This document shows positions 1 to 64,000 of a stretch of DNA of 64,000 bases, piece by piece. A model generated the notes under the pieces. It did no database searches. It worked only from the letters and a program-made list of their open reading frames with translations, and was not told the DNA's origin. The translations under genes were made by a program, and so were the position numbers. Each line of letters starts with the position of its first letter. Within the stretch, counting starts at the first letter, position 1. Source of the DNA: Gammaproteobacteria bacterium (GTDB lineage: Bacteria; Pseudomonadota; Gammaproteobacteria; GCA-001735895); the NCBI GenBank assembly GCA_024225395.1, contig JAAEMR010000192.1, positions 1 to 64,000 of the forward strand, written 5' to 3'.

Positions 1-90
1 AATTCAGGTTATTTAGTCATCGAAAATAACTCATCTTCAGTACCTGAAAAGGTACGAGTTTTTCTTTCTAATTTATGGATGTCTTGTTAA
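1..90 (+). CDS. Probable LysR-family regulator, C-terminal end only
   Basis: The frame starting at base 1 is open for 29 codons and stops with TAA at 88-90. The peptide contains GYLVIENN, then PEKVRVFLSNLW. This pattern (a G-Y-L-V strand, a short loop, then P-x-K-V-R-x-F-x-x-x-L) is the usual last strand and helix of the LysR substrate-binding domain. Only the end of the gene is inside the window, so neither its targets nor its DNA-binding domain can be seen. It converges on the small minus-strand ORF at 87-155. The assignment rests on a short motif. Confidence 0.45.
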   Translation, partial: NSGYLVIENNSSSVPEKVRVFLSNLWMSC

Positions 91-155
91 TTCAGCTTGA
101 TATTTTTTGCTGCTGCAAGGCCGATGGCCTGTAATTCTTCTTTATTCATCATCAT
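87..155 (-). CDS. Possible 22-residue small protein
   Basis: A short minus-strand ORF with three consecutive ATG codons (155-147) encodes a 22-residue peptide ending AAAKNIKLN. An AGGA lies about eight bases upstream of the first ATG, a credible ribosome-binding site. Its stop overlaps the stop of the LysR fragment on the other strand. I do not recognise it. It could be a real small protein, the head of a truncated gene, or chance. Confidence 0.2.
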   Translation of the reverse strand: MMMNKEELQAIGLAAAKNIKLN

Positions 156-261
156 CTGTCTATCCTACCCAGTTGGTTTAATAATAGACAGTTACACAGT
201 TTTATTTACAGCCTCAATTTTGAGGTTTTGTTAGATGACGCGGTTCGTGTCTCACCGCACC

Positions 262-3012
262 CTACTGTGCTGCACTTTGCCTGAGTTCTTCAACATCTAA
301 TCGACCACGTTTTATTGGTATGGTTAAAACTTTACCTGCTCTCTTTATTTTTAGATCAACAATACTACCAGCAGGACCTTTAATATGCCGGACGACTTCT
401 CTATCACTCAATCCATTTAAAGAATTACCGTTTGCAGAAATCAAAATATCTCCTACTTTCACACCTGCAACTTTCGCTGGCATTTTATTTCCCAGGCCGC
501 TTATAAAATGCTGTTTTGATTCATGATCAAGTTTAATAGCAATACCTATACCATGCATTTTTGCTAACTTTTTACTTACAATTTTTCCCTTCTTATAGAT
601 GAGTTCAATTACTCGGAGGTCTGTAGTCGTTACAATTGATTGACCATCAATAACTCCTTTAACCCAGTTTGCCACTTGCTTATCTCCATTCTTATTTGTC
701 AAAACTCCAGGCCCTTGCCGATAGGAAGATTTATATCCCCCTTCATATATTGAGCCATCGGCGAAGCTCCGGAACATTCCTTTTCCTTCGATTTGAGCCG
801 ATTTGAAACTCCCGATATACATATCACCATTTGAAAACGTATAAATTCCAGTACCATTAGGTTGGCCGTTCTTCCAGTCCCCATCATAGCTATCTCCATT
901 TTCATAAACATGCACGAACCTTTTGTTTTTTGACCGGTTCTTTATCTTTGGATATCTAAGTTCCGGATAGTCTTCAAAGCCTGGCTGTAGATTATTATTG
1001 GTTTGTTTCGCTAAAGACTTTGCAGTTGCTATCGATTTTTCATAAGCCTTCATCATTGAATCACGTCTTAAAGCCGGTGCCCTGGCTAATGCTTTGGTGG
1101 GCAACAGTGCTTTACCTGCATACTTTGCAGCTGAATTACAAGTTGAAGTAGACAATGAAAGCCGACAAGAGCGGAAAAACCATACAAATTTTTCATAACT
1201 ATCTTCCTTTTTTCCAGCAACTCTATTCATTGCATCGGCTTTTACATTTTTTATTTTGGATTGTGGAATAGCTGAATGAATAAAGTCTCCTAATCCGCCC
1301 AACAGATAAGTTTCTTCGAGCGCATATTTACAATTTAAAAGTCTTCTACGTGCTTGTTTGTCCGTTTCATTGGGTGATGTTTTCAGGCATTTGATTAAGT
1401 ATTTTCTTTCGCTCGAATATTTATCAATCAAATATTTATAAGTATCAGAGTCATTTTTATTGCAAAAATCGCCTTCTGGCCATTTCTCACAGCCGATACT
1501 TCGCCAAAATTTTCTTTCCGTAGTGGTTGGCGCATACCTCGCTCTTGAATAGGCGACTTTTGAATAAATGAAATGCTGAGTTCCAATGTTCGTATAAGTA
1601 AGTACTTGATCAGAAAGGGTATAGAAAAATTTGGCCGACAGGTTTTTTTTCAGCGCCTTATCCAATGCTTGTTCGCAAACCTTTGAATCTTTACTGTTAC
1701 TATCACCATTACTCATGCTAGCAACACAATGCATCTGTTCTATATCATCAGAGAGTGCAACTAAATCCTCCATTATTGGACAAAAACCCTGTGCTTTACT
1801 GTTTTGATTTTTCTTGTAAAGATTACAAAGTTCTACAATAACGATTGGGTGCTTAGTTCTTTTTACCGCCCGAGCACAAACATTTTCTCTGAACGCTTTA
1901 TTTCGATCAACACAATTTTTAATGAGGGCGTAGGAAGCTTTTTTTATGGCTTCCTGATTTTTTACAGTATCAAAAATATTTGAGCAATGCTGGCGTCTAA
2001 TTTTTGGAAAAATCATTGAAGAAGCGCCACTACAATATTCTATATCGAGTGAAAGAGCTGAAATACAGGCAGGGTGTTTTGCGCGAGATTCAGTTTTAAC
2101 TAAGTCGCAAGCTTGCTTAAACATAAATAATGCTTCTCTCGACTCATCACCTCCATAACTTTTCGCTAATTTTCCAGCGGCTTGGCAGCTATTAATCTCT
2201 GGTTTTGATTTACATTCGTCAACAGCAATTATTTTTTTGATCCGTAATTTTCGTTTTTCACTTGAAAACGATTGTCCAAACTTTAATTCTAAATTTTTGG
2301 TTGCCTGGCAATGAACTGAAGAACGATAGCAAGCGTATTGCATAGCAAGAATTGCTGACTCTGCTGAAGCAGCAGGTTCAAAAAGTCTAATTTTAGTTGT
2401 GATTGTAGGTACGATTAAGCAAGATTTTGTGTCACCCGAAATGCATTTAGCAAGACTTTTCTTTTCAGAATTCTGAATTGTGAAATTACTACAGCTTTGT
2501 TTAATATCAACCCAGGTTTTTTCACTTCCATAGTTCTTTTTAAGTTCGCCACAAAAAGGAGCATCGCTGTTTATACTGCACTCATCTTTTATTTGTCCTA
2601 TCGTCTGTTGACATACACATGAGTAAGAAATTCCTTTTTCACAGCTTCTTGTAATATTTTTAAATTTTTTTTCTAGTTTATGAGCTTTGGTAATTGCTTC
2701 TTGTTGTCTTTTTTTCTCTTCAGCTCGTCTACGGTTTTCTCGCAACCTTCGCTCGGTTTCCTCTCGATTTTGTTTAACTGATCTAGCATATTCTGCTTTT
2801 TGCTCCCATTCATCAATAAAAGCCCTGGCCTTTTGTCTGGCTGACGGCAAACTACTTTCTAGTTTCCCATGAATTGTTCGATTGTTCTTGTTCCGTTCAA
2901 TCGCGTCTCGCTGTTCACGTGCAACACGTTCTGCATTCGTTTCTGCGGCAATTAGGTTGCAAGAAAAACAAATTAATAAGCATGCTAAAACAGTTTTAAG
3001 TGGTAATGTCAT
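262..3012 (-). CDS. Secreted Cys-rich MORN-repeat and PDZ-domain protein
   Basis: The protein is about 916 residues if translation starts at the ATG at 3012. That start opens a clear Sec signal peptide (hydrophobic LKTVLACLLICF core, cleavage near LIAA/ET); the reading frame is open 38 codons further up, but those would precede the signal. After it come a charged coiled-coil segment (roughly residues 20-120, rich in E, R, K and Q), a long region with many Cys pairs of the SCxxGxxxSC kind, a block of about four MORN repeats (YDGDWKNGQPNGTG and relatives, near residues 735-830), and a C-terminal PDZ domain (GIGIAIKL, then AKVAGVKVGDILISANG). MORN repeats usually bind lipids or proteins and PDZ domains bind peptide C-termini, so a periplasmic scaffold is plausible. 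No catalytic motif was seen. The function is unknown and no operon partner is visible. Confidence 0.75.
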   Translation of the reverse strand: MTLPLKTVLACLLICFSCNLIAAETNAERVAREQRDAIERNKNNRTIHGKLESSLPSARQKARAFIDEWEQKAEYARSVKQNREETERRLRENRRRAEEKKRQQEAITKAHKLEKKFKNITRSCEKGISYSCVCQQTIGQIKDECSINSDAPFCGELKKNYGSEKTWVDIKQSCSNFTIQNSEKKSLAKCISGDTKSCLIVPTITTKIRLFEPAASAESAILAMQYACYRSSVHCQATKNLELKFGQSFSSEKRKLRIKKIIAVDECKSKPEINSCQAAGKLAKSYGGDESREALFMFKQACDLVKTESRAKHPACISALSLDIEYCSGASSMIFPKIRRQHCSNIFDTVKNQEAIKKASYALIKNCVDRNKAFRENVCARAVKRTKHPIVIVELCNLYKKNQNSKAQGFCPIMEDLVALSDDIEQMHCVASMSNGDSNSKDSKVCEQALDKALKKNLSAKFFYTLSDQVLTYTNIGTQHFIYSKVAYSRARYAPTTTERKFWRSIGCEKWPEGDFCNKNDSDTYKYLIDKYSSERKYLIKCLKTSPNETDKQARRRLLNCKYALEETYLLGGLGDFIHSAIPQSKIKNVKADAMNRVAGKKEDSYEKFVWFFRSCRLSLSTSTCNSAAKYAGKALLPTKALARAPALRRDSMMKAYEKSIATAKSLAKQTNNNLQPGFEDYPELRYPKIKNRSKNKRFVHVYENGDSYDGDWKNGQPNGTGIYTFSNGDMYIGSFKSAQIEGKGMFRSFADGSIYEGGYKSSYRQGPGVLTNKNGDKQVANWVKGVIDGQSIVTTTDLRVIELIYKKGKIVSKKLAKMHGIGIAIKLDHESKQHFISGLGNKMPAKVAGVKVGDILISANGNSLNGLSDREVVRHIKGPAGSIVDLKIKRAGKVLTIPIKRGRLDVEELRQSAAQ

Positions 3013-3158
3013 AATGTTGCTCAAGCATATATATAAAGCGCATATAGGACATGCATTTAAACAAATTGAAACTATGCCGTCACCTGTCTGTTGATGAACG
3101 GTCAAACAAAAAAGTTCTGGAGACACAATATTTATCTCTTTTTAACTTTTGGCTCAGG

Positions 3159-3365
3159 CTATTTCTTCTTTAATTCTCTATTCAGTAATTTCTCTGCTAT
3201 CTCTATAAACTTATCCTCCCCAAATGGTCGGCCTGTCTTTTCATGATGTTCAAACTCTGTATTCGAATGACTCATCTCTTCTTTTAAATAATCTTTCCAG
3301 TTTCCACCTGCCAGATCCAGCATGTCCTTGGTTTTAATGATGCCATCCGCGTCAGAAAAGTTAAC
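3159..3365 (-). pseudogene. Remnant of a REP-associated tyrosine transposase (Y1/IS200-like)
   Basis: On the minus strand, 68 codons are open before a TAG at 3159-3161. They contain GGNWKDYL, then HHEKTGRPFGEDKFIEIAEK and a Lys-rich end (LNRELKKK). The series W-x-x-Y/F-L, TGRP-x-G, F-I, and a basic tail is the standard C-terminus of RAYT-type Y1 transposases. Nothing matching the catalytic HUH and Tyr part exists upstream on that strand: the frame runs into a ten-base C tract and then unrelated sequence. This is a dead 3' fragment of a gene that would normally be about 200-320 codons. Confidence 0.7.
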
Positions 3366-3577
3366 CCCCCCCCCAACTTAAAGCCTGGATTTTGCGAGTA
3401 TTGAAAAAAATTCCACTCAAGTTATCCACATAAGCAGACATCCCTGATTAAAGTTACGAGTCTTTTTATAGTGCATAAAATGGATTAGGCACTCTAAACA
3501 CTCCCTTATTGATGATGTGTGTATAAATCATGGTCGTTTCCAGAGTTACACAAATTTGAAGAAGTCTAATTTGAACT

Positions 3578-3609
3578 GCCAGAGGCTGGCCTGTAGGGTG
3601 AAATACAGG
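3578..3609. repeat. Two adjacent REP-like hairpins
   Basis: GCCAG-agg-CTGGC (3578-3590) is followed immediately by CCTGTA-gggtgaaa-TACAGG (3590-3609); both have perfect arms. Paired short palindromes near a RAYT gene are the usual arrangement of REP/BIME elements. I saw no other copy in the window, so the repeat status is unproven. Confidence 0.3.
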
Positions 3610-3768
3610 GAGATATTTAATAGTACTGTGCCTTAGAGTATCGCTGGCTGCTGCTTTCCTTTCGGGTAATTACTAAAGATAATTTGCACAATTAATGATC
3701 AAAATTCAATATTTTTGATGACGGTTTAGTAAAAAAACTTTCGAATACATGATAAATTACTGGACAAA

Positions 3769-3787
3769 ATATCTTTTCGAAAGATAT
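3769..3787. promoter_or_regulatory. Palindromic operator candidate for the DeoR/GlpR-type regulator
   Basis: ATATCTTT-tcg-AAAGATAT is a perfect 8-bp inverted repeat around TTTTCGAAA, about 90 bp upstream of the regulator gene. A second TTTCGAA lies at 3739-3745. Autoregulation by GlpR-like repressors through TTCG-centred sites is known for the family; use of this exact site is inference. Confidence 0.4.
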
Positions 3788-3879
3788 GATGTTTCTAACG
3801 AAGTATAATTTATCACCTGATTGGGGATCTTTTAGTTATAGATCTGCCGATCGAGAGAAAATTGAAAGTACCAGATCAA

Positions 3880-4665
3880 ATGGCTTTATCGTATCGACAA
3901 CAGCGGATTATCAGAAAACTCCACGAAACAAATGGCGTACTTTCCAGTGCGGAAATTACGGCACTATTCAATGTCTCTGTACAAACTATCAGAAAAGACC
4001 TCAATGAATTGAGTGAACAAGGCTTCGTGCGCCGGGTGCATGGTGGTATTAGTCTACCGAGCAATAATCATAATCTGTCGTTTAGTAATCGTACGGTCAT
4101 GAATCTCGCGGAAAAACATAACATTGCGCGCAAGGTGGTCGAATTACTACCCAAAAATAGCAGTATCTTCCTGGGTATCGGTACCACGCCTCAACAGGTC
4201 GCACATGCCTTACTGGATCACCCTGGGTTAACCGTCGTGACCAACAATATCAACGTCTCATTGACACTTAGTAACAACCCTGAAATTCAAACTTATCTGG
4301 CCGGGGGGCTGGTACGATCCAGTGATCAGGACACAATGGGGCCGGACACAATAGCATTTTTTAATCAATTCAATATTCAATACGGCGTATTTGGCGTCGG
4401 AGGGTTGAACCAGAAAGGACAGCTACTCGACTTCTCTCCTGAAGAATCAAGTGTGTCTCGTGCGATTATGCAAAACAGCGAGACACGCATACTAGTCGCT
4501 GACCATAGCAAGATCGATCGCTATGCACCTGTGGTTACTGGAACTCTGGACGATATCGATATTCTGGTAATGGATTTCATCTCGGAAACAATAAAGCAAT
4601 CCTGTGTGACGTTCGAAACTGAAACAATTGAAGCGGGATCTACCTCGGAATTTTTATCATGTTAA
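3880..4665 (+). CDS. glpR: DeoR-family transcriptional repressor, GlpR-like
   Basis: The protein is about 261 residues with the two-part DeoR build. An N-terminal winged helix-turn-helix (RQQRIIRKL, then LFNVSVQTIRKDLNEL and VRRVHGG, roughly residues 5-55) is followed by a sugar-phosphate-sensing DeoRC domain (FLGIGTTPQQVAHAL, VTNNINVSLTL, YLAGG, FGVGGL). ATG at 3880 is the conventional start; an in-frame TTG at 3862 is preceded by GAGAG and cannot be excluded. The stop overlaps the start of the ABC ATPase gene (ATGTTAA). With a GlpD-like gene at the far end of the cluster, glycerol 3-phosphate is the most likely inducer. The family and class are clear; the ligand is inferred from context. 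Confidence 0.85.
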   Translation: MALSYRQQRIIRKLHETNGVLSSAEITALFNVSVQTIRKDLNELSEQGFVRRVHGGISLPSNNHNLSFSNRTVMNLAEKHNIARKVVELLPKNSSIFLGIGTTPQQVAHALLDHPGLTVVTNNINVSLTLSNNPEIQTYLAGGLVRSSDQDTMGPDTIAFFNQFNIQYGVFGVGGLNQKGQLLDFSPEESSVSRAIMQNSETRILVADHSKIDRYAPVVTGTLDDIDILVMDFISETIKQSCVTFETETIEAGSTSEFLSC

Positions 4666-5624
4666 AAGTTGAAGAAATATCGCGCAAATATGGCGAGTTA
4701 ACGGTTGTAGACAAGCTTAGTTTTAGCGTAAACCAGGGTGAGTTTGTCGCTTTGCTGGGCCCTTCTGGTTGCGGGAAATCGACTTCCCTTAAAATGATCG
4801 CGGGCCTGGAAACGCCTGATGCAGGGTCAATCGAGCTGGAAGGCAGGAATATAACCCGTCTCTCACCCGGTGAGCGCAAACTGGCGATGGTATTTCAATC
4901 TTATGCGCTCTTCCCTCATTTGAAAGTAGAAGATAATATTCTGTTTGGTCTGCAGGCAAGGAAAGTGCCAAAAGGGGAGCAAAAAAAGCGTCTGGACTCA
5001 GTCGTCGATCTGGTTGGGTTGGGTGATCATCTGCAAAAAAAGCCAGGACAACTTTCCGGCGGTCAGTGCCAACGAGTCGCTTTAGCGAGAGCAATTGTTG
5101 CAGAAGCGAAGCTATGCCTGATGGATGAGCCCCTGTCTAACCTTGATGCCAAACTGCGCAACGAAATGCGAACCGAAATCAGGGCGTTACAACAGCGCCT
5201 GGGTATGTCGGTCATATATGTCACCCACGATCAGGTCGAAGCAATGAGTATGGCCGACCGAATTGTGTTGATGAATAACGGAAAAGTCGAGCAGATTGAC
5301 GTGCCCGAAGCGCTTTACAACAATCCGAAAACAATTTTTACAGCTCAGTTCATCGGCAGTCCACCGATGAATATTATTAAGTCCGGGAGTGAAAACCTGG
5401 GTATCCGGCCTGAACATATCGAGATTTCAGAACAGGGTATGCCGGCCACTATTTTGAGCTGTGACTACCACGGCGCCGATACAATCGTGCTCGCCGATAT
5501 TAGTGGACAGGGAGAAGATCAAAAGCTGGTCAAAATACGCTATCCAGGGCATGCCCTGTTTGCATCTGATCAGAATATATCAATTAGCTGGGCACCCCAA
5601 AACGAACACAGATTTCCACTCTGA
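4659..5624 (+). CDS. ugpC: ABC transporter ATPase, UgpC/MalK type
   Basis: This 321-residue cytoplasmic ATPase would power the importer encoded downstream. Visible motifs are Walker A GPSGCGKST (34-42), a Q-loop (VFQ near 78-80), the signature LSGGQCQRVALARA (from 132), Walker B LCLMDEP (152-158) and the H-loop YVTHDQVEAMS. A short C-terminal TOBE-like part contains LGIRPEHIEI. It is about 35-50 residues shorter than typical UgpC/MalK, with the shortening in the regulatory tail. Its start overlaps the stop of the DeoR-type gene, which points to translational coupling and one operon. Confidence 0.88.
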   Translation: MLKVEEISRKYGELTVVDKLSFSVNQGEFVALLGPSGCGKSTSLKMIAGLETPDAGSIELEGRNITRLSPGERKLAMVFQSYALFPHLKVEDNILFGLQARKVPKGEQKKRLDSVVDLVGLGDHLQKKPGQLSGGQCQRVALARAIVAEAKLCLMDEPLSNLDAKLRNEMRTEIRALQQRLGMSVIYVTHDQVEAMSMADRIVLMNNGKVEQIDVPEALYNNPKTIFTAQFIGSPPMNIIKSGSENLGIRPEHIEISEQGMPATILSCDYHGADTIVLADISGQGEDQKLVKIRYPGHALFASDQNISISWAPQNEHRFPL

Positions 5625-5679
5625 TCTCTGAGTTCTATCGAAGTTAAATAACCTATAAACATGAAGAGGAATAGTATTA

Positions 5680-6966
5680 ATGAAAACACTAACTAAATGC
5701 CTGACGACTGTTGGAGTTGTTTCAATCCTGGGATTCAGTAGCGCTGCCAGTGCAGGCACTGACCTGACAATGTACTACCCGGTCGCCGTCGGCGGTTCGC
5801 TTACGAAAATTGTTGATGGAATTGTAGATAAATTCGAAGCACAAAATCCGGATATCAACGTCAATGCGATCTATGCCGGTAATTACAACGATGCTCGTGT
5901 CAAGGCGCTTGCCGCGCTTAAAAGTGGAGAACCTGCCCAGTTGTCGGTGTTGTTCTCGATCGATATCCACGAACTTCGTAACCTCGAAGCGATCGTGGCT
6001 TTTGATGATATTGTGAGTACTGATGCAGAGCGTGAGTGGTTAAACAGTTTCTACCCGGCATTGATGGAAAATGGCAAAGCTGACGGAAAAACCTGGGGTG
6101 TGCCTTTTCAACGTTCAACCATCGTCATGTACTACAACAAGGACATGTTTCGAGCCGCGGGTTTAGACCCTGAAAAGCCACCAACCACCTGGGAAGAATT
6201 CACCAGTATGGGTAAGAAGCTGGTTAAAAAAGATAACAACGGAAATGTCCAGCAATGGGGTGCGATGATACCATCCACGGGTTATCCTTACTGGATGTTT
6301 GGCGCCCTGACCAAGCAAAATAGTGAAGTGTTGATGAATCAGGCAGGCACCGAAACCTACTTTGATAAACCTGGTGTTATCGACGCATTAGAATACTGGC
6401 AAGACCTGGGTAACAAACACGGTGTCATGCCCAAAGGTATGATCGAATGGGGTACTTTGCGTCAAAACTTCCTTGACCAGAAAACTGCAATTATGTGGCA
6501 TTCAACGGGTAACCTGACCACGGTTAAAAACAAGGCCAGTTTTGACTTTGGCGTCGCCAAGTTACCCGGAAACAAAGAACTGGGTTCACCTACCGGTGGT
6601 GGAAACTTTTACATCTTCAAAAAGTCATCTCCCGAAGAAAAGCAAGCTGCGCTCAAACTGGTGAAGTTCATGACTTCTCCCGAACAGGCCGCTCATTGGT
6701 CAAAATCAACCGGGTATATGGGTGTGGGACCAGGCGCTTATGAAACAGAAACACTCAAAGCCTACTTAAAAACCTTCCCACCTGCTGCGGTAGCGCGTGA
6801 CCAGCTAACCCATGCAACTGCAGAGTTGTCTACACACGATGCAGGGCGTGTGCGGAAGTTTCTCGACGATGCAATTCAATCTGCTTTAACTAGTCAGGAG
6901 ACAGCAAAAAAAGCCTTAACTGATGCTCAAAAGCAAGCTAAATCCATTCTGCGTCGTTATAAATAG
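5680..6966 (+). CDS. ugpB: Periplasmic solute-binding protein, UgpB-like
   Basis: The protein is 428 residues with a Sec signal peptide (cut near ASAG). The mature start TMYYPVAVGGSLTKIVDGI and the later YAGNYNDARVKALAAL match the UgpB branch of extracellular binding protein family 1, which binds glycerol 3-phosphate or glycerophosphodiesters. The gene has its own ribosome-binding site (GAAGAGGAA) and is followed by a strong hairpin at 6974-6996, as expected for a binding protein made in excess over its permeases. A polyol or other sugar cannot be ruled out from sequence, but the GlpR- and GlpD-like neighbours favour a glycerol-3-phosphate compound. Confidence 0.85.
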   Translation: MKTLTKCLTTVGVVSILGFSSAASAGTDLTMYYPVAVGGSLTKIVDGIVDKFEAQNPDINVNAIYAGNYNDARVKALAALKSGEPAQLSVLFSIDIHELRNLEAIVAFDDIVSTDAEREWLNSFYPALMENGKADGKTWGVPFQRSTIVMYYNKDMFRAAGLDPEKPPTTWEEFTSMGKKLVKKDNNGNVQQWGAMIPSTGYPYWMFGALTKQNSEVLMNQAGTETYFDKPGVIDALEYWQDLGNKHGVMPKGMIEWGTLRQNFLDQKTAIMWHSTGNLTTVKNKASFDFGVAKLPGNKELGSPTGGGNFYIFKKSSPEEKQAALKLVKFMTSPEQAAHWSKSTGYMGVGPGAYETETLKAYLKTFPPAAVARDQLTHATAELSTHDAGRVRKFLDDAIQSALTSQETAKKALTDAQKQAKSILRRYK

Positions 6967-6973
6967 AAAGTTG

Positions 6974-7000
6974 CGGGGCCGGTATAGTCGGCCCCGTTTT
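6974..7000 (+). terminator. Hairpin with T-run between binding-protein and permease genes
   Basis: CGGGGCCG-gtatagt-CGGCCCCG is a perfect 8-bp G+C-rich stem followed by TTTT. It lies between the ugpB-like and ugpA-like genes and probably acts as a partial terminator or 3' mRNA stabiliser that keeps permease levels below binding-protein levels. Confidence 0.75.
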
Positions 7001-7031
7001 CAACTTTGATACTCTAAGGTTGGTTCAATAT

Positions 7032-7904
7032 ATGATTAATCGACTCAATTTAAAAGCCTGGCTGTTGTTGCTACCGGCGCTATCGCTGCTTATTGCATTC
7101 ACACATTGGCCCACGCTCAAATCATTTTGGCGAAGTTTTACCTGGGCCAGATCAGATGTCGCACCAAGCCAGTTTGTTGGTCTCGACAACTATCGGATAA
7201 TGCTGGATGACCCTGTATTCTGGAAGGTCATTGAAAATAACTTCTGGTATGCACTGGGCACCGTTCCAACTTCGATTGGACTGGCGATCATGATGGCCCT
7301 TTGGGTCAATAGTAAAATTCGTTGCACCAGCCTTTTACGGCTTGCGTTCTTTACACCAACTATCTTGCCGATGATTACTGTGGCGAATATTTGGCTGTTT
7401 TTCTATAGCCCAAATATTGGCCTATTCAATCAACTGCTAGGCCTCGTCGGAATCGCAGGCCCAAACTGGCTTGGCGACCCCGACCTGGCTTTGTCCAGCT
7501 TAATGGTGATGACGATCTGGAAAGAAGCTGGCTTTTTTATGATTTTCTATCTCGCTGCCCTGCAAACATTAAGTCCCGAGTTATTTGATGCGGCCAAACT
7601 AGAAGGTGCTAACGCATGGCGTATTTTCAGGAAAATTACATTCCCGTTGCTGATGCCAACCACACTTTTTGTTTTAATCAATGCACTACTGAATGCATTT
7701 AAACTGGTTGATCATCTCTTTATTTTGACCAAGGGTGGCCCAAACAACGCGAGTAATTTGCTGTTATATTATATCTATGAAACTGCTTTCAGCTTCCTCG
7801 ATAGTTATTATGCAGCAACTCTAACCGTCGTTATGCTGTTGACTCTGGCCTTGATTGCCCTGGTGCAAATACTTGTCATCGATCGAAGAATCCACTACAG
7901 GTAA
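7032..7904 (+). CDS. ugpA: ABC transporter inner-membrane permease, UgpA-like
   Basis: The protein is 290 residues with about six membrane segments. The binding-protein-dependent transport (BPD) loop that contacts the ATPase reads LFDAAKLEGANAWRIFRKIT. I chose ATG 7032 because AAGGTTGG sits about ten bases upstream; an in-frame TTG at 7020 overlaps that site. It forms the heterodimeric channel with the next gene. Confidence 0.87.
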   Translation: MINRLNLKAWLLLLPALSLLIAFTHWPTLKSFWRSFTWARSDVAPSQFVGLDNYRIMLDDPVFWKVIENNFWYALGTVPTSIGLAIMMALWVNSKIRCTSLLRLAFFTPTILPMITVANIWLFFYSPNIGLFNQLLGLVGIAGPNWLGDPDLALSSLMVMTIWKEAGFFMIFYLAALQTLSPELFDAAKLEGANAWRIFRKITFPLLMPTTLFVLINALLNAFKLVDHLFILTKGGPNNASNLLLYYIYETAFSFLDSYYAATLTVVMLLTLALIALVQILVIDRRIHYR

Positions 7905-7910
7905 AAAGTT

Positions 7911-8720
7911 ATGTCATCCTGGTTTCAAAAATTCTCAACAATTTCGGCCTATCTGTTAGGCATAGTCTGGGTATTGCCTTTGCTGTACGCATTTTGGGCC
8001 GCCTTTCATCCTCCCGAGTTTGCCACTCAATTTTCCCTGACGGCGCCATTGACGCTGCAAAATTTTGAATCGGCCTGGGATCAGGCACCATTTTTTCGCT
8101 ACATGTTAAACACAGTTGTTATTACGACTCTGATTCTGGTATCACAATTGTTCCTCTGCACTTTAGCCGGCTATGCGCTGGCTAGAGAAAAGTTTGCCGG
8201 ACGTGGTTTTGCTTTTGCCCTGGTTTTAACTCAATTGATGGTAATGCCCGAAGTCCTGATTGTCGAAAACTACCAAACCCTGGCAGGGCTCGACCTGGTT
8301 GATACTTACCTTGGCGTCGGGTTGCCTTATCTGGCCAGCGCCTTCGGTATATTTCTGTTGCGGCAGACATTTAAAACCGTGCCCCAGGAACTTGAAGATG
8401 CGGCGCGTGTTGAAGGTTTATCCGGTCTTGGCATCATCTGGAAGGTCTTTGTGCCACTCGCGGCCCCCACCTACCTGGCTTTTAGCCTGGTCTCGGTCAG
8501 TTATCACTGGAACAATTTTTTATGGCCTCTGGTGGTCACCAATACCGAAGCGAGTCGGCCTTTAACGGTTGGCATGGCTATATTTGGCGCGCCGGAATCG
8601 GGCGTTGACTGGTCGGTTATCTCAGCGGGTACCCTGATTGCAATCGGTCCGTTATTGATTCTGTTTTTGATCTTCCAGCGCCGTTTTATCCAGTCATTTA
8701 TGCATGCGGGTATCAAGTAA
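7911..8720 (+). CDS. ugpE: ABC transporter inner-membrane permease, UgpE-like
   Basis: The protein is 269 residues with about six transmembrane helices and a BPD loop LEDAARVEGLSGLGIIWKVF, partner to the UgpA-like permease. The gene starts six bases after its neighbour stops, and its stop directly abuts the start of the endonuclease/exonuclease/phosphatase-family gene (TAAATG), so the whole block is probably one transcript. The length is typical for the family (about 270-280). Confidence 0.87.
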   Translation: MSSWFQKFSTISAYLLGIVWVLPLLYAFWAAFHPPEFATQFSLTAPLTLQNFESAWDQAPFFRYMLNTVVITTLILVSQLFLCTLAGYALAREKFAGRGFAFALVLTQLMVMPEVLIVENYQTLAGLDLVDTYLGVGLPYLASAFGIFLLRQTFKTVPQELEDAARVEGLSGLGIIWKVFVPLAAPTYLAFSLVSVSYHWNNFLWPLVVTNTEASRPLTVGMAIFGAPESGVDWSVISAGTLIAIGPLLILFLIFQRRFIQSFMHAGIK

Positions 8721-9560
8721 ATGCGGGTATTGTCCTGGAATGTTCAGTACGGTAAATCTGCGGGTAATAATATTGATTTTATTCGGACGCTGAATCACAT
8801 CAGTTCACTCGGCGAATTCGACATCATCTGTTTGCAGGAGATAACGCGTCACATGGCGGATTATTGTTTGCCCGGTCAGGAAGATCAGCTACAGCTCGTG
8901 CAACAGCATTTCAAAAAATACTATCCAGTCTGGGGTGCTAGTTTCAGCTGGGCGAGTGCCGGTAGTAATCGGCTTAAGCGGCAGGAATTTGGAAACCTGA
9001 CCATGGTTAAGGCTGACCCGCTGGACTATAGAGTGCATCGGTTACCTCAGCCCGCGGTGCCAGGAAAACTGCAAATGCCAAGGGTTGCGATTGAAGTCTA
9101 TATAGCCTCGAAGATTGGACCCTTGAGTATCGTCAATACTCACCTGGCTTTTCACGATAATAGTGAATCGCAAATACAGCTTGAACATCTTACCCTGCTG
9201 GAGCAGGAACGTATCGCACATCATCAATTTCCTAAAGATATCGGATCAGGGTGTTATCAACAGGGTTTTCTGGCATCGGCACGAATTTTATGCGGTGACT
9301 TCAATTTTGATCCCGAATCCTCGCAGTACCAGTTTCAAATAGATAGCGACTGGATCGATGCATGGAAACATTGTTGTCCCGATGAACCTCATCTGCCAAC
9401 CTGCGGCATCTTCGACCGGTTGCAGTGGCCGCAGGGTTCCCATTGCAGAGACTATTTTTGGCTTAGCAACGAGCTTGCCCCATACAAAGTCGATGTCAAC
9501 ACAGACAGCGCGAGCGACCTGTCGGATCATCAGCCCATTATTCTTGAGATAGACGTTTGA
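8721..9560 (+). CDS. Endonuclease/exonuclease/phosphatase (EEP) superfamily hydrolase
   Basis: This 279-residue protein carries the metal-dependent EEP active-site series: LSWNVQYG at the N-terminus, the metal-ligand Glu in CLQEI, the INTHLAFHD strand, CGDFNFDP, and the catalytic SDHQPI near the C-terminus. EEP enzymes cut phosphodiester or phosphomonoester bonds in DNA, lipids or small molecules. No signal peptide is present, so it is cytoplasmic. Being embedded between the Ugp-like permease gene and a HAD phosphatase gene suggests a small-molecule substrate, for example an imported glycerophosphodiester, rather than DNA. This is inference; the fold assignment is firm. Confidence 0.8.
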   Translation: MRVLSWNVQYGKSAGNNIDFIRTLNHISSLGEFDIICLQEITRHMADYCLPGQEDQLQLVQQHFKKYYPVWGASFSWASAGSNRLKRQEFGNLTMVKADPLDYRVHRLPQPAVPGKLQMPRVAIEVYIASKIGPLSIVNTHLAFHDNSESQIQLEHLTLLEQERIAHHQFPKDIGSGCYQQGFLASARILCGDFNFDPESSQYQFQIDSDWIDAWKHCCPDEPHLPTCGIFDRLQWPQGSHCRDYFWLSNELAPYKVDVNTDSASDLSDHQPIILEIDV

Positions 9561-10345
9561 AACCCCAGCCCTTACCAAAAATATTTCCGCATAAACCCAG
9601 GATTGTTTTCACCGATGTTGATGACACCCTGACCTGGAAAGGACGCCTGCCACTTGAAACTTTTACAGCTCTGGTCAAATTGCAACAATCGGGTATAAAG
9701 GTTATTCCTGTTACCGGCGCTAGTGCAGGTTGGTGCGACTGTATGATACGTACCTGGCCTATCGAATCTATTATTGGAGAAAATGGTGCATACTTTGTCG
9801 ATTGTAACAGCGAAGACCGTTTTACCTATCACTATGCTGTCGAAGAGTCTGAGCGCAGGGCCAGTTGGCAGCGTCTCCTGCAACTTAAAGAAGAGGTAGT
9901 CAACAAGTTCGCTAACGCACATTCAACAGCGGACCAACCGTTTCGACTCACCAATATCGCTTTTGATATCAATCAGGATCGTAAGGTAGAAAGATCAGAC
10001 GCCTTCGAAATTGCTAAATATTGTGAAGCTTCCGGCATGAATGTAAAAGTCAGCTCGACACATATTAACGTTTGGTGTGGAGAATATAATAAAGCATCGA
10101 TGGCGAATGAATGGCTGGCACAACATGCAATAGAGAGTAGTGAAGCCATGTTTATTGGTGATTCCCCGAACGACGATTCAATGTTTTCAAATTTCGCTCA
10201 TACCGTAGGCGTAGCCAATATCCAGCCGTTTATCGCTGAGCTTGATTCTCCGCCAGACTATATGACTCACCATCCTGGCGGTTATGGATTCGTTGAAATG
10301 GCGGCGTCTCTGATAGAAGGGCGCCATACAGACAGGAGTAGCTAA
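9557..10345 (+). CDS. HAD-superfamily (type IIB, Cof/MPGP-like) phosphatase
   Basis: The protein is 262 residues. Motif I DVDDTLT (nucleophile Asp and acid/base Asp), motif II-like PVTGASAGW, and motif IV FIGDSPNDDSMF identify a HAD hydrolase with a type IIB cap, the group containing mannosyl-3-phosphoglycerate phosphatase and sugar phosphatases. The TTG start overlaps the TGA of the preceding gene (TTTGA), giving tight translational coupling. It probably dephosphorylates a phosphorylated sugar or glycerol derivative made by this pathway. A related but broken copy lies at 12228-12600. Confidence 0.8.
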   Translation: MKPQPLPKIFPHKPRIVFTDVDDTLTWKGRLPLETFTALVKLQQSGIKVIPVTGASAGWCDCMIRTWPIESIIGENGAYFVDCNSEDRFTYHYAVEESERRASWQRLLQLKEEVVNKFANAHSTADQPFRLTNIAFDINQDRKVERSDAFEIAKYCEASGMNVKVSSTHINVWCGEYNKASMANEWLAQHAIESSEAMFIGDSPNDDSMFSNFAHTVGVANIQPFIAELDSPPDYMTHHPGGYGFVEMAASLIEGRHTDRSS

Positions 10346-10353
10346 AAGTTAAC

Positions 10354-10427
10354 AATGCCTGAGATCTCTTTCATATGCCAGTTCGTTGAAGCGGGAGGAA
10401 ATTCGCACGAATAAATGGTCAGGCATT
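10354..10427. repeat. Inverted repeat upstream of the glpD-like gene
   Basis: AATGCCTGA (10354-10362) and TCAGGCATT (10419-10427) are perfect 9-bp inverted arms 56 bases apart, in the 245-bp gap between the HAD gene and the glpD-like gene. They could form an mRNA stem or mark an old insertion. No clear promoter or repressor box was recognised in the gap. Confidence 0.3.
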
Positions 10428-10590
10428 ACGTTTGAGGCCAGATTACAGAATGCGAGAAGAAACAAACTATGTCGAAACTGACGACTGATTTTGCTGTAAA
10501 ACCCGGCTCGAATGTGGCCAGTAAATTATTATTAAACTACTGTCTAAAAATATATAAGGTTAAATATAACCGTAAGTCTGTGATAACACC

Positions 10591-12207
10591 ATGAAACTAA
10601 GAAACAAGAATATAGAGAAACTTAAGGACAATTTGTACGATGTCCTGATCATCGGTGGCGGCATCAACGGTGCAGTTTCTGCAGCTGCTCTTGCTGCACG
10701 AGGTGTCAAAGTAGCCTTGATTGATTCGAGAGATTTTGCGGGTCACACCAGTCAGCAATCTTCAAATCTGGTGTGGGGCGGCATTAAATACATGGAAAGT
10801 TATGAGTATGGGCTGGTTAATAATTTATGTAAATCACGTAATGAATTAGTACGTAGTTTTCCATCTACTGTACAGGAGATTCGGTTTCTTACTACAGTAT
10901 CGAAAGGGTTTCGCTTTCCTCCCAGGGTGATGATTTTTGGTACCTGGTTATATTGGCTACTGGGCCGTGCGAAAACACGTATTCCTCGCTTATTATCGGT
11001 TTCACAAATCAAATCCAGGGAACCATTGATAAATATTAAAAACAGTACAGGAGGAATAGAATATTCCGATGCATACTTACATGATAACGATGCCCGCTTT
11101 GTTTTCAATTTTGTAAAAAGTGCTATGAACAGAGGCTGCATTGCAGCTAATTATGTTGAATCATTGAAAACAAGACAGGATGACAATGGCAACTGGATTA
11201 CGCATGTCTGTGATAAAAACACTGGAGATGAGTTCGATATTCGGGCCAGAGTACAGGTAAATGCGACCGGTGCATTTGTCGATCAATACAACCAACTGAC
11301 CGGTATAGATTCGACATACAACCATGTATTCTCCAAAGGAATTCACCTGATTGTACCCAGAATTTCACGTGAAAAAAGAGTGCTGGCTTTTTTTGCGGAT
11401 GATGGTCGTCTTTTTTTTGCGATACCCATGGCCAACCGAACCTGTATAGGAACCACTGATACCATCGTTGAAAGTCCATTTGCCGAGGTGACTGATGAAG
11501 ATCGAAAGTTTGTCCTTTCCAATATCAATGATCAACTTGATCTGGATACGCCGCTTACGGAAAGCGATATCATTGCCGAACGTTGCGGAGTTCGTCCATT
11601 GGTGGTCAATAAAGGACAAAAATCAGCTGACGATACTATGCAGATGTCACGTAAACATGCTGTAGAAACATCTATTAAAAACAAATATATCAGCATTTTT
11701 GGCGGTAAACTCACAGATTGCCTGAATGTGGGTGAAGAGGTTTGTCAGGAAGTCCAAAAACTTGGGATTAATCTTAAACCTTCACACGGAAAATGGTATG
11801 GAGAACCCTCTGAAGAAATACGCGTTAAATACTTTAAACTGGCCTATCGTCTGAAAATTGATCAAAATTTAGCAAGCGATACCGGAGAGTTGTTAAGTGA
11901 GCGCCTATGGCGACGCTATGGCGAAAATGCATTGGTAATGCTGGAATCGATTGAGCAAAATCCACTAATGGGAGAAACGTTAATTGAAGGTTCCGGTATT
12001 CGTCGATGCGAAATTGATTATCTGGTGGAAAATGAAATGATCGTAAAGCTTGAAGATTATCTTCGCCGACGTAGCAAGTTAGATTTGATCGTATCAAGGG
12101 CTGAACTTAAACAGTCGAAAGGATTGATGGCAGTCTGTGAAAAACTTTTTGGCAAAGATGCTGAAGCAAAATATGAGGAATATTTTCAGCCAAGCCGCAT
12201 TAGTTAG
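10591..12207 (+). CDS. glpD: FAD-dependent glycerol-3-phosphate dehydrogenase family protein
   Basis: This 538-residue protein has the N-terminal FAD-binding fingerprint IIGGGINGAVSAAALAARG, the GlpD hallmark SSNLVWGGIKYME (usually SSKLIHGGLRYLE), YSDAYLHDNDARF, and IPMANRTCIGTTDT. GlpD oxidises glycerol 3-phosphate to dihydroxyacetone phosphate at the membrane and feeds electrons to quinone. The length and the presence of a C-terminal helical domain fit the family. The hallmark differs somewhat (W for H, IK for LR), so a related substrate is possible. Its position at the end of a GlpR/Ugp-like cluster supports the role. Confidence 0.82.
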   Translation: MKLRNKNIEKLKDNLYDVLIIGGGINGAVSAAALAARGVKVALIDSRDFAGHTSQQSSNLVWGGIKYMESYEYGLVNNLCKSRNELVRSFPSTVQEIRFLTTVSKGFRFPPRVMIFGTWLYWLLGRAKTRIPRLLSVSQIKSREPLINIKNSTGGIEYSDAYLHDNDARFVFNFVKSAMNRGCIAANYVESLKTRQDDNGNWITHVCDKNTGDEFDIRARVQVNATGAFVDQYNQLTGIDSTYNHVFSKGIHLIVPRISREKRVLAFFADDGRLFFAIPMANRTCIGTTDTIVESPFAEVTDEDRKFVLSNINDQLDLDTPLTESDIIAERCGVRPLVVNKGQKSADDTMQMSRKHAVETSIKNKYISIFGGKLTDCLNVGEEVCQEVQKLGINLKPSHGKWYGEPSEEIRVKYFKLAYRLKIDQNLASDTGELLSERLWRRYGENALVMLESIEQNPLMGETLIEGSGIRRCEIDYLVENEMIVKLEDYLRRRSKLDLIVSRAELKQSKGLMAVCEKLFGKDAEAKYEEYFQPSRIS

Positions 12208-12227
12208 CATACAAAAGTTGGAAATTA

Positions 12228-12600
12228 TTAACCGGGGTGCGTGATGTTTTTATTAGCCATTTTTGTGGTTGTAATTCTGGCCGATACATCTAAACGGTCG
12301 ATAAAAGTACTGATATTAGCGCCCCCTATAGAGTGCGGGAAGAGTTCAAACATAGGGGCATCGTTGGGAGAATCACCCACAAAGACACAGCTTTCTTTTT
12401 CTGATTCCAGGTTCATATTAAAAATATCCCGGGCAAAAACTCTTGTCATCGATAATATGTCATAAACTCCAAGCCAGCCATTTACATGTATGGAACTGAT
12501 TTTTGCTGTGGCCCCAATCTTGTTCAAACATGCTGACAATTCGTGTCACATCGTCATTATTAAGGGGTGGTGTAGGTCGTATCGATAACAACAGCCTTTG
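12228..12600 (-). pseudogene. Frameshifted, truncated HAD-IIB phosphatase
   Basis: The minus strand encodes a clear HAD C-terminal half: ISSIHVNGWLGVYD, then CVFVGDSPNDAPMFELF, then GGANISTF, ending at THPG-stop at the point where the intact HAD gene continues HHPGGYGF. Upstream, the family's preceding segment (NNDDVTRIVSMFEQ) appears in a different frame, so a frameshift lies near 12525-12530. The N-terminal motif I half is missing altogether. It is a relic of a gene related to, but not a recent copy of, the phosphatase at 9557-10345. Confidence 0.7.
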
Positions 12601-12709
12601 CACAGGTTCAATCTGGACTTAGTATAAGTGAGCGTTGGCACTACTGAATTCAATTGTTTTTACTGTAAATTGATATGAATTTCTACGTTTAGACATATTT
12701 GGGTTTTCC

Positions 12710-13900
12710 ATGAAGAAAGTAGCTCTGGTCATTAATGCAGGTTCATCCAGTATCAAGTTTGCACTTTATCAGCTTGATGTGGCCAGGCTGCTTGCGCGTG
12801 GGCAGGTGTCCGGGCTCGGTGGTTCGCAACAGCCATCCTGGGAAATCACCATATTCAATGAGGCAAAGCAAAGCTGCAATATAGATGGTGTTAAAACCCA
12901 CTTGGCGGCGATTGAGTTTATTCTGGATTGGGTCAGTAACAATTCCAAAAAATGGCAATTGGTCGCAGCGGGTCACCGGGTTGTGCATGGAGGGACAGAG
13001 TATTCAAGTCCGGTCCGGGTGACTTCCGATATCCTGGCTGAGTTGCGTCAATTACAAGATCTGGCTCCGCAGCACCAGCCACATAACCTGTCGGCCATAG
13101 ATGCTGTTACGAAATTTATGCCTGAACTGATGCAAGTTGCCTGTTTTGATACGGCTTTCCATACGACTCAGCCTGAGGCTCAACAACTGCTTCCCTTGCC
13201 TAAACGACTTCGTGATAAAGGGTTGATGAAGTACGGTTTTCATGGGCTTTCGTATGAGTACCTGGTTGATGAAATACCTTCTATTAATTCGGGGCAGTTA
13301 CCTGAAAAACTGATTATTGCCCATTTGGGAAATGGAGCCAGTGCATGCGCGATCTACAAAGGTAAAAGTATGGCGACTACCATGGGCTTTTCGACACTGG
13401 ATGGAATAGTCATGGGGACACGTTGTGGTGCAATGGACCCCGGTGTATTGCTGCATTTATTGCAGAAAGAAAACCTGACTGTCGAACAATTATCGGATTG
13501 TCTGTATGAGCAGTCCGGTTTACTCGGACTTTCCGGAATATCTTCTGATATCAGACAGCTTGAAGCCAGTTCAAGTCCGCAGGCTGAATTAGCTCTTGAA
13601 GTATATGTCAGTACACTGGCAAAACATATTGCCGGTTTGGCGGCAGTATTGCAGGGGTTTGATGCGATCGTTTTCAGTGGAGGTGTTGGAGAAAATTCCG
13701 TTTTCATCAGGGAAAAGTTGCTTTCTCAGCTGGCCTGGTTAGGGTGTGAGCTGGATACTGATGCCAACCATAAGGGGTTGAGTTGTATTACAACCCCCGA
13801 TAGTCAAATTCAGGCTTTTGTGGTGCCAACCAATGAAGAGTTAGTCATTCTCAGGTATGTCATCGATTTATATACGCACTCAACAACTGCTACGAATTAA
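12710..13900 (+). CDS. ackA: Acetate kinase
   Basis: The protein is 396 residues, the usual AckA length. Motifs of the acetate/sugar kinase fold are present: NAGSSSIKFALY (N-terminal phosphate loop), HRVVHGGTEYS, IAHLGNGASACA, GTRCGAMDPG and VFSGGVGENS. The enzyme interconverts acetyl phosphate + ADP and acetate + ATP. Next to the taurine genes it can use the acetyl phosphate released by Xsc, giving one ATP by substrate-level phosphorylation. No phosphotransacetylase gene is in the window. It converges with tauC, with a four-base overlap of the two 3' ends. Confidence 0.95.
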   Translation: MKKVALVINAGSSSIKFALYQLDVARLLARGQVSGLGGSQQPSWEITIFNEAKQSCNIDGVKTHLAAIEFILDWVSNNSKKWQLVAAGHRVVHGGTEYSSPVRVTSDILAELRQLQDLAPQHQPHNLSAIDAVTKFMPELMQVACFDTAFHTTQPEAQQLLPLPKRLRDKGLMKYGFHGLSYEYLVDEIPSINSGQLPEKLIIAHLGNGASACAIYKGKSMATTMGFSTLDGIVMGTRCGAMDPGVLLHLLQKENLTVEQLSDCLYEQSGLLGLSGISSDIRQLEASSSPQAELALEVYVSTLAKHIAGLAAVLQGFDAIVFSGGVGENSVFIREKLLSQLAWLGCELDTDANHKGLSCITTPDSQIQAFVVPTNEELVILRYVIDLYTHSTTATN

Positions 13901-15171
13901 CTTTTACCCTTCCAGGGCACCAGGTATTTTTCTGCTAGTCTCATCAGGATATCAATGCCGTAACCAATGATACCAATCAGGATAATTCCCATGATGACGA
14001 TATCGGTCTGCTGAAATTTAGATGCAGCAATAATCATCTTACCAGCACCTTTTTCCGCTGCGACCAGTTCGGCGGCTACTACCGTACCCCAGCAAACACC
14101 CATGGCGACTCTGGCACCGGTAAATATCTCCGGTAATGAGTTGGGTATGATGACGTGTATCATCAGTTGAAGTTTGGATGCTCCGAGTGAATAGGCAGCA
14201 TGCACCTTGGTGATATTGACTCCAGAAACCCCGGCTCTGGCAGCGATGGTCATAATCCATAGTGCAGCAAGAAACAGCAGGCTGATCTTGCCAGTCTCCC
14301 AGATACCAAACCAGATAATCACCAGTGGAATCAAAGCCAATGGTGGGATAGGGCGCATAAACTCAACTATCGGATCGAACCAGCCGCGAAACCAGTTGTT
14401 CAGTCCCATCGCATATCCTAGAGGGATGCCGACCAGGCTGCCAAGCAGAAAACCAATCAAAACCCGATACAAAGACCAGCCAATATTATCAGCCAGGGTT
14501 ACATTCTGGTAACCCTGGCTGGCAATTTCAATCAGGCGTTCCATCACAGCCTCCGGTGCCGGCAACCAGATAGGTTCCATCTGCAAACCTTTGCTCGGAG
14601 TGAATGACAGACTGCCCTTTGGAGTCATGGACACTACTCCATCCGCTACTTCGACCTTCTTTTTGGGTGAGATCACTTGACCATCAACCATAATGACCCG
14701 GTAACTTTTATCTTTACCACCTTCGTCGTTGCGCTGGGGTTTGATCAACACGCTACGCCAGGCACCAACCTTGGCACTGTCATCACGGACAAAACCTACA
14801 TCAGTCTGCTCAGGAAGCTCGGGTTTATCGGCCTCAGTACCTACCTTGAACACGCGAACATAGACACGACCTTCATCGGTTTGTTTTTGTGCATTTTCTG
14901 CCGTGTAGGTAAATGATGTATCACCGATGAATGGACCGGGCATGTGTATCGGTGTCAGCTTTGAACCGGTAAAAGCACCCCAGATCAGGAATAGGGAGAC
15001 CACCGAGATTACAGAGGCTGAACGATTGGGGGTAACGGTTGACTCATCACCAAAAGTCACTGTTTTGCGTTCGGTAAAGCCATGAATCTGATGATGTCTG
15101 TGTTTACCGATCATAGTAACCAGTACATATGCCGAGATAAAAATTACAATATAGATAGTTAAAATCAGCAT
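13897..15171 (-). CDS. tauC: Taurine ABC transporter permease with N-terminal extension
   Basis: The protein is 424 residues, against about 275 for ordinary TauC/SsuC. The C-terminal half is a normal BPD permease: several membrane helices, the SLGASKLQLMIHVIIPNSLP loop that contacts TauB, and AAELVAAEKGAGKMI. The N-terminal 190 residues add one membrane helix near the start, a second around residues 52-65, and a hydrophilic stretch of about 120 residues that probably lies in the periplasm. With TauA and TauB it forms the taurine importer. The extra segment might help docking of TauA; that is inference. The start is four bases after the TauB stop, in one operon tauA-tauB-tauC. Confidence 0.88.
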   Translation of the reverse strand: MLILTIYIVIFISAYVLVTMIGKHRHHQIHGFTERKTVTFGDESTVTPNRSASVISVVSLFLIWGAFTGSKLTPIHMPGPFIGDTSFTYTAENAQKQTDEGRVYVRVFKVGTEADKPELPEQTDVGFVRDDSAKVGAWRSVLIKPQRNDEGGKDKSYRVIMVDGQVISPKKKVEVADGVVSMTPKGSLSFTPSKGLQMEPIWLPAPEAVMERLIEIASQGYQNVTLADNIGWSLYRVLIGFLLGSLVGIPLGYAMGLNNWFRGWFDPIVEFMRPIPPLALIPLVIIWFGIWETGKISLLFLAALWIMTIAARAGVSGVNITKVHAAYSLGASKLQLMIHVIIPNSLPEIFTGARVAMGVCWGTVVAAELVAAEKGAGKMIIAASKFQQTDIVIMGIILIGIIGYGIDILMRLAEKYLVPWKGKS

Positions 15172-15175
15172 ACGA

Positions 15176-15997
15176 CTACTCCTTTCTACCCATGATTTCC
15201 TCTTCCATTTCCCAGATCATGGCGAGGATTTCATCTCGTTTTTGACAAAACTCAGGGGTTTTCCTGACTACGCGCAAGTCTGCGTCTACACCCATATCTG
15301 CAAAAGGTAATTGGTACTCCTTATGGATTCTGCCAGGTCGAGGAGCCAGAACCAGCAGTCTTTCGCCAAGTAGCAGGGCTTCTTCGACCGAGTGAGTAAT
15401 CAGAATGACGGTTTTACCGGTTTCTTTCCACAGTTCGAGTACGAGCCCCTGCATTTTTTCCCGGGTCAGGGCGTCGAGAGCACCCAGCGGTTCATCCATC
15501 AGGATGACATCCGGGTCATTGGCCAGGCAACGAGCCAGGGCGACACGTTGTTGCATGCCCCCGGATAGCTCGTAAACGGCTTTTTCACCGAAGTCCTGCA
15601 GACCAACGGTTTCCAACAGGTGATCGACACGTTCGTTAATCTGGTGACGGGGTGTATTCTTCATCGCCGGCCCAAAGCCGATATTCTTGCGTACAGACAT
15701 CCATTCAAACAGGGCGCCTCTCTGGAATACCATGCCGCGTTCCGGTCCGGGTTCGGTGACGTGTTCGCCGTTGAGTACTACGCTTCCTTCAGTCGGAGCG
15801 AGAAAACCGGCAATAATGTTCAGTAGTGTCGTTTTACCACAGCCTGATGGGCCGAGCACCGACATGATTTCACCTTCTTTAATTTCAATGGATACATTTT
15901 TCAGGGCTTCAACCGTCTGCCCATCAGGCAGGTCGAAGTTCATGGAAATATTATCGATGAGCAGGCTGGAAGGTTGTGAAGCCAGGTGTATTGTCAT
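15176..15997 (-). CDS. tauB: Taurine ABC transporter ATPase
   Basis: This 273-residue cytoplasmic ATPase has Walker A GPSGCGKTT (49-57), the signature LSGGMQQRVALARCL, Walker B VILMDEPLGALD and the H-loop LITHSVEEALLL. The SsuB/TauB subfamily is indicated by MVFQRGALFEWMSVRKNIGF. It sits between tauA and tauC on the minus strand. Family membership is certain; the taurine substrate follows from the neighbouring tpa and xsc genes. Confidence 0.92.
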   Translation of the reverse strand: MTIHLASQPSSLLIDNISMNFDLPDGQTVEALKNVSIEIKEGEIMSVLGPSGCGKTTLLNIIAGFLAPTEGSVVLNGEHVTEPGPERGMVFQRGALFEWMSVRKNIGFGPAMKNTPRHQINERVDHLLETVGLQDFGEKAVYELSGGMQQRVALARCLANDPDVILMDEPLGALDALTREKMQGLVLELWKETGKTVILITHSVEEALLLGERLLVLAPRPGRIHKEYQLPFADMGVDADLRVVRKTPEFCQKRDEILAMIWEMEEEIMGRKE

Positions 15998-16025
15998 GAT
16001 GTAATTTTCTCCTCAGTATTAAGGG

Positions 16026-16063
16026 GCCAGTGCGACCCGATGAATATCATCGGACCGCATGGC
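16026..16063 (-). promoter_or_regulatory. Intercistronic stem-loop between tauA and tauB
   Basis: A long imperfect hairpin contains a perfect inner stem CCGATGA-ata-TCATCGG (16037-16053) extended by GCCAGTGCG against CGCATGGC. No U-run follows on the minus strand, so it is more likely an mRNA-stabilising element that raises TauA output than a terminator. Confidence 0.5.
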
Positions 16064-16075
16064 TTGAGAAGTAAA

Positions 16076-17074
16076 TTACATCTTTGATGCGGCAAGCAGG
16101 TAGCTGGCATCAACAGCATTTTCGTAGCTTGGTCGTGCCTTTGGAATAGTCCCCTGTTCAACAAAGAAATCGGCAACTTCCTTGAGGAACTTCTGTGTAC
16201 CGCCACCCAGCCATTTGCTGCTCAGCTGTTCTTTGGCGCTCGGGAAAATGAATCCTGCCAGTGTTTCTCTGGTTGCTTTTGCATCCATACCGGCAGCCTT
16301 TGATATCGTTGCCATCATGCTGGAAGCACTGCCAGCGGCATACTTGGCATTCATATCAGCAGTCACCTTGAGGAATTTGGCCAGCAAGTCTGGATTTTCC
16401 TGTGCCCATTGGGTTGAAACAGTGGTGGCGTCAAATACCTGAATACCCAGACCTTCTTTTTCTGCGCCTGTCAGGAGAACATTGCCATGTTCTTTCATGC
16501 GACGTAGTGCTCCACCCCAGCCACAGACCATATCAAGGTTGCCACTGGCGAATGCAGCCGCGCCGTCAGGTGGAGCCATATCAACAATTTTCATGGTGGA
16601 AGTGTTAACACCAAAATGATCCATCTGTTTCAGGAAACCATAGTGCGCAGCAGTTCCGATCGGCACACCAACCTGCTTGCCTTCCAGTTCCTTTGCATTG
16701 GATTGATCGATTTCCAGGCTGGAACGAACGACGCAGTTGTCATTTTCTGAATAGGAAACGGCAACATCGACAACCTGAATGTCCTGACCGGCAGAGGCAG
16801 CCACAACAAAGGGTGGGATACCCTGGGAAAATGAGATTTGCACGTCACCGGAGGCCATCGCGGCAGACATTGCGGTACCGGCATCAAATGAGACCCATTT
16901 GACATCTACACCGAGTTCCTTGTCATAAATTTTCTTGGCCTGGGCATATTGATTGGGTGTCGGCCATTCAAGAAAGTAGGCAACCGTCAATTCTTCGGCG
17001 ACGGCCGTACCTGACATTAGTGTACTTGATCCAAGCAAAGCACAGGCACAAACACTGTTTAGTAATGTTTTCAT
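16076..17074 (-). CDS. tauA: Taurine-binding periplasmic protein
   Basis: The protein is 332 residues with a Sec signal peptide (cleavage near AVA/EE). The mature N-terminus LTVAYFLEWPTPNQYAQAKK and the later FDAGTAMSAAMASGDVQISFSQGIPP are typical of TauA-type binding proteins of the NMT1/SsuA fold. It delivers taurine to TauBC. It is the first gene of the tau operon and has a good ribosome-binding site (ATGAGGAGTTAACTT before ATG). Confidence 0.92.
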   Translation of the reverse strand: MKTLLNSVCACALLGSSTLMSGTAVAEELTVAYFLEWPTPNQYAQAKKIYDKELGVDVKWVSFDAGTAMSAAMASGDVQISFSQGIPPFVVAASAGQDIQVVDVAVSYSENDNCVVRSSLEIDQSNAKELEGKQVGVPIGTAAHYGFLKQMDHFGVNTSTMKIVDMAPPDGAAAFASGNLDMVCGWGGALRRMKEHGNVLLTGAEKEGLGIQVFDATTVSTQWAQENPDLLAKFLKVTADMNAKYAAGSASSMMATISKAAGMDAKATRETLAGFIFPSAKEQLSSKWLGGGTQKFLKEVADFFVEQGTIPKARPSYENAVDASYLLAASKM

Positions 17075-17441
17075 AAGTTAACTCCTCATGGTTTTCAACG
17101 GCATTTTTGTAAATTTAACCCTGGTCCGCTGTTCTACCGAAGGCTAATTATTTTCTGAATTATATTATTCAGTTCAAACAAGCTGGAATTCTCCTCATTG
17201 CCTTAACTCCCTGCAGCTAGCGGTTTATTCAGCCAGACTGTGAGGTATCCATGTTTCGCCTGATCAACACGATTCCAAGCTAACATGACTGGGGCATTGG
17301 TTTCATCAGCCAGAAACATGGAATCGGTTGGTCCAGTAAACATGTTACAGTAACCTGTTGATATTTCATCTCAGTTGATCTGAACCCGGAAATAATGATT
17401 TTCAACACAAGCTGGTGCAACTGATTCTCATTATCCATGTT
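17075..17441. other. Gap between tauA and tpa
   Basis: The gap probably holds the tauA promoter. The only coding-like content seen is the 46-codon minus-strand ORF at 17203-17343. No terminator with a T-run was recognised after tpa. Confidence 0.5.
17203..17343 (-). CDS. Small unrecognised ORF or gene fragment
   Basis: ATG at 17343 opens 46 codons; the peptide includes DSMFLADETNAPVMLAW and ends in LNKPLAAGS. The composition looks protein-like rather than random (ordered hydrophobic blocks, few rare residues), and AGG lies about twelve bases upstream. The frame is also open for about nine codons before the ATG, which would suit a truncated remnant of a larger gene. I do not recognise the family. 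It shares strand and neighbourhood with tpa and tauABC. Confidence 0.25.
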   Translation of the reverse strand: MFTGPTDSMFLADETNAPVMLAWNRVDQAKHGYLTVWLNKPLAAGS

Positions 17442-18830
17442 CTATGTTGATAATTCTAACGCCTTGTCTATAGCACTGATGATTTCGTCAATTTCATCTT
17501 TTCCGCAAATCAGTGCAGGGCTCAGGACGATGGTATTGTTGTAAAGAGGAAAACTACGGTTAGTACGACTAATCATAACACCCTGGTTGAGGCATTCGGC
17601 TGCAATTTTTATTGGTACTGCTTCTTCCACCGGGGTTTTGCTTTCCCTGTCTTTAACCAGTTCAAAGCCTGCAAACAATCCCTTGCCACGTACATCACCA
17701 ATTATCTGATGCTTTTCTTTAAGATCAAGCAACTGGTCCATCAGGTAATCACCTGTATCTTTAGCATTCTGCAGCAGGTTTTCCTCCTTGATGATGCGTA
17801 GGTTTTCTAAAGCTGCAGCCGGTCCTGCGGTGCAGCCAGCATAAGTGCTGATATCACGAAAATAATGCATGCGGTCTGAGGGATCAGCCTTGAATTGCGT
17901 AAACATGTCTTCGGTAGTCACGGTACAGGATATGGCGGCATATCCGCTGGCAATTCCTTTAGCCATAGTGATGGCATCCGGCTTTACATCATAGTGCTGG
18001 TAACCGAACCATTTGCCAGTGCGACCCAGACCGCAGACAACTTCATCGAGATGCAGGATTACATCGTATTTTCGGCATATTTCCTGAATGATTGGAAAAT
18101 ATTCTGCTACTGGCGGTATGACACCACCACCAGCGGTGATGGGTTCGAGGATGAGTGCCCCCACGGTATCAGGACCTTCTTCCAGGATCTTGCTTTCCAG
18201 TGCCTGTGCACAATCGATATCGCAGGAGCCGTATTCTTTGCCAAAAGCACAGCGGTAACAGCAACAATGTGGGAATTCAACGAAGCCTTCTACGAATGGT
18301 CCGTACTGATTTTTGCGTTCAAACTGACCGGTTGCACTTAGAGCGCCGAGGGTGGTACCGTGGTAATCGCGCTCACGGAAGATGATTTTGTTCTTTTTAC
18401 CGCCATGTTTAAGGTGAGCCAGCTGGCGAACCATTTTGAATACTTTTTCGTTGGCCTCGGAACCCGAGTTGGAAAAGTAAACACGGCCCATACCTGGCAT
18501 TTTTTCCAGTAGCTTCTCTGCAAAGTCTGCAGCTGGAATATTACCTGCCGTGTTGGCGAAATAACACATCTTGACGAGTTGTTCATAAACTGCCCTGGCA
18601 ATTGATTCACGACCATAACCAACATTCACGGTCCATACTCCACCAGAGACGGCGTCAAGGTATTCTTTGCCAGTAGCATCCTTAAGACGCATTCCTTTAC
18701 CTTCGACTATAACCATTGGATCCTTCTGTTCGAAAGGCTGGTGTTGAAGCATGTGATGCCAAACGTAATCCCGGTCTTTCTGGCCCGCCTGATCATATTG
18801 ATCTTCATTTATTTGATTGACTAACATCAT
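17442..18830 (-). CDS. tpa: Taurine--pyruvate aminotransferase
   Basis: This PLP-dependent class III aminotransferase of about 462 residues moves the amino group of taurine to pyruvate, giving sulfoacetaldehyde and alanine. Visible features are VSGGVWTVNVGYGRESIA near the N-terminus, FSNSGSEANEKVFKMVR, LHLDEVVCGLGRTGKWF, and the PLP lysine in ITMAKGIASGY. The start is ATG 18830 or the next codon 18827, since GGAGAGA just upstream is the ribosome-binding site; the GTG at 18839 is part of that site. It diverges from tauR, and xsc and ald lie nearby, which supports the Tpa rather than an omega-aminotransferase assignment. Confidence 0.92.
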   Translation of the reverse strand: MMLVNQINEDQYDQAGQKDRDYVWHHMLQHQPFEQKDPMVIVEGKGMRLKDATGKEYLDAVSGGVWTVNVGYGRESIARAVYEQLVKMCYFANTAGNIPAADFAEKLLEKMPGMGRVYFSNSGSEANEKVFKMVRQLAHLKHGGKKNKIIFRERDYHGTTLGALSATGQFERKNQYGPFVEGFVEFPHCCCYRCAFGKEYGSCDIDCAQALESKILEEGPDTVGALILEPITAGGGVIPPVAEYFPIIQEICRKYDVILHLDEVVCGLGRTGKWFGYQHYDVKPDAITMAKGIASGYAAISCTVTTEDMFTQFKADPSDRMHYFRDISTYAGCTAGPAAALENLRIIKEENLLQNAKDTGDYLMDQLLDLKEKHQIIGDVRGKGLFAGFELVKDRESKTPVEEAVPIKIAAECLNQGVMISRTNRSFPLYNNTIVLSPALICGKDEIDEIISAIDKALELST

Positions 18831-18964
18831 TCTCTCCACTGGGACGACTCCAGAAGCTATCTGAAGATATAAAAACCATTTTATGCGCTTGACCGGGGAA
18901 CGGTGGTCATGGCATCGCTTATTTGACGTGGTTAAAAGTAAATTGATTTATTTGCCAAGAATAG

Positions 18965-19004
18965 AGCCAGAGAGGATTAAACAATGATGCCAGCATAAGG
19001 CCAG
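18965..19004 (-). promoter_or_regulatory. Candidate TauR-binding direct repeats
   Basis: On the strand of tpa, CTGGC occurs three times: starting at 19004 (CTGGCCTTAT), 18993 (CTGGCATCA) and 18970 (CTGGCTCTAT). The spacings are 11 and 23 bases, close to one and two helical turns. As I recall, the TauR site in Rhodobacter capsulatus is a CTGGAC direct repeat with about an 18-base spacer, and MocR-type regulators bind direct repeats. The position in the tpa/tauR divergent region fits. Confidence 0.45.
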
Positions 19005-19107
19005 AACCGGTTTTTTAAGACTACAGGCTAGAGCGGGTGTAACATGGAGAGAAATTGAAGCATAATCCCAAACCTAATTGAGGGGTCTAGCGAGCCATAT
19101 AATTATT

Positions 19108-20598
19108 ATGTCATCACGTCAGGAATTAATGTGGAGCAGTCTGATACAGCTTTCCAGTGAAAGAAAGATGAGTTATCAGCGCCAGCTGATCGAAGCGATT
19201 GTATCGGCCATACTGGATTCTAAAATTTCACCGCATAACCCCTTGCCTTCATCGCGCGAACTGGCGAAACAACTGGGAATTGCCCGTAATACGGTAGTGC
19301 ATGCCTATCAACAGTTGATCGATGATGGTTATTTGATTTCACGTGAACGCAGCGGTTATTTCGTGAATGAGAAAATTCTCAGTGGTCGGGTCAAGCAGGA
19401 TGTTACCGGGACCGGTGATGATGGTCAGGATAAAATTAGCTGGTCGGATAAAATCAAAATCCATCCTTCACACCAGCGCAATATCGTTAAAGCTGCGGAC
19501 TGGAATAAATATCCTTACCCATTCCTTTATGGTCAACTTGACCCGGAGATGTTTCCATTACAGGGGTGGCGTGATTGTTGTCGACAGGCTCTGAGTGTAC
19601 AGAGTATCCAGCATTCAACTCCTGACCGTTTTGATCTTGATGACAACCTGCTAATAGAACAAATACAGGCACGCATTTTATCCCGGCGAGGGGTGTGGAC
19701 ATCCCCAGAGCAAATTCTGGTAACCATGGGGGCGCAAAATGCCATTTACATACTGGCCGAGTTGCTGGTGGGCAGGCAAACCCACGTTGGTATTGAAGAC
19801 CCGGGGTATGTCGATGCAAGAAATATTTTTGCCATGAAAACCGCGCAGCTGCAAGCGCTGGAAGTTGACCAGGGAGGTCTGGTGCCCGGGGCGGCGGTGA
19901 ATAATTGTGACATTGTTTATGTAACCCCGAGCCATCAGTTTCCAACGACGGTGACCATGGATATCCAGCGACGTTCACAATTGCTGCAAGATGCAGAAGA
20001 GCATGACTTCCTCTTGATTGAGGATGATTATGAAAGCGAAGTCAATTTTGTCGGTGGGCCGACACCGGCATTGAAAAGCCTGGATAAACTTAATCGTGTT
20101 ATCTATGTGGGTAGTTTATCAAAAACTCTGGCACCCGGATTACGCCTTGGGTTTATGGTCGCCCCGGCAGAACTGATTCGGGAAGCCCGGGCCATCAGAC
20201 GTTTGATGATCCGCCATCCTCCTATCAATAACCAGCACCTGGTAGGACTGTTTCTGTCGATGGGGCATCATGATTCATTGCTGCAACGGCTGCATGAAAC
20301 CTATCGTAAGCGCTGGCAGGTAATGGGGGAATCCCTGGCCCGCTACCTGCCGGATTCGGCTCGTATCCCGACATTTGGTGGAACCGCTTATTGGGTTCAA
20401 GGCCCCGATGCACTGGATTCAACGCTGTTGCAAAAAGAAGCCAAACAGCATGGGATTCTGATTGAATCGGGTGATATTTTTTTCATGCAACCGGACCAGC
20501 ATAAAAACTATTTCCGTCTTGGTTATTCCTCTATTTCAGAGAGTAAAATTGATGAAGGCTTGATGAAACTTTCAGAGTTGATTCACAGCATGATTTAA
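19108..20598 (+). CDS. tauR: MocR-type taurine regulator
   Basis: The protein is about 496 residues: an N-terminal GntR winged helix (PLPSSRELAKQLGIARNT, then AYQQLIDDGYLISRERSGYF) fused to a fold-type I aminotransferase domain with the PLP-binding lysine in YVGSLSKTLAPGLRLGF and LIEDDYESEVNF. MocR/TauR proteins sense amine substrates through PLP and activate divergent genes. It lies head to head with tpa. I prefer ATG 19108; a TTG 30 bases upstream is also in frame. Confidence 0.87.
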   Translation: MSSRQELMWSSLIQLSSERKMSYQRQLIEAIVSAILDSKISPHNPLPSSRELAKQLGIARNTVVHAYQQLIDDGYLISRERSGYFVNEKILSGRVKQDVTGTGDDGQDKISWSDKIKIHPSHQRNIVKAADWNKYPYPFLYGQLDPEMFPLQGWRDCCRQALSVQSIQHSTPDRFDLDDNLLIEQIQARILSRRGVWTSPEQILVTMGAQNAIYILAELLVGRQTHVGIEDPGYVDARNIFAMKTAQLQALEVDQGGLVPGAAVNNCDIVYVTPSHQFPTTVTMDIQRRSQLLQDAEEHDFLLIEDDYESEVNFVGGPTPALKSLDKLNRVIYVGSLSKTLAPGLRLGFMVAPAELIREARAIRRLMIRHPPINNQHLVGLFLSMGHHDSLLQRLHETYRKRWQVMGESLARYLPDSARIPTFGGTAYWVQGPDALDSTLLQKEAKQHGILIESGDIFFMQPDQHKNYFRLGYSSISESKIDEGLMKLSELIHSMI

Positions 20599-20606
20599 AA
20601 ACTATC

Positions 20607-20634
20607 AGTCTGGCACCGCGAATAGTGCCGGACT
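20607..20634 (+). terminator. Stem-loop after tauR
   Basis: AGTCTGGCAC-cgcgaata-GTGCCGGACT forms a 10-bp stem with one G.T pair just after the tauR stop. No T-run follows, so termination would be weak or Rho-dependent. Confidence 0.45.
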
Positions 20635-20739
20635 GGTACTACCGTCAATTTATTTCTGCTCCTAATTTACACACATTCATTCAGCCTTATTCGATCATAG
20701 AACAGGCTATCCCTGTTGTTGTGTTTTTAGGAGAAATTA

Positions 20740-21858
20740 ATGTTAATCGGTGTACCTAAAGAAATTAAAAATAACGAGTTCAGAATTGGTTTGACGCCCA
20801 CCAGTGTGCGCGAAGCGGTTGCTCATGGTCATCAGGTTCTTGTTGAAACCAATGGTGGTGTGGGTATTGGAAAATCCGATGAAGACTATATGACTGCAGG
20901 AGCTACCATTGCTGCAGATGCCAAAGAGGTATTTGATAAAGCTGAAATGATTGTAAAGGTCAAAGAGCCTCAGGCAGTTGAGCGAGCTATGCTTCGAGAG
21001 AATCAGATCTTATTTACCTATCTTCATTTAGCACCAGATCCGGATCAGACCAATGACCTGATTAGTAGTGGAGCTGTCTGCATTGCTTATGAAACGGTTA
21101 CTTCAAATAGCGGCAGCCTGCCTTTACTGGCACCCATGTCCGAGGTTGCGGGACGCATGTCTATTCAGGCAGCTGCACACAGCCTGGAAAAAGCACATGG
21201 TGGAAAAGGTATGCTGCTGGGTGGGGTACCGGGTGTAGACCCCGCCAAGGTTGCCATCATCGGCGGTGGTGTTGTTGGACGGCATGCTGCCCACATGGCA
21301 GTTGGTTTGGGTGCTGATGTCTGGGTTCTGGATCGAAATAATGAGGTGTTGAAAAGCCTGTGGATGCAGTTTGGCCGCTCGATTAATACAGTCTATTCAA
21401 CCAGGGATGCTTTAGAGCAGCATGTGATTGCAGCCGATGTAGTCATTGGAGGCGTATTAATCCCTGGAGCAGCGGCACCGAAGCTGGTAACGGCCGAAAT
21501 GATTTCACAAATGAAACCGGGCTCCGTTCTGGTGGATGTGGCGATTGATCAGGGTGGCTGCTTTGAGACATCCAGAGCAACAACCCATGCGGAACCCACC
21601 TATGTGGTTGATGATGTCATTCATTATTGTGTGGCCAATATGCCGGGTGCCGTACCACAAACATCCACCTTTGCATTAAATAATGCCACCTTGCCTTATG
21701 TCCTGGATTTGGCGGATAAAGGGTACCATCAGGCATTAGCCGATGACCCTCATTTGTTAAATGGCTTGAACGTCTTCAAGGGAGACCTGACCATCAAAGA
21801 AGTCGCTGATGTGCAGGGACTGAGTTTCAAGAGTGCCGAACAGGCTTTGGGTTTATAA
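20740..21858 (+). CDS. ald: Alanine dehydrogenase
   Basis: The protein is 372 residues, the family's normal length. [20 protein letters not shown] is the classic N-terminus; the catalytic Lys lies in IVKVKEPQ and the catalytic His in FTYLHLAPD; the NAD fold reads [20 protein letters not shown]. It oxidises alanine to pyruvate and ammonium, which regenerates the pyruvate used by Tpa, so it completes the taurine deamination cycle. A good ribosome-binding site (TAGGAGAA) precedes the ATG. Confidence 0.95.
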
Positions 21859-22277
21859 AAATGTGAAACTTGTTTTCAGGACGCATTAGAAAATGAAGTC
21901 GCAACTTTTTATTACCCTGAATAATCAGGCAGGTTTTCTTACAGAACGGGTCTGTGTTGATTTACAACACCGTTTATACCAAAAAATAGAACTATTAAAT
22001 TATAAAAAAACTGATTTACAAGGCTTAAAGGCTCAATTATGATACACGAGGTCTCAAAAATAAGCATTGAATGTGTTTTTCTTCAATAACACAGATAGCT
22101 TATCAATCACCTGTAACAAATTTGGAATACGTCTATCTTTGTTGGCGCCCATATCAGGAATGGAGCCTGGAAATTCTGGAAGTTGATGAAGTGCAGGGCC
22201 TGAATTACAAAAGCCCACAGCAGGTCCCTGGGCTAAGTACCGATTAATTAATTTAGAGAAGTATTAGGAGAAAAGTT
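21859..22277. other. ald-xsc intergenic region
   Basis: A gap of about 420 bp that probably carries the xsc promoter. It contains the ald-like relic at 22071-22247. The first 200 bases are A+T-rich, and I saw nothing else in them. Confidence 0.5.
22071..22247 (+). pseudogene. Fossil of an alanine dehydrogenase C-terminus
   Basis: An ATG-to-TAA frame of 58 codons ends in a stretch matching the end of the intact ald gene. EVDEVQGLNYKSPQQ here aligns with [15 protein letters not shown] there, and 36 of 54 bases agree by hand count over 22179-22232. The part before residue 36 does not resemble Ald in my reading. It most likely marks a lost second ald copy between ald and xsc. It could alternatively be a small expressed ORF, but no ribosome-binding site was obvious. 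Confidence 0.4.
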
Positions 22278-24047
22278 ATGAAAATGACAACAGAAGAAGC
22301 CTTTATCAAGGTGCTGCAAATGCATGGTATAGAACATGCATTTGGAATTATCGGTTCTGCGATGATGCCCATATCGGATTTGTTTCCAACTGCAGGTATT
22401 ACATTCTGGGACTGTGCCCATGAGACCAATGCGGGAATGACTGCAGATGGCTATACCCGTGCCACCGGGAAAATGAGCATGGCTATTGCCCAGAATGGTC
22501 CGGGTATCACAAATTTTGTCACACCGATTAAAACAGCCTACTGGAACCATACGCCGTTACTTTTGGTGACGCCCCAGGCGGCCAATAAAACCATCGAGCA
22601 GGGTGGATTCCAGGAAATCAAACAGATGGCTGTTTTTGAAGAAATGGTCTGCTACCAGGAAGAAGTCCGTGATCCTTCACGGGTTGCCGAGGTGTTGAAC
22701 CGGGTTATCGAAAATGCCTGGCGCGGATCAGCGCCCGCCCAAATCAACATACCCAGAGATTACTGGACCCAGGTCATCGATATTGAGTTACCACAAACCG
22801 TCGAGCTTGAGCGTTCGCCTGGTGGTGCAAACTCTATAACAGCCGCCGCAAAACTGCTTTCAGAAGCAGAGTTTCCCGTCATACTCAATGGCGCGGGTGT
22901 GGTGCTCGGTGGAGCTATCGAGGCTTCAAAAAATCTGGCTGAACGACTGGATGCTCCGGTATGTTGTAATTATCAGCATAATGATGCCTTTCCCGGTTCG
23001 CATCCGCTTGCTGTAGGACCGCTGGGATACAATGGTTCCAAAGCAGCCATGGAGCTGATCAACAAAGCAGATGTCGTGTTGGCACTGGGAACCCGACTGA
23101 ACCCATTTTCAACCCTGCCGGGTTATGGCATCGATTACTGGCCAAAAGATGCCAGAATTGTCCAGGTGGATATCAATGGCAGTCGTATTGGCTTAACCAA
23201 GAAGGTCGATGTGGGCATCCAGGGTGATGCGCGCCTGGTCGCAGAGCAAATCCTCAACAAGCTGGGTGAAAAGGCGGGCGATGCCGGCCGGGAAGCGCGT
23301 CGGGAACTGATCAGGAAAAGCAAAGCCAGCTGGGAGGTCGAGCTTGCCGGTATGGACCATGAGGAGGATGACCCGGGTACGACCTGGAATGAACGTAGTC
23401 GTGACCGCCACCCCGACCATCCATCTCCAAGGCAAGCCTGGCGGGCCATCATGGAAGCCATGCCGGACAATGCCATTGTTTCATCCGATATCGGTAACAA
23501 CTGTGCGATCGGCAATGCCTACCCCAGTTTTGATGAAGGGCGTAAATACCTGGCTCCAGGGTTGTATGGCCCTTGTGGCTATGGCTTTCCGGCGATCATC
23601 GGTGCCAAGATCGGTTGCCCTGATGTGCCTGTTGTCGGTTTCGCCGGGGATGGTGCATTCGGCATCTCGATGAATGAGATGACCTCCTGTGGTCGTGACG
23701 AATACCCGCCCATCACCATGGTAATTTTTCATAACTACCAGTGGGGCGCGGAAAAACGCAATACCACGCTTTGGTTTAAAGATAATTTTGTTGGCACCGA
23801 GCTGGACCCAAAAGTGAATTACGCGGGCATCGCCGAAGCCTGTGGTGTTAAAGGGGTTAGAGTGAAATCCATGTCTGAATTGACCTCAGCACTAGATACA
23901 GCTGTCAAGGAACAGATGAATGATGGAGTGACAACTTTTATCGAAGTTTTACTCAATCAGGAACTGGGTGAACCATTCCGTCGTGATGCAATGAAGACCC
24001 CGGTCCAGGTTGCAGGTATCGATGCTGCGGATATGAAGCCTCAATGA
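22278..24047 (+). CDS. xsc: Sulfoacetaldehyde acetyltransferase
   Basis: This 589-residue thiamine-diphosphate enzyme converts sulfoacetaldehyde + phosphate into acetyl phosphate + sulfite. The Xsc subgroup is recognisable from MTTEEAFIKVLQMHGIEHAF, FWDCAHETNAGMTADGYTRA (ThDP Glu), AQNGPGITNFVTPIKTAYWN, and the ThDP/Mg motif GDGAFGISMNEMTSCGRDE followed by HN. Length and domain order (PYR, central, PP) are complete. GTATTAGGAGAAAAG provides the ribosome-binding site. It is the key desulfonation step of the locus. Confidence 0.95.
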   Translation: MKMTTEEAFIKVLQMHGIEHAFGIIGSAMMPISDLFPTAGITFWDCAHETNAGMTADGYTRATGKMSMAIAQNGPGITNFVTPIKTAYWNHTPLLLVTPQAANKTIEQGGFQEIKQMAVFEEMVCYQEEVRDPSRVAEVLNRVIENAWRGSAPAQINIPRDYWTQVIDIELPQTVELERSPGGANSITAAAKLLSEAEFPVILNGAGVVLGGAIEASKNLAERLDAPVCCNYQHNDAFPGSHPLAVGPLGYNGSKAAMELINKADVVLALGTRLNPFSTLPGYGIDYWPKDARIVQVDINGSRIGLTKKVDVGIQGDARLVAEQILNKLGEKAGDAGREARRELIRKSKASWEVELAGMDHEEDDPGTTWNERSRDRHPDHPSPRQAWRAIMEAMPDNAIVSSDIGNNCAIGNAYPSFDEGRKYLAPGLYGPCGYGFPAIIGAKIGCPDVPVVGFAGDGAFGISMNEMTSCGRDEYPPITMVIFHNYQWGAEKRNTTLWFKDNFVGTELDPKVNYAGIAEACGVKGVRVKSMSELTSALDTAVKEQMNDGVTTFIEVLLNQELGEPFRRDAMKTPVQVAGIDAADMKPQ

Positions 24048-24066
24048 ATTTGCTTTCAGCTTCAAC

Positions 24067-24828
24067 GTGATCTTTTTAAGCGGAGCTGAACCCCATTTAT
24101 TGATCTATTTAATAGCGGTCACTTTTGTGGCCGCTATTGTCCGTGGCTATTCTGGTTTCGGGTTTTCTGCGCTGGTTGTGATGCTGGGCGGATGGGTACT
24201 GCCGCCGGTACAGATTGTGCCCATCGTTTTATTGATGGAAATTATCGCCAGTATTCATCTCTTGCCTTCTGCCTGGAATGCTATCAACTGGCCAAGGTTG
24301 CGCAGGCTATTGATGGGATCAGCATTCAGTATTCCGGTTGGGGTCTATGCTTTAGCCTATTTTGATGAAAACTGGATGCGTTTTGTTATTTCCTTGCTGG
24401 TTTTAGTCAGCAGTCTGTTGATTCTCAAGGGGGTATCCTTTGCACGCCATGACCGGCCCTCGCTGGATTTTTCATTAGGGATTGTATCCGGTGCAATGAC
24501 CGGGGCTGCCGCCGTGGGTGGTCTGGCCGTGGCGGTGGTGTTCCTATCCATTCAGGTTGAAGTGGCGGTTATTCGTTCAACCTTGATATCGCTGTTCCTG
24601 GTGACGGATGTATATTCTACCCTGCTGGGGACTCAACACGGGTTTCTGAATTCCCAGCTACTTATGATTTCCCTTTATCTACTGCCGGCTCTGTTTGTCG
24701 GTGTTTCATTGGGGAAACGCTATTTTAATGAAACCAATACGGCATCATTTCGAAAGTATGTGTTGTTGTTGTTAACTGGATTGTCATTCGGCGGTATAGT
24801 GAGGTCTCTTTTCACTTTGAATCTTTGA
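24067..24828 (+). CDS. TauE/SafE-family anion (sulfite) permease
   Basis: The protein is 253 residues with about seven to eight membrane segments. YSGFGFSALVVMLGGW near the N-terminus and SGAMTGAAAVGGLAVAVVF in the middle are the two repeated G-rich TauE/SafE motifs. Members next to xsc are thought to export the sulfite that Xsc makes. The start is GTG, 19 bases after the xsc stop, without a clear ribosome-binding site, so it is probably co-translated. It converges on the FAD oxidoreductase gene with an 11-base gap. Confidence 0.82.
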   Translation: MIFLSGAEPHLLIYLIAVTFVAAIVRGYSGFGFSALVVMLGGWVLPPVQIVPIVLLMEIIASIHLLPSAWNAINWPRLRRLLMGSAFSIPVGVYALAYFDENWMRFVISLLVLVSSLLILKGVSFARHDRPSLDFSLGIVSGAMTGAAAVGGLAVAVVFLSIQVEVAVIRSTLISLFLVTDVYSTLLGTQHGFLNSQLLMISLYLLPALFVGVSLGKRYFNETNTASFRKYVLLLLTGLSFGGIVRSLFTLNL

Positions 24829-24839
24829 TGGATTAATAG

Positions 24840-26225
24840 TTATCGAAACTTGTCATAGTGCTTATAGTATGAATAAAGAAGGTGTTGACCAAGGCGCCGG
24901 AACGGCTGTAACGCGTGTTTTGGTAGTGGGCTGGTAAATATCGGCAAGTCATTTTTCTGTCCAGGTTTGCCTGCAATGAGCTCAGCCAGTTTGAATGAGG
25001 CATATGCGGAGAATGATACGCCATTACCACTGTAACCCTGTGAGTAAAAAATCTGTTGTGAAGGGTCTGGCTGAATAATCCTGGGCATCATGTCATGGCT
25101 GATATCCATCCAGCCATGCCAGAACCAGGGGGTTTCTATGCCCTTAAGAATAGGGAATTTTCTGGCAATGGCATCCTGTACCACCTTCAAGTTTTTCGGG
25201 TTCTGAGCATCTTTTCCGCTAATCGCACTTCGTGTTCCAATCTGTAGGCGTTTATCGGGTAAAAAACGATAATAATGCCGTAGTTTTCGAGTATCTGTAA
25301 TCAGCAGGTGGGTATTTAATTTACAGGCTGCAATTTCTTCATCGGTTAATATTCGGGTGACCACTGAGTTGGCCATGATCGGCATATTTCGAAATGCCGT
25401 CAGGGGATGCAGGTTTGCACTGGTGTAGCCAGCTGTAGCTATAGCGACAGACCTGGCTCGAACAATTCCTCCAGGGGTGTGAAGATAATGGATGTTATTT
25501 TTTTGTTTCCATTCCAAAACCGGGCTGGAAGGGTGGACTTTGGCCCCTGAACTTCTTGCGATATTAGAGTATCCATATGCCAGCTTTAAGGGGTGTATTG
25601 CAATACCCACTGGCTCAAGCATTGCACCCTTGCACTCCCTGTCATCCAGGTAATCACTCTTGACCTCTGCATGATTAAGAACCCGAGTCTTATAACTCAG
25701 TATCTCATTACATAAGCGGGACTCGGTTTTCAATCCCCGGAGAGCGGCTTTACTGTGAGCAATCAGTAAATTGCCGTGACCATAGGGTTCGCAATCGATT
25801 AAAGGATGTTCGGTCAGTTGCTGGAAAATTTCAAAGCCTTGCAGCGTATTATCATGTAGTTGACGTGCCATCTCCACACCCCAGCGTTTAACCCATTGGC
25901 TACGGCTCAATCGACCCCAGACTAAATGACCTTGCCCACCATTTCGGCTGGTACATCCCCAGCCTACCTGGTTGGCTTCCAGCACGGTAGCGTTGATACC
26001 ATGTTCCTGTGCCAGAAACATGGCTGTTGCAAGTCCAGTGAAACCACCACCAATAATGGCAACGTCAACATCTAAATCGCTGGTTACTGGGCCATCATTT
26101 TCCGGTGGTTCCCCAGCTGTATCACACCAATAGCTAGGGGCATAATTTATGCCCGTGCCAGGATTATCATCAAGCAATGGGTCATAAAATGGATTATAGG
26201 GCGAGAGACTGTTTATTGTTTGCAT
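24840..26225 (-). CDS. FAD-dependent amine oxidoreductase (DAO family; PuuB/TauY-like)
   Basis: The protein is about 461 residues. VAIIGGGFTGLATAMFLA is the FAD Rossmann motif (near residues 60-77), followed by LEANQVGWGCTSRNGGQG, and a C-terminal FYSQGYSGNGVSFSAYA flavin-contact segment. This series is typical of DAO-fold oxidases acting on secondary or primary amines (gamma-glutamylputrescine oxidase, TauY-type taurine dehydrogenase large subunit). ATG 26225 is preferred over 26255 because TGGAGA lies about ten bases upstream. It is downstream of, and co-directional with, the GntR gene, which may control it. No small TauX-like subunit was seen, so taurine as substrate is only a possibility. 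Confidence 0.78.
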   Translation of the reverse strand: MQTINSLSPYNPFYDPLLDDNPGTGINYAPSYWCDTAGEPPENDGPVTSDLDVDVAIIGGGFTGLATAMFLAQEHGINATVLEANQVGWGCTSRNGGQGHLVWGRLSRSQWVKRWGVEMARQLHDNTLQGFEIFQQLTEHPLIDCEPYGHGNLLIAHSKAALRGLKTESRLCNEILSYKTRVLNHAEVKSDYLDDRECKGAMLEPVGIAIHPLKLAYGYSNIARSSGAKVHPSSPVLEWKQKNNIHYLHTPGGIVRARSVAIATAGYTSANLHPLTAFRNMPIMANSVVTRILTDEEIAACKLNTHLLITDTRKLRHYYRFLPDKRLQIGTRSAISGKDAQNPKNLKVVQDAIARKFPILKGIETPWFWHGWMDISHDMMPRIIQPDPSQQIFYSQGYSGNGVSFSAYASFKLAELIAGKPGQKNDLPIFTSPLPKHALQPFRRLGQHLLYSYYKHYDKFR

Positions 26226-26405
26226 TGGCTTTATCTCCAGGGCAAAAATACTCAATAGATCAGGAGCAAATTCACTTCACAGGACTTTTATATTGCAAAC
26301 CTTTCAAGCCGCAAAGAGCCAAAGTTAAAAAAACTTAGGTCCACTTTAACTGAGGAGATATGATTTCAGCTGATATTGCAATGATGGCAAAAAGCCTAAT
26401 CTATT

Positions 26406-27134
26406 CTACAGTAAGGTGTTTTGATAATAATGCTTAGTGGTGCTGCAATAACTGGTACGTAATTCTACCGGTCTTCTATCCAGCGTCAGGGCCACACGCT
26501 CTATCATCAGTAACGGGGAACCTTCATCAATATCTAGAATTTTAGCCTGCTGCTTTTGTGCACGAACAGCACGTATTTGTTCTTCGGCGCTATGGATAGT
26601 GATACCAAACTGTTTTTCATACAGCTCATACAGCATGTTGGGCAAATCACATCCATCTTCCTTGCCTAATCTAGTGAATGGTACTTCGGGTAAAATAATG
26701 GTTTCGACAATGGTCGGTTTTGAAGAAAGATTTCTGACCCTGTCTATTTTAATAACTTCATCACCGGGTTTCAGCTTCAGCTTATGAGCTTCAGATTTAG
26801 TCGCCTTCTTCCTCCGGCAATTTAACACCTGGCTATCGGGTAATACCTTGTGCCCATCATTATCAGTGATATGAAAAAAATGGAAAAGCGCTCTATCGAT
26901 ATTGTGGTTTGAAACAAATGTACCAAGACCTTGTTTACGGGTAAGTACATTGTTTTCTACCAGTTCGGTAATGGCTTTACGAACTGTTCCCTGGCTAACA
27001 TCAAGCTCTTTAGCCAGATTGATTTCACTGGGAATAATATCGCCAGGTAACCACTCAGCTTTGCTGATCTTTGAGATGAGAAGTTCAATAATTTGCAGGT
27101 ACAATGGAATAGAACCTTTTCCAGTTGTAAGCAT
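26406..27134 (-). CDS. GntR-family regulator with UTRA domain
   Basis: The protein is 242 residues: an N-terminal GntR winged helix (LYLQIIELLISKI, then IPSEINLAKELDVSQGTVR, TRKQGLGTFV) and a C-terminal UTRA ligand-binding domain (KLKPGDEVIKIDRVR, then GSPLLMIERVALTLDRRPVE). HutC/FarR-type regulators of this build sense small catabolites and usually repress their own gene and the pathway operon. A candidate operator lies about 90 bp upstream (27225-27241), with a near-identical copy before the TRAP operon. Confidence 0.88.
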   Translation of the reverse strand: MLTTGKGSIPLYLQIIELLISKISKAEWLPGDIIPSEINLAKELDVSQGTVRKAITELVENNVLTRKQGLGTFVSNHNIDRALFHFFHITDNDGHKVLPDSQVLNCRRKKATKSEAHKLKLKPGDEVIKIDRVRNLSSKPTIVETIILPEVPFTRLGKEDGCDLPNMLYELYEKQFGITIHSAEEQIRAVRAQKQQAKILDIDEGSPLLMIERVALTLDRRPVELRTSYCSTTKHYYQNTLL

Positions 27135-27433
27135 TTTGGCCTCTTGGTTTTAAGTGAAAATTATAAGTTAGTCAACAATGCAATTGCTTTTAATGCAATA
27201 TTCTTAATGTGTTCAAATTATTTGTCTTATACAAGACTATAGCAAAAAACTATAAGTCAATCCCAGTGCTTTAACTACAAAATAGTTGCCTCAAGCTGGA
27301 ACAATTAACAAATTCAATCAGTTATCGGGCCTATTTCACAGGCTATTTCCTGTTGACCATACTGCTACTGTTTGGCCTGTTGCTACGTAGCCCTTTTTGA
27401 GCTGCTGCGCCAGGGCCACAGGCCCTAAAAGCA
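27135..27433. other. gntR promoter region
   Basis: An A+T-rich gap of about 300 bp between two minus-strand genes. It holds the operator candidate at 27225-27241 and, just beyond it, ACTATAAGTC (27249-27258), which reads as an inverted partial copy of the same motif. Nothing coding was seen. Confidence 0.5.
27225..27241. promoter_or_regulatory. Operator candidate A for the GntR regulator
   Basis: TCTTATACAAGACTATA includes the perfect inverted repeat GTCTT-atac-AAGAC (27224-27237). It differs at one base of 17 from the motif at 30839-30855. It lies upstream of the GntR gene and fits autoregulation. Confidence 0.55.
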
Positions 27434-28405
27434 TCAGTGACTGATTGCATGGAAGTACAGCAGACACTGGTATAACACGAAGCTGCCTAATAGCAGAAAC
27501 CCCTTGGTACGGGTGATCTGACAATAACTTTTACCCGGGAACTGGGCAAAAATAAACATTAACATTGTAAACGCGAGCATGATCGGAAGATCGCGGGTGA
27601 CCGCATCTGATGACACCGGGAAATTTACCATGATTGAAGGTAGTCCGATTACTGCCAGCGTATTGAAAAGATTGGAACCAATGACGTTGCCCATGATCAT
27701 TTCGAGTTCGCCCTTACGTGCGGCGGCGATGGCGGCTGCAAGTTCGGGTAGCGACGTGCCCAGCGCGACGATGGTGAGGCCGATGATTAACTCGCTGACA
27801 CCAAGAAAAGTGGCGATATTAACCGCTCCCCAGACCAGAAGCTTGGAACTGCCGACTAGTACCAGCAATCCTGTCAGAGTCCAGACCAGCGCTTTTGAGG
27901 TGGAGACATCATGAGGAATTTCATCATCCAGTTCTTCGGACATCGGGTCATCGAGGTCGCTTTTACTGAAATGGATCAGGTAACCCATGGCAGCAATAAG
28001 CGCAATGAGTAGAGCCAGACCTTCGATGAATTCCAGTTTGGCATCCCAGAGTACCCACACGAGGAGGCCTGAGGCGATCAAAAGTATCGGGAATTCCCGG
28101 CGGATGAGTTTTGATGTAAAGATTATCGGGGTAAACACTGCTGTGGCACCGAGTATCAGGCCAATATTGGCAATATTCGATCCCAGTGCATTGCCGATAG
28201 CCAGGTCCGGGGTGCCGTCAAAGACGGAAAACAGTGATATCAGAATTTCCGGGGCCGATGTTCCAAAGCCAATGATGGTGATTCCGATGATGAGGGTGGA
28301 TACGCCCAGGTTGAGTGCGACAACGGAAGCGCCCTCGACAAAATGGTCTGCGCTCCAGACCAGAAGGGCCAGTCCCGCAATAACTGCGATGATAGATATC
28401 AACAT
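27434..28405 (-). CDS. Ca2+/Na+ (cation/proton) antiporter, YrbG-like
   Basis: This 323-residue inner-membrane protein has about ten helices and the two inverted alpha repeats of the CaCA superfamily: GFGTSAPEILISLFSVF with IGNALGSNIANIGLILG, and ALGTSLPELAAAIAAAR with MGNVIGSNLFNTLAVIG. The acidic residues of the GTSxPE motifs bind the cation. An acidic cytoplasmic loop (SDLDDPMSEELDDE) separates the halves. Which ion is exchanged cannot be told from sequence. Its presence between catabolic genes looks incidental. Confidence 0.88.
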   Translation of the reverse strand: MLISIIAVIAGLALLVWSADHFVEGASVVALNLGVSTLIIGITIIGFGTSAPEILISLFSVFDGTPDLAIGNALGSNIANIGLILGATAVFTPIIFTSKLIRREFPILLIASGLLVWVLWDAKLEFIEGLALLIALIAAMGYLIHFSKSDLDDPMSEELDDEIPHDVSTSKALVWTLTGLLVLVGSSKLLVWGAVNIATFLGVSELIIGLTIVALGTSLPELAAAIAAARKGELEMIMGNVIGSNLFNTLAVIGLPSIMVNFPVSSDAVTRDLPIMLAFTMLMFIFAQFPGKSYCQITRTKGFLLLGSFVLYQCLLYFHAISH

Positions 28406-28655
28406 AAGGTAAAAGTAAAAGCCATAATTAATTAGTGGTGAATAATGTAAAGCGCTTTGCTGATTGAGTTCATTTTTTTAATGAAATATTTTTTATATAT
28501 CACTGATCTGCGGTCTCAATCTATCCAAATCTGTGAATCATTAAATCAATAAAAACGATCCTGATCAACTAAAAAAATGCAAAAACGATACAAAAGGGAT
28601 CATTTATTGTGATATAGTGATTTTTAAAGTGTCATCTAGTTTATTGAGATTAACC

Positions 28656-30266
28656 ATGAAGAATTCTGAAGAGCCTTATGATTACATCATTATTGGAGCA
28701 GGTTCAGCTGGATGCGTTATAGCAAACCGCTTATCAGAGGACAGTGATAAAAAAGTATTGCTCATTGAAGCGGGCGGGTCGGATATTAATCCGTGGATTC
28801 ATATACCCGTTGGTTATTTCAAAACCATGCATCATCCTTCAACTGACTGGTGCTATAAAACAGAACCTGACGAAGGGATCGCCGGGAGACGACTGCAATG
28901 GCCTCGCGGTAAAGTGCTGGGTGGTTCAAGCTCTCTAAACGGATTGCTTTATGTTCGTGGTCAGGCTAAAGACTATGATCACTGGGCAGATCTGGGGAAC
29001 AAGGGTTGGTCTTTTGATGAGGTTTTGCCCTATTTTAAAAAATCAGAAGATCAGGAAAGAGGGGAAAGCAAGTACCATGGAGTGGGAGGTCCTCAAAAGG
29101 TCTCCGATCTTCGCTTGCGACGCCCCATTGCTGAATATTTCATCAAGGCGGCAATCCAGTCGGGAATTCTGTTTAATGAGGATTATAACGCTGAGAACCA
29201 GGAGGGTGTTGCCTATTTTCAGCAAACAGCCCACAAGGGATTTCGCTGGAGTACTGCAAAAGGTTTTCTTAAGCCTGCTCGTAAGCGCGCTAACCTGGAA
29301 GTGGTTTCCAGAGCCCAGGTCACCAGGCTTGTCCTTGAGGGTAACAAAGCTGTTGCTGTAGAGTATTTAAAGAGGGGAAAGCGAGTCATCGTCGGAGCAA
29401 GCCGGGAAATCATTCTTTCGGCCGGAGCCATCGGATCGCCTCAACTACTGCAGCTTTCTGGTATTGGTCCGGCAGAATTACTCAAAATGGTTAGCGTTCC
29501 ACTGGTTAAGGATTTGCCTGGCGTTGGAAAAAATTTACAGGATCATTTACAAATTCGACTGGTTTTTAAAACCCGGCTGCGTACTTTAAACGATGAGGTT
29601 AACAGCTTATTAAAGCAGGGCTGGGTAGGATTGAAGTACATTCTTACCCGTACCGGTCCCTTGACACTTGCGGCGAGTCAGGTCGCGGTTTTTACAAAAT
29701 CCAATCCTTCTGTTAGCAGGCCGGATATTCAATTCCATATGCAGCCATTGAGTGCAGATAAACCCGGCGATGGGGCGCACAAGTTTTCAGCATTTACATC
29801 ATCGGTGTGTCAATTGCGTCCATACAGTCGTGGTTACCTGGAAATTAAATCAAACAACCCCTTGCAATATCCGGCCATTCATCCGAATTACTTATCCGAT
29901 GAGCGTGACCAAAAAGTGGCTGTTGATGCGATAAAGGTAGCGAGAAAGATATCTGAGGCTGATGCATTAGCTCCTCATATTACTGATGAATATGTCCCTG
30001 GGCGACAATATCAGACGGATGAAGAGTTGCTTAAGGCGGCTCGGCTTTATAGTCAGACCATCTATCATCCCGCAGGTACCTGCAAAATGGGACAAGACGA
30101 GATGGCAGTTGTTGATGAGCGTTTGCGCGTCCACGGTATTCAGGGATTAAGGGTTGTTGATGCCTCAATTATGCCTGAAATTATATCGGGTAATACGAAC
30201 GCGCCGACAATTATGATTGCTGAAAAAGGCGCGGATATGATTAAAGAGGATCACCGGTCATCATAA
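28656..30266 (+). CDS. GMC-family FAD oxidoreductase, choline/alcohol dehydrogenase-like
   Basis: The protein is about 536 residues. It has the N-terminal FAD motif YIIIGAGSAGCVIANRLSED, GMC signature 1 near PRGKVLGGSSSLNGLLYVRG, signature 2 around GAIGSPQLLQLSGIGP, and the active-site His in YHPAGTCKMG with a second conserved position in GNTNAPTIMIAEKGA. Such enzymes oxidise alcohols such as choline or medium-chain alcohols to aldehydes. ATG 28656 is preferred; the GTG at 28617 would add a tail lacking conserved sequence. It is close to the UspA and TRAP genes and could act on the imported substrate. Confidence 0.85.
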   Translation: MKNSEEPYDYIIIGAGSAGCVIANRLSEDSDKKVLLIEAGGSDINPWIHIPVGYFKTMHHPSTDWCYKTEPDEGIAGRRLQWPRGKVLGGSSSLNGLLYVRGQAKDYDHWADLGNKGWSFDEVLPYFKKSEDQERGESKYHGVGGPQKVSDLRLRRPIAEYFIKAAIQSGILFNEDYNAENQEGVAYFQQTAHKGFRWSTAKGFLKPARKRANLEVVSRAQVTRLVLEGNKAVAVEYLKRGKRVIVGASREIILSAGAIGSPQLLQLSGIGPAELLKMVSVPLVKDLPGVGKNLQDHLQIRLVFKTRLRTLNDEVNSLLKQGWVGLKYILTRTGPLTLAASQVAVFTKSNPSVSRPDIQFHMQPLSADKPGDGAHKFSAFTSSVCQLRPYSRGYLEIKSNNPLQYPAIHPNYLSDERDQKVAVDAIKVARKISEADALAPHITDEYVPGRQYQTDEELLKAARLYSQTIYHPAGTCKMGQDEMAVVDERLRVHGIQGLRVVDASIMPEIISGNTNAPTIMIAEKGADMIKEDHRSS

Positions 30267-30353
30267 GCTGTTGTTGAAATATACTTTGTTAGCCTGCGAT
30301 GAAAATGAAATAGCAGGAAAAACCCAAAACCTTAGTTTAAGAGGATAAATGTT

Positions 30354-30764
30354 ATGCACAAGACAGTACTGGTGCCTATTGATATAGCGCACCTTAGAGA
30401 AGGGAAGGCTACTATTGATATTGCTCTGGCTAATGCAGGAGAAGATAGTTCGATTATTTTACTGAATGTTATTGAGGATATACCAAAATGGGCAGCTGCC
30501 CAGTTACCTCGGGGTACCCTCGACAAATCAAAGCAGGCAGCCTACCAGGAGCTGAATGCAATTGCTCAATCCTTTAGCGTGCCAATAGAAGTTGATATTC
30601 GTATGGGTCATACCTACAAGGTAATTCTTGATGTGGCGGAAGAAAAGAAGGCTGATTTGATTGTTATTGCATCACATCGCCCGGGTTTTCAGGATTACTA
30701 CCTGGGTTCGACGGCCGCAAAAGTTGTCCGGCATGCAAACTGTTCGGTGCATGTGGTTCGTTAA
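30354..30764 (+). CDS. Universal stress protein (UspA family), possibly TRAP-associated
   Basis: The protein is 136 residues, one Usp domain. KTVLVPIDIAHL is the N-terminal strand and nucleotide loop; the ATP-binding series near the C-terminus reads ASHRPGFQDYYLGSTAAKVV followed by NCSVHVVR (G-2x-G-9x-G-S/T type). A TeaD-like role, an ATP-binding Usp that modulates a TRAP transporter, is plausible because a TRAP operon starts 350 bp downstream on the same strand. The ribosome-binding site AGAGGATAA precedes the ATG. Confidence 0.85.
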   Translation: MHKTVLVPIDIAHLREGKATIDIALANAGEDSSIILLNVIEDIPKWAAAQLPRGTLDKSKQAAYQELNAIAQSFSVPIEVDIRMGHTYKVILDVAEEKKADLIVIASHRPGFQDYYLGSTAAKVVRHANCSVHVVR

Positions 30765-30838
30765 CAGAGCATCCAAAAGTCTGTTTAAAGGGCGGATTTT
30801 ATAATTTTGATTTTTTGGATCAGTTATATTTTTTTTGC

Positions 30839-30855
30839 TCTTATACGAGACTATA
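30839..30855. promoter_or_regulatory. Operator candidate B, matching the gntR upstream site
   Basis: TCTTATACGAGACTATA is identical to the site upstream of the GntR gene except A/G at position 10. It lies about 265 bp upstream of dctP. Another TTATACGA occurs at 30860-30867. A shared operator would place the TRAP operon under the GntR protein. Confidence 0.55.
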
Positions 30856-31065
30856 TGGCTTATACGAATAATTATGAGTCATATATCATGGAGAATAAAG
30901 ATAATATTGTTGTTGACCTTAAAAAATGATCCTTGTAGACTCAAAAAATGGCTTTTAAGCCTGTAAGTTAAGTTGTTACAAATAAATAGAATTATAAAGT
31001 AACAAAATATTTTGTATAAATTTGGTTTTTGATTAGAAACCAACAAGCTCCGGGGAACTGCCTTC

Positions 31066-31100
31066 AACCTCGCGATGCATAACATAGCGAAGGTTTTTTT
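31066..31100 (+). terminator. Terminator-like hairpin in the dctP leader
   Basis: AACCTCGC pairs with GCGAAGGTT (one bulged A), and seven T follow at 31094-31100, just upstream of the dctP ribosome-binding site AGGAGAGG. It resembles an intrinsic terminator located before the gene, and so could be an attenuator or the end of an upstream transcript. Confidence 0.5.
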
Positions 31101-31118
31101 AAATCAGAGGAGAGGATA

Positions 31119-32216
31119 ATGATCAAACTAAAAACTATTGCTGCCACTGCAGCAGCCTTGACCCTCATGGCATCGTCTGCCATGGCGGCTAACAAGGTTT
31201 TGCGTATCCAGTCGGTATTACCCAATTCAGCAGACGAAGTCGTTATGTTGAAGGCGTTCGGTAAAGATGTCGCAGAGCTGACAAACGGGTCGCTCACAAT
31301 CGAAGTTCTGCCAGCGGGAGCTGTTGTTGGACCTCGAGACATTATTGATGCCGTTGACGCGGGGCTCGTTGAAGGTGGTTTTGCCTGGACACACTATTGG
31401 GGTGGCAAGCACGTTGCGGCAAACCTGTTCGGCGCGCCTGTTGCGGGTGCCGGTGTAGGCCTCGATAACATCGCGTTCCTGAGCTGGTTCCAGTTCGGTG
31501 GTGGCAAGGAGTTATATGACCGCCTGTGGGATGAAATGGGCGTGAACGTCAAAGGTTTCATGCTCCAGCCAGTGGGCCCTGAAGCACTCGGCTGGTTCCC
31601 CAAACCGATCAAGTCGATGGATGACTTCCGTAAATTGCGCTTCCGTGCACCTCCGGGCATGGTTGGTGCCGCATACGCTGAAATCGGTGTTCCAGCGGTT
31701 GCTATGGGCGGCGGCGACATCCTGCCAGCGCTTGAGAAAGGCACGATCGACGCAGCCGAGTGGTGCTGCCCCAAGCCAGACTCCGTGTTTGGTTTCCAGA
31801 AAGTGCTAAAGCACTACTACCTCCAGGGTCTGCACCAGGTCGTAGTGAACGCGGACATGTATGTGAATGGCGATTTCTACAAATCGTTGAGTGCTCTTGA
31901 GAAGAAAGCACTGGAAGTGGCTGCAAACGCGTCTCTGTCAAAATCTATGTCCTACCGAATCTATGAGAACGGTAAGGCGCTGAAAGATCTGACGGATAAT
32001 CAAGGTGTTATCCTGGAAGATACTCCTGCGGATTACTTCACAGAGTACATGGCGGCCGCTAAAAAGTCGCTCGAAGCCGCCGCGGCAAAAAACAAGTTCT
32101 TCGCAGAAGTATGGCAGTCACAAAAGGATTTCGCCGACACCGTAGTACCATTCTGGGCGGGTGCACAGGCATCGAACGCAGGTTTGGGTCGCGCACACGC
32201 AGAAACACTGAAGTAA
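31119..32216 (+). CDS. dctP: TRAP transporter solute-binding subunit (DctP family, TakP-like)
   Basis: The protein is 365 residues with a Sec signal peptide (MASSAMAANK, cleavage after AMA). The DctP family is shown by AGAVVGPRDIIDAVDAG, FRKLRFRAPPGMVGAAYAEIG, the conserved ligand-contact region around GGGDILPALEKGTIDAAEWC, and a helical C-terminus. Length and the IDAAEW/FQKVLKHYYLQG segment recall the 2-oxoacid-binding TakP group, but a sulfonate or other organic acid is equally possible. It works with the fused membrane subunit downstream. Base composition is visibly richer in G+C than the genes on both sides. Confidence 0.85.
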   Translation: MIKLKTIAATAAALTLMASSAMAANKVLRIQSVLPNSADEVVMLKAFGKDVAELTNGSLTIEVLPAGAVVGPRDIIDAVDAGLVEGGFAWTHYWGGKHVAANLFGAPVAGAGVGLDNIAFLSWFQFGGGKELYDRLWDEMGVNVKGFMLQPVGPEALGWFPKPIKSMDDFRKLRFRAPPGMVGAAYAEIGVPAVAMGGGDILPALEKGTIDAAEWCCPKPDSVFGFQKVLKHYYLQGLHQVVVNADMYVNGDFYKSLSALEKKALEVAANASLSKSMSYRIYENGKALKDLTDNQGVILEDTPADYFTEYMAAAKKSLEAAAAKNKFFAEVWQSQKDFADTVVPFWAGAQASNAGLGRAHAETLK

Positions 32217-32237
32217 AAAGAAACACTGAAGTAAAAA
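32202..32237. repeat. Perfect 18-bp tandem duplication at the dctP stop codon
   Basis: GAAACACTGAAGTAAAAA occurs twice back to back (32202-32219 and 32220-32237). The first copy contains the dctP stop TAA; the second repeats it downstream. Replication slippage is the simplest origin. Confidence 0.9.
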
Positions 32238-32243
32238 ATAGAA

Positions 32244-32277
32244 TTCGAAGCGTGGCCCGACAGGGCCTCGCTTCGAA
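32244..32277 (+). terminator. Strong stem-loop between dctP and the dctQM gene
   Basis: TTCGAAGCG pairs with CGCTTCGAA, with an inner stem GGCCC-gaca-GGGCC after one T/T mismatch, 14 base pairs in all. Only a short T stretch follows, so it probably tempers rather than stops transcription and protects the dctP message. Confidence 0.7.
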
Positions 32278-32333
32278 GTTTCTGTAAGGGCCTTAGCCCT
32301 GTTTAAATAATAAGAGCCCAAAATGGGCACAAA

Positions 32334-32371
32334 CATGATAGGGGAGAATGGGCATGATAGGGGAGAATGGG
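32334..32371. repeat. Perfect 19-bp tandem duplication carrying the ribosome-binding site
   Basis: CATGATAGGGGAGAATGGG occurs twice back to back (32334-32352 and 32353-32371). Each copy contains AGGGGAG, so the ribosome-binding site of the dctQM gene is doubled. Confidence 0.9.
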
Positions 32372-32372
32372 T

Positions 32373-34847
32373 ATGGCTGAAGATGAGGAGAATCCAGAAG
32401 ATCTCGAGATTGCGGACGAACTGATTGCGGAGCGTCGTGCGCAGGCCCCTGGTGAAACGCCAGAGGATATGACATCCTGGCAACGCCCGATAACCGCAGC
32501 CATTGACGTCATTAATTACCGGGTGGGCCAGATTATTGCCCTGCTCATGGTGCCGCTTATTGTTGTAGTGGTGCTAGAAGTCATTTCACGAAACTCGTTT
32601 GCGATCTTGCAGGATGCCGGGTTCGAAGATCTCGCCAGAACCCTTGGGCTTGGCCCCACACTCTGGGTGTATGACACCAGTCGTATGATAGCCGGGGTGC
32701 TCTTCATGGCGGCCGCGGGCTATGGTCTGATGCGCGGGGTTCATATCCGCGCCGACTTCCTCTACCGGAATTGGTCGGCAAAAACACAAGCGACAGTGGA
32801 TGCAACACTGTACCTCCTGTTCTTTATGCCTTCGATGATCTTCTTTACCGTTATCGCCTCGGAGTTCTGGTGGCTCGCCTTTTCAAGAGGTGAAACCATG
32901 CAGATCGACAGTGCCTGGGGACCAGTTTTGTGGCCCGCGCGCCTGGCGATGCCAGTCGGTGCCTTCCTCTTGATGCTGCAAGGTCTCCCTGAGATTTTCC
33001 GCGCATTTCACAAGATGGGTAAACAGCGAGAGCGCTGGTTCGTACGGGCCTTGCCTGTCTATATAATCGCACTGACCTGGCTCGTTCTGTCAGTGTTCCA
33101 ACCGAGTATGGTCCCCGGTGGAGAAGCGTTTTCCGAACTCATGTCCGCCCGACCGAACATGGATAAAGCTACCATCGGATTGATCATGCTGGGAGCCATG
33201 CTGTTCGTGATCTTTATCGGTTTTCCAATTGCATTCACGTTGGTCTTCCTTGCCTTTATCTTCGGCATTTGGGGCGCCAACTTCAAGTTGACCACACTGT
33301 TGATGACGCTGAACACAAACTCCACCATGTTGAACGATCAGCTGATGGCGGTCCCGCTCTTTGTGCTGATGGGGATAGTCATGGAAGCGGCGGGTTTGAT
33401 GGACCGGCTGTTTTCGTCGGTCCAGATGATCATGTCGCGCGTCCGCGGCGCGTTGTTTATCGCCGTGCTGATCGTATCCACGATTTTTGCAGCAGCTACT
33501 GGCATTGTAGGCGCTTCTGTGACCCTGCTTGGGATCATGGCTGGCGCGACCATGACCAAATCCGGCTATGACGTCAAGCTTGCGGCCGGAACTATCACCG
33601 CAGGTGGCACATTGGGCATTCTTATACCGCCCTCAATTATGCTGATCGTTATGGGACCTGTTCTGGAAGTTTCAACCCTTGATCTCTTTCGTGGGGCTTT
33701 TATTCCCGGCGCTCTGCTGGCTACCCTTTACCTGCTCTACACGCTTGGACGCTGCTGGCTGAATCCCGACCTGGGGCCAATTTTGTCAGAAGAGGATCAA
33801 CCTCAAACATCCGCATTTTATGGTGCTGAGGTTGCGCTGATCTGCCTGGGCGTTTTGACCGTTTGCCGAGTCTTTGGCCTTGCCCTGGGTGGTACTTTTG
33901 GCGGTGTGATTCCATTTGGCGGCTTGATCGTTTTGGCCATTACCTGTGCCGTAGCCTATGCCGCATACCGTCATTTGAATCTACTCAAGATCGTTGTTCC
34001 GATCACGGTGATCTTCCACCTTTATATGATTGTTGCGAATATGGGCGAGGACGGTAGTCTGCCGGTCTGGTCGATGACTTTCGCTGCATTCACCGTGCTT
34101 CTGGCGTATCTGGGACGGACGATTTATAGCGCTTCAGCTGACAGGGAATTCTACTTCTCGGATCTCTGGGATGAATTTTTTGCGGGGCTCATGCCGCCCA
34201 CGATCCTGATTTCTTTTGCTTTAGGGTCGATTCTTCTTGGCCTGGCAACACCTGCTGAAGCCGCCGCTATGGGCGCCTTTGGTGCCATATTGTTATGTGT
34301 CGGTTACGGCAAGTTCAACATTGCTAGTTTCTTTGACAGTCTGATTAAAGCCCTGGAGATCACGGTTTTGATTATGTTCCTGGTTGCAGCATCTAACTTC
34401 TTTGGCGCCGAATTCAGTGCCCTGGGCACGCCAAAGATGATGACTGAGTTGCTACTTGGCCTCGATATGTCACCTTACTTGATACTGTTATTGGTCATGG
34501 CATTGATATTCCTGCTCGGATGGCCACTGGAGTGGGTACCCATCGTTCTGATCGTTGTGCCAATTTTGCTGCCGACGGTTGTGGCGTTGGATGTCCACGG
34601 ACTGGATCGCTACGACCTGATGGTCTGGTTTGGCATTCTGGTCGCGGTGAACCTGCAGACCGCATGGCTATCCCCACCTGTGGCTTTGTCAGCCTACTTT
34701 CTGAAGGGGGTCGTGCCGGAATGGGATCTCAAGGACATCTATCTGGGCATGATGCAGTTTATGGTGATTCAACTCATCGGTCTCATCCTGCTGTTTGTGT
34801 TCCCGCAACTGGTGCTTTGGCTACCCAAAGTCATGTCTGGTGGATAA
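32373..34847 (+). CDS. dctQM: TRAP transporter, fused small (DctQ) and large (DctM) membrane subunits
   Basis: The protein is about 824 residues. After an acidic cytoplasmic head, the first 230 residues form four helices of DctQ type (IIALLMVPLIVVVVLEVISR). The DctM part follows, with FIGFPIAFTLVFLAFIFG, AATGIVGASVTLLGIMAGAT, GGTLGILIPPSIMLIVMG and the second-half repeat FALGSILLGLATPAEAAAMG. A roughly 100-residue helical insert separates the DctM halves. ATG 32373 is chosen because the second AGGGGAG lies seven bases upstream; ATG 32367 is too close to it. It imports the DctP ligand with Na+ or H+. Confidence 0.9.
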   Translation: MAEDEENPEDLEIADELIAERRAQAPGETPEDMTSWQRPITAAIDVINYRVGQIIALLMVPLIVVVVLEVISRNSFAILQDAGFEDLARTLGLGPTLWVYDTSRMIAGVLFMAAAGYGLMRGVHIRADFLYRNWSAKTQATVDATLYLLFFMPSMIFFTVIASEFWWLAFSRGETMQIDSAWGPVLWPARLAMPVGAFLLMLQGLPEIFRAFHKMGKQRERWFVRALPVYIIALTWLVLSVFQPSMVPGGEAFSELMSARPNMDKATIGLIMLGAMLFVIFIGFPIAFTLVFLAFIFGIWGANFKLTTLLMTLNTNSTMLNDQLMAVPLFVLMGIVMEAAGLMDRLFSSVQMIMSRVRGALFIAVLIVSTIFAAATGIVGASVTLLGIMAGATMTKSGYDVKLAAGTITAGGTLGILIPPSIMLIVMGPVLEVSTLDLFRGAFIPGALLATLYLLYTLGRCWLNPDLGPILSEEDQPQTSAFYGAEVALICLGVLTVCRVFGLALGGTFGGVIPFGGLIVLAITCAVAYAAYRHLNLLKIVVPITVIFHLYMIVANMGEDGSLPVWSMTFAAFTVLLAYLGRTIYSASADREFYFSDLWDEFFAGLMPPTILISFALGSILLGLATPAEAAAMGAFGAILLCVGYGKFNIASFFDSLIKALEITVLIMFLVAASNFFGAEFSALGTPKMMTELLLGLDMSPYLILLLVMALIFLLGWPLEWVPIVLIVVPILLPTVVALDVHGLDRYDLMVWFGILVAVNLQTAWLSPPVALSAYFLKGVVPEWDLKDIYLGMMQFMVIQLIGLILLFVFPQLVLWLPKVMSGG

Positions 34848-35192
34848 ATCATGATGCATCTCCTTCGATCTATCTTGTCATTGGTCTTATACTGATCATA
34901 GCTTTTCCACTGACTGCACTTTGGTTACCAGGGTATATTTACGACAAGTGAGTGTAGATGGATTTTTGAAGATGCTTATTGAGGAAATTCAGAAAATCGG
35001 TAGAATACCGGCTGGCTATTTTGGTGAAGCTGTTTTCTGTAAACCGATAGGATCCTGGTGAGCGTCTGCTTAGGGCATTGCGGCTGGATACAATTGATGG
35101 TCACTTCGAAGAACTATAATAATTCGCTTAATTTTTATTAATTGTATTAGCAATGATGTATTAGCAAATGAACGGAGTTAACTGAATATCTC
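34848..35192. other. Gap after the TRAP genes
   Basis: The first 100 bases hold the DctM-like tail at 34850-34951. The remainder, up to the IclR gene, shows no further coding sequence or hairpin with a T-run. Confidence 0.5.
34850..34951 (+). pseudogene. Headless second DctM C-terminus
   Basis: Starting directly after the DctM stop and in a different frame, codons with no start of their own encode IYLVIGLILIIAFPLTALWL followed by PGYIYDK-stop. The real DctM ends LIGLILLFVFPQLVLWLPKV. About 11 of 21 positions agree (IGLIL, FP, LWLP). It looks like the last membrane helix of another DctM gene whose body is gone. Confidence 0.5.
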
Positions 35193-35972
35193 ATGGCAGG
35201 CGATCAAGAAGGTGTACCAACAATTCTCAGAGGGCTGATTATGCTAGAGCAGGTTGCTCGGGCACAACGTCCGATTTCAGCAACTGAAATCACCGAGCAG
35301 ATGAACCTGCCTAAACCAAGCGTTAACCGCATCCTTTCACAGTTAGAGGAGGAAGGTTTTCTTCAGCGCGAACCGGTCAAAAAACGCTACTTACCCGGTC
35401 CCCGGTCATCTGAATTTGTGTTATCTATCATGTCAAATGATGCGCTAGGCGCACCACGGCATTCCATTTTACAAGAACTTTCCGATGAGATTGGTGAAAC
35501 CTGCAATTGTACTATGCTGGACGGGAGTCAAACTGTCTATTTTGATCGCGTTGAAGCCAATTGGCCTTTCCGAATTCAACTTCCCATAGGCTCACGATTA
35601 CCCCTTCATTGTACAGCCAGCGGTAAGTTATTTTTGGCTTATATGGAGACTCGAAAACGTCAGCGCCTGATTACTGCTACCTCGTTAAAACGTTATACCG
35701 AGCGAAGTATTACTGCTCCTGAGCTGCTTAATGTCGAGCTTGAAAAGATTAAACTGGATGGTGTCGGCATTGATAACGAAGAATTTATGGATGGGATGGT
35801 AGCGGTTTCTGTTCCGGTCTTTAATCGGGACAATGAAATTTGTTTCACCTTAGCGGTACATGCCCCCAAAATCCGCAAATCTCTGGATGAATTACGGCAA
35901 TATTTACCCTCATTACGTAAGGCAGCAGCTTCGATGGCATCTTCCTACTGTGGTAAAGATCAGGTCGAGTAA
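35193..35972 (+). CDS. IclR-family transcriptional regulator
   Basis: The protein is 259 residues: an N-terminal winged helix (ILRGLIMLEQVARAQ, then AMINO-terminal HTH words ISATEITEQMNLPKPSVNR and LEEEGFLQRE) and a C-terminal IclR effector domain (QLPIGSRLPLHCTASGKLFL, then DGVGIDNEEFMDGMVAVSVP, FTLAVHAP). The Cys in PLHCTASGK is a usual effector-pocket position. IclR proteins control catabolic operons; the TRAP operon upstream on the same strand is the likeliest target, although the GntR operator also lies there. The effector is unknown. Confidence 0.88.
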   Translation: MAGDQEGVPTILRGLIMLEQVARAQRPISATEITEQMNLPKPSVNRILSQLEEEGFLQREPVKKRYLPGPRSSEFVLSIMSNDALGAPRHSILQELSDEIGETCNCTMLDGSQTVYFDRVEANWPFRIQLPIGSRLPLHCTASGKLFLAYMETRKRQRLITATSLKRYTERSITAPELLNVELEKIKLDGVGIDNEEFMDGMVAVSVPVFNRDNEICFTLAVHAPKIRKSLDELRQYLPSLRKAAASMASSYCGKDQVE

Positions 35973-36416
35973 AACAAATAAACCTTCCCTTGATCTCTTT
36001 GCGAGACGTATTCCTGTGCAGGAAACAATGACTGTATTAGCAGTTTAAGCGCATTAAAATATGATGTTTGTCAGAGCATTGATACAAAATGATGAAGGAG
36101 AGGGAGAAGGTCAGGCAGATGGTTGCGATTGGTCTGTTCCATTAACTCGACCTGTAAATTATTCTGTGTAACTGCTCTTGATTAGTTGTTTAAAAGATAT
36201 ATTTTTAAATATTAATAAAATGTCTGCCGGAGAAGGTATTACTGTTTTTCAAAGATTGTAAAAACCTTACTTTTTATGCCTGAATATATAAGCATAAAAT
36301 CGAATCTCTATGAAATATCTATATCAGCTTAGGTTGTTTTACAACTGCATCAAATCCATGCAATATATTCCATAAATCCATATAGAAGTTAAATCTGCAA
36401 CTAAACAATATCCCCT
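35973..36416. other. Intergenic region between IclR and RND genes
   Basis: About 440 bp, A+T-rich. A 36-codon ATG frame at 36061-36171 (containing NDEGEGEGQADG) is the only open stretch noted; it has no clear ribosome-binding site and is not recognised. The region probably carries the RND operon promoter. Confidence 0.4.
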
Positions 36417-37580
36417 ATGAATTTTATTATTAAAATTTTAGCCCCGATAATTATGATTGCTGCGGGTACAGCTGTTGCGGTAATGCTGGATATGAATAAA
36501 CCGGAGGCTGAGAAAAAGGACGTCGTTAGTCATGCGCCCAGCATCCTGGTGGATAAGGTCAAACGACAGGATATGAGACTGATGATATCCACGCAGGCAG
36601 AAGTTAAAGCTAATATCGAAGTTGAATTGATATCGCAGCTAAGTGGCATGGTGAAAGCCATATCTCCGGAATTTATTGAAGGAGGGAGATTTAACTCGGG
36701 TGAAACTCTGCTGTGGATTGATGATGCTGATTATAAATTAGCGTTAAAACGAGTACAGGCGCGGTTGGCTGAAGCGGATGTCAGGGTTAAACAGGCGAAG
36801 GCAGATGCCCAGGTTGCGCGCCACCAGTTGAAAAATGCAAAAAATCCGTCAGCACTTGCCCTTAAAGAACCACAACTTGCAGAGGCAATTGCCAACTTGA
36901 AAGCCGTTCAGGCAGATATAGCTCTGGCTCAATTAAACTTGAGTCGCACTAAAGTATCCCTTCCTTTTAAGGGCAGAATGAAGTCTATTCGGGCCAATGT
37001 AGGGCAATATGTATCGACTGGAAGTTCATTAGGGCGAGGATTTGCAACGGATAAAGTAAAGTTACGTTTAGCCATAACAGATCAGCAACTTGCCCATTTA
37101 AACTTGCCTATAGGTTTTGTAGCAAACTCTAAAAATGCTCCCAGAGTAGATTTTAAAGCGGTCGTTGCCGGTAAGGAGAGAACCTGGAAAGGCAAGCTAA
37201 AACGCATAGATGCTTCATTTGAGCAGGACAGTCGCCTGCTCTATGTTACTGCCGAAGTCGATGATCCTTATGCCACTGAAAACAGTAAAATGCCGATGGC
37301 TGTCGGGCTGTTTGTGACCGCTCAAATTTATGGACAAAACATAAAACAGGCGTTGGTTATTCCACGTTCTGCACTCAGGGCAGCAGATAAAATTTATGTA
37401 GTGAATGATGAGCAGCGGCTTGAAATGAGAACCGTTCAGGTGAAATATAAATCACCCGAAGCCGTAGTTATTTCGGGGGATGTGAAATTTGGAGAGTCGG
37501 TGGTAATTTCGCCTATTCGTAACCCGGTACAGGGAATGGAAGTTGTCACCATGGAAAAGGCTGACAATAACAATGGATAG
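36417..37580 (+). CDS. RND efflux periplasmic adaptor (membrane fusion protein)
   Basis: The protein is 387 residues with one N-terminal membrane anchor (IIKILAPIIMIAAGTAVAVM). Then come a half-lipoyl region (VELISQLSGMVKAISPEFIE, GGRFNSGETLLWID), an alpha-hairpin coiled coil (about residues 105-175), the second lipoyl half (SRTKVSLPFKGRMKSIRANV), and barrel and proximal domains. It links the RND pump encoded next to an outer-membrane channel. No TolC-like gene is present in the window. The gene's end overlaps the start of the pump gene by eight bases. Confidence 0.88.
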   Translation: MNFIIKILAPIIMIAAGTAVAVMLDMNKPEAEKKDVVSHAPSILVDKVKRQDMRLMISTQAEVKANIEVELISQLSGMVKAISPEFIEGGRFNSGETLLWIDDADYKLALKRVQARLAEADVRVKQAKADAQVARHQLKNAKNPSALALKEPQLAEAIANLKAVQADIALAQLNLSRTKVSLPFKGRMKSIRANVGQYVSTGSSLGRGFATDKVKLRLAITDQQLAHLNLPIGFVANSKNAPRVDFKAVVAGKERTWKGKLKRIDASFEQDSRLLYVTAEVDDPYATENSKMPMAVGLFVTAQIYGQNIKQALVIPRSALRAADKIYVVNDEQRLEMRTVQVKYKSPEAVVISGDVKFGESVVISPIRNPVQGMEVVTMEKADNNNG

Positions 37581-40500
37581 ATTGATAAGCTGGTTCGCAC
37601 ACAACCCGGTTGCAGCCAATTTATTAATGGTTGGCATTTTGCTGGTGGGTGTTCTCGGTTATGCCAATATTGAACGTGAAGCTTTTCCACAAACAAAATC
37701 TAACACGGTGACAGTTTCGGTTGCGTGGCCCGGCGCAGCACCACAGGAACTGGAAGAGCAGGTCGTTGTTCGGCTGGAGGAATCGTTCAGTGATCTGGAT
37801 AATATTGAACATATCCGTTCTACAGTCAGAGAGGGTTCTGCCAGTATTCGAGTTGAAGCTAATGCCAAAATCGATATCGCTGAGTTTTTGAATGATATTA
37901 AATTAAGAGTTGACGGGGTGAACTCTCTACCCCGGGAAATTGAATCCCCCCGGGTTCGACTGAGTGACCGTCGACAGGAAATGATGCGGCTGGCGGTGCA
38001 TGGTGATTTATCTGAAAGAGAATTGACCCGACTGGCTGAACGGATCCGTGATGAAGTCGCTCAGCTTAGCAATATTTCAGTCGTTGAATTATTTGGCGAC
38101 AGGCAGGAAGAAGTTTCTATCGAGTTGTCAGAGCAGGCAATGCGACGATACAGCTTAACCTTTGAAGATGTTGCAAATGCGATTCGTGCAAGCTCAATCA
38201 ATTTATCATCGGGTAGTGTAAAGACTTCAACCGGCGATGTGCTGCTGCGTGCCAGAAATATGGCTGATAATCAGCAGGAATTTGAAGATATAATTATCAG
38301 TCAGAGTCAAGAAGGTGGCGTGGTACGAGTCGGGGATGTAGCTCGCGTCGTGGATGGTTATATAGATGATGAAATCCTGGCTACCATAAATGGCCAAAGC
38401 GCTGTACTGGTTCAAGTCAAAACATCGGACAAAATGGATGTAGTAAAGGCCAGTGAATCGATGAAAGAATGGCTTAAAGAAGCTCGAAAGCGTATGCCTG
38501 ATGGAGTCAGTTTAACGTTGTGGAGGGACTCTTCTGAAGTTTATTCAAACCGTATGGCCACGATATCGAGAGCTGCAATCTCAGGATTGTTACTGGTATT
38601 CCTGATATTGATTTTGACCTTGCGACCCGTTGTAGCACTGTGGGTCACCGTGGGTATAGGTGTTGCTTTTCTCGGTACTTTATCCATGCTTCCGGTTAAT
38701 GATGTCTCTTTAAATGTCATTTCTACCTTTGCATTTTTACTGGTCATCGGCATCGTGGTGGATGATGCAATTGTGGTGGGGGAAAGCATTCATCATCACA
38801 GTACGCTGCATGGTGGTGGCGTTGAGTCCTCTATTGAAGGGACTATAATGGTGGCAAAGCCGGTTGTTTTTGCAGTATTAACCACGATTGTTGCTTTTCT
38901 TCCGTGGTTATTTTTAACCGGTGAAGTGGTTCAGATTACACGCCAGCTTTCGATTGTTATCAGTGTTGCGTTAATTTTATCCCTGGTCGAAGCATTTCTG
39001 ATTCTGCCTGCACACCTGAGAAAATTGAAACACAGGACAAAGGTGACCGGGCTTGCCAGGTTACAGCAAAAAGTTGAACAGTCTGTAGTGACTTTTGCAA
39101 AGGGGAGATACCGGAAAATTTTATCTTCTGCACTGAATCAACGTTATTTTACAGCGGCAACTTTCATCTCTTTTTTTGTTATTAGCGTGAGTGTTTTTAC
39201 ATCGGGCTGGGTTAAGTTTTCTTTCATGCCAGAGATAGAAAGTGATCAGGTGAATATCAATGTAGAGATGCCGACTGGTTCACCCTATAGCCGTGCACTG
39301 GAAGTATTGCAACAATTGCAGCAGGCTGAAAAAAAGCTTGAAGAAGAAATTAATGCAAATTCTGCCGAGGGTGGTGGGCAACTGGTGGTAAACTGGTACA
39401 CCCGTGCTCGCAAGGACAGTGTGTTGGCGCTTGTCAAACTTGCGCCAGCGGAAATTCGTCAACTGTCGGCTAAGGAAACTGCACACCGCTTAAGAGAACT
39501 GATCGGTGATATTCCTGATGCTCAATCTGTGACGGTTGATTACACCTTGAATAATGCGACCCAGCGTATTAACTATTCGGTAGAGCATCCTGATCTGGAT
39601 ACTTTGCGCCAGGGGGTCGCTGATCTCGAAGCCAAATTAAGGACTTTTGAAAATGTATTCTATGTGCGTAATGACTTACAGGGCACGGCTGATGAATTGC
39701 ATTTTTCATTATTACCCGGGGCGAAGAAACTGGGTATAGATCTGGCTGCTGTTTCCAGGCAGGTTAGACAGGCTTACTACGGTGAAGAAGTTCAACGCTT
39801 ACCCAGGGCTTATGGCGATGTCAAAGTGATGGTTCGTTATCCGAAAAATACCCGGCGTAACCTGGATAGTCTGGATGACTTCAGGTTTCGTACTAACGAT
39901 GGAAGAGAGTTACCATTGCTTTCAGTGGTTAGTGTCGAATTTGCTCCGGGAATCAAAAAAATTAGCCGCAGAGATGGTCGAAGAAGTGCCTATATTGATG
40001 CCGAGTTAAGCGGTGATGTTAGAAAAGAAATTTCAGATGAAATGGAAAAGGATTTCATCCCTGGCTGGAAAGCAAAATACCCGGGATTACAGCTGCAGAA
40101 AGAAGGTCAGGCTGAAGGCGAGGAAGAATTTTTCAGAGAAGTCATGAGCCTTTATGCCGTCGCACTGTTTATGATGTATGCGTTGATAGCCATCGCATTT
40201 AAATCATACTGGCAACCGATCATCATTATGACGGCGATTCCATTCGGATTTATGGGCGCGGTTTATGGTCATTTAATATTTAATACCTCGATGGCTTTAT
40301 ATTCTTATTTTGGAATAGGGGCCGCAGTCGGCGTGGTGGTCAATGATAACCTGGTGTTGATGGATTATATTGGACGCTTGAGAACCAAAGGAGCAAATGC
40401 CTTTGATGCCGTAGTCGAAGCGGGTATCAAACGTTTCAGACCTATTCTGCTTACCTCATTAACGACTTTTGTTGGTTTGCTACCCATGTTGGCTGAACGT

Positions 40501-40701
40501 TCTACACAGGCACAGTTTTTACATCCCGCTGTCATTTCGCTAGCCTTTGGCGTGTTATTCGCTCTTTTTGTGACCTTATTATTCGTGCCAGCAGTTTACT
40601 GTATCAGTGAAGATATTGATCATTTACTCGGCAGGTTAAAAAGTAGCTTTAGCGGCGAGAAAATAGACGCTAAAAATATCGTTGAGCAGAAAGTAGACTA
40701 A
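37573..40701 (+). CDS. RND efflux pump, HAE-1-like inner-membrane permease
   Basis: The protein is about 1042 residues, full length for the family. MDRLISWFAHNPVAANLLMV is the classic N-terminus. The proton-relay Asp pair is seen in VIGIVVDDAIVVGESIHHHS (helix 4), with two large periplasmic loops and a second membrane bundle (FGIGAAVGVVVNDNLVLMDY). ATG 37573 is the correct start: the TTG at 37543 lies within the adaptor gene and adds no conserved sequence. It exports an unknown substrate by proton antiport in a tripartite complex. Confidence 0.9.
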   Translation: MDRLISWFAHNPVAANLLMVGILLVGVLGYANIEREAFPQTKSNTVTVSVAWPGAAPQELEEQVVVRLEESFSDLDNIEHIRSTVREGSASIRVEANAKIDIAEFLNDIKLRVDGVNSLPREIESPRVRLSDRRQEMMRLAVHGDLSERELTRLAERIRDEVAQLSNISVVELFGDRQEEVSIELSEQAMRRYSLTFEDVANAIRASSINLSSGSVKTSTGDVLLRARNMADNQQEFEDIIISQSQEGGVVRVGDVARVVDGYIDDEILATINGQSAVLVQVKTSDKMDVVKASESMKEWLKEARKRMPDGVSLTLWRDSSEVYSNRMATISRAAISGLLLVFLILILTLRPVVALWVTVGIGVAFLGTLSMLPVNDVSLNVISTFAFLLVIGIVVDDAIVVGESIHHHSTLHGGGVESSIEGTIMVAKPVVFAVLTTIVAFLPWLFLTGEVVQITRQLSIVISVALILSLVEAFLILPAHLRKLKHRTKVTGLARLQQKVEQSVVTFAKGRYRKILSSALNQRYFTAATFISFFVISVSVFTSGWVKFSFMPEIESDQVNINVEMPTGSPYSRALEVLQQLQQAEKKLEEEINANSAEGGGQLVVNWYTRARKDSVLALVKLAPAEIRQLSAKETAHRLRELIGDIPDAQSVTVDYTLNNATQRINYSVEHPDLDTLRQGVADLEAKLRTFENVFYVRNDLQGTADELHFSLLPGAKKLGIDLAAVSRQVRQAYYGEEVQRLPRAYGDVKVMVRYPKNTRRNLDSLDDFRFRTNDGRELPLLSVVSVEFAPGIKKISRRDGRRSAYIDAELSGDVRKEISDEMEKDFIPGWKAKYPGLQLQKEGQAEGEEEFFREVMSLYAVALFMMYALIAIAFKSYWQPIIIMTAIPFGFMGAVYGHLIFNTSMALYSYFGIGAAVGVVVNDNLVLMDYIGRLRTKGANAFDAVVEAGIKRFRPILLTSLTTFVGLLPMLAERSTQAQFLHPAVISLAFGVLFALFVTLLFVPAVYCISEDIDHLLGRLKSSFSGEKIDAKNIVEQKVD

Positions 40702-40784
40702 TTCATGCGCTAATTTATTCTGCTTGAATTTAGCGCTGATGGCTCTTATTCTTATCCGATGTTAGTCACACTTTTTTTGCTTCA

Positions 40785-42269
40785 ATGAGTTCACTTTCTC
40801 CTGTTCGGTTACTCACGTTACTGGTTGTAGCGGTATTACTGCTATTACTGTTAATGGTGGGCGTGTTACTGACGGATACCTTGCTGAATATCCGCGAGAA
40901 CCTGGAGCAGGCACCCTCCTGGGTATTTTATCTGGTGTTATCGGCTTTTGGGCTGTTTTCACTGCTTTCCGGCTGGCTCATCATGCGCCTGCTACGTCCT
41001 AAAAAAATATCTGCAGCTAAACTTCCTGTTTCTCATCCCGTCGATGAGCAAAGTTTGCACGAAAAATTGCAGCACAGTAAGTCCACTGGTATTGATACTA
41101 CTGAAGCCGAAGCGGAACTGGAAAAACTCAGGCAAAGACGTCAGGCAGGCACTATTCATATTGCCCTGTTTGGTGAAATTAGCAGTGGAAAGTCCAGCCT
41201 TATAAAGTCGCTGTTACCCGAATCAGACATTGAGATTTCAGTGACCGGTGGCACCACACAAAAATTAACGGAATTTTGCTGGACGAGTCCGGCGGGTGAT
41301 CAGTTGATTTTAACCGATATGCCCGGCTTGAATGAAATCGGTGGCGAGAAAAAAATATTATCGCAGCAGGAGGCTTTACGCTCGCATCTGGTTATCTATG
41401 TTTGTGATGGAGATCTGACACACAGCCAGCTTGAAGAGTTAAAAAAACTAAGCGAACTACGAAAACCAATAATCCTGGTGTTAAATAAAACGGATAGATT
41501 GAGTCCGCAGGAATTGGAACTGTTAAAAAATCAGTTAGAAAATAGAGCCAGAGAGCTGGGGAATAGTGAACTGGTCAGCATAACTTCCGGTGGGGAACAG
41601 CAGGCGATTCGTATCAATGCGGATGGAAGTGAAGAAGCTTTTCTAAGGCCTTTTCCTGCTCAACTGGATGACTTGAAATTAGCTATTCAGAGAACCATCG
41701 ATAACAACAGTAAAACCCTGGAACAACTCAGGGATAGCGCGGTGTTTACGCTTATTTTTTCTCAGCTAGATGCAGCACAGTCACTTCAACGAGACCAGCA
41801 GGCACTGGAACTGACTCGCTCCTATTCAAAAAAAGCTGTAGTGGCCGCAATTGCGGCTATTACACCGGGTACCGATATTTTAATTCAGGGATACCTGGCG
41901 ACCCAGATGGTGAAAGAATTATCAGAACTGTATCAGGTTCCGGTACGCAAAATGGATGTTGATTTACTGCTAAAATTAGTCCAGCAGCACGTTAGAACAC
42001 ATATTACCCTGCTGCTTGCCGTTGCGGGCAATGCGCTCAAGGCCTTTCCCGGGGCAGGTACTTTAGCCGGTGGGGTTTTGCATGCCATAGCCTATGGGTT
42101 TTTATTTGAAACGCTGGGCAAGAGCCTGGCTAAGTCATTACAGAGTCGGGGTGAGTTACACCCTTTACAGGTCGCCGGTCAATTCGAGGATAATCTGGGT
42201 GAAAATATTAAAGCGTCTGCAGGGTTTTATACCCGGATGGCGCTCAAAGAATTCAGCAACAAAAGCTGA
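40785..42269 (+). CDS. Membrane-anchored GTPase with DUF697-like C-terminal domain (first of pair)
   Basis: The protein is 494 residues. Two N-terminal helices (about residues 8-30 and 46-66) anchor it. A GTPase domain follows: G1 GEISSGKSSL (near 131), G3 TDMPGLNEIGG, G4 LVLNKTDR. The last 150 residues are hydrophobic helices (VVAAIAAITPGTDILIQGYL, then LLLAVAGNALKAFPGAG) resembling DUF697, found in YcjF/Era-like proteins. The 3' end overlaps the second GTPase gene, so the two are translationally coupled. It could act in membrane remodelling or envelope assembly; the function is unknown. Confidence 0.8.
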   Translation: MSSLSPVRLLTLLVVAVLLLLLLMVGVLLTDTLLNIRENLEQAPSWVFYLVLSAFGLFSLLSGWLIMRLLRPKKISAAKLPVSHPVDEQSLHEKLQHSKSTGIDTTEAEAELEKLRQRRQAGTIHIALFGEISSGKSSLIKSLLPESDIEISVTGGTTQKLTEFCWTSPAGDQLILTDMPGLNEIGGEKKILSQQEALRSHLVIYVCDGDLTHSQLEELKKLSELRKPIILVLNKTDRLSPQELELLKNQLENRARELGNSELVSITSGGEQQAIRINADGSEEAFLRPFPAQLDDLKLAIQRTIDNNSKTLEQLRDSAVFTLIFSQLDAAQSLQRDQQALELTRSYSKKAVVAAIAAITPGTDILIQGYLATQMVKELSELYQVPVRKMDVDLLLKLVQQHVRTHITLLLAVAGNALKAFPGAGTLAGGVLHAIAYGFLFETLGKSLAKSLQSRGELHPLQVAGQFEDNLGENIKASAGFYTRMALKEFSNKS

Positions 42270-43572
42270 CGATAAACCTGCGTTGAACGCTGATGAGGGC
42301 CAGCTAAATCTGGATCTGGCATTAGAAAGTTTGCAGGATTTACTGAATGACAAACGTGTGCCAGAGCAGGTTCGTCAGTCATTGGCAGTGGATTATGCTG
42401 AGGTTGAAGAAATGTTGGCTCGTATGCAACAGGGGCAATTGCATATTGCTGTATTTGGCCGGGTCAGTGTTGGAAAATCTGCATTACTAAATGCCTTGCT
42501 GGGAGAGAAAAAATTTTCCACAAGCCCGCTTCACGGTGAAACCAAAACGACTCAACAGGGACAGTGGCAGGAGTATGAATCCGGCAATATCTTTCTGATC
42601 GATACGCCGGGCATCAATGAAATTGATGGTGAAAAACGTGAGCAGCTGGCGAAAGATGTAGCTGTACGGGCAGAGCTGGTTTTGTTTGTGGTTGATGGTG
42701 ACCTGACTGATACCGAGGTTCAGGCATTGAAAACTATCTCGGCACAGCATCGCCCGATCATCCTGGTGCTGAATAAAATAGACCGTTATCAAACTCATGA
42801 AAAAGAAGCGTTATTTAACTCGCTTGAGTTGCACAGTTCCGGTCTGGTCGATAAACGTAATATTGTTGGTGCCGCAGCTGATCCGGCTGAGCAGTTCATA
42901 ATCCAGCTTGATGAAGCGGGTAATGAAACTGAAAGCAGTAGAAAACCAGCTGCCGATGTTGTGCAGGTGCGGACACGATTATGGGAAATCCTACAAACTG
43001 AAGGAAAAACATTATCGGCACTTAATGCCTCGTTATTTGCCGGGCAGTTAAGTGACCAGGTAGGGCAGAGAATGATACAGGCCCGGTCTGAAATCGGGCA
43101 GAAAATCATTCACAGCTACTGTGCAGCAAAAGGGGTGGCCGTTGCATTCAATCCTGTACCCGTTGCCGACCTGGTAGCCGCTGCGGTGGTAGATGTGTCG
43201 ATGGTAGTGCATCTATCAAAAATATTTGGTTTGCCTTTATCCAAAAGCGAGGCGGGTAGTCTGATTAAAACGATTGGAGCACAGATGATTTTATTGATGG
43301 GAACGGTGTGGGCAGTACACTTTGTTTCTTCTGCTCTCAAACTGGGAACCACGGGATTATCGGCCATGGCAACCGGTGGTGCTCAGGCAGCTGTGGCTTA
43401 TTACAGTACTTATATCGTTGGCCAGGCCACAGAGCAATATCTGGCGCAGGGCAAGTCCTGGGGTGAGGGCGGTCCTAAATACGTGGTTAGAGAAATACTC
43501 GATAATCTGGATAGAGATTCCATTATGGAACAGGCAAAACTGGATATTAAGAGCCGATTGAGTAAAGCCTGA
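42199..43572 (+). CDS. GTPase with DUF697-like C-terminal domain (second of pair)
   Basis: The protein is about 457 residues from GTG 42199, which has GAGGA about eight bases upstream; the frame is also open from ATG 42094, and TTG 42283 is another option. G1 GRVSVGKSALLNALLG, G3 IDTPGINEIDGEKR and G4 LVLNKIDRY are intact. The C-terminal region has several hydrophobic helices (VAVAFNPVPVADLVAAAVVD, then MILLMGTVWAVHFVSSALKL). It is clearly a paralogue of the preceding GTPase but lacks the two N-terminal anchors. The 71-base overlap with its neighbour implies fixed stoichiometry, perhaps a heterodimer. Confidence 0.8.
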   Translation: MKILKRLQGFIPGWRSKNSATKADDKPALNADEGQLNLDLALESLQDLLNDKRVPEQVRQSLAVDYAEVEEMLARMQQGQLHIAVFGRVSVGKSALLNALLGEKKFSTSPLHGETKTTQQGQWQEYESGNIFLIDTPGINEIDGEKREQLAKDVAVRAELVLFVVDGDLTDTEVQALKTISAQHRPIILVLNKIDRYQTHEKEALFNSLELHSSGLVDKRNIVGAAADPAEQFIIQLDEAGNETESSRKPAADVVQVRTRLWEILQTEGKTLSALNASLFAGQLSDQVGQRMIQARSEIGQKIIHSYCAAKGVAVAFNPVPVADLVAAAVVDVSMVVHLSKIFGLPLSKSEAGSLIKTIGAQMILLMGTVWAVHFVSSALKLGTTGLSAMATGGAQAAVAYYSTYIVGQATEQYLAQGKSWGEGGPKYVVREILDNLDRDSIMEQAKLDIKSRLSKA

Positions 43573-43659
43573 CAATGCTATGTTTATTCATCAATACCCC
43601 CTGGACTCGAGTTGAGTTAAAATACCGTTATTTTATTGTTTAACTAGAGAGTTACCTGA

Positions 43660-44445
43660 ATGTTTGGTCTGTTTGAAAGTAAGCCTGTGCTGGAACAAAG
43701 TCAGTCGCAATGGTTGTTTGATGTATATGCCTGGTCACTGGATAATTTCGATGCGAATGTTTTCTATAACAATACGGTGCTGGTATTACCCACCAATGAA
43801 TTTTTTCCCGGGAGGGTTGATAGCCAACAGGGTATGGCTGAGTTGGTTTTTGAAAAAGTGAAAAGTTATGCCTGCATTTCTCACTGGCCGACTTCTGTTG
43901 TAGATCAAAGTGTTTGTGCAATTCCCAATGCTCCACAAATAGAAGTAGATGGCGCATTGCGAAATCCCAATGCGCTGGTCGATAATTCGGTGGCTGATGA
44001 ACTTCGTTTACAGATTCCTTATAACCCTGAGCAGGTGAGTAACCCTGAAGGCATGATTGCAAGCTTCGCGCATATTTCTGCTCATTATCTGGGGCAGATG
44101 GCTAAACAGCCACCCCCCGGTGGCCCCGAGTTCTGGCCGCATGTCACCGAAGTACTGGCGTCTTACCTGGGTTTTGGATTGATGTTTGCTAACAGTGCTT
44201 ATACTTTTAAAGGTAGTTGTGCGAGTTGTTATAACCCCCATGCCAATCGGAATGCATACCTGTCTGAGCAACAATCTGTGTACTCACTGGCTATTTTTGC
44301 AGTGTTGAAAAATATTCCCAATAAAGAGGTAGCACCTCATCTAAAAGGTCATTTACGGGGCTTTTACAAAAGGGCGGTTAAAGAAGTAAAAGCTCGTGAG
44401 CAAGATCTTGCAATGTTAAACCAGCAGCAGTTTTTAAAGGCTTAA
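43660..44445 (+). CDS. Conserved protein with HxxxH motif, family not recognised
   Basis: The protein is 261 residues, with no signal peptide or membrane helix. The middle contains SFAHISAHYLGQ followed about 20 residues later by WPHVTEVLASYLGFGLMF and ANSAY. This order resembles zinc-peptidase-like hypothetical proteins in which HExxH is followed by an E/D in an LTDLLxVFxGxGxFxAN segment. Here the Glu of HExxH is Ile/Ser, so catalysis by that mechanism is doubtful. A CASCYNP motif follows and may bind metal. It lies 87 bp after the GTPase pair on the same strand and has its own promoter-like A+T-rich gap. Confidence 0.65.
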   Translation: MFGLFESKPVLEQSQSQWLFDVYAWSLDNFDANVFYNNTVLVLPTNEFFPGRVDSQQGMAELVFEKVKSYACISHWPTSVVDQSVCAIPNAPQIEVDGALRNPNALVDNSVADELRLQIPYNPEQVSNPEGMIASFAHISAHYLGQMAKQPPPGGPEFWPHVTEVLASYLGFGLMFANSAYTFKGSCASCYNPHANRNAYLSEQQSVYSLAIFAVLKNIPNKEVAPHLKGHLRGFYKRAVKEVKAREQDLAMLNQQQFLKA

Positions 44446-44915
44446 GTGCGTGAGTTCGAATATGTAATGTAGAGCAGAATCCTGTTTCTTGCGCACAACA
44501 GACATTAGAAAAAATTTCCGACACAACTGGAGTTTGCCGGGTAACAATCTGGAAATTTATATGAAAACCATTATCAGCAATTAAGACCGGTTCAAATAAC
44601 TAATAATTTTATGCAAAGAGTTTCAATTCTTTTAATCCATAAATTAGTTTCGCTAAAGATACCTATGCAAGAATCTATAGACTATTTATACTTGCAGCGC
44701 TGAAAAAGATTAGTGAAAACTGGATTGACTTCATTCAAGGTCAGACGAAATTTCAGTTAATCCTCTCATTACAACAGATGCCGTAGTGATGATGCGCGAA
44801 CTTCGAGAATCATTTGCATTCCTTTTAAGCATCACAATATTGAGAGATTGATGTGGCGTAAGTTTGCACGCGATTCGATAGCATATTGAATTTATTATTT
44901 AACCGGCGGTAATTG
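44446..44915. other. Intergenic region, no gene seen
   Basis: About 470 bp of A+T-rich sequence between the HxxxH protein gene and the SEC-C gene. I found no open frame over about 25 codons with a ribosome-binding site, no convincing terminator hairpin, and no tRNA. Confidence 0.5.
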
Positions 44916-45251
44916 ATGGCGAAAATTTTTCAAAAAGGTCCTGCGATGAAGCAGGCAGAGCGAAGTAAATCAAACTTTACACTAAATAAAAAACTGCGTC
45001 TGGGTAGCAGAAAGGCGCCTGCACAAATCAGTGTTCAAACCGAAGAGCGTAAACAGGAACTGACAGCGGTTTTTACTGAAAATAATTGGGCCTGTGTTAT
45101 AGAGGTGAATTCTGAGCAGGATGAAAATACCCGGGATCTGGATATCCTTCAAAACAAACAAGTCGTGGCCGTGAGCACCAAAAAGGCCAGTCGAAATGAT
45201 CCCTGTCCCTGTCAGAGTGGCAGGAAATACAAAAAATGTTGCGGGGCGTAA
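44916..45251 (+). CDS. SEC-C motif metal-binding protein (PBPRA1643-type)
   Basis: The protein is 111 residues. The C-terminus [18 protein letters not shown] is a perfect SEC-C zinc motif (CxC...CC). The head [20 protein letters not shown] and [10 protein letters not shown] match a small gammaproteobacterial family that I know under the PBPRA1643 name. SEC-C modules bind zinc and contact ribosomes or SecB-type partners in other proteins; the function here is unknown. ATG 44916 is preferred over the TTG just before it. Confidence 0.82.
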
Positions 45252-45414
45252 TGTGTTGTTTATTTTGTTCTTGTCGTGGTTATCTTCAGAGTTTAATGCC
45301 GGTTTGACCGTATTGATTTGATCCAGCAGGAGCTGTGTTCAGTATCGATTAAGGTGTTTCCAACGCTCATTGGTTCGCGCCATACGGGTGCCATTTATGT
45401 TCTCAAGATGTATT

Positions 45415-46155
45415 TTACTGTGTATAGCGTTGTACAAATCGTTTCAGAATTTTTCGTGCATAGGGCGTGTCTTCTTTACTGACCGCATCGATAAGGTCTT
45501 CGGCTTCGTGAGGTTTGAAATAACCGTGGTGTTTATACGCATGAATTCTCAATATGAATCCTTCACTATCGCCCTCAGGGTGAAACTGGGTGGCATAAAC
45601 ATTGTTACCCAGGCGAAACATTTGTACCGGGCAGGCTGAGCCGGTCATCAGCAAGGTTGCTCCCTCAGGCGTTGTATCGCAGGCTTCTTTGTGCCCGAGT
45701 AATACGGATATTTGATCCGGGAAACCAGCGAGTAACGGGTCATCTTTTCCATCACTGGTCAGAGTTAATTGAGCGCTGCCAACCGGCTCAGAGAATTGAC
45801 TGGAGATTGAAGTTCCAAGATAAGACCCTAACAGGCCATTTCCTGAACAGGCCCCCAGAAAGGGGAAATCCTGGTTAACAATTTGATCAAATAAATAATT
45901 GAAGTCAGACTCTATTTTTTTCTGAATTGCAGGTTTTTCTTCTTCGGGAGTACTGATATCAAATGGGCTACCACCCACGATAATGGCTGAGTAGCTGGAT
46001 AACGACAGAGCAGGTATTCCAGCTTTTTCTATACGTATGCGCCTGACATCATCTGTCTTCAGGCCACCGTATTTCATAATCGCAGCAAATTCGTTGTCCG
46101 AAGTATCATCTTCGGGGCGTAACTGTAGTATCAGGAATGGTTTTATTTTTTTCAT
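45415..46155 (-). CDS. Class I glutamine-amidotransferase-like protein (GuaA-type)
   Basis: The protein is 246 residues, a stand-alone GATase-1 domain. AIIVGGSPFDIS is the oxyanion strand, LGACSGNGLLG holds the nucleophile Cys, and YATQFHPEGD the catalytic His and Glu. Typical members read GxCxGxQ, while this one has CSGNG with Gly in place of Gln. Similar proteins are annotated as GMP-synthase-like hydrolases without a synthetase partner, and none is present here. It is a single gene with the ribosome-binding site AGGAGG-like TAGGAGG upstream of none other; the substrate is unknown. Confidence 0.75.
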   Translation of the reverse strand: MKKIKPFLILQLRPEDDTSDNEFAAIMKYGGLKTDDVRRIRIEKAGIPALSLSSYSAIIVGGSPFDISTPEEEKPAIQKKIESDFNYLFDQIVNQDFPFLGACSGNGLLGSYLGTSISSQFSEPVGSAQLTLTSDGKDDPLLAGFPDQISVLLGHKEACDTTPEGATLLMTGSACPVQMFRLGNNVYATQFHPEGDSEGFILRIHAYKHHGYFKPHEAEDLIDAVSKEDTPYARKILKRFVQRYTQ

Positions 46156-46295
46156 AGGAGGCTAATTTTATTTATATTTCTGGGTTTTTCAATGATCTCG
46201 GTTGTTGGCTTAATAGATAGTTGGCATTGGGTCTGTAGTCGGTCTCGTGTAGAATAACCGTCCTTTTTAACCGTTTCGAGTAGTGAGTACACCCC

Positions 46296-49200
46296 GTGAG
46301 TGACCCTAAGGCAGATTTATTCCAGCAAGCTTTAACCCAGCGTATCCTGTTTCTGGATGGCGCGATGGGCACTATGATTCAATCTTATGAACTGGAAGAG
46401 GCGGATTATAGGGGTGAGCGTTTTGCCGACTGGTCTTCTTCACTGAAGGGTAACAATGACCTGCTATCGCTGACTCAACCCAAAATCATTCGTGATATCC
46501 ATAAAGCCTACCTGGATGTAGGTGCTGATATTATTGAAACCAATACCTTTAATGCAAACCGTATTTCCATGGCTGATTATGCGATGGAAGATTTATCCTA
46601 CGAAATCAATAAGGCATCGGCTGAAATAGCGCGTTCTATCTGCGATGAAGTGAGTTTACGAACTCCTGATAAACAGCGATTTGTGGCAGGCGTGTTAGGC
46701 CCGACCAACCGAACTGCTTCCCTGTCGCCTGATGTGAATGACCCCGGGTTTAGAAATATTAGTTTTAATGACCTGGTGGATATCTATGCTGAAGCGACCA
46801 GAGGTTTGATGGATGGTGGTGCAAACCTGATTCTGATTGAAACCATTTTTGACACGTTGAATGCAAAAGCTGCGGCGTTTGCTGTGCAGAAAGTGTTTGA
46901 TGAACGCGGTGAAGCTTTACCGATTATGATTTCCGGTACCATTACCGATGCGTCGGGAAGAACTTTATCGGGGCAGACCACTGACGCTTTCTGGAATAGT
47001 TTGAAACATGTTGAACCTGTATCCATCGGGCTTAACTGTGCTCTCGGTCCTAAAGAATTACGCCAGTACGTGGAAACCTTATCGACTATTGCAGACACCC
47101 ACGTATCTGCTCATCCAAATGCCGGTTTGCCGAATGAGTTTGGCGAATACGATGAAACACCTGATGATGTTGCAGCAGAGATCGAAGAGTGGGCAAAAAG
47201 TGGTTTCCTGAATATCGTCGGTGGTTGCTGTGGTACATCACCAGCCCATATAAAGGCAATTGTCGATGCTGTTTCCAAATATGCTCCACGGAAAATACCA
47301 GATTTACCCAGGCAGTGTCAGCTGTCCGGCCTTGAACCATTCAATATCTCTGCCGATAGCTTATTCGTCAATGTCGGTGAGCGAACCAACGTCACCGGTT
47401 CAGCAATATTCAAACGTCTGATTATGGCGGGTGATTTTGATGCTGCACTGGACGTGGCCAGGCAGCAGGTTGAAAACGGTGCGCAGATTATAGATATCAA
47501 CATGGATGAGGGCTTGCTGGAATCGGAAGAAGCGATGGTTCGTTTTTTGCATTTGATCGCCAGTGAGCCGGATATTGCGCGCGTGCCGATTATGCTCGAT
47601 TCTTCCAAATGGGAAATCATCGAAGCCGGTTTGCAATGTATTCAGGGCAAAGGCGTGGTGAACTCCATCAGCCTCAAGGAAGGCGAAGAGATTTTTATTG
47701 AACACGCCAGAAAAGTCCGCCGTTATGGTGCTGCAACTATTGTCATGGCTTTTGATGAAGAGGGGCAGGCAGATACTGCTGAACGCAAGAAAGAAATTTG
47801 TAAACGGGCGTATGATATTTTAACTCAGCAGGCAGGGTTTCCTCCTGAAGATATTATCTTTGACCCCAATATTTTTGCGATTGCGACTGGTATCGAAGAG
47901 CACAATAATTACGCGGCTGATTTTATCGAAGCGATTCGCTTTATTAAAGCTGAATTGCCTCATGCGATGATTAGCGGTGGTGTGTCTAACGTGTCGTTTT
48001 CTTTCCGCGGGAATAACCCGGTGCGTGAAGCGATTCATGCAGTTTTTCTGTATCACGCGGTTAAAGCTGGCATGGACATGGGTATAGTGAATGCCGGTCA
48101 GCTGGCAATTTATTCTGATATTCCAGCAGAGTTAAAACAGGTTGTTGAAGATGTCGTGCTCAATCGTAATGACAATGCGACCGAAGCTTTACTCGATATA
48201 GCCGATAAATATCGCGGGGATGGTAAAGCCATTGAAAATAAACAGGATCAGGAGTGGCGTAGTCACGAAGTCAATAAACGTCTTGAACATGCTCTGGTCA
48301 AAGGTATTACCGAATTTATCGAACAGGATACCGAAGAAGCCCGACTGAATTATCCTACCTCACTGGAAGTGATTGAAGGGCCGTTGATGGATGGTATGAA
48401 TGTTGTTGGTGACCTGTTTGGTGATGGCAAAATGTTCCTGCCTCAGGTAGTTAAATCTGCCCGTGTTATGAAACAGGCGGTTGCTTACCTGATGCCTTAT
48501 CTCGAAGCAGAAAAAAGTGGCGAGATGAGCTCAAACGGTAAAATTCTGATGGCTACCGTTAAAGGTGATGTGCATGATATCGGCAAGAATATTGTCGGTG
48601 TTGTACTGCAATGTAATAACTATGAAATCATTGACCTGGGGGTCATGGTGCCGGCAGAAACTATTCTTAGAAAAGCACGTGAGGAAAATGTTGATCTTAT
48701 TGGATTATCTGGACTGATTACGCCTTCTCTGGATGAAATGGTGCATGTCGCTAAAGAAATGCAACGACAGGATTTTAATATCCCATTGATGATTGGTGGT
48801 GCGACGACCTCCCGGGTTCATACAGCCGTGAAAATCGAACCGAATTACCAGAACGAAACTGTTATCTACGTGAAAGATGCCTCAAGGGCCGTGGGTGTTG
48901 CAACATCCTTATTAAGTGAAGCTCAGGGTAAAGAGTTTCGTCAGGACATTAGCGATGAATATATCAATGTTCGAAAATTACATGCGGGCAAACAATCACG
49001 AAAAAAATTCGTTAGTCTGGAACAGGCCAGGGCTAACCGGACGGCGATAGACTGGGCAGATTATGTACCGCCAAAACCGGAAAAACCGGGGCTGACTGTG
49101 ATGGATGATATTCCTTTAAACGAGCTGGTAGGATTTATCGACTGGACACCTTTTTTCCAGGCCTGGGAACTGGCCGGTCGATACCCGAGAATTCTCAGTG

Positions 49201-49988
49201 ATGAGATTGTCGGTGAAGAAGCAACAAAATTGTTTGAAGATGCGCAACAGCTGTTAACTGAAATTATTGATGGGAAGCAGTTACAGGCGAAAGCTGTCTA
49301 CGGCTTTTATCCGGCCAGAAGCCGCGATGAGGATATCGTGCTGTTCACTGATGATTCTTATGCAAATGAACACATGGTGCTGCATCATTTACGTCAGCAA
49401 AATGAAAAGCCGCCGGGCAAGCCGAATCAATGTCTGTCTGACTATATTGCGCCAGAGTCGAGTGGTTTAGATGATTACCTGGGCGCTTTTGCCGTAACCG
49501 CTGGAATAGGGTTGGATAAAATTGTTGAAAACCACGAAACGGCTCTTGATGATTATTCGGCGATAATGGCGAAAGCATTGGCTGATCGTCTGGCAGAAGC
49601 TGCCGCAGAATGGTTGCATGCAAAAATTCGCAAAAATGACTGGGGTTATGCAGCCGCTGAGCAAATAGATAATGAAGGTTTAATTAAAGAAAATTATCAG
49701 GGAATTAGACCGGCTCCCGGATACCCTGCCTGTCCTGATCACACTCAGAAGGCGCTGTTGTGGCAACTCATTGAACCAGAGAAACATATAGGTGTTAGCA
49801 TTACCGATTCTTTTGCGATGCTACCAATGGCATCTGTTTCTGGATTTTATTACTCTCATCCGCAAGCACGTTATTTTGGTCTTGGAAAAATAGAGCAAGA
49901 TCAGGTGCAGGATTATGCTAAACGCCTGGATCAATCTCAATCCTATGTAGAACGCTGGTTAGCACCTGTGCTAAATTACGACTACTGA
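46296..49988 (+). CDS. metH: Cobalamin-dependent methionine synthase
   Basis: The protein is 1230 residues, complete. The four modules are in order: homocysteine domain ([20 protein letters not shown]; zinc Cys in GLNCALGP and [11 protein letters not shown]), pterin/methyl-folate domain ([20 protein letters not shown]), B12 domain (cobalt-ligand His in [16 protein letters not shown], and [13 protein letters not shown]), and the SAM-dependent reactivation domain ([29 protein letters not shown]). It methylates homocysteine from methyl-tetrahydrofolate. The start is GTG 46296. I looked for a cobalamin or SAM riboswitch in the 140-bp leader and saw none. Confidence 0.97.
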
Positions 49989-49994
49989 TATCCA

Positions 49995-51545
49995 GTGAAA
50001 GCAATGAAACCAGTTGCATGGACGCTGGTTATCATAGGATGTTGCTTCGTAGTGAGCTGGCTTCTCAGCTTCACGACGACTATCGGTTTAATAGAAACCG
50101 GGTATTATCTGCAATTAATTGAACTGGCACCTGTGTTAACTATTTCAGCTCAGGCACCTGTTGCTCCTCCCTACGAGTTGCAAAACCTGGTTCTGTTAAT
50201 GGCCTTTGTCTTGCTGGCCGCTTATTCGTTGTTGTTTAAAACATCGAAACCTTCTGTTGTTTTTATCATTCTGATCGTTTTTACCTTATTTATGCTGCAA
50301 ATATTATTTGCGGTGATACTGCAATTCTGGCTACCGACAATCTGGGTTATTGTTTCATTTACTGCAACCGCTTTGCTCATACTGGCACGGACAAAGTTTA
50401 TTGCTTTAAAAAAATCCAGACCCCTGTCGCGTAAGCAACAATTGCAGGTAATTCAGCAAAAAATAGATGAAAAAAACTATGAATCAGCGGTTTTTTTGCT
50501 AAAAAACGGTGAGTTTTCCGACGAAATGTTTGAGATAGCCTATGATCTGGGTAGTAAGCTTGAGCAACAGGAGCGCTGGATACTGGCAAAGTATCTATAC
50601 GTTTGGCTGGTTCAGTTTGATCCAGGGATCGAAGATTTTGTAACGAGTATGGACTTAAAAATAAACCCTGATTCGGATGAAAACTTGGCAACCAGTGAAA
50701 TAACTCAGCATAAAGAGCAATTTGGTCATTATCAATTGCTTGGTAAAAAAGCCTTAGGCGCTACAGCTACAGTGTATGAAGCGTTTGACTTGTTTACCCA
50801 CAATAGAATTGCACTAAAAATTCTTAATCAGCAAATTGATCATACAACGAGGGATCAGGATGTGCTGTCTTTTTTGCATGAAGCGAAGACGGTATCGGCA
50901 CTGGATCATCCCAATATCGTTAAAATTCATGATGCTGACATAAACGATGACCGTGCTTATATTGCGATGGATTATATTGCCGGTTACCCGATGTCCGAGC
51001 GATTACGTCGTAAAAAGTATCTCACTGCAGCTGAAAGTCTGCGCATTATGCAATCGGTGCTCAATGCTCTGATTGTTGCTCACAGTAAAGACATTGTGCA
51101 TGGGGATATTAAACCAGCCAATATCATGTTTGATCAAAACAGGAGGATATATATATTGACAGATTTTGGTGCGGCTAATAATGGTGGTCAGTTAGATGAT
51201 ATTGAAAAGAAAATTGTCGGAACACCTGCCTATATGCCTCCAGAACAATTATCTGGTGCTAAAATGGATGGTCGCAGTGATATTTTTTCTTTAGCAGTGA
51301 CCATTTATCATTTGTTAACAGGGGTACAGCCATTTCGCGGTGAAAATTTATCACAGTTGAAAAAAAATGTGCTCACTAAGGAAGTCGATATTAACCTGTT
51401 GAGTGTGCCACAAATCATAAAGCAGGTGCTGGAGAAAGCATTACAGAAAAAAAACTACCAGCGTTTTGCTGATGCCAGCCAAATGTTGCAGGCGGTTAAT
51501 TATTGTGAAGAGAAACTAAAAGAGTCAACTAACGCGAAGTCATAA
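49995..51545 (+). CDS. Membrane Ser/Thr protein kinase with N-terminal membrane domain
   Basis: The protein is 516 residues (GTG start; an ATG lies three codons on). About four helices occupy the first 130 residues, then a TPR-like helical linker, then a Hanks-type kinase domain from about residue 245. Kinase motifs are the ATP lysine in RIALKIL, the catalytic loop VHGDIKPANIMF (Asp base and Asn), DFGAA for DFG, and TPAYMPPEQL for the activation segment. The glycine loop is degenerate (KKALGATATVYEA). Anchors at the N-terminus, not after the kinase, are unlike PknB-type kinases. It starts six bases after metH, so it may be co-transcribed. Confidence 0.88.
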   Translation: MKAMKPVAWTLVIIGCCFVVSWLLSFTTTIGLIETGYYLQLIELAPVLTISAQAPVAPPYELQNLVLLMAFVLLAAYSLLFKTSKPSVVFIILIVFTLFMLQILFAVILQFWLPTIWVIVSFTATALLILARTKFIALKKSRPLSRKQQLQVIQQKIDEKNYESAVFLLKNGEFSDEMFEIAYDLGSKLEQQERWILAKYLYVWLVQFDPGIEDFVTSMDLKINPDSDENLATSEITQHKEQFGHYQLLGKKALGATATVYEAFDLFTHNRIALKILNQQIDHTTRDQDVLSFLHEAKTVSALDHPNIVKIHDADINDDRAYIAMDYIAGYPMSERLRRKKYLTAAESLRIMQSVLNALIVAHSKDIVHGDIKPANIMFDQNRRIYILTDFGAANNGGQLDDIEKKIVGTPAYMPPEQLSGAKMDGRSDIFSLAVTIYHLLTGVQPFRGENLSQLKKNVLTKEVDINLLSVPQIIKQVLEKALQKKNYQRFADASQMLQAVNYCEEKLKESTNAKS

Positions 51546-51574
51546 GTCCAAAGTTATAATAAAACAGCATAAAA

Positions 51575-52129
51575 ATGTTAACCCGGTGCGCATGGGTCTC
51601 AGATGATCCACTTTATATTGAATATCATGATCATGAATGGGGGAAACCTCAGTATGATGATCAGAAGCTGTTTGAAATGCTTTGTCTGGAAGGTGCCCAG
51701 GCCGGGTTGAGCTGGATTACCGTGCTGAAAAAAAGAGCGCATTACCAGAAAGTCTTCGATAATTTTGATGCTAAAAAAATGGCACGCTATGATGAAGTCA
51801 AACGCTTAGAGTTATTGCAGGATCCCGGTATTATTCGTAATAAATTAAAAGTGAATGCTTTTATTGTCAATGCGGGTGTTTTTTTAGAAATCACAAAAAA
51901 ACAATCATTTAAAGATTACCTGTGGCAATTTGTCGATGGGAAACCGTTGCAAAATGAATGGCGAACTTTACAGGATGTACCGGTTACAACGGTTCAGTCG
52001 GATGCAATGTCAAAGCAGTTAAAAAAAGATGGTTTCAAGTTTATCGGCAGCACGATCTGTTATGCTTTTATGCAGGCAACCGGTATGGTGAATGATCATA
52101 CAACGGATTGTTTTTGCTATAAAAACTGA
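51575..52129 (+). CDS. tag: DNA-3-methyladenine glycosylase I
   Basis: The protein is 184 residues, the standard Tag length. RCAWVSDDPLYIEYHDHEWG at the N-terminus supplies two zinc ligands (Cys and His), and VNDHTTDCFCY at the C-terminus supplies the other two; LFEMLCLEGAQAGLSWITVL is the helix with the base-recognition Glu. It removes 3-methyladenine from alkylated DNA. Confidence 0.95.
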   Translation: MLTRCAWVSDDPLYIEYHDHEWGKPQYDDQKLFEMLCLEGAQAGLSWITVLKKRAHYQKVFDNFDAKKMARYDEVKRLELLQDPGIIRNKLKVNAFIVNAGVFLEITKKQSFKDYLWQFVDGKPLQNEWRTLQDVPVTTVQSDAMSKQLKKDGFKFIGSTICYAFMQATGMVNDHTTDCFCYKN

Positions 52130-52237
52130 GCTTAAGCGGTTGAAATTTACAGAAAAATCAATACCTGAAAAAGTGCTACACTGTGTCTAACTGGCTTTTA
52201 ATCGAGCCAATAAAAAATTAATAAAGGGAGAAATCAT

Positions 52238-53200
52238 ATGAACGAAATCATTGAGCTGCTATTCAATTTCTGGGTCGGACTGGCCATACTGGTTTTAATT
52301 ATCGTAAAGCTTTCGGTGAAATTTGTACCGCAAAACCGGGCTTATGTGGTAGAACGATTTGGTAAATACAATAAGACGATGGAAGCGGGTTTGAATTTTC
52401 TGATTCCGTTTATGGATAAAGTGGGTCATGACCGGAATTTAAAAGAGCAGGCTGTTGATGTACCCAGCCAGTCTTCCATCACACGTGATAATATTTCACT
52501 GATCGTCGATGGGGTTTTATATCTTAAAGTTCTTGATCCATTTAAAGCTTCTTATGGTGTTGATAACTATACCTATGCGGTCACTCAACTCGCTCAGACA
52601 ACAATGCGTAGTGAAATAGGTAAAATAGAGCTGGATAAAACTTTTGAAGAACGCGAAGCATTAAATACCAATATTGTCGCACAAATTAATGAAGCTTCTG
52701 CTCCATGGGGCGTACAGGTTTTACGCTACGAAATAAAAGATATTGAACCACCACGTACCGTGCTTGAAGCGATGGAACGACAAATGAAAGCGGAACGCGA
52801 AAAACGTGCCGTTATTCTTGAATCAGAAGGTGAACGTCAGTCGGCGATCAATGTGGCAGAAGGTAATAAAAAATCTATTGTACTGGCAGCTGAAGCTGAC
52901 AGGGCGGAGCAAATTCTAAAAGCACAGGGTGAAGCTCAGGCGATAATTGCGGTGGCCGATGCTAAAGCGAAGGCTTTGGAAGTTATCGGTGCTGCTGCCA
53001 TCGAAGAGACCGGACAAAAAGCGATCCAGCTGGATTTGGCGGCACAGGCCATTGAAGCTAAACAGGCGATAGCCAAAGAGTCTTCGGTGATTTTACTCAG
53101 CGATGAAAAAACCGGTGCAGCAAATGTAGTCGCTGAAGCCATGACTATTATTAATATGATTAATAAAAAAAAATCTGAAGAATTTAGCCTGGACGAATAA
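52238..53200 (+). CDS. qmcA: SPFH/band 7 membrane protein, QmcA-like
   Basis: The protein is 320 residues with one N-terminal membrane anchor (FWVGLAILVLIIVKLSVKFV), then a band 7 domain (QNRAYVVERFGKYNKTMEAG, LIVDGVLYLKV, TMRSEIGKIELDKTFEEREA) and an Ala/Glu-rich coiled coil. SPFH proteins form large ring assemblies with NfeD partners. The partner gene follows after two bases. The AAAGGGAG ribosome-binding site is strong. The symbol is by similarity and not proven. Confidence 0.88.
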   Translation: MNEIIELLFNFWVGLAILVLIIVKLSVKFVPQNRAYVVERFGKYNKTMEAGLNFLIPFMDKVGHDRNLKEQAVDVPSQSSITRDNISLIVDGVLYLKVLDPFKASYGVDNYTYAVTQLAQTTMRSEIGKIELDKTFEEREALNTNIVAQINEASAPWGVQVLRYEIKDIEPPRTVLEAMERQMKAEREKRAVILESEGERQSAINVAEGNKKSIVLAAEADRAEQILKAQGEAQAIIAVADAKAKALEVIGAAAIEETGQKAIQLDLAAQAIEAKQAIAKESSVILLSDEKTGAANVVAEAMTIINMINKKKSEEFSLDE

Positions 53201-53202
53201 TT

Positions 53203-53679
53203 ATGCTGGAATATATCAATAACAATTTATCAGGGTTCTGGATTGCGACAGGTTTTCTGTTGCTGGCCATTGAAGTTCTACTGTTAGGGTTTAGTACGAT
53301 TATATTTTTATTTGCCGGGTTGGCTGCCATTTGTACCGGTTTGCTGATGATGACGGGTTTGTTGCCCGAAAGCTGGACTGCCGGCATTGCCTGTTTTGGC
53401 ATTACAACCGGTGTTATCAGTGCATTACTATGGAGATTTTTAAAGAAAATGCAGGATAAATCCGAGGCTGATCAAAAACCGCAAAGTGATTTTGTCGGTC
53501 TTGAGTTTGTGTTAGCCGGTGATGTCAGTACCACCGAACCCGGAAATTACCGCTATTCGGGCATAGACTGGAAAGTAGAGGTTGATCGGGACAGTGATTC
53601 TAACGCTTTTGAAAAAGGGCAGCGGGTGAAAGTCGTGTCTGTCGATGTGGGTTTACTTAGGGTCAAAAAATCAGATTGA
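53203..53679 (+). CDS. NfeD-like membrane protein
   Basis: The protein is 158 residues with three to four helices in the first 85 residues and a C-terminal OB-fold (GNYRYSGIDWKVEVDRD, then GQRVKVVSVDVGLLRV). This is the short NfeD1b type that partners stomatin/SPFH proteins; the tight spacing with the SPFH gene supports that. It ends seven bases from the convergent protease gene. Confidence 0.88.
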   Translation: MLEYINNNLSGFWIATGFLLLAIEVLLLGFSTIIFLFAGLAAICTGLLMMTGLLPESWTAGIACFGITTGVISALLWRFLKKMQDKSEADQKPQSDFVGLEFVLAGDVSTTEPGNYRYSGIDWKVEVDRDSDSNAFEKGQRVKVVSVDVGLLRVKKSD

Positions 53680-53686
53680 AATTTTT

Positions 53687-54847
53687 TTACTGAGGCCTTT
53701 CTGTTGTGATCAGGTTCAGGTCCAGAGGTTCACCATTACGCAGTAAACTGATTGTTATATGATCTCCCGGTTTATGGCCGGCAATATTTTCCAGCACGTT
53801 TCTAACTTTATAAACTTCCTGATTATTTATCGCTGTGATGATATCACCCGTTTGAACGCCTGCTAAATCGGCTGGACTATCGATAAAAACACCCACCACC
53901 AACACGCCTCTAATATTCGGGTTGCCCGAAGCCATCGCTGCTTTGGCGGTGATTTCTGTACCTTCGACACCTAACCAGCCTCGACTGACTTTGCCTGTTT
54001 CGATAATTTCCTGCATGATAGATACGGCAAGTGTTGCAGGGATTGCAAAACCTATGCCCTGTGAGCCACCGGATTGACTGAAAATGGCCGTGTTAATGCC
54101 GATTAGATCACCTTTTGCATTAATTAATGCGCCTCCAGAATTTCCAGGGTTTATAGCGGCATCGGTTTGAATAAAATTTTCAAAAGTATTTAAACCGACA
54201 CGATTGCGACCGGTAGCACTGATAATGCCCATGGTGACGGTTTGACCTACATTCAGCGGGTTACCGATTGCTAGCGCGATATCACCAACCTGTACCTTGT
54301 CTTTATCGTTGGCTATCTGAATGTTTTGTAGCGAATTTAGAGGAGTATGCAAAACAGCGATGTCAGACTCTCTATCCTGACCGATTAACTCAGCTTCACT
54401 GCTACGTCCATCAGGCAGGGAGATCAGTATTTCATCGGCCCCATCGATGACATGTTGATTGGTTATTATGTACCCGGAATGAGTCATGATGACACCTGAA
54501 CCCAGGTTGGTTTCTGTTTTCTCTCGCTTTAATTTTTTAATTTGATCGCCGAAAAGCTGGCTAAAAACCGGGTCTTCCAGCAACGGGTGAATTTTCTGTT
54601 TTATTTTTTTGCTGGTGTAAATAGTGACCACGGATGCAGATGATGATTTAACTGCGTCGGCATAAGAGTAAGGACCATGGGTTAAGGCTCGGATCGGGGC
54701 TGTTTTAACTTTATCCTGAACTTTGGGCATGTAGCTGGCTATTTTTTGAGGATCAAAGTCTGCCTGCCATAATATATAGCCAGCAGCAACCAGTAGCCCT
54801 AAAAAAATAGACTGAAGTAGAAAAAGGAATAGTTTTAATGTTTTCAT
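53687..54847 (-). CDS. degS: DegS-type periplasmic serine protease with one PDZ domain
   Basis: The protein is 386 residues with a single N-terminal membrane anchor (KLFLFLLQSIFLGLLVAAGY), a trypsin-like domain with the triad His in ITNQHVIDGADE, Asp in RESDIAVLH and Ser in NPGNSGGALIN, then one PDZ domain (VLVVGVFIDSPADLAGVQTG DII region). One PDZ plus an anchor is DegS/AlgW architecture; DegS cleaves RseA to start the sigma-E envelope-stress response. It stands alone on the minus strand, divergent from nif3. Confidence 0.88.
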   Translation of the reverse strand: MKTLKLFLFLLQSIFLGLLVAAGYILWQADFDPQKIASYMPKVQDKVKTAPIRALTHGPYSYADAVKSSSASVVTIYTSKKIKQKIHPLLEDPVFSQLFGDQIKKLKREKTETNLGSGVIMTHSGYIITNQHVIDGADEILISLPDGRSSEAELIGQDRESDIAVLHTPLNSLQNIQIANDKDKVQVGDIALAIGNPLNVGQTVTMGIISATGRNRVGLNTFENFIQTDAAINPGNSGGALINAKGDLIGINTAIFSQSGGSQGIGFAIPATLAVSIMQEIIETGKVSRGWLGVEGTEITAKAAMASGNPNIRGVLVVGVFIDSPADLAGVQTGDIITAINNQEVYKVRNVLENIAGHKPGDHITISLLRNGEPLDLNLITTERPQ

Positions 54848-54950
54848 GGCTTTACTTTATCATGTACAACATGAATCCTGACATACTAATCATCAGCATG
54901 ATTTTTTATGTCATATTCGGGTACAAATTAATCTGGCGCGGGAGATGATA

Positions 54951-55688
54951 ATGCAATTAGATGAATTATGTCATTTTTGTGATGACTATCTTTCTATCAA
55001 TGAGTATAGCGATTTTTGTCCAAATGGTTTACAGATAGAAGGCAAGGGGATTATTAATCATTTAGTGACCGGGGTAACAGCCAGTTTAGAGCTGATTGAT
55101 GCCGCAATTGAGCAAAATGCGGATGCTATTCTGGTGCATCATGGTTATTTCTGGAAAGGGGAAGAGCAGCCTTTGACCGGTTATAAAGGTAAACGGATTA
55201 AAGCTTTAATGCAGAATGATATCAGTTTGCTTGCTTACCATTTGCCATTAGATTTTCATCCTACGGTGGGCAACAATGCCCAGTTGGGTTTGCGCATGGG
55301 GTGGTTATTAACTGAACAACAGGAACAGCTGTGGATAGGTGAAGTCGCTGAACCCTGTAGCGTTGATAATGTGCTGGAAGAGCTGGGGGAGAAGATTGAT
55401 ACTAACCCGTTATTGATAGTGGGTGGAGACCGGCCCGTACACCGAATAGCCTGGTGCACCGGTGCTGCTCAGTCTTATCTTGAGCAGGCTGCAGAGCAGG
55501 GTGTGGACTTATATATATCGGGTGAAATTTCTGAACAAACCGTGCATGTGGCACGTGAAATGGGTATTCATTATATTGCAGCCGGTCATCATGCGACGGA
55601 ACGATATGGTGTACAGGCACTGGGAGAGTTATTAGCTAATCGATTCAGTATTTATCATGAATATATTGAAATAGAAAATCCCGTGTAA
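54951..55688 (+). CDS. Nif3/YbgI-family dinuclear metal-binding protein
   Basis: The protein is about 245 residues. Metal-ligand motifs include ILVHHGYFWKGE, LLAYHLPLDFHPTVGNNAQL and, at the end, AGHHATERYGVQALGE. Nif3-like proteins are widely conserved, form toroidal hexamers, and have been linked to GTP cyclohydrolase-like or metal-handling roles. ATG 54951 is preferred over 54945 because GGGAG lies about eight bases upstream. Confidence 0.9.
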   Translation: MQLDELCHFCDDYLSINEYSDFCPNGLQIEGKGIINHLVTGVTASLELIDAAIEQNADAILVHHGYFWKGEEQPLTGYKGKRIKALMQNDISLLAYHLPLDFHPTVGNNAQLGLRMGWLLTEQQEQLWIGEVAEPCSVDNVLEELGEKIDTNPLLIVGGDRPVHRIAWCTGAAQSYLEQAAEQGVDLYISGEISEQTVHVAREMGIHYIAAGHHATERYGVQALGELLANRFSIYHEYIEIENPV

Positions 55689-55896
55689 ACGAATAAAAGA
55701 TATTTTTGAATACCCTCTTTGGCAGGGGTATCAGGCAAACCACTAGTGAACTTGATTCATGTCCTGTTAAGGACGATTAAACCTCGACTAAATAAGTTAA
55801 TTAGGATACTCTTGCCGCCGTTTTTTTGTCGGTTTGCCCTATTTTTTGAATTTGGCAAGCTATCTTACTTTATTTTCAAGTTGGAGAGTGATTCAG

Positions 55897-56469
55897 ATGT
55901 CATCTGATGTAGATAATTCTCGTCGACGTTTTCTCACAGCCGCGACAACTGTTGTGGGTGGAGCTGGCGTTGTAGCCGTCGCAGTCCCCTTTCTTGCTAG
56001 TTGGAATCCTAGTGCCCGAGCAAAATCAGCCGGAGCACCTGTGGAAGCTAATATAAGCAAGCTCGAAGCGGGTCAGCAAATTATTGTTAAATGGCAGGGT
56101 AAGCCGGTCTGGATTGTTCGTCGTGATGATGAGGCTTTAGCCACATTATCGAAGATTGAGCCGGAATTACGTGATGTCATGTCGGATGAGAGTATCCAGC
56201 CTGCATATGCAAAAAATGAGCACCGTTCAATCAAACCTGAATATCTGGTTGTAGTAGGTATTTGTACTCACCTGGGTTGTTCACCAACCTATCGCCCTGA
56301 AATTACGGCTGACTGGATGGGTGGTTTTTTCTGTCCCTGTCATGGCTCCAAGTTTGATTTTGCAGGTCGTGTATTTAAAGGTGTACCTGCTCCGACTAAC
56401 CTGGTCATTCCTCCGCACAAGTTTGCAGCTGAGAATGTGGTTCTAATTGGTGAGGATGGGGAAGCATAA
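55897..56469 (+). CDS. petA: Ubiquinol--cytochrome c reductase, Rieske iron-sulfur subunit
   Basis: The protein is 190 residues. It has a Tat-type N-terminal anchor ([20 protein letters not shown]) and the 2Fe-2S ligands in ICTHLGCSP and [10 protein letters not shown]. It takes electrons from ubiquinol to cytochrome c1. ATG 55897 is chosen because the Tat motif follows it closely and TTGGAGAG is upstream. First gene of petABC; the stop overlaps the start of petB. Confidence 0.95.
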
Positions 56470-57689
56470 TGAGCAAAGAAAATAACTTAATGGGCTGGAT
56501 TGATGCCCGGTTCCCACTGACTAAAATGTGGGAAGATCATCTTTCAAAATACTACGCGCCAAAGAACTTTAACTTCTGGTATTTTTTTGGTTCTTTAGCT
56601 TTACTGGTACTGGTCTTACAGATTGTTACCGGTATTTTCCTGACAATGCATTACAAGCCTGATGGAGCTATGGCATTTGCTTCAGTAGAGTACATCATGC
56701 GTGATGTGGACTGGGGCTGGTTGCTGCGATATATGCATTCCACAGGTGCTTCGGCATTTTTTGTTGTGGTTTATCTGCACATGTTCCGTGGTTTGATGTA
56801 CGGTTCATATCAACGTCCACGTGAATTACTGTGGCTATTCGGCATGTTAATCTTCCTTGCTCTGATGGCAGAAGCTTTTATGGGTTACCTGCTACCATGG
56901 GGACAAATGTCTTACTGGGGTGCCCAGGTAATCATTTCGCTGTTTGGTGCAATCCCGGTTATAGGTGACGATATCACCCTGTGGATTCGTGGTGACTTCG
57001 TTATCTCTGACGCGACCTTGAATCGTTTCTTTGCGTTACACGTTATCGCTGTTCCATTAATACTGGTTATGCTGGTTGTTATGCACGTGCTTGCTTTGCA
57101 CGAAGTAGGTTCTAATAACCCTGACGGTGTTGAAATCAAGAAGAATAAAGATGAAAACGGTATTCCTGTAGACGGTATTCCTTTCCACCCTTATTACTCG
57201 GTTAAAGATATTGTGGGTGTGGTGGTATTTCTAATCCTGTTCAGTGTAGTGGTGTTCTTCATGCCAGAAATGAATGGTTATTTCCTCGAGTATGCGAACT
57301 TTGAACCGGCTAATCCTTTTAAGACGCCTGAGCACATTGCTCCAGTCTGGTACTTCACGCCGTTTTACGCAATTTTACGTGCGGTTCCTGATAAATTAAT
57401 GGGTGTTATCGGCATGTTTAGTGCCATCATCGTGTTATTCCTGTTGCCGTGGTTTGATCGTGGCAAGGTGCATTCAATCCGTTACCGTTCAAATGCATTC
57501 AAATATCTGTTAATTATGTTTTGCATTAGCTTTGTTGCACTGGGTTACCTTGGAGCAATACCGGCGACTGAAGGCCGTACCTGGGCTGCAAGATTGTTTA
57601 CACTTGGTTATTTTGGTTATTTCTTCGGTTTATGGTTTATCAGTAAAAATGAAAATACCAAGCCTGTTCCAGAGAGGGTTACATCATGA
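56469..57689 (+). CDS. petB: Cytochrome b subunit of the bc1 complex
   Basis: The protein is 406 residues with eight helices. Heme b ligands are the His pairs in [19 protein letters not shown] and [20 protein letters not shown]. The Qo-site motif reads PVWY ([13 protein letters not shown]), not PEWY. The start overlaps petA (TAATGA) and the end overlaps petC (ATGA), so the three genes are one coupled operon. Confidence 0.96.
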
Positions 57690-58447
57690 AAAAGTCTTTA
57701 ATATTATTAGCAGGATTACTAATACCTGCAATGAGCTGGGCCGCTGGCGGAGTCATTTTTCCAGATGATGATATCTCTGTTGACTGGAATGACAAGCAGT
57801 CCATGCAACGTGGTGCAGCACTGTTTACTAATTACTGTCTGAGTTGTCATTCAGCCGGTTATTCTCGTTATAACCGGGTTGGAGCTGATCTGGGGATTTC
57901 TGATGAGTTAATGAAGGAAAACCTGATTTTTACCACCGATAAATACGGTGAGCAAACCAAGGTTGGATCATTAATGAAGACAACCATGACTGTAGAGTAT
58001 GCCGAGGCGGCTTTTGGTACGGCTCCTCCGGATTTATCTCTGGTTGCGCGCTCTCGTGGTACGCACTGGTTATATAATTATCTACGTGGTTTCTACGTCG
58101 ATGAAACACGTCCAATGGGTGTGAATAATGGTGTTTTCCCTGCTGTGGGTATGCCTCATGTTATGGCTGATATGGAAGGTCTGAAGACGGCCAAAAGAGA
58201 GATGCAGGATGACGGGCATGGTGGTAAACATGAAGTGATCGTTGGTTTCGAAAAGATCTCTGAAGGTAGTATGACAACAGCAGAGTATGACCAGGCTGTT
58301 AAAGATCTGGTGGCATTCCTCGATTATCTGGCCGAGCCTTATAAGCAGACTCGTCAAAATGTAGGGACTGGTGTGTTAATATTCCTGTTTTTCTTCCTGA
58401 TACTGACTTATCTGTTGAAGAAGGAATACTGGAAAGATATCCACTAA
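57686..58447 (+). CDS. petC: Cytochrome c1 subunit of the bc1 complex
   Basis: The protein is 253 residues: signal peptide ([14 protein letters not shown]), heme motif CLSCH in [15 protein letters not shown], the Met-ligand region near [14 protein letters not shown], and a C-terminal membrane anchor ([18 protein letters not shown]). It passes electrons from the Rieske protein to cytochrome c. The operon ends here, 25 bp before sspA. Confidence 0.95.
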
Positions 58448-58472
58448 CCACCAATTTTAGGAATAAACAATT

Positions 58473-59099
58473 ATGTCAGCTGTTGCAAACAGACGTTCGG
58501 TGATGACCTGCTTTTCATCACCGGTTGATCCTCAATGCCACCGAAGTCGCATTGTATTAGCCGAAAAGGACATCACGGTAGAAATATATAATGTTGATAT
58601 GGATGACCTGCCGGAGGATCTTCTGGATTTAAATCCTTATGCCACTGTTCCTACCATGGTGGATCGTGATCTGGTTTTATACGATGCGCGTGTATTGATC
58701 GAGTATCTGGATGAACGTTTTCCACATCCACCATTAATGCCGGTTGACCCTGTGTCTCGTGCAAAAAGCCGTCTTGGCCTGTTCCGTATTGAAAGTGACT
58801 GGTATAGCCTGTTACCTGATATTGAACACGGATCAGAAACCAAGAAAGCTCAGGCCAAAAAAGCATTAACGGAAAGTCTGGTCAATTCAGTTGAAGTATT
58901 TGAAGCGATGCCTTATTTTCTTTCTGATGATTTTAGTTTGCTGGATTGCAGTATCGCACCTATTTTATGGCGTCTTCCTTATTATGATATCGAACTGCCA
59001 TCTTCGGCCAAGCCTATTACTGATTACATGAAGCGAGTATTTTCACGACCTTCATTTCAGAATAGTCTGTCCGAGCAGGAAAGGGACATGGTTGAATAG
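58473..59099 (+). CDS. sspA: Stringent starvation protein A
   Basis: The protein is 208 residues, GST-fold (thioredoxin-like N-terminal half with DPQCHRSRIVLAEKDI, LNPYATVPTMVDRDLVLYDA and IEYLDERFPHPPL; all-helical C-terminal half). SspA binds RNA polymerase and alters transcription under starvation and acid stress. The order petABC-sspA-sspB is conserved in gammaproteobacteria. Confidence 0.94.
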   Translation: MSAVANRRSVMTCFSSPVDPQCHRSRIVLAEKDITVEIYNVDMDDLPEDLLDLNPYATVPTMVDRDLVLYDARVLIEYLDERFPHPPLMPVDPVSRAKSRLGLFRIESDWYSLLPDIEHGSETKKAQAKKALTESLVNSVEVFEAMPYFLSDDFSLLDCSIAPILWRLPYYDIELPSSAKPITDYMKRVFSRPSFQNSLSEQERDMVE

Positions 59100-59127
59100 T
59101 ACCTCCTAAGCTATTGGTCAAGATCAC

Positions 59128-59160
59128 AAAAGCCGGTATCATTTGATATCGGCTTTTTTT
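59128..59160 (+). terminator. Intrinsic terminator after sspA
   Basis: AGCCGGTATC-attt-GATATCGGCT is a 10-bp stem with one G.T pair, flanked by AAA on the left and seven T on the right. Confidence 0.88.
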
Positions 59161-59319
59161 GTACATGAATGTACTTATGCAGGGAGGCCATGGACCGATA
59201 TGTCGCTCCTGCAATATCTGCATATACGCCATCCATGGCAAAAACGGCAACGAGCAGTATTTTAAAAGAAAATTTACCGCAGTGCGGTAAAAAGTATTTT
59301 TAATTAATTTTTTAAATTT

Positions 59320-59742
59320 ATGACTTCAAACAAACCCTATTTGATAAGAGCGCTGTATGAATGGCTGGTTGATAATGATGCAACCCCGCATATTATGGTG
59401 AATACCACGATTACTGATGTGATGATTCCTGATGGAATTGATAAGGACGGGCAGGTGGTACTCAATATTGCAGGCCGCTCTGTTCAGGAACTCGAAATGG
59501 AAAACACGCACATCGCCTTCACTGCACGATTTGGCGGTATCCCGCATAATATCTATATTCCTATTAAGGCGATTATGGCTATTTATAGCATGGAAGATGG
59601 AGAGGGTATGATGTTTGCGGAAGATATCTCTGCTAAAGAAGCTCCAGTTGAAGAGGTAAAAACAGGCAATAAAAAACTAGAGAAAAAGGATGCTGTGAAA
59701 AAACCTGAAAAGAAAAAACCAGGCTTAAAAATAGTTAAATAA
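59320..59742 (+). CDS. sspB: Stringent starvation protein B, ClpXP adaptor
   Basis: The protein is 140 residues. KPYLIRALYEWLVDNDATPH starts the substrate-binding fold, and LNIAGRSVQELEMENTHIAF and FGGIPHNIYIPIKAIMAIYS are family hallmarks. A Lys-rich linker ends in KKPGLKIVK, the short ClpX-binding tail. It brings ssrA-tagged proteins to ClpXP. It has its own promoter region after the sspA terminator. Confidence 0.94.
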   Translation: MTSNKPYLIRALYEWLVDNDATPHIMVNTTITDVMIPDGIDKDGQVVLNIAGRSVQELEMENTHIAFTARFGGIPHNIYIPIKAIMAIYSMEDGEGMMFAEDISAKEAPVEEVKTGNKKLEKKDAVKKPEKKKPGLKIVK

Positions 59743-59761
59743 TACAGGGTAGAGCATATTT

Positions 59762-60649
59762 ATGACTAAACAGAGTCAAGTCACTGGTTTGATAGGCCTC
59801 GGGCAAATGGGTCATGGCATTGCTGCTAATATCCAAAAAAGTGGACGCCAGATTGCATTACTGGAGCATACTGGAAACCTGCCTCTGAATGATCTACTGG
59901 AAAATGGTGCTCAATCATATACTTCCCTGAATAAGCTGGCTGCAGACTGTGATGTAATAATCATCTGTGTCACTGGTACGCCTGAAGTTGAACAGGTGGT
60001 TTTCTCTGAAGGTGGTATCCTAAGTGGAATAAAATCAGGTACGGTGGTCATAGACTGTTCAACATCGATTCCTGCTTCCAGCATTAAAATTCAACAGGCC
60101 ATCACCCAGGCTGGCGCATTGTTTATGGATGCTCCAATGACTCGGACACCCAAAGAAGCTGCTGAAGGGCGTCTTAATTTGATCGTAGGTGCTGATGTTG
60201 AATTATTCGAAGCACAGCTTCCGCTGCTGCAAAGCTTTGCAGAAAATATAACCCTGGCGGGTCCTGTGGGTTCCGGCCATGCCATGAAATTACTGCATAA
60301 TTTTGTATCACTCGGGTTTTCAGCTGTGTTGTCTGAAGCGGCAGCTAGTGCTGAAAGCTGTGGAATAAAATCTGATGTATTTCTTGAAGTGCTGGCTAAA
60401 GGCGGTGGAGCAGGCGTAATTCTCGATCGTTTAACACCGTTTATTCAAAGTGCCGATGACAGTAGTTTTCGCTTTACTCTGGAAAATGCATCAAAGGACA
60501 TGAATTATTATGTAGATATGGCTCAACACAGCGGGGCCCAGACTCAGACCGCTCACTCGATTAGAGAGCTCTATTCATTGGCTAAAGGTAAAACTGAGGT
60601 TAATACCTCGGTTCCTCATCTAGTGAGTTTTTTGTCTAAAGTTGATTAA
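59762..60649 (+). CDS. Beta-hydroxyacid (3-hydroxyisobutyrate-type) dehydrogenase
   Basis: The protein is 295 residues. The N-terminal Rossmann motif is GLIGLGQMGHGIAANI; DCSTSIPASS and DAPMTRTPKEAAEGRLNLIV form the substrate loop; the catalytic Lys lies in GSGHAMKLLHNFVSLG. The family reduces or oxidises beta-hydroxyacids (3-hydroxyisobutyrate, tartronate semialdehyde, glyoxylate). The exact substrate is not decidable. It lies where related genomes carry diaA and a BON-domain lipoprotein gene. Confidence 0.85.
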   Translation: MTKQSQVTGLIGLGQMGHGIAANIQKSGRQIALLEHTGNLPLNDLLENGAQSYTSLNKLAADCDVIIICVTGTPEVEQVVFSEGGILSGIKSGTVVIDCSTSIPASSIKIQQAITQAGALFMDAPMTRTPKEAAEGRLNLIVGADVELFEAQLPLLQSFAENITLAGPVGSGHAMKLLHNFVSLGFSAVLSEAAASAESCGIKSDVFLEVLAKGGGAGVILDRLTPFIQSADDSSFRFTLENASKDMNYYVDMAQHSGAQTQTAHSIRELYSLAKGKTEVNTSVPHLVSFLSKVD

Positions 60650-61035
60650 TAATAATCTGACTGTTCACTGCTGAAGGCATTCTGTATCCATTCGAATGCG
60701 TTATCCTTTATATTATCCTCGGGACTGATAAATAACGCATCAAATCGATAATTGTGCTGTTGAAATTTGTTGTAGCTGGCGATGAAAGTTAAAGCAGTCT
60801 GGATTATTTTGCGTTGTTTGGACAGTGGAATGCTGTAAGCAGTTCCACCAAAAGCACTGCTTTTACGGTATTTGACTTCAATAAAGCACAGTGTGTCCCG
60901 GTGCAGCATGATGAGATCTATTTCACCCGATCGGCAATGAAAATTTTGCTGCACCGGCTTAAGGCCGTTCTGTTGCAGCCAGTTCAAAGCCTGCTGCTCA
61001 AAATACAGTCCCTTGTCTTTTTTCGAGCCCCACAT
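60646..61035 (-). CDS. yraN: YraN/UPF0102 nuclease-fold protein
   Basis: The protein is 129 residues. Core residues of the endonuclease-like fold are visible: KGLYFEQQALNWLQQNG, then SGEIDLIMLHRDTLCFIEVK (E, D, ExK). The biochemical function is unproven; the gene is commonly adjacent to lpoA. Its 3' end overlaps the convergent dehydrogenase gene by four bases, and it begins six bases after lpoA. Confidence 0.92.
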   Translation of the reverse strand: MWGSKKDKGLYFEQQALNWLQQNGLKPVQQNFHCRSGEIDLIMLHRDTLCFIEVKYRKSSAFGGTAYSIPLSKQRKIIQTALTFIASYNKFQQHNYRFDALFISPEDNIKDNAFEWIQNAFSSEQSDYY

Positions 61036-61040
61036 GATAT

Positions 61041-62984
61041 TTATTGCTGTTGTTCGATGTCTCCAGTGTTTTCAAGACTGTCAACTTCTTCAGCACTATC
61101 CTTTAAGACTTCTGCACGGCCCCTTTTGTAGGTGGCGAGTATCAGTTCACGATGTACACGACCTTTTTTATCGATGGAAACAGTACCACTATTCAGCTCT
61201 ATTTTTTCTTCTGGAGTGATCAGCAAACGCCTTAAAGAAGGAATCAATGTGTAGGCATCAATTCCCATTGCAAAAAAACGGGCGTAACGAGCACTCTGTT
61301 TTGGCCATAATTTTTTAATAGCTGCAAAATCCGGGTTGGTGGTATTAGTCAAAGCCCAGGGGGTATCCACAAATAAAATATCATCGAGGTCTCGATCAGC
61401 ATCCGGGTTGCTGATGCTGGAAGATATACTGGATGTGGCGTAAATCCTTAATCCCCTGGCATGATGAAATTTAAGCTGAGGTTTGATTAGTCGTGCCTGG
61501 CGCGGATTACCTGCAATAAAAATCATATCCACATCCTGCCTTCTGCGTGGAATAAATTCTGATTTTTCACCGGTTACCCGGTCTAAAAGTGAGTGTCTTC
61601 GGTTACTGCTATTAATGTTGAGTAACTGCTTGATGGAAGGAGAGTAATCGTTTTTCCTGGACGGGTATCTGGCGCTTTCAATAACCTGACCTCCAAGAGC
61701 TTCAAAACGTTTGGTGAATGCCTTGTTTAAACGATCTCCTAACTTGCTGTCAGGGGTTAAAGTGACAGCATGGTACTGATTGCTGACCAGCGCATAGTCG
61801 GCAATTTGTTCAGCTTCATCTTCCGGTCTGAGGCCGAACTGGTACAGGTTGTTTATGCCATAGCTCTCATCATCAGCATAATTCAGCGTCAGTGTAGGGA
61901 CTTTTAAAGACGGGTTGAGTTGAAGTTCATTGACCAGTTTTTTATCTAACGGGCCTACAATAAAATCGGCACCATTTTGAATGGCCTGATTGTACTGTAG
62001 AGTAAACTCCTGCGGATCACTGCTGACATTGATGATTTCCAGCTCTGGTTTTTCTTCATTGTCGTTATCAATGTCATTGTAGTAGGCGTATAAAAAACCA
62101 TTTTGAATGGCTTCAGCAACATTCTTCAGCTTATCGGATAGCGGTAGCAATACAGCTATACGCGTGGGGTTGATGTAGATGAGTTTACTTTCTTCCACCA
62201 GTTGATCAGCAAAAAGAAGTGATGCTTCATGCTCAAAATATATTTCATGCCACTGCTTAATCCAGGGTTCAATTTTTGCTGGCAACATGTCGGAACGCCT
62301 GGCTATTAAATTTAACTCTAACCAGCCCCTTAGATCGAGTGTTTGTTGTTGAGACAATGCCTTGATGATATTCGGTTCGGTTATCCGGTTTAATGCATCC
62401 CAGATAAATTTATGATTTTCCTGTATTTCAAAATCAGATTCCAGGTATTGACCAATCTGAATACGTAATTCTGCAGTTTCCAGTGGCTTTCCTATGGCCA
62501 GTACACCTTTTGAACGGATATTTAAAGCCAGTGCCTTGTAAACGGGATTAGTAATGTTTTCTATGTCGGGTAAATTTCCCAGGCTCTGGTAGGTTTTACC
62601 ATTCTCAAAATATAGCCCGGCTAATAGAACATTTTTATTAATGGCTTCTTTTTTTAAAATATCTCCTTCTTCTAATGAGTCATACAGTGCTTCCATCTCA
62701 TCATAAAGTCCGTTTTTATACATCATCAGAGCGGTTTTCTGTAGATAGGCTGAACGGTCTGGTTGTGATGAATTATCAGCCAGGTGCTGGTACATGCTGG
62801 CGGCCAGTTCCCATTCAAAATCCTGTTCGTAATTAAATGCGATAAATTTTGATTCTGCAGTGGCCTGTTCGCTGATTTTTGGCTCTAAAGTAGTAACGGT
62901 AGTTGTTTGACAGCCGAAAACAAATAATGAAGTCAGTAAAACGAGGTTGAATTTTACCAGCTCTAGTGTGTGAAGTTTGCGCAT
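61041..62984 (-). CDS. lpoA: LpoA, outer-membrane lipoprotein activator of PBP1a
   Basis: The protein is 647 residues. A lipoprotein signal peptide ends at the lipobox VFGC (near residue 25). An N-terminal TPR-like half and a C-terminal periplasmic-binding-like half (IAVLLPLSDKLKNVAEAIQN, ADFIVGPLDKKLVNELQ, DVDMIFIAGNPRQARLIKPQ) are in the expected order. LpoA reaches through the cell wall to stimulate PBP1a. It is divergent from rsmI, as in many gammaproteobacteria. Confidence 0.92.
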   Translation of the reverse strand: MRKLHTLELVKFNLVLLTSLFVFGCQTTTVTTLEPKISEQATAESKFIAFNYEQDFEWELAASMYQHLADNSSQPDRSAYLQKTALMMYKNGLYDEMEALYDSLEEGDILKKEAINKNVLLAGLYFENGKTYQSLGNLPDIENITNPVYKALALNIRSKGVLAIGKPLETAELRIQIGQYLESDFEIQENHKFIWDALNRITEPNIIKALSQQQTLDLRGWLELNLIARRSDMLPAKIEPWIKQWHEIYFEHEASLLFADQLVEESKLIYINPTRIAVLLPLSDKLKNVAEAIQNGFLYAYYNDIDNDNEEKPELEIINVSSDPQEFTLQYNQAIQNGADFIVGPLDKKLVNELQLNPSLKVPTLTLNYADDESYGINNLYQFGLRPEDEAEQIADYALVSNQYHAVTLTPDSKLGDRLNKAFTKRFEALGGQVIESARYPSRKNDYSPSIKQLLNINSSNRRHSLLDRVTGEKSEFIPRRRQDVDMIFIAGNPRQARLIKPQLKFHHARGLRIYATSSISSSISNPDADRDLDDILFVDTPWALTNTTNPDFAAIKKLWPKQSARYARFFAMGIDAYTLIPSLRRLLITPEEKIELNSGTVSIDKKGRVHRELILATYKRGRAEVLKDSAEEVDSLENTGDIEQQQ

Positions 62985-63067
62985 AGATAATGAATGTAAT
63001 GTTGATTTAATGCTGTTGATGTAAAGATGGCTTGTTAGAATAAGCTGATTAGTTTACATGGTTAAAG

Positions 63068-63910
63068 ATGAAAATGTCAGGCGTACTTTATATTGTAGCA
63101 ACACCCATTGGAAATTTAGATGATATAACGCTCAGGGCGATTGAAGTGTTGCGCTCGGTTGATCTGGTGGCGGCCGAGGATACTCGTCATAGTCAGCATT
63201 TACTGGCACATCTTGGCATCAGTAAAAAAATGCTTTCCCTGCATGAACACAATGAACGAGAACGGATACAACAAATTTTGCATGACCTGGAAAAGGGCTT
63301 GCAGATTGCACTGGTTTCAGATGCTGGAACGCCGCTGATATCCGATCCGGGTTTTCCTTTGGTTAGAGCCGTTGTTGAAGCAGGGTACAGGGTTATGCCT
63401 GTACCAGGGGTCAGCAGTGTTATCACCGCTTTGAGTGCTGCGGGTTTGCCTACAGACAAGTTTAGCTTTCATGGTTTCCTGCCGCATAAAAATTCAGAAA
63501 GAATAAGCAGGCTCGAAAGCTTGAAAAATGTGGATGGAACTCATGTGCTGCTGGAATCAACACATCGAATTGAACGGCTATTGCAGCAGGTCAATCAAAC
63601 TATGCCTGAATCTCAGTTAGTTATAGCCAAGGAACTGACTAAGCGTCATGAAAATTTTATACGTGGAAGTGCAGAGCAGTGTCTACAGGTATTTGATCAG
63701 GATCCCCTGTTAAAGAAAGGAGAGTTTGTTGTTTTGCTTTATCAGTCTAAGGCTGATGAAATGGACTCGATGAACCCGGAGATACGAAGGATACTGGAGT
63801 TATTGCTTGCCGAAATGCCATTAAAAAAGGCTGTTAAGTTGGCTGTCAATATCACCGGACTGAAGAAAAATGACCTTTATAAGATGGCACTGGCGCTTTC
63901 CTCGGAGTAG
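63068..63910 (+). CDS. rsmI: 16S rRNA (cytidine-1402 2'-O) methyltransferase
   Basis: The protein is 280 residues, complete. LYIVATPIGNLDDITLRAIE is the tetrapyrrole-methylase-type SAM site, followed by VAAEDTRHSQHLL, ALVSDAGTPLISDPG, PVPGVSSVITALSAAGLP and FHGFLP. It methylates C1402 in the ribosomal decoding centre. Confidence 0.96.
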   Translation: MKMSGVLYIVATPIGNLDDITLRAIEVLRSVDLVAAEDTRHSQHLLAHLGISKKMLSLHEHNERERIQQILHDLEKGLQIALVSDAGTPLISDPGFPLVRAVVEAGYRVMPVPGVSSVITALSAAGLPTDKFSFHGFLPHKNSERISRLESLKNVDGTHVLLESTHRIERLLQQVNQTMPESQLVIAKELTKRHENFIRGSAEQCLQVFDQDPLLKKGEFVVLLYQSKADEMDSMNPEIRRILELLLAEMPLKKAVKLAVNITGLKKNDLYKMALALSSE

Positions 63911-63983
63911 CAAGCTTTAGACGTGAGATGCCGGACAGTATCTCATGCTACAACTGCTGTCTTTTTTACGCTATCATGCGTGG

Positions 63984-64000
63984 CAAGTCAGCCAGGTAAT
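63984..64000 (+). ncRNA. rnpB: Likely 5' end of RNase P RNA, cut by the window edge
   Basis: The last bases AAGTCAGCCAGGTAAT resemble the first helix of gammaproteobacterial RNase P RNA (E. coli begins GAAGCTGACCAGACAGTCG). TATCAT at 63972-63977 would be the -10 box. The location just after rsmI matches genomes such as Pseudomonas. Only about 17 bases are visible. Confidence 0.5.

Follow-up and report, generated by a model that had tools for sequence, protein, structure and literature searches.

The open reading frame at positions 262-3012 on the minus strand of a gammaproteobacterial contig encodes a protein that is probably an exported, non-enzymatic scaffold of the cell envelope, apparently lineage-specific and either acquired or fast-evolving. 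From its N-terminus it carries a Sec-type signal peptide and a basic coiled-coil-like stretch, then a middle rich in Cys, followed by a short array of MORN repeats and, at the C-terminus, a PDZ domain. The scaffold reading follows from the kinds of parts recognised, from a PDZ domain that stands without an S41 domain, and from the absence of a long frame downstream, as the 261 bases between the 3' end of the gene and the contig end hold only short frames by eye. The window analysed comprises bases 1-64,000 of the contig, one of 265 that make up a 4.45 Mb draft genome (estimated 98.85% complete, with 4.72% contamination).

The gene, with its limits set by the open frame and codon statistics, runs in one open frame from an ATG at 3012 to a stop codon at 264-262 and gives a product of 916 amino acids. 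An alternative in-frame GTG at 3126 would give 954 amino acids, adding a Cys-rich leader of 38 residues. Residue numbers refer throughout to this 954-residue translation (P0001), in which the ATG is M39. The five other frames contain 33-102 stops, the best codon score of the six belongs to the gene's own frame, and the GC contents at codon positions 1, 2 and 3 (0.44, 0.40, and 0.275) are of the coding type; 3012-262 is a genuine coding frame. The coordinates and the order of parts in the preliminary description were correct, and the strand is minus. Among the 41 window ORFs that were scored, this gene has the lowest GC (0.373) and GC3 (0.275).

The Sec-type signal peptide (2944-3012, minus strand; residues 39-61) was delimited by hydropathy, with its type assigned by eye, and cleavage probably falls near AA-ET, again judged by eye. 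The Kyte-Doolittle profile peaks at 2.30 at residue 45, and all 17-residue windows beyond residue 62 stay at or below 1.07. The secretion signal proposed earlier is thus supported, as a signal-like N-terminus, by sequence and hydropathy. It is followed by a basic coiled-coil-like stretch defined by composition (2647-2943, minus strand; residues 62-160), which is charged (pI 10.4), lacks Cys, and overlaps a long helix (residues 94-163) in a low-confidence AlphaFold2 model. Its two weak NCBIfam matches, ATP synthase B' (E 0.073) and ClpV1 (E 0.47), are what is expected of a coiled coil.

The mature chain as a whole is strongly basic (net +60, pI 9.57), which favours reading it as a surface or extracellular binder whose chain would stick to an anionic polymer (LPS, peptidoglycan or DNA) or to another cell. 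The MORN1 protein of T. brucei, which interacts with individual phospholipids and not with membranes or vesicles (PMC7725318), points in the same direction. However, part of the Lys richness is expected of any gene this rich in AT (GC3 0.275), the Pfam matches include neither an anchor nor an outer-membrane domain, and no lipobox is visible by eye. A binder of this kind seems unlikely.

The orphan Cys-rich middle (913-2646, minus strand; residues 161-738), probably an alpha-helical solenoid, contains 28 Cys within 578 residues, while the coil, the MORN array, and the PDZ domain contain none. SCxxGxxxSC, formerly described as a repeated word of this region, occurs exactly only once, at residue 161, and the shorter CxxGxxxSC twice, at 162 and 228; with one near-match, it is hardly a repeated word. 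Neighbouring Cys are spaced 7-9 residues apart in seven pairs versus 2.8 in shuffled sequences (P = 0.015, for a range picked post hoc); taken singly, a spacing of 8 shows no enrichment (P = 0.37) and a spacing of 9 gives P = 0.033. In a Pfam scan of the middle at E <= 10, with HMMER filters that drop most weak matches, SLATT_6 alone was matched; it is sub-threshold (E 0.12 and 0.089; about 12 bits versus a cut-off of 27.1) and is taken as chance. PDB sequences gave no match to the middle at E <= 10, and PHROGs none.

The structure prediction called for in the preliminary description yielded helical hairpins at low confidence. AlphaFold2, run on the single sequence without relatives, returned a mean pLDDT of 39.4 for the whole protein and 55.3 for residues 240-500, with residues 300-359 (block means of 68-85) modelled as two helical hairpins in which C305/C314 and C340/C354 are predicted near helix ends. 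Foldseek found no match to the modelled middle at E <= 0.001. The VIA structural comparison returned helical-repeat proteins with Z of 6.5-8.2 among the matches listed, a level common for helical repeats; LpnE (Z 7.6, rmsd 2.2, 71 aligned) and HcpB (Z 6.5, rmsd 4.5, 81 aligned) are weak matches at that same common level. The low-confidence hairpins, together with these weak structural matches, make it likely that the middle is a helical solenoid.

A more specific form, a disulfide-stapled, Sel1/TPR-like solenoid, is plausible from the Cys near the predicted hairpin ends. It is favoured by the confinement of all 28 Cys to the middle, by the excess of 7-9 spacings, by the position of Cys near helix ends, and by a DsbA-like protein, encoded in the same genome, whose N-terminus is signal-like and which contains CPHC. 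Against it stand the low confidence of the fold, the lack of Foldseek matches at the threshold given above, and the DsbB and VKOR models, which had no match in the 98.85% complete assembly. At the level of sequence, the earlier Sel1-like reading is not supported: the Sel1 profile PF08238 lists 13 repeats in the genome and none in this gene, Pfam with HMMER filters on finds no Sel1 in the gene at E <= 10, no TPR family appears in the Pfam scans of the protein (filters on), and a profile built from six hand-picked Cys units recovered no Hcp protein. The predicted hairpins and the weak HcpB/Sel1/TPR similarity keep it as a structural possibility. The protein resembles Helicobacter HcpB/HcpC in being secreted and Cys-rich, with Cys near the predicted hairpin ends. 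In Hcp proteins, disulfides tie each repeat at its end to the beginning of the repeat that follows (PMC3851747). In contrast to the Hcp family, it has no Sel1 sequence match and an irregular unit length, and it is fused to MORN and PDZ, with which no Hcp protein was found.

The MORN array (646-912, minus strand; residues 739-827) was identified by Pfam and phmmer. Its repeat register, set by eye after PMC7725318, comprises a half repeat YDGDW, a GTG repeat (758-780), a GKG repeat (781-804), and a degenerate GPG repeat (805-827). Pfam MORN matches in two stretches (E 2.8e-8; 33.6 bits versus a cut-off of 22.5), with 36.2 bits at a single MORN place, and phmmer against the solved MORN1 aligns residues 740-825 at E 3.6e-24. 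Of two PHROGs matches, one falls here (E 4.5e-9) and the other, which is weak, on the PDZ domain. The repeats resemble those of MORN1 in their length of 23-24 residues and their GxG beginning, whereas, unlike MORN repeat proteins, this protein carries about three repeats only, set inside an exported multidomain chain. MORN repeats are described as protein-protein modules able to dimerise (PMC7725318).

The PDZ domain and the end of the protein (265-564, minus strand; residues 855-954) are of the S41/CTP type by score. Pfam PF00595 covers residues 855-927 (E 2.2e-9; 38 bits versus a cut-off of 23.2), and a GIG is visible by eye at 859-861. The best NCBIfam match is TIGR00225, the S41 carboxyl-terminal processing family (46.6 bits, family cut-off 218.6), followed by lower scores for Do/HtrA (21.8 bits) and RseP (21.0 bits); outside the coil, every NCBIfam match is to the PDZ part of a protease or of a PDZ protein. 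CtpB aligns with residues 836-948 in phmmer. By score and alignment, the domain is therefore like that of the S41 proteases CtpB/Prc, but the protein differs from them in having no catalytic domain and in scoring far below the family cut-off. The S41 catalytic domain is absent from the Pfam matches, and no enzyme domain was recognised in the whole protein by Pfam or NCBIfam, in agreement with the preliminary description. In CTPs, the PDZ domain binds peptides from substrate C-termini (PMC8764530).

This PDZ type favours a second alternative, by analogy with LbcA-CtpA or NlpI-Prc, in which the protein would serve a PDZ protease of the periplasm as adaptor, or act as its decoy; the solenoid would wrap the substrate, and the PDZ domain would engage its C-terminus and hand it to, or withhold it from, an S41 protease. 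Three S41 matches, in three frames, are present in the genome, and the third match listed in the VIA comparison was to a chain of 532 residues from the CtpA-LbcA complex that is presumably LbcA itself (Z 8.0, rmsd 4.2, 126 aligned), although a Z of 8 is common among helical repeats. The delivery of substrates to S41 proteases by LbcA and NlpI has been described: LbcA forms a spiral of 11 TPRs that might enclose the substrate and bring it to CtpA, while NlpI hands MepS to Prc (PMC8764530). The present protein would share with them an exported helical-repeat chain that probably works with a PDZ domain. However, LbcA and NlpI are TPR proteins for which the relevant parts of that source mention no PDZ of their own (PMC8764530), whereas here no TPR is recognised by sequence, the chain has its own PDZ and MORN, and no lipobox is seen by eye. 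Furthermore, the PDZ is only 28% (54 residues), 32% (66 residues), and 29% (31 residues) identical to the host S41 proteins, which also leaves a copy taken from a host S41 protease unsupported, and no protease gene was recognised adjoining the gene in the part of the window that was scanned. A role as adaptor or decoy of this type is rated improbable.

A variant in which one chain does all of this is still less probable, being very unlikely. It would unite the stapled solenoid, MORN as a dimerisation module, and the CTP-type PDZ in an adaptor for envelope proteolysis, whose solenoid would wrap substrates while its PDZ pre-selects C-termini for S41 proteases or competes with them. No adaptor of such a solenoid-MORN-PDZ build appeared in the searches made.

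Relatives of the middle were not found beyond its own genome, either among 369 genomes of the class, drawn from a larger group, or among 41 of the family (1/41). A pattern scan of genome contigs with the middle, which reaches close relatives only, matched seven stretches, none of which was confirmed, and plasmids and viral contigs gave none. The whole-protein search matched 29 of 57 genomes (own included) and none of the seven others of the genus; apart from the own locus, all matches listed lie within residues 734-949, that is, MORN plus PDZ. MORN at E <= 0.001 was likewise confined to one of the 41 family genomes, the own one.

The MORN-PDZ part has matches in 242 of 398 genomes of the phylum, and among the phylum matches listed only the own locus contains both domains in one match, the MORN matches ending at or before residue 134 of 218. 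Thirty loci from this phylum search were fetched. Fetched loci contain 34 MORN ORFs, including three pieces of the query locus; none of the 31 others matches the PDZ query at E <= 1, and a Pfam scan found PDZ in none of eight MORN proteins. A match on a Pandoraea plasmid that covers 81% of the query proved to be MORN only. In viral contigs, 16 stretches fitted the pattern of this part and none was confirmed, and pieces of MORN or PDZ occur in four phage records. PADLOC found none, and a phage or defence gene was set aside. Titles and abstract openings in the literature, mostly outside subscription journals, showed no bacterial, exported or PDZ-bearing MORN protein of the same build. The architecture search suggested in the preliminary description thus found no second protein with both MORN and PDZ among the matches listed, and a known family with the full-length architecture and a described function was not encountered in the genomes, plasmids, and viral and phage records searched. 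The combination, which had been called unusual, was found nowhere else in the sequences, titles and abstract openings searched.

Just upstream of the gene, and outside the protein, lies the C-terminal remnant of a transposase (3162-3365, minus strand), adjoined by a run of ten C at 3365-3374. The remnant is 47.5% identical over 61 amino acids to a stretch in the family genome G011, adjoining an ORF with HHITQRGNRRQ, and we take it to belong to a REP-associated (RAYT-like) transposase family. The neighbours are presumably a DeoR-type regulator and a glycerol-3-phosphate (ugp-type) ABC operon, together with a glycerophosphate-oxidase-like gene and acetate kinase. G011 has a related transposase piece next to this operon, but in the opposite relative orientation. 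The operon ATPase was found at E <= 1e-100 in three of 20 genomes (own plus two of the family), and in these two family genomes the gene is absent beside the operon, in the stretches read, and genome-wide, as judged by the middle. The gene is accessory, acquired or fast-evolving, since the middle and MORN occur in the own genome only (1/41), its GC is the lowest among the window ORFs scored, and it is absent at two related loci.

The LpoA encoded on the contig has its nearest relatives in MAGs of uncultured gammaproteobacteria, with 85% identity to the closest, SI039_bin4; we assume that the SI039 label denotes a marine inlet. The 33 LpoA relatives comprise 29 Gammaproteobacteria MAGs, one Pseudomonadota MAG, and three distant sequences (30-34%) from Endonucleobacter, an Oceanospirillales strain, and Endozoicomonas. 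Elsewhere in the window, TRAP transporter DctQ and DctM are fused in one 826-amino-acid protein (32367-34847, plus strand). Two long open frames on the plus strand (40785-42269 and 42094-43572) overlap by 176 bases, which may reflect a frameshift or a misplaced start, and two ABC ATPase-like stretches (4659-5624 and 15377-15895) are 43% identical over 176 residues.

The contig end, the ten-C run, and the 4.72% contamination leave a small chance of chimerism. The contig end and the ten-C run, with the transposase remnant upstream, the low GC, and the failure to find an orthologue, also favour a decaying or chimeric gene without present function, assembled from gene pieces joined in a mobile region at the contig end. 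Such an origin is nevertheless highly doubtful, as a single frame stays open for 916 codons and its GC at the three codon positions is of the coding type, the Cys are even in number and all in one part, and the signal peptide is in frame with the rest. An effector injected into a host is not favoured because the signal is of the Sec type.

The scaffold reading, which we prefer, can be put as a sequence of steps. The protein would be exported by Sec to the periplasm, where its 28 Cys would be oxidised, and a rigid alpha-solenoid may result as the disulfides staple its helical hairpins. A beta platform formed by the MORN hairpins may serve self-association or the binding of a partner, and the PDZ domain may hold an envelope protein by its C-terminal peptide. 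If the solenoid and the PDZ domain each hold a partner, two partners are brought together; the one bound to the solenoid would come to lie next to the one bound to the PDZ domain, joined through MORN.

Each recognised domain of this protein is of a known kind, the mix of parts is unusual and the protein appears to stand alone; its proposed function is inferred from these parts. What draws attention is the presence of MORN, a protease-type PDZ domain, and a large orphan Cys-rich part in one exported bacterial protein. If it is a scaffold or a protease adaptor, it would illustrate how uncultured bacteria recombine modules of envelope quality control; otherwise, it would be one more lineage-specific secreted protein.
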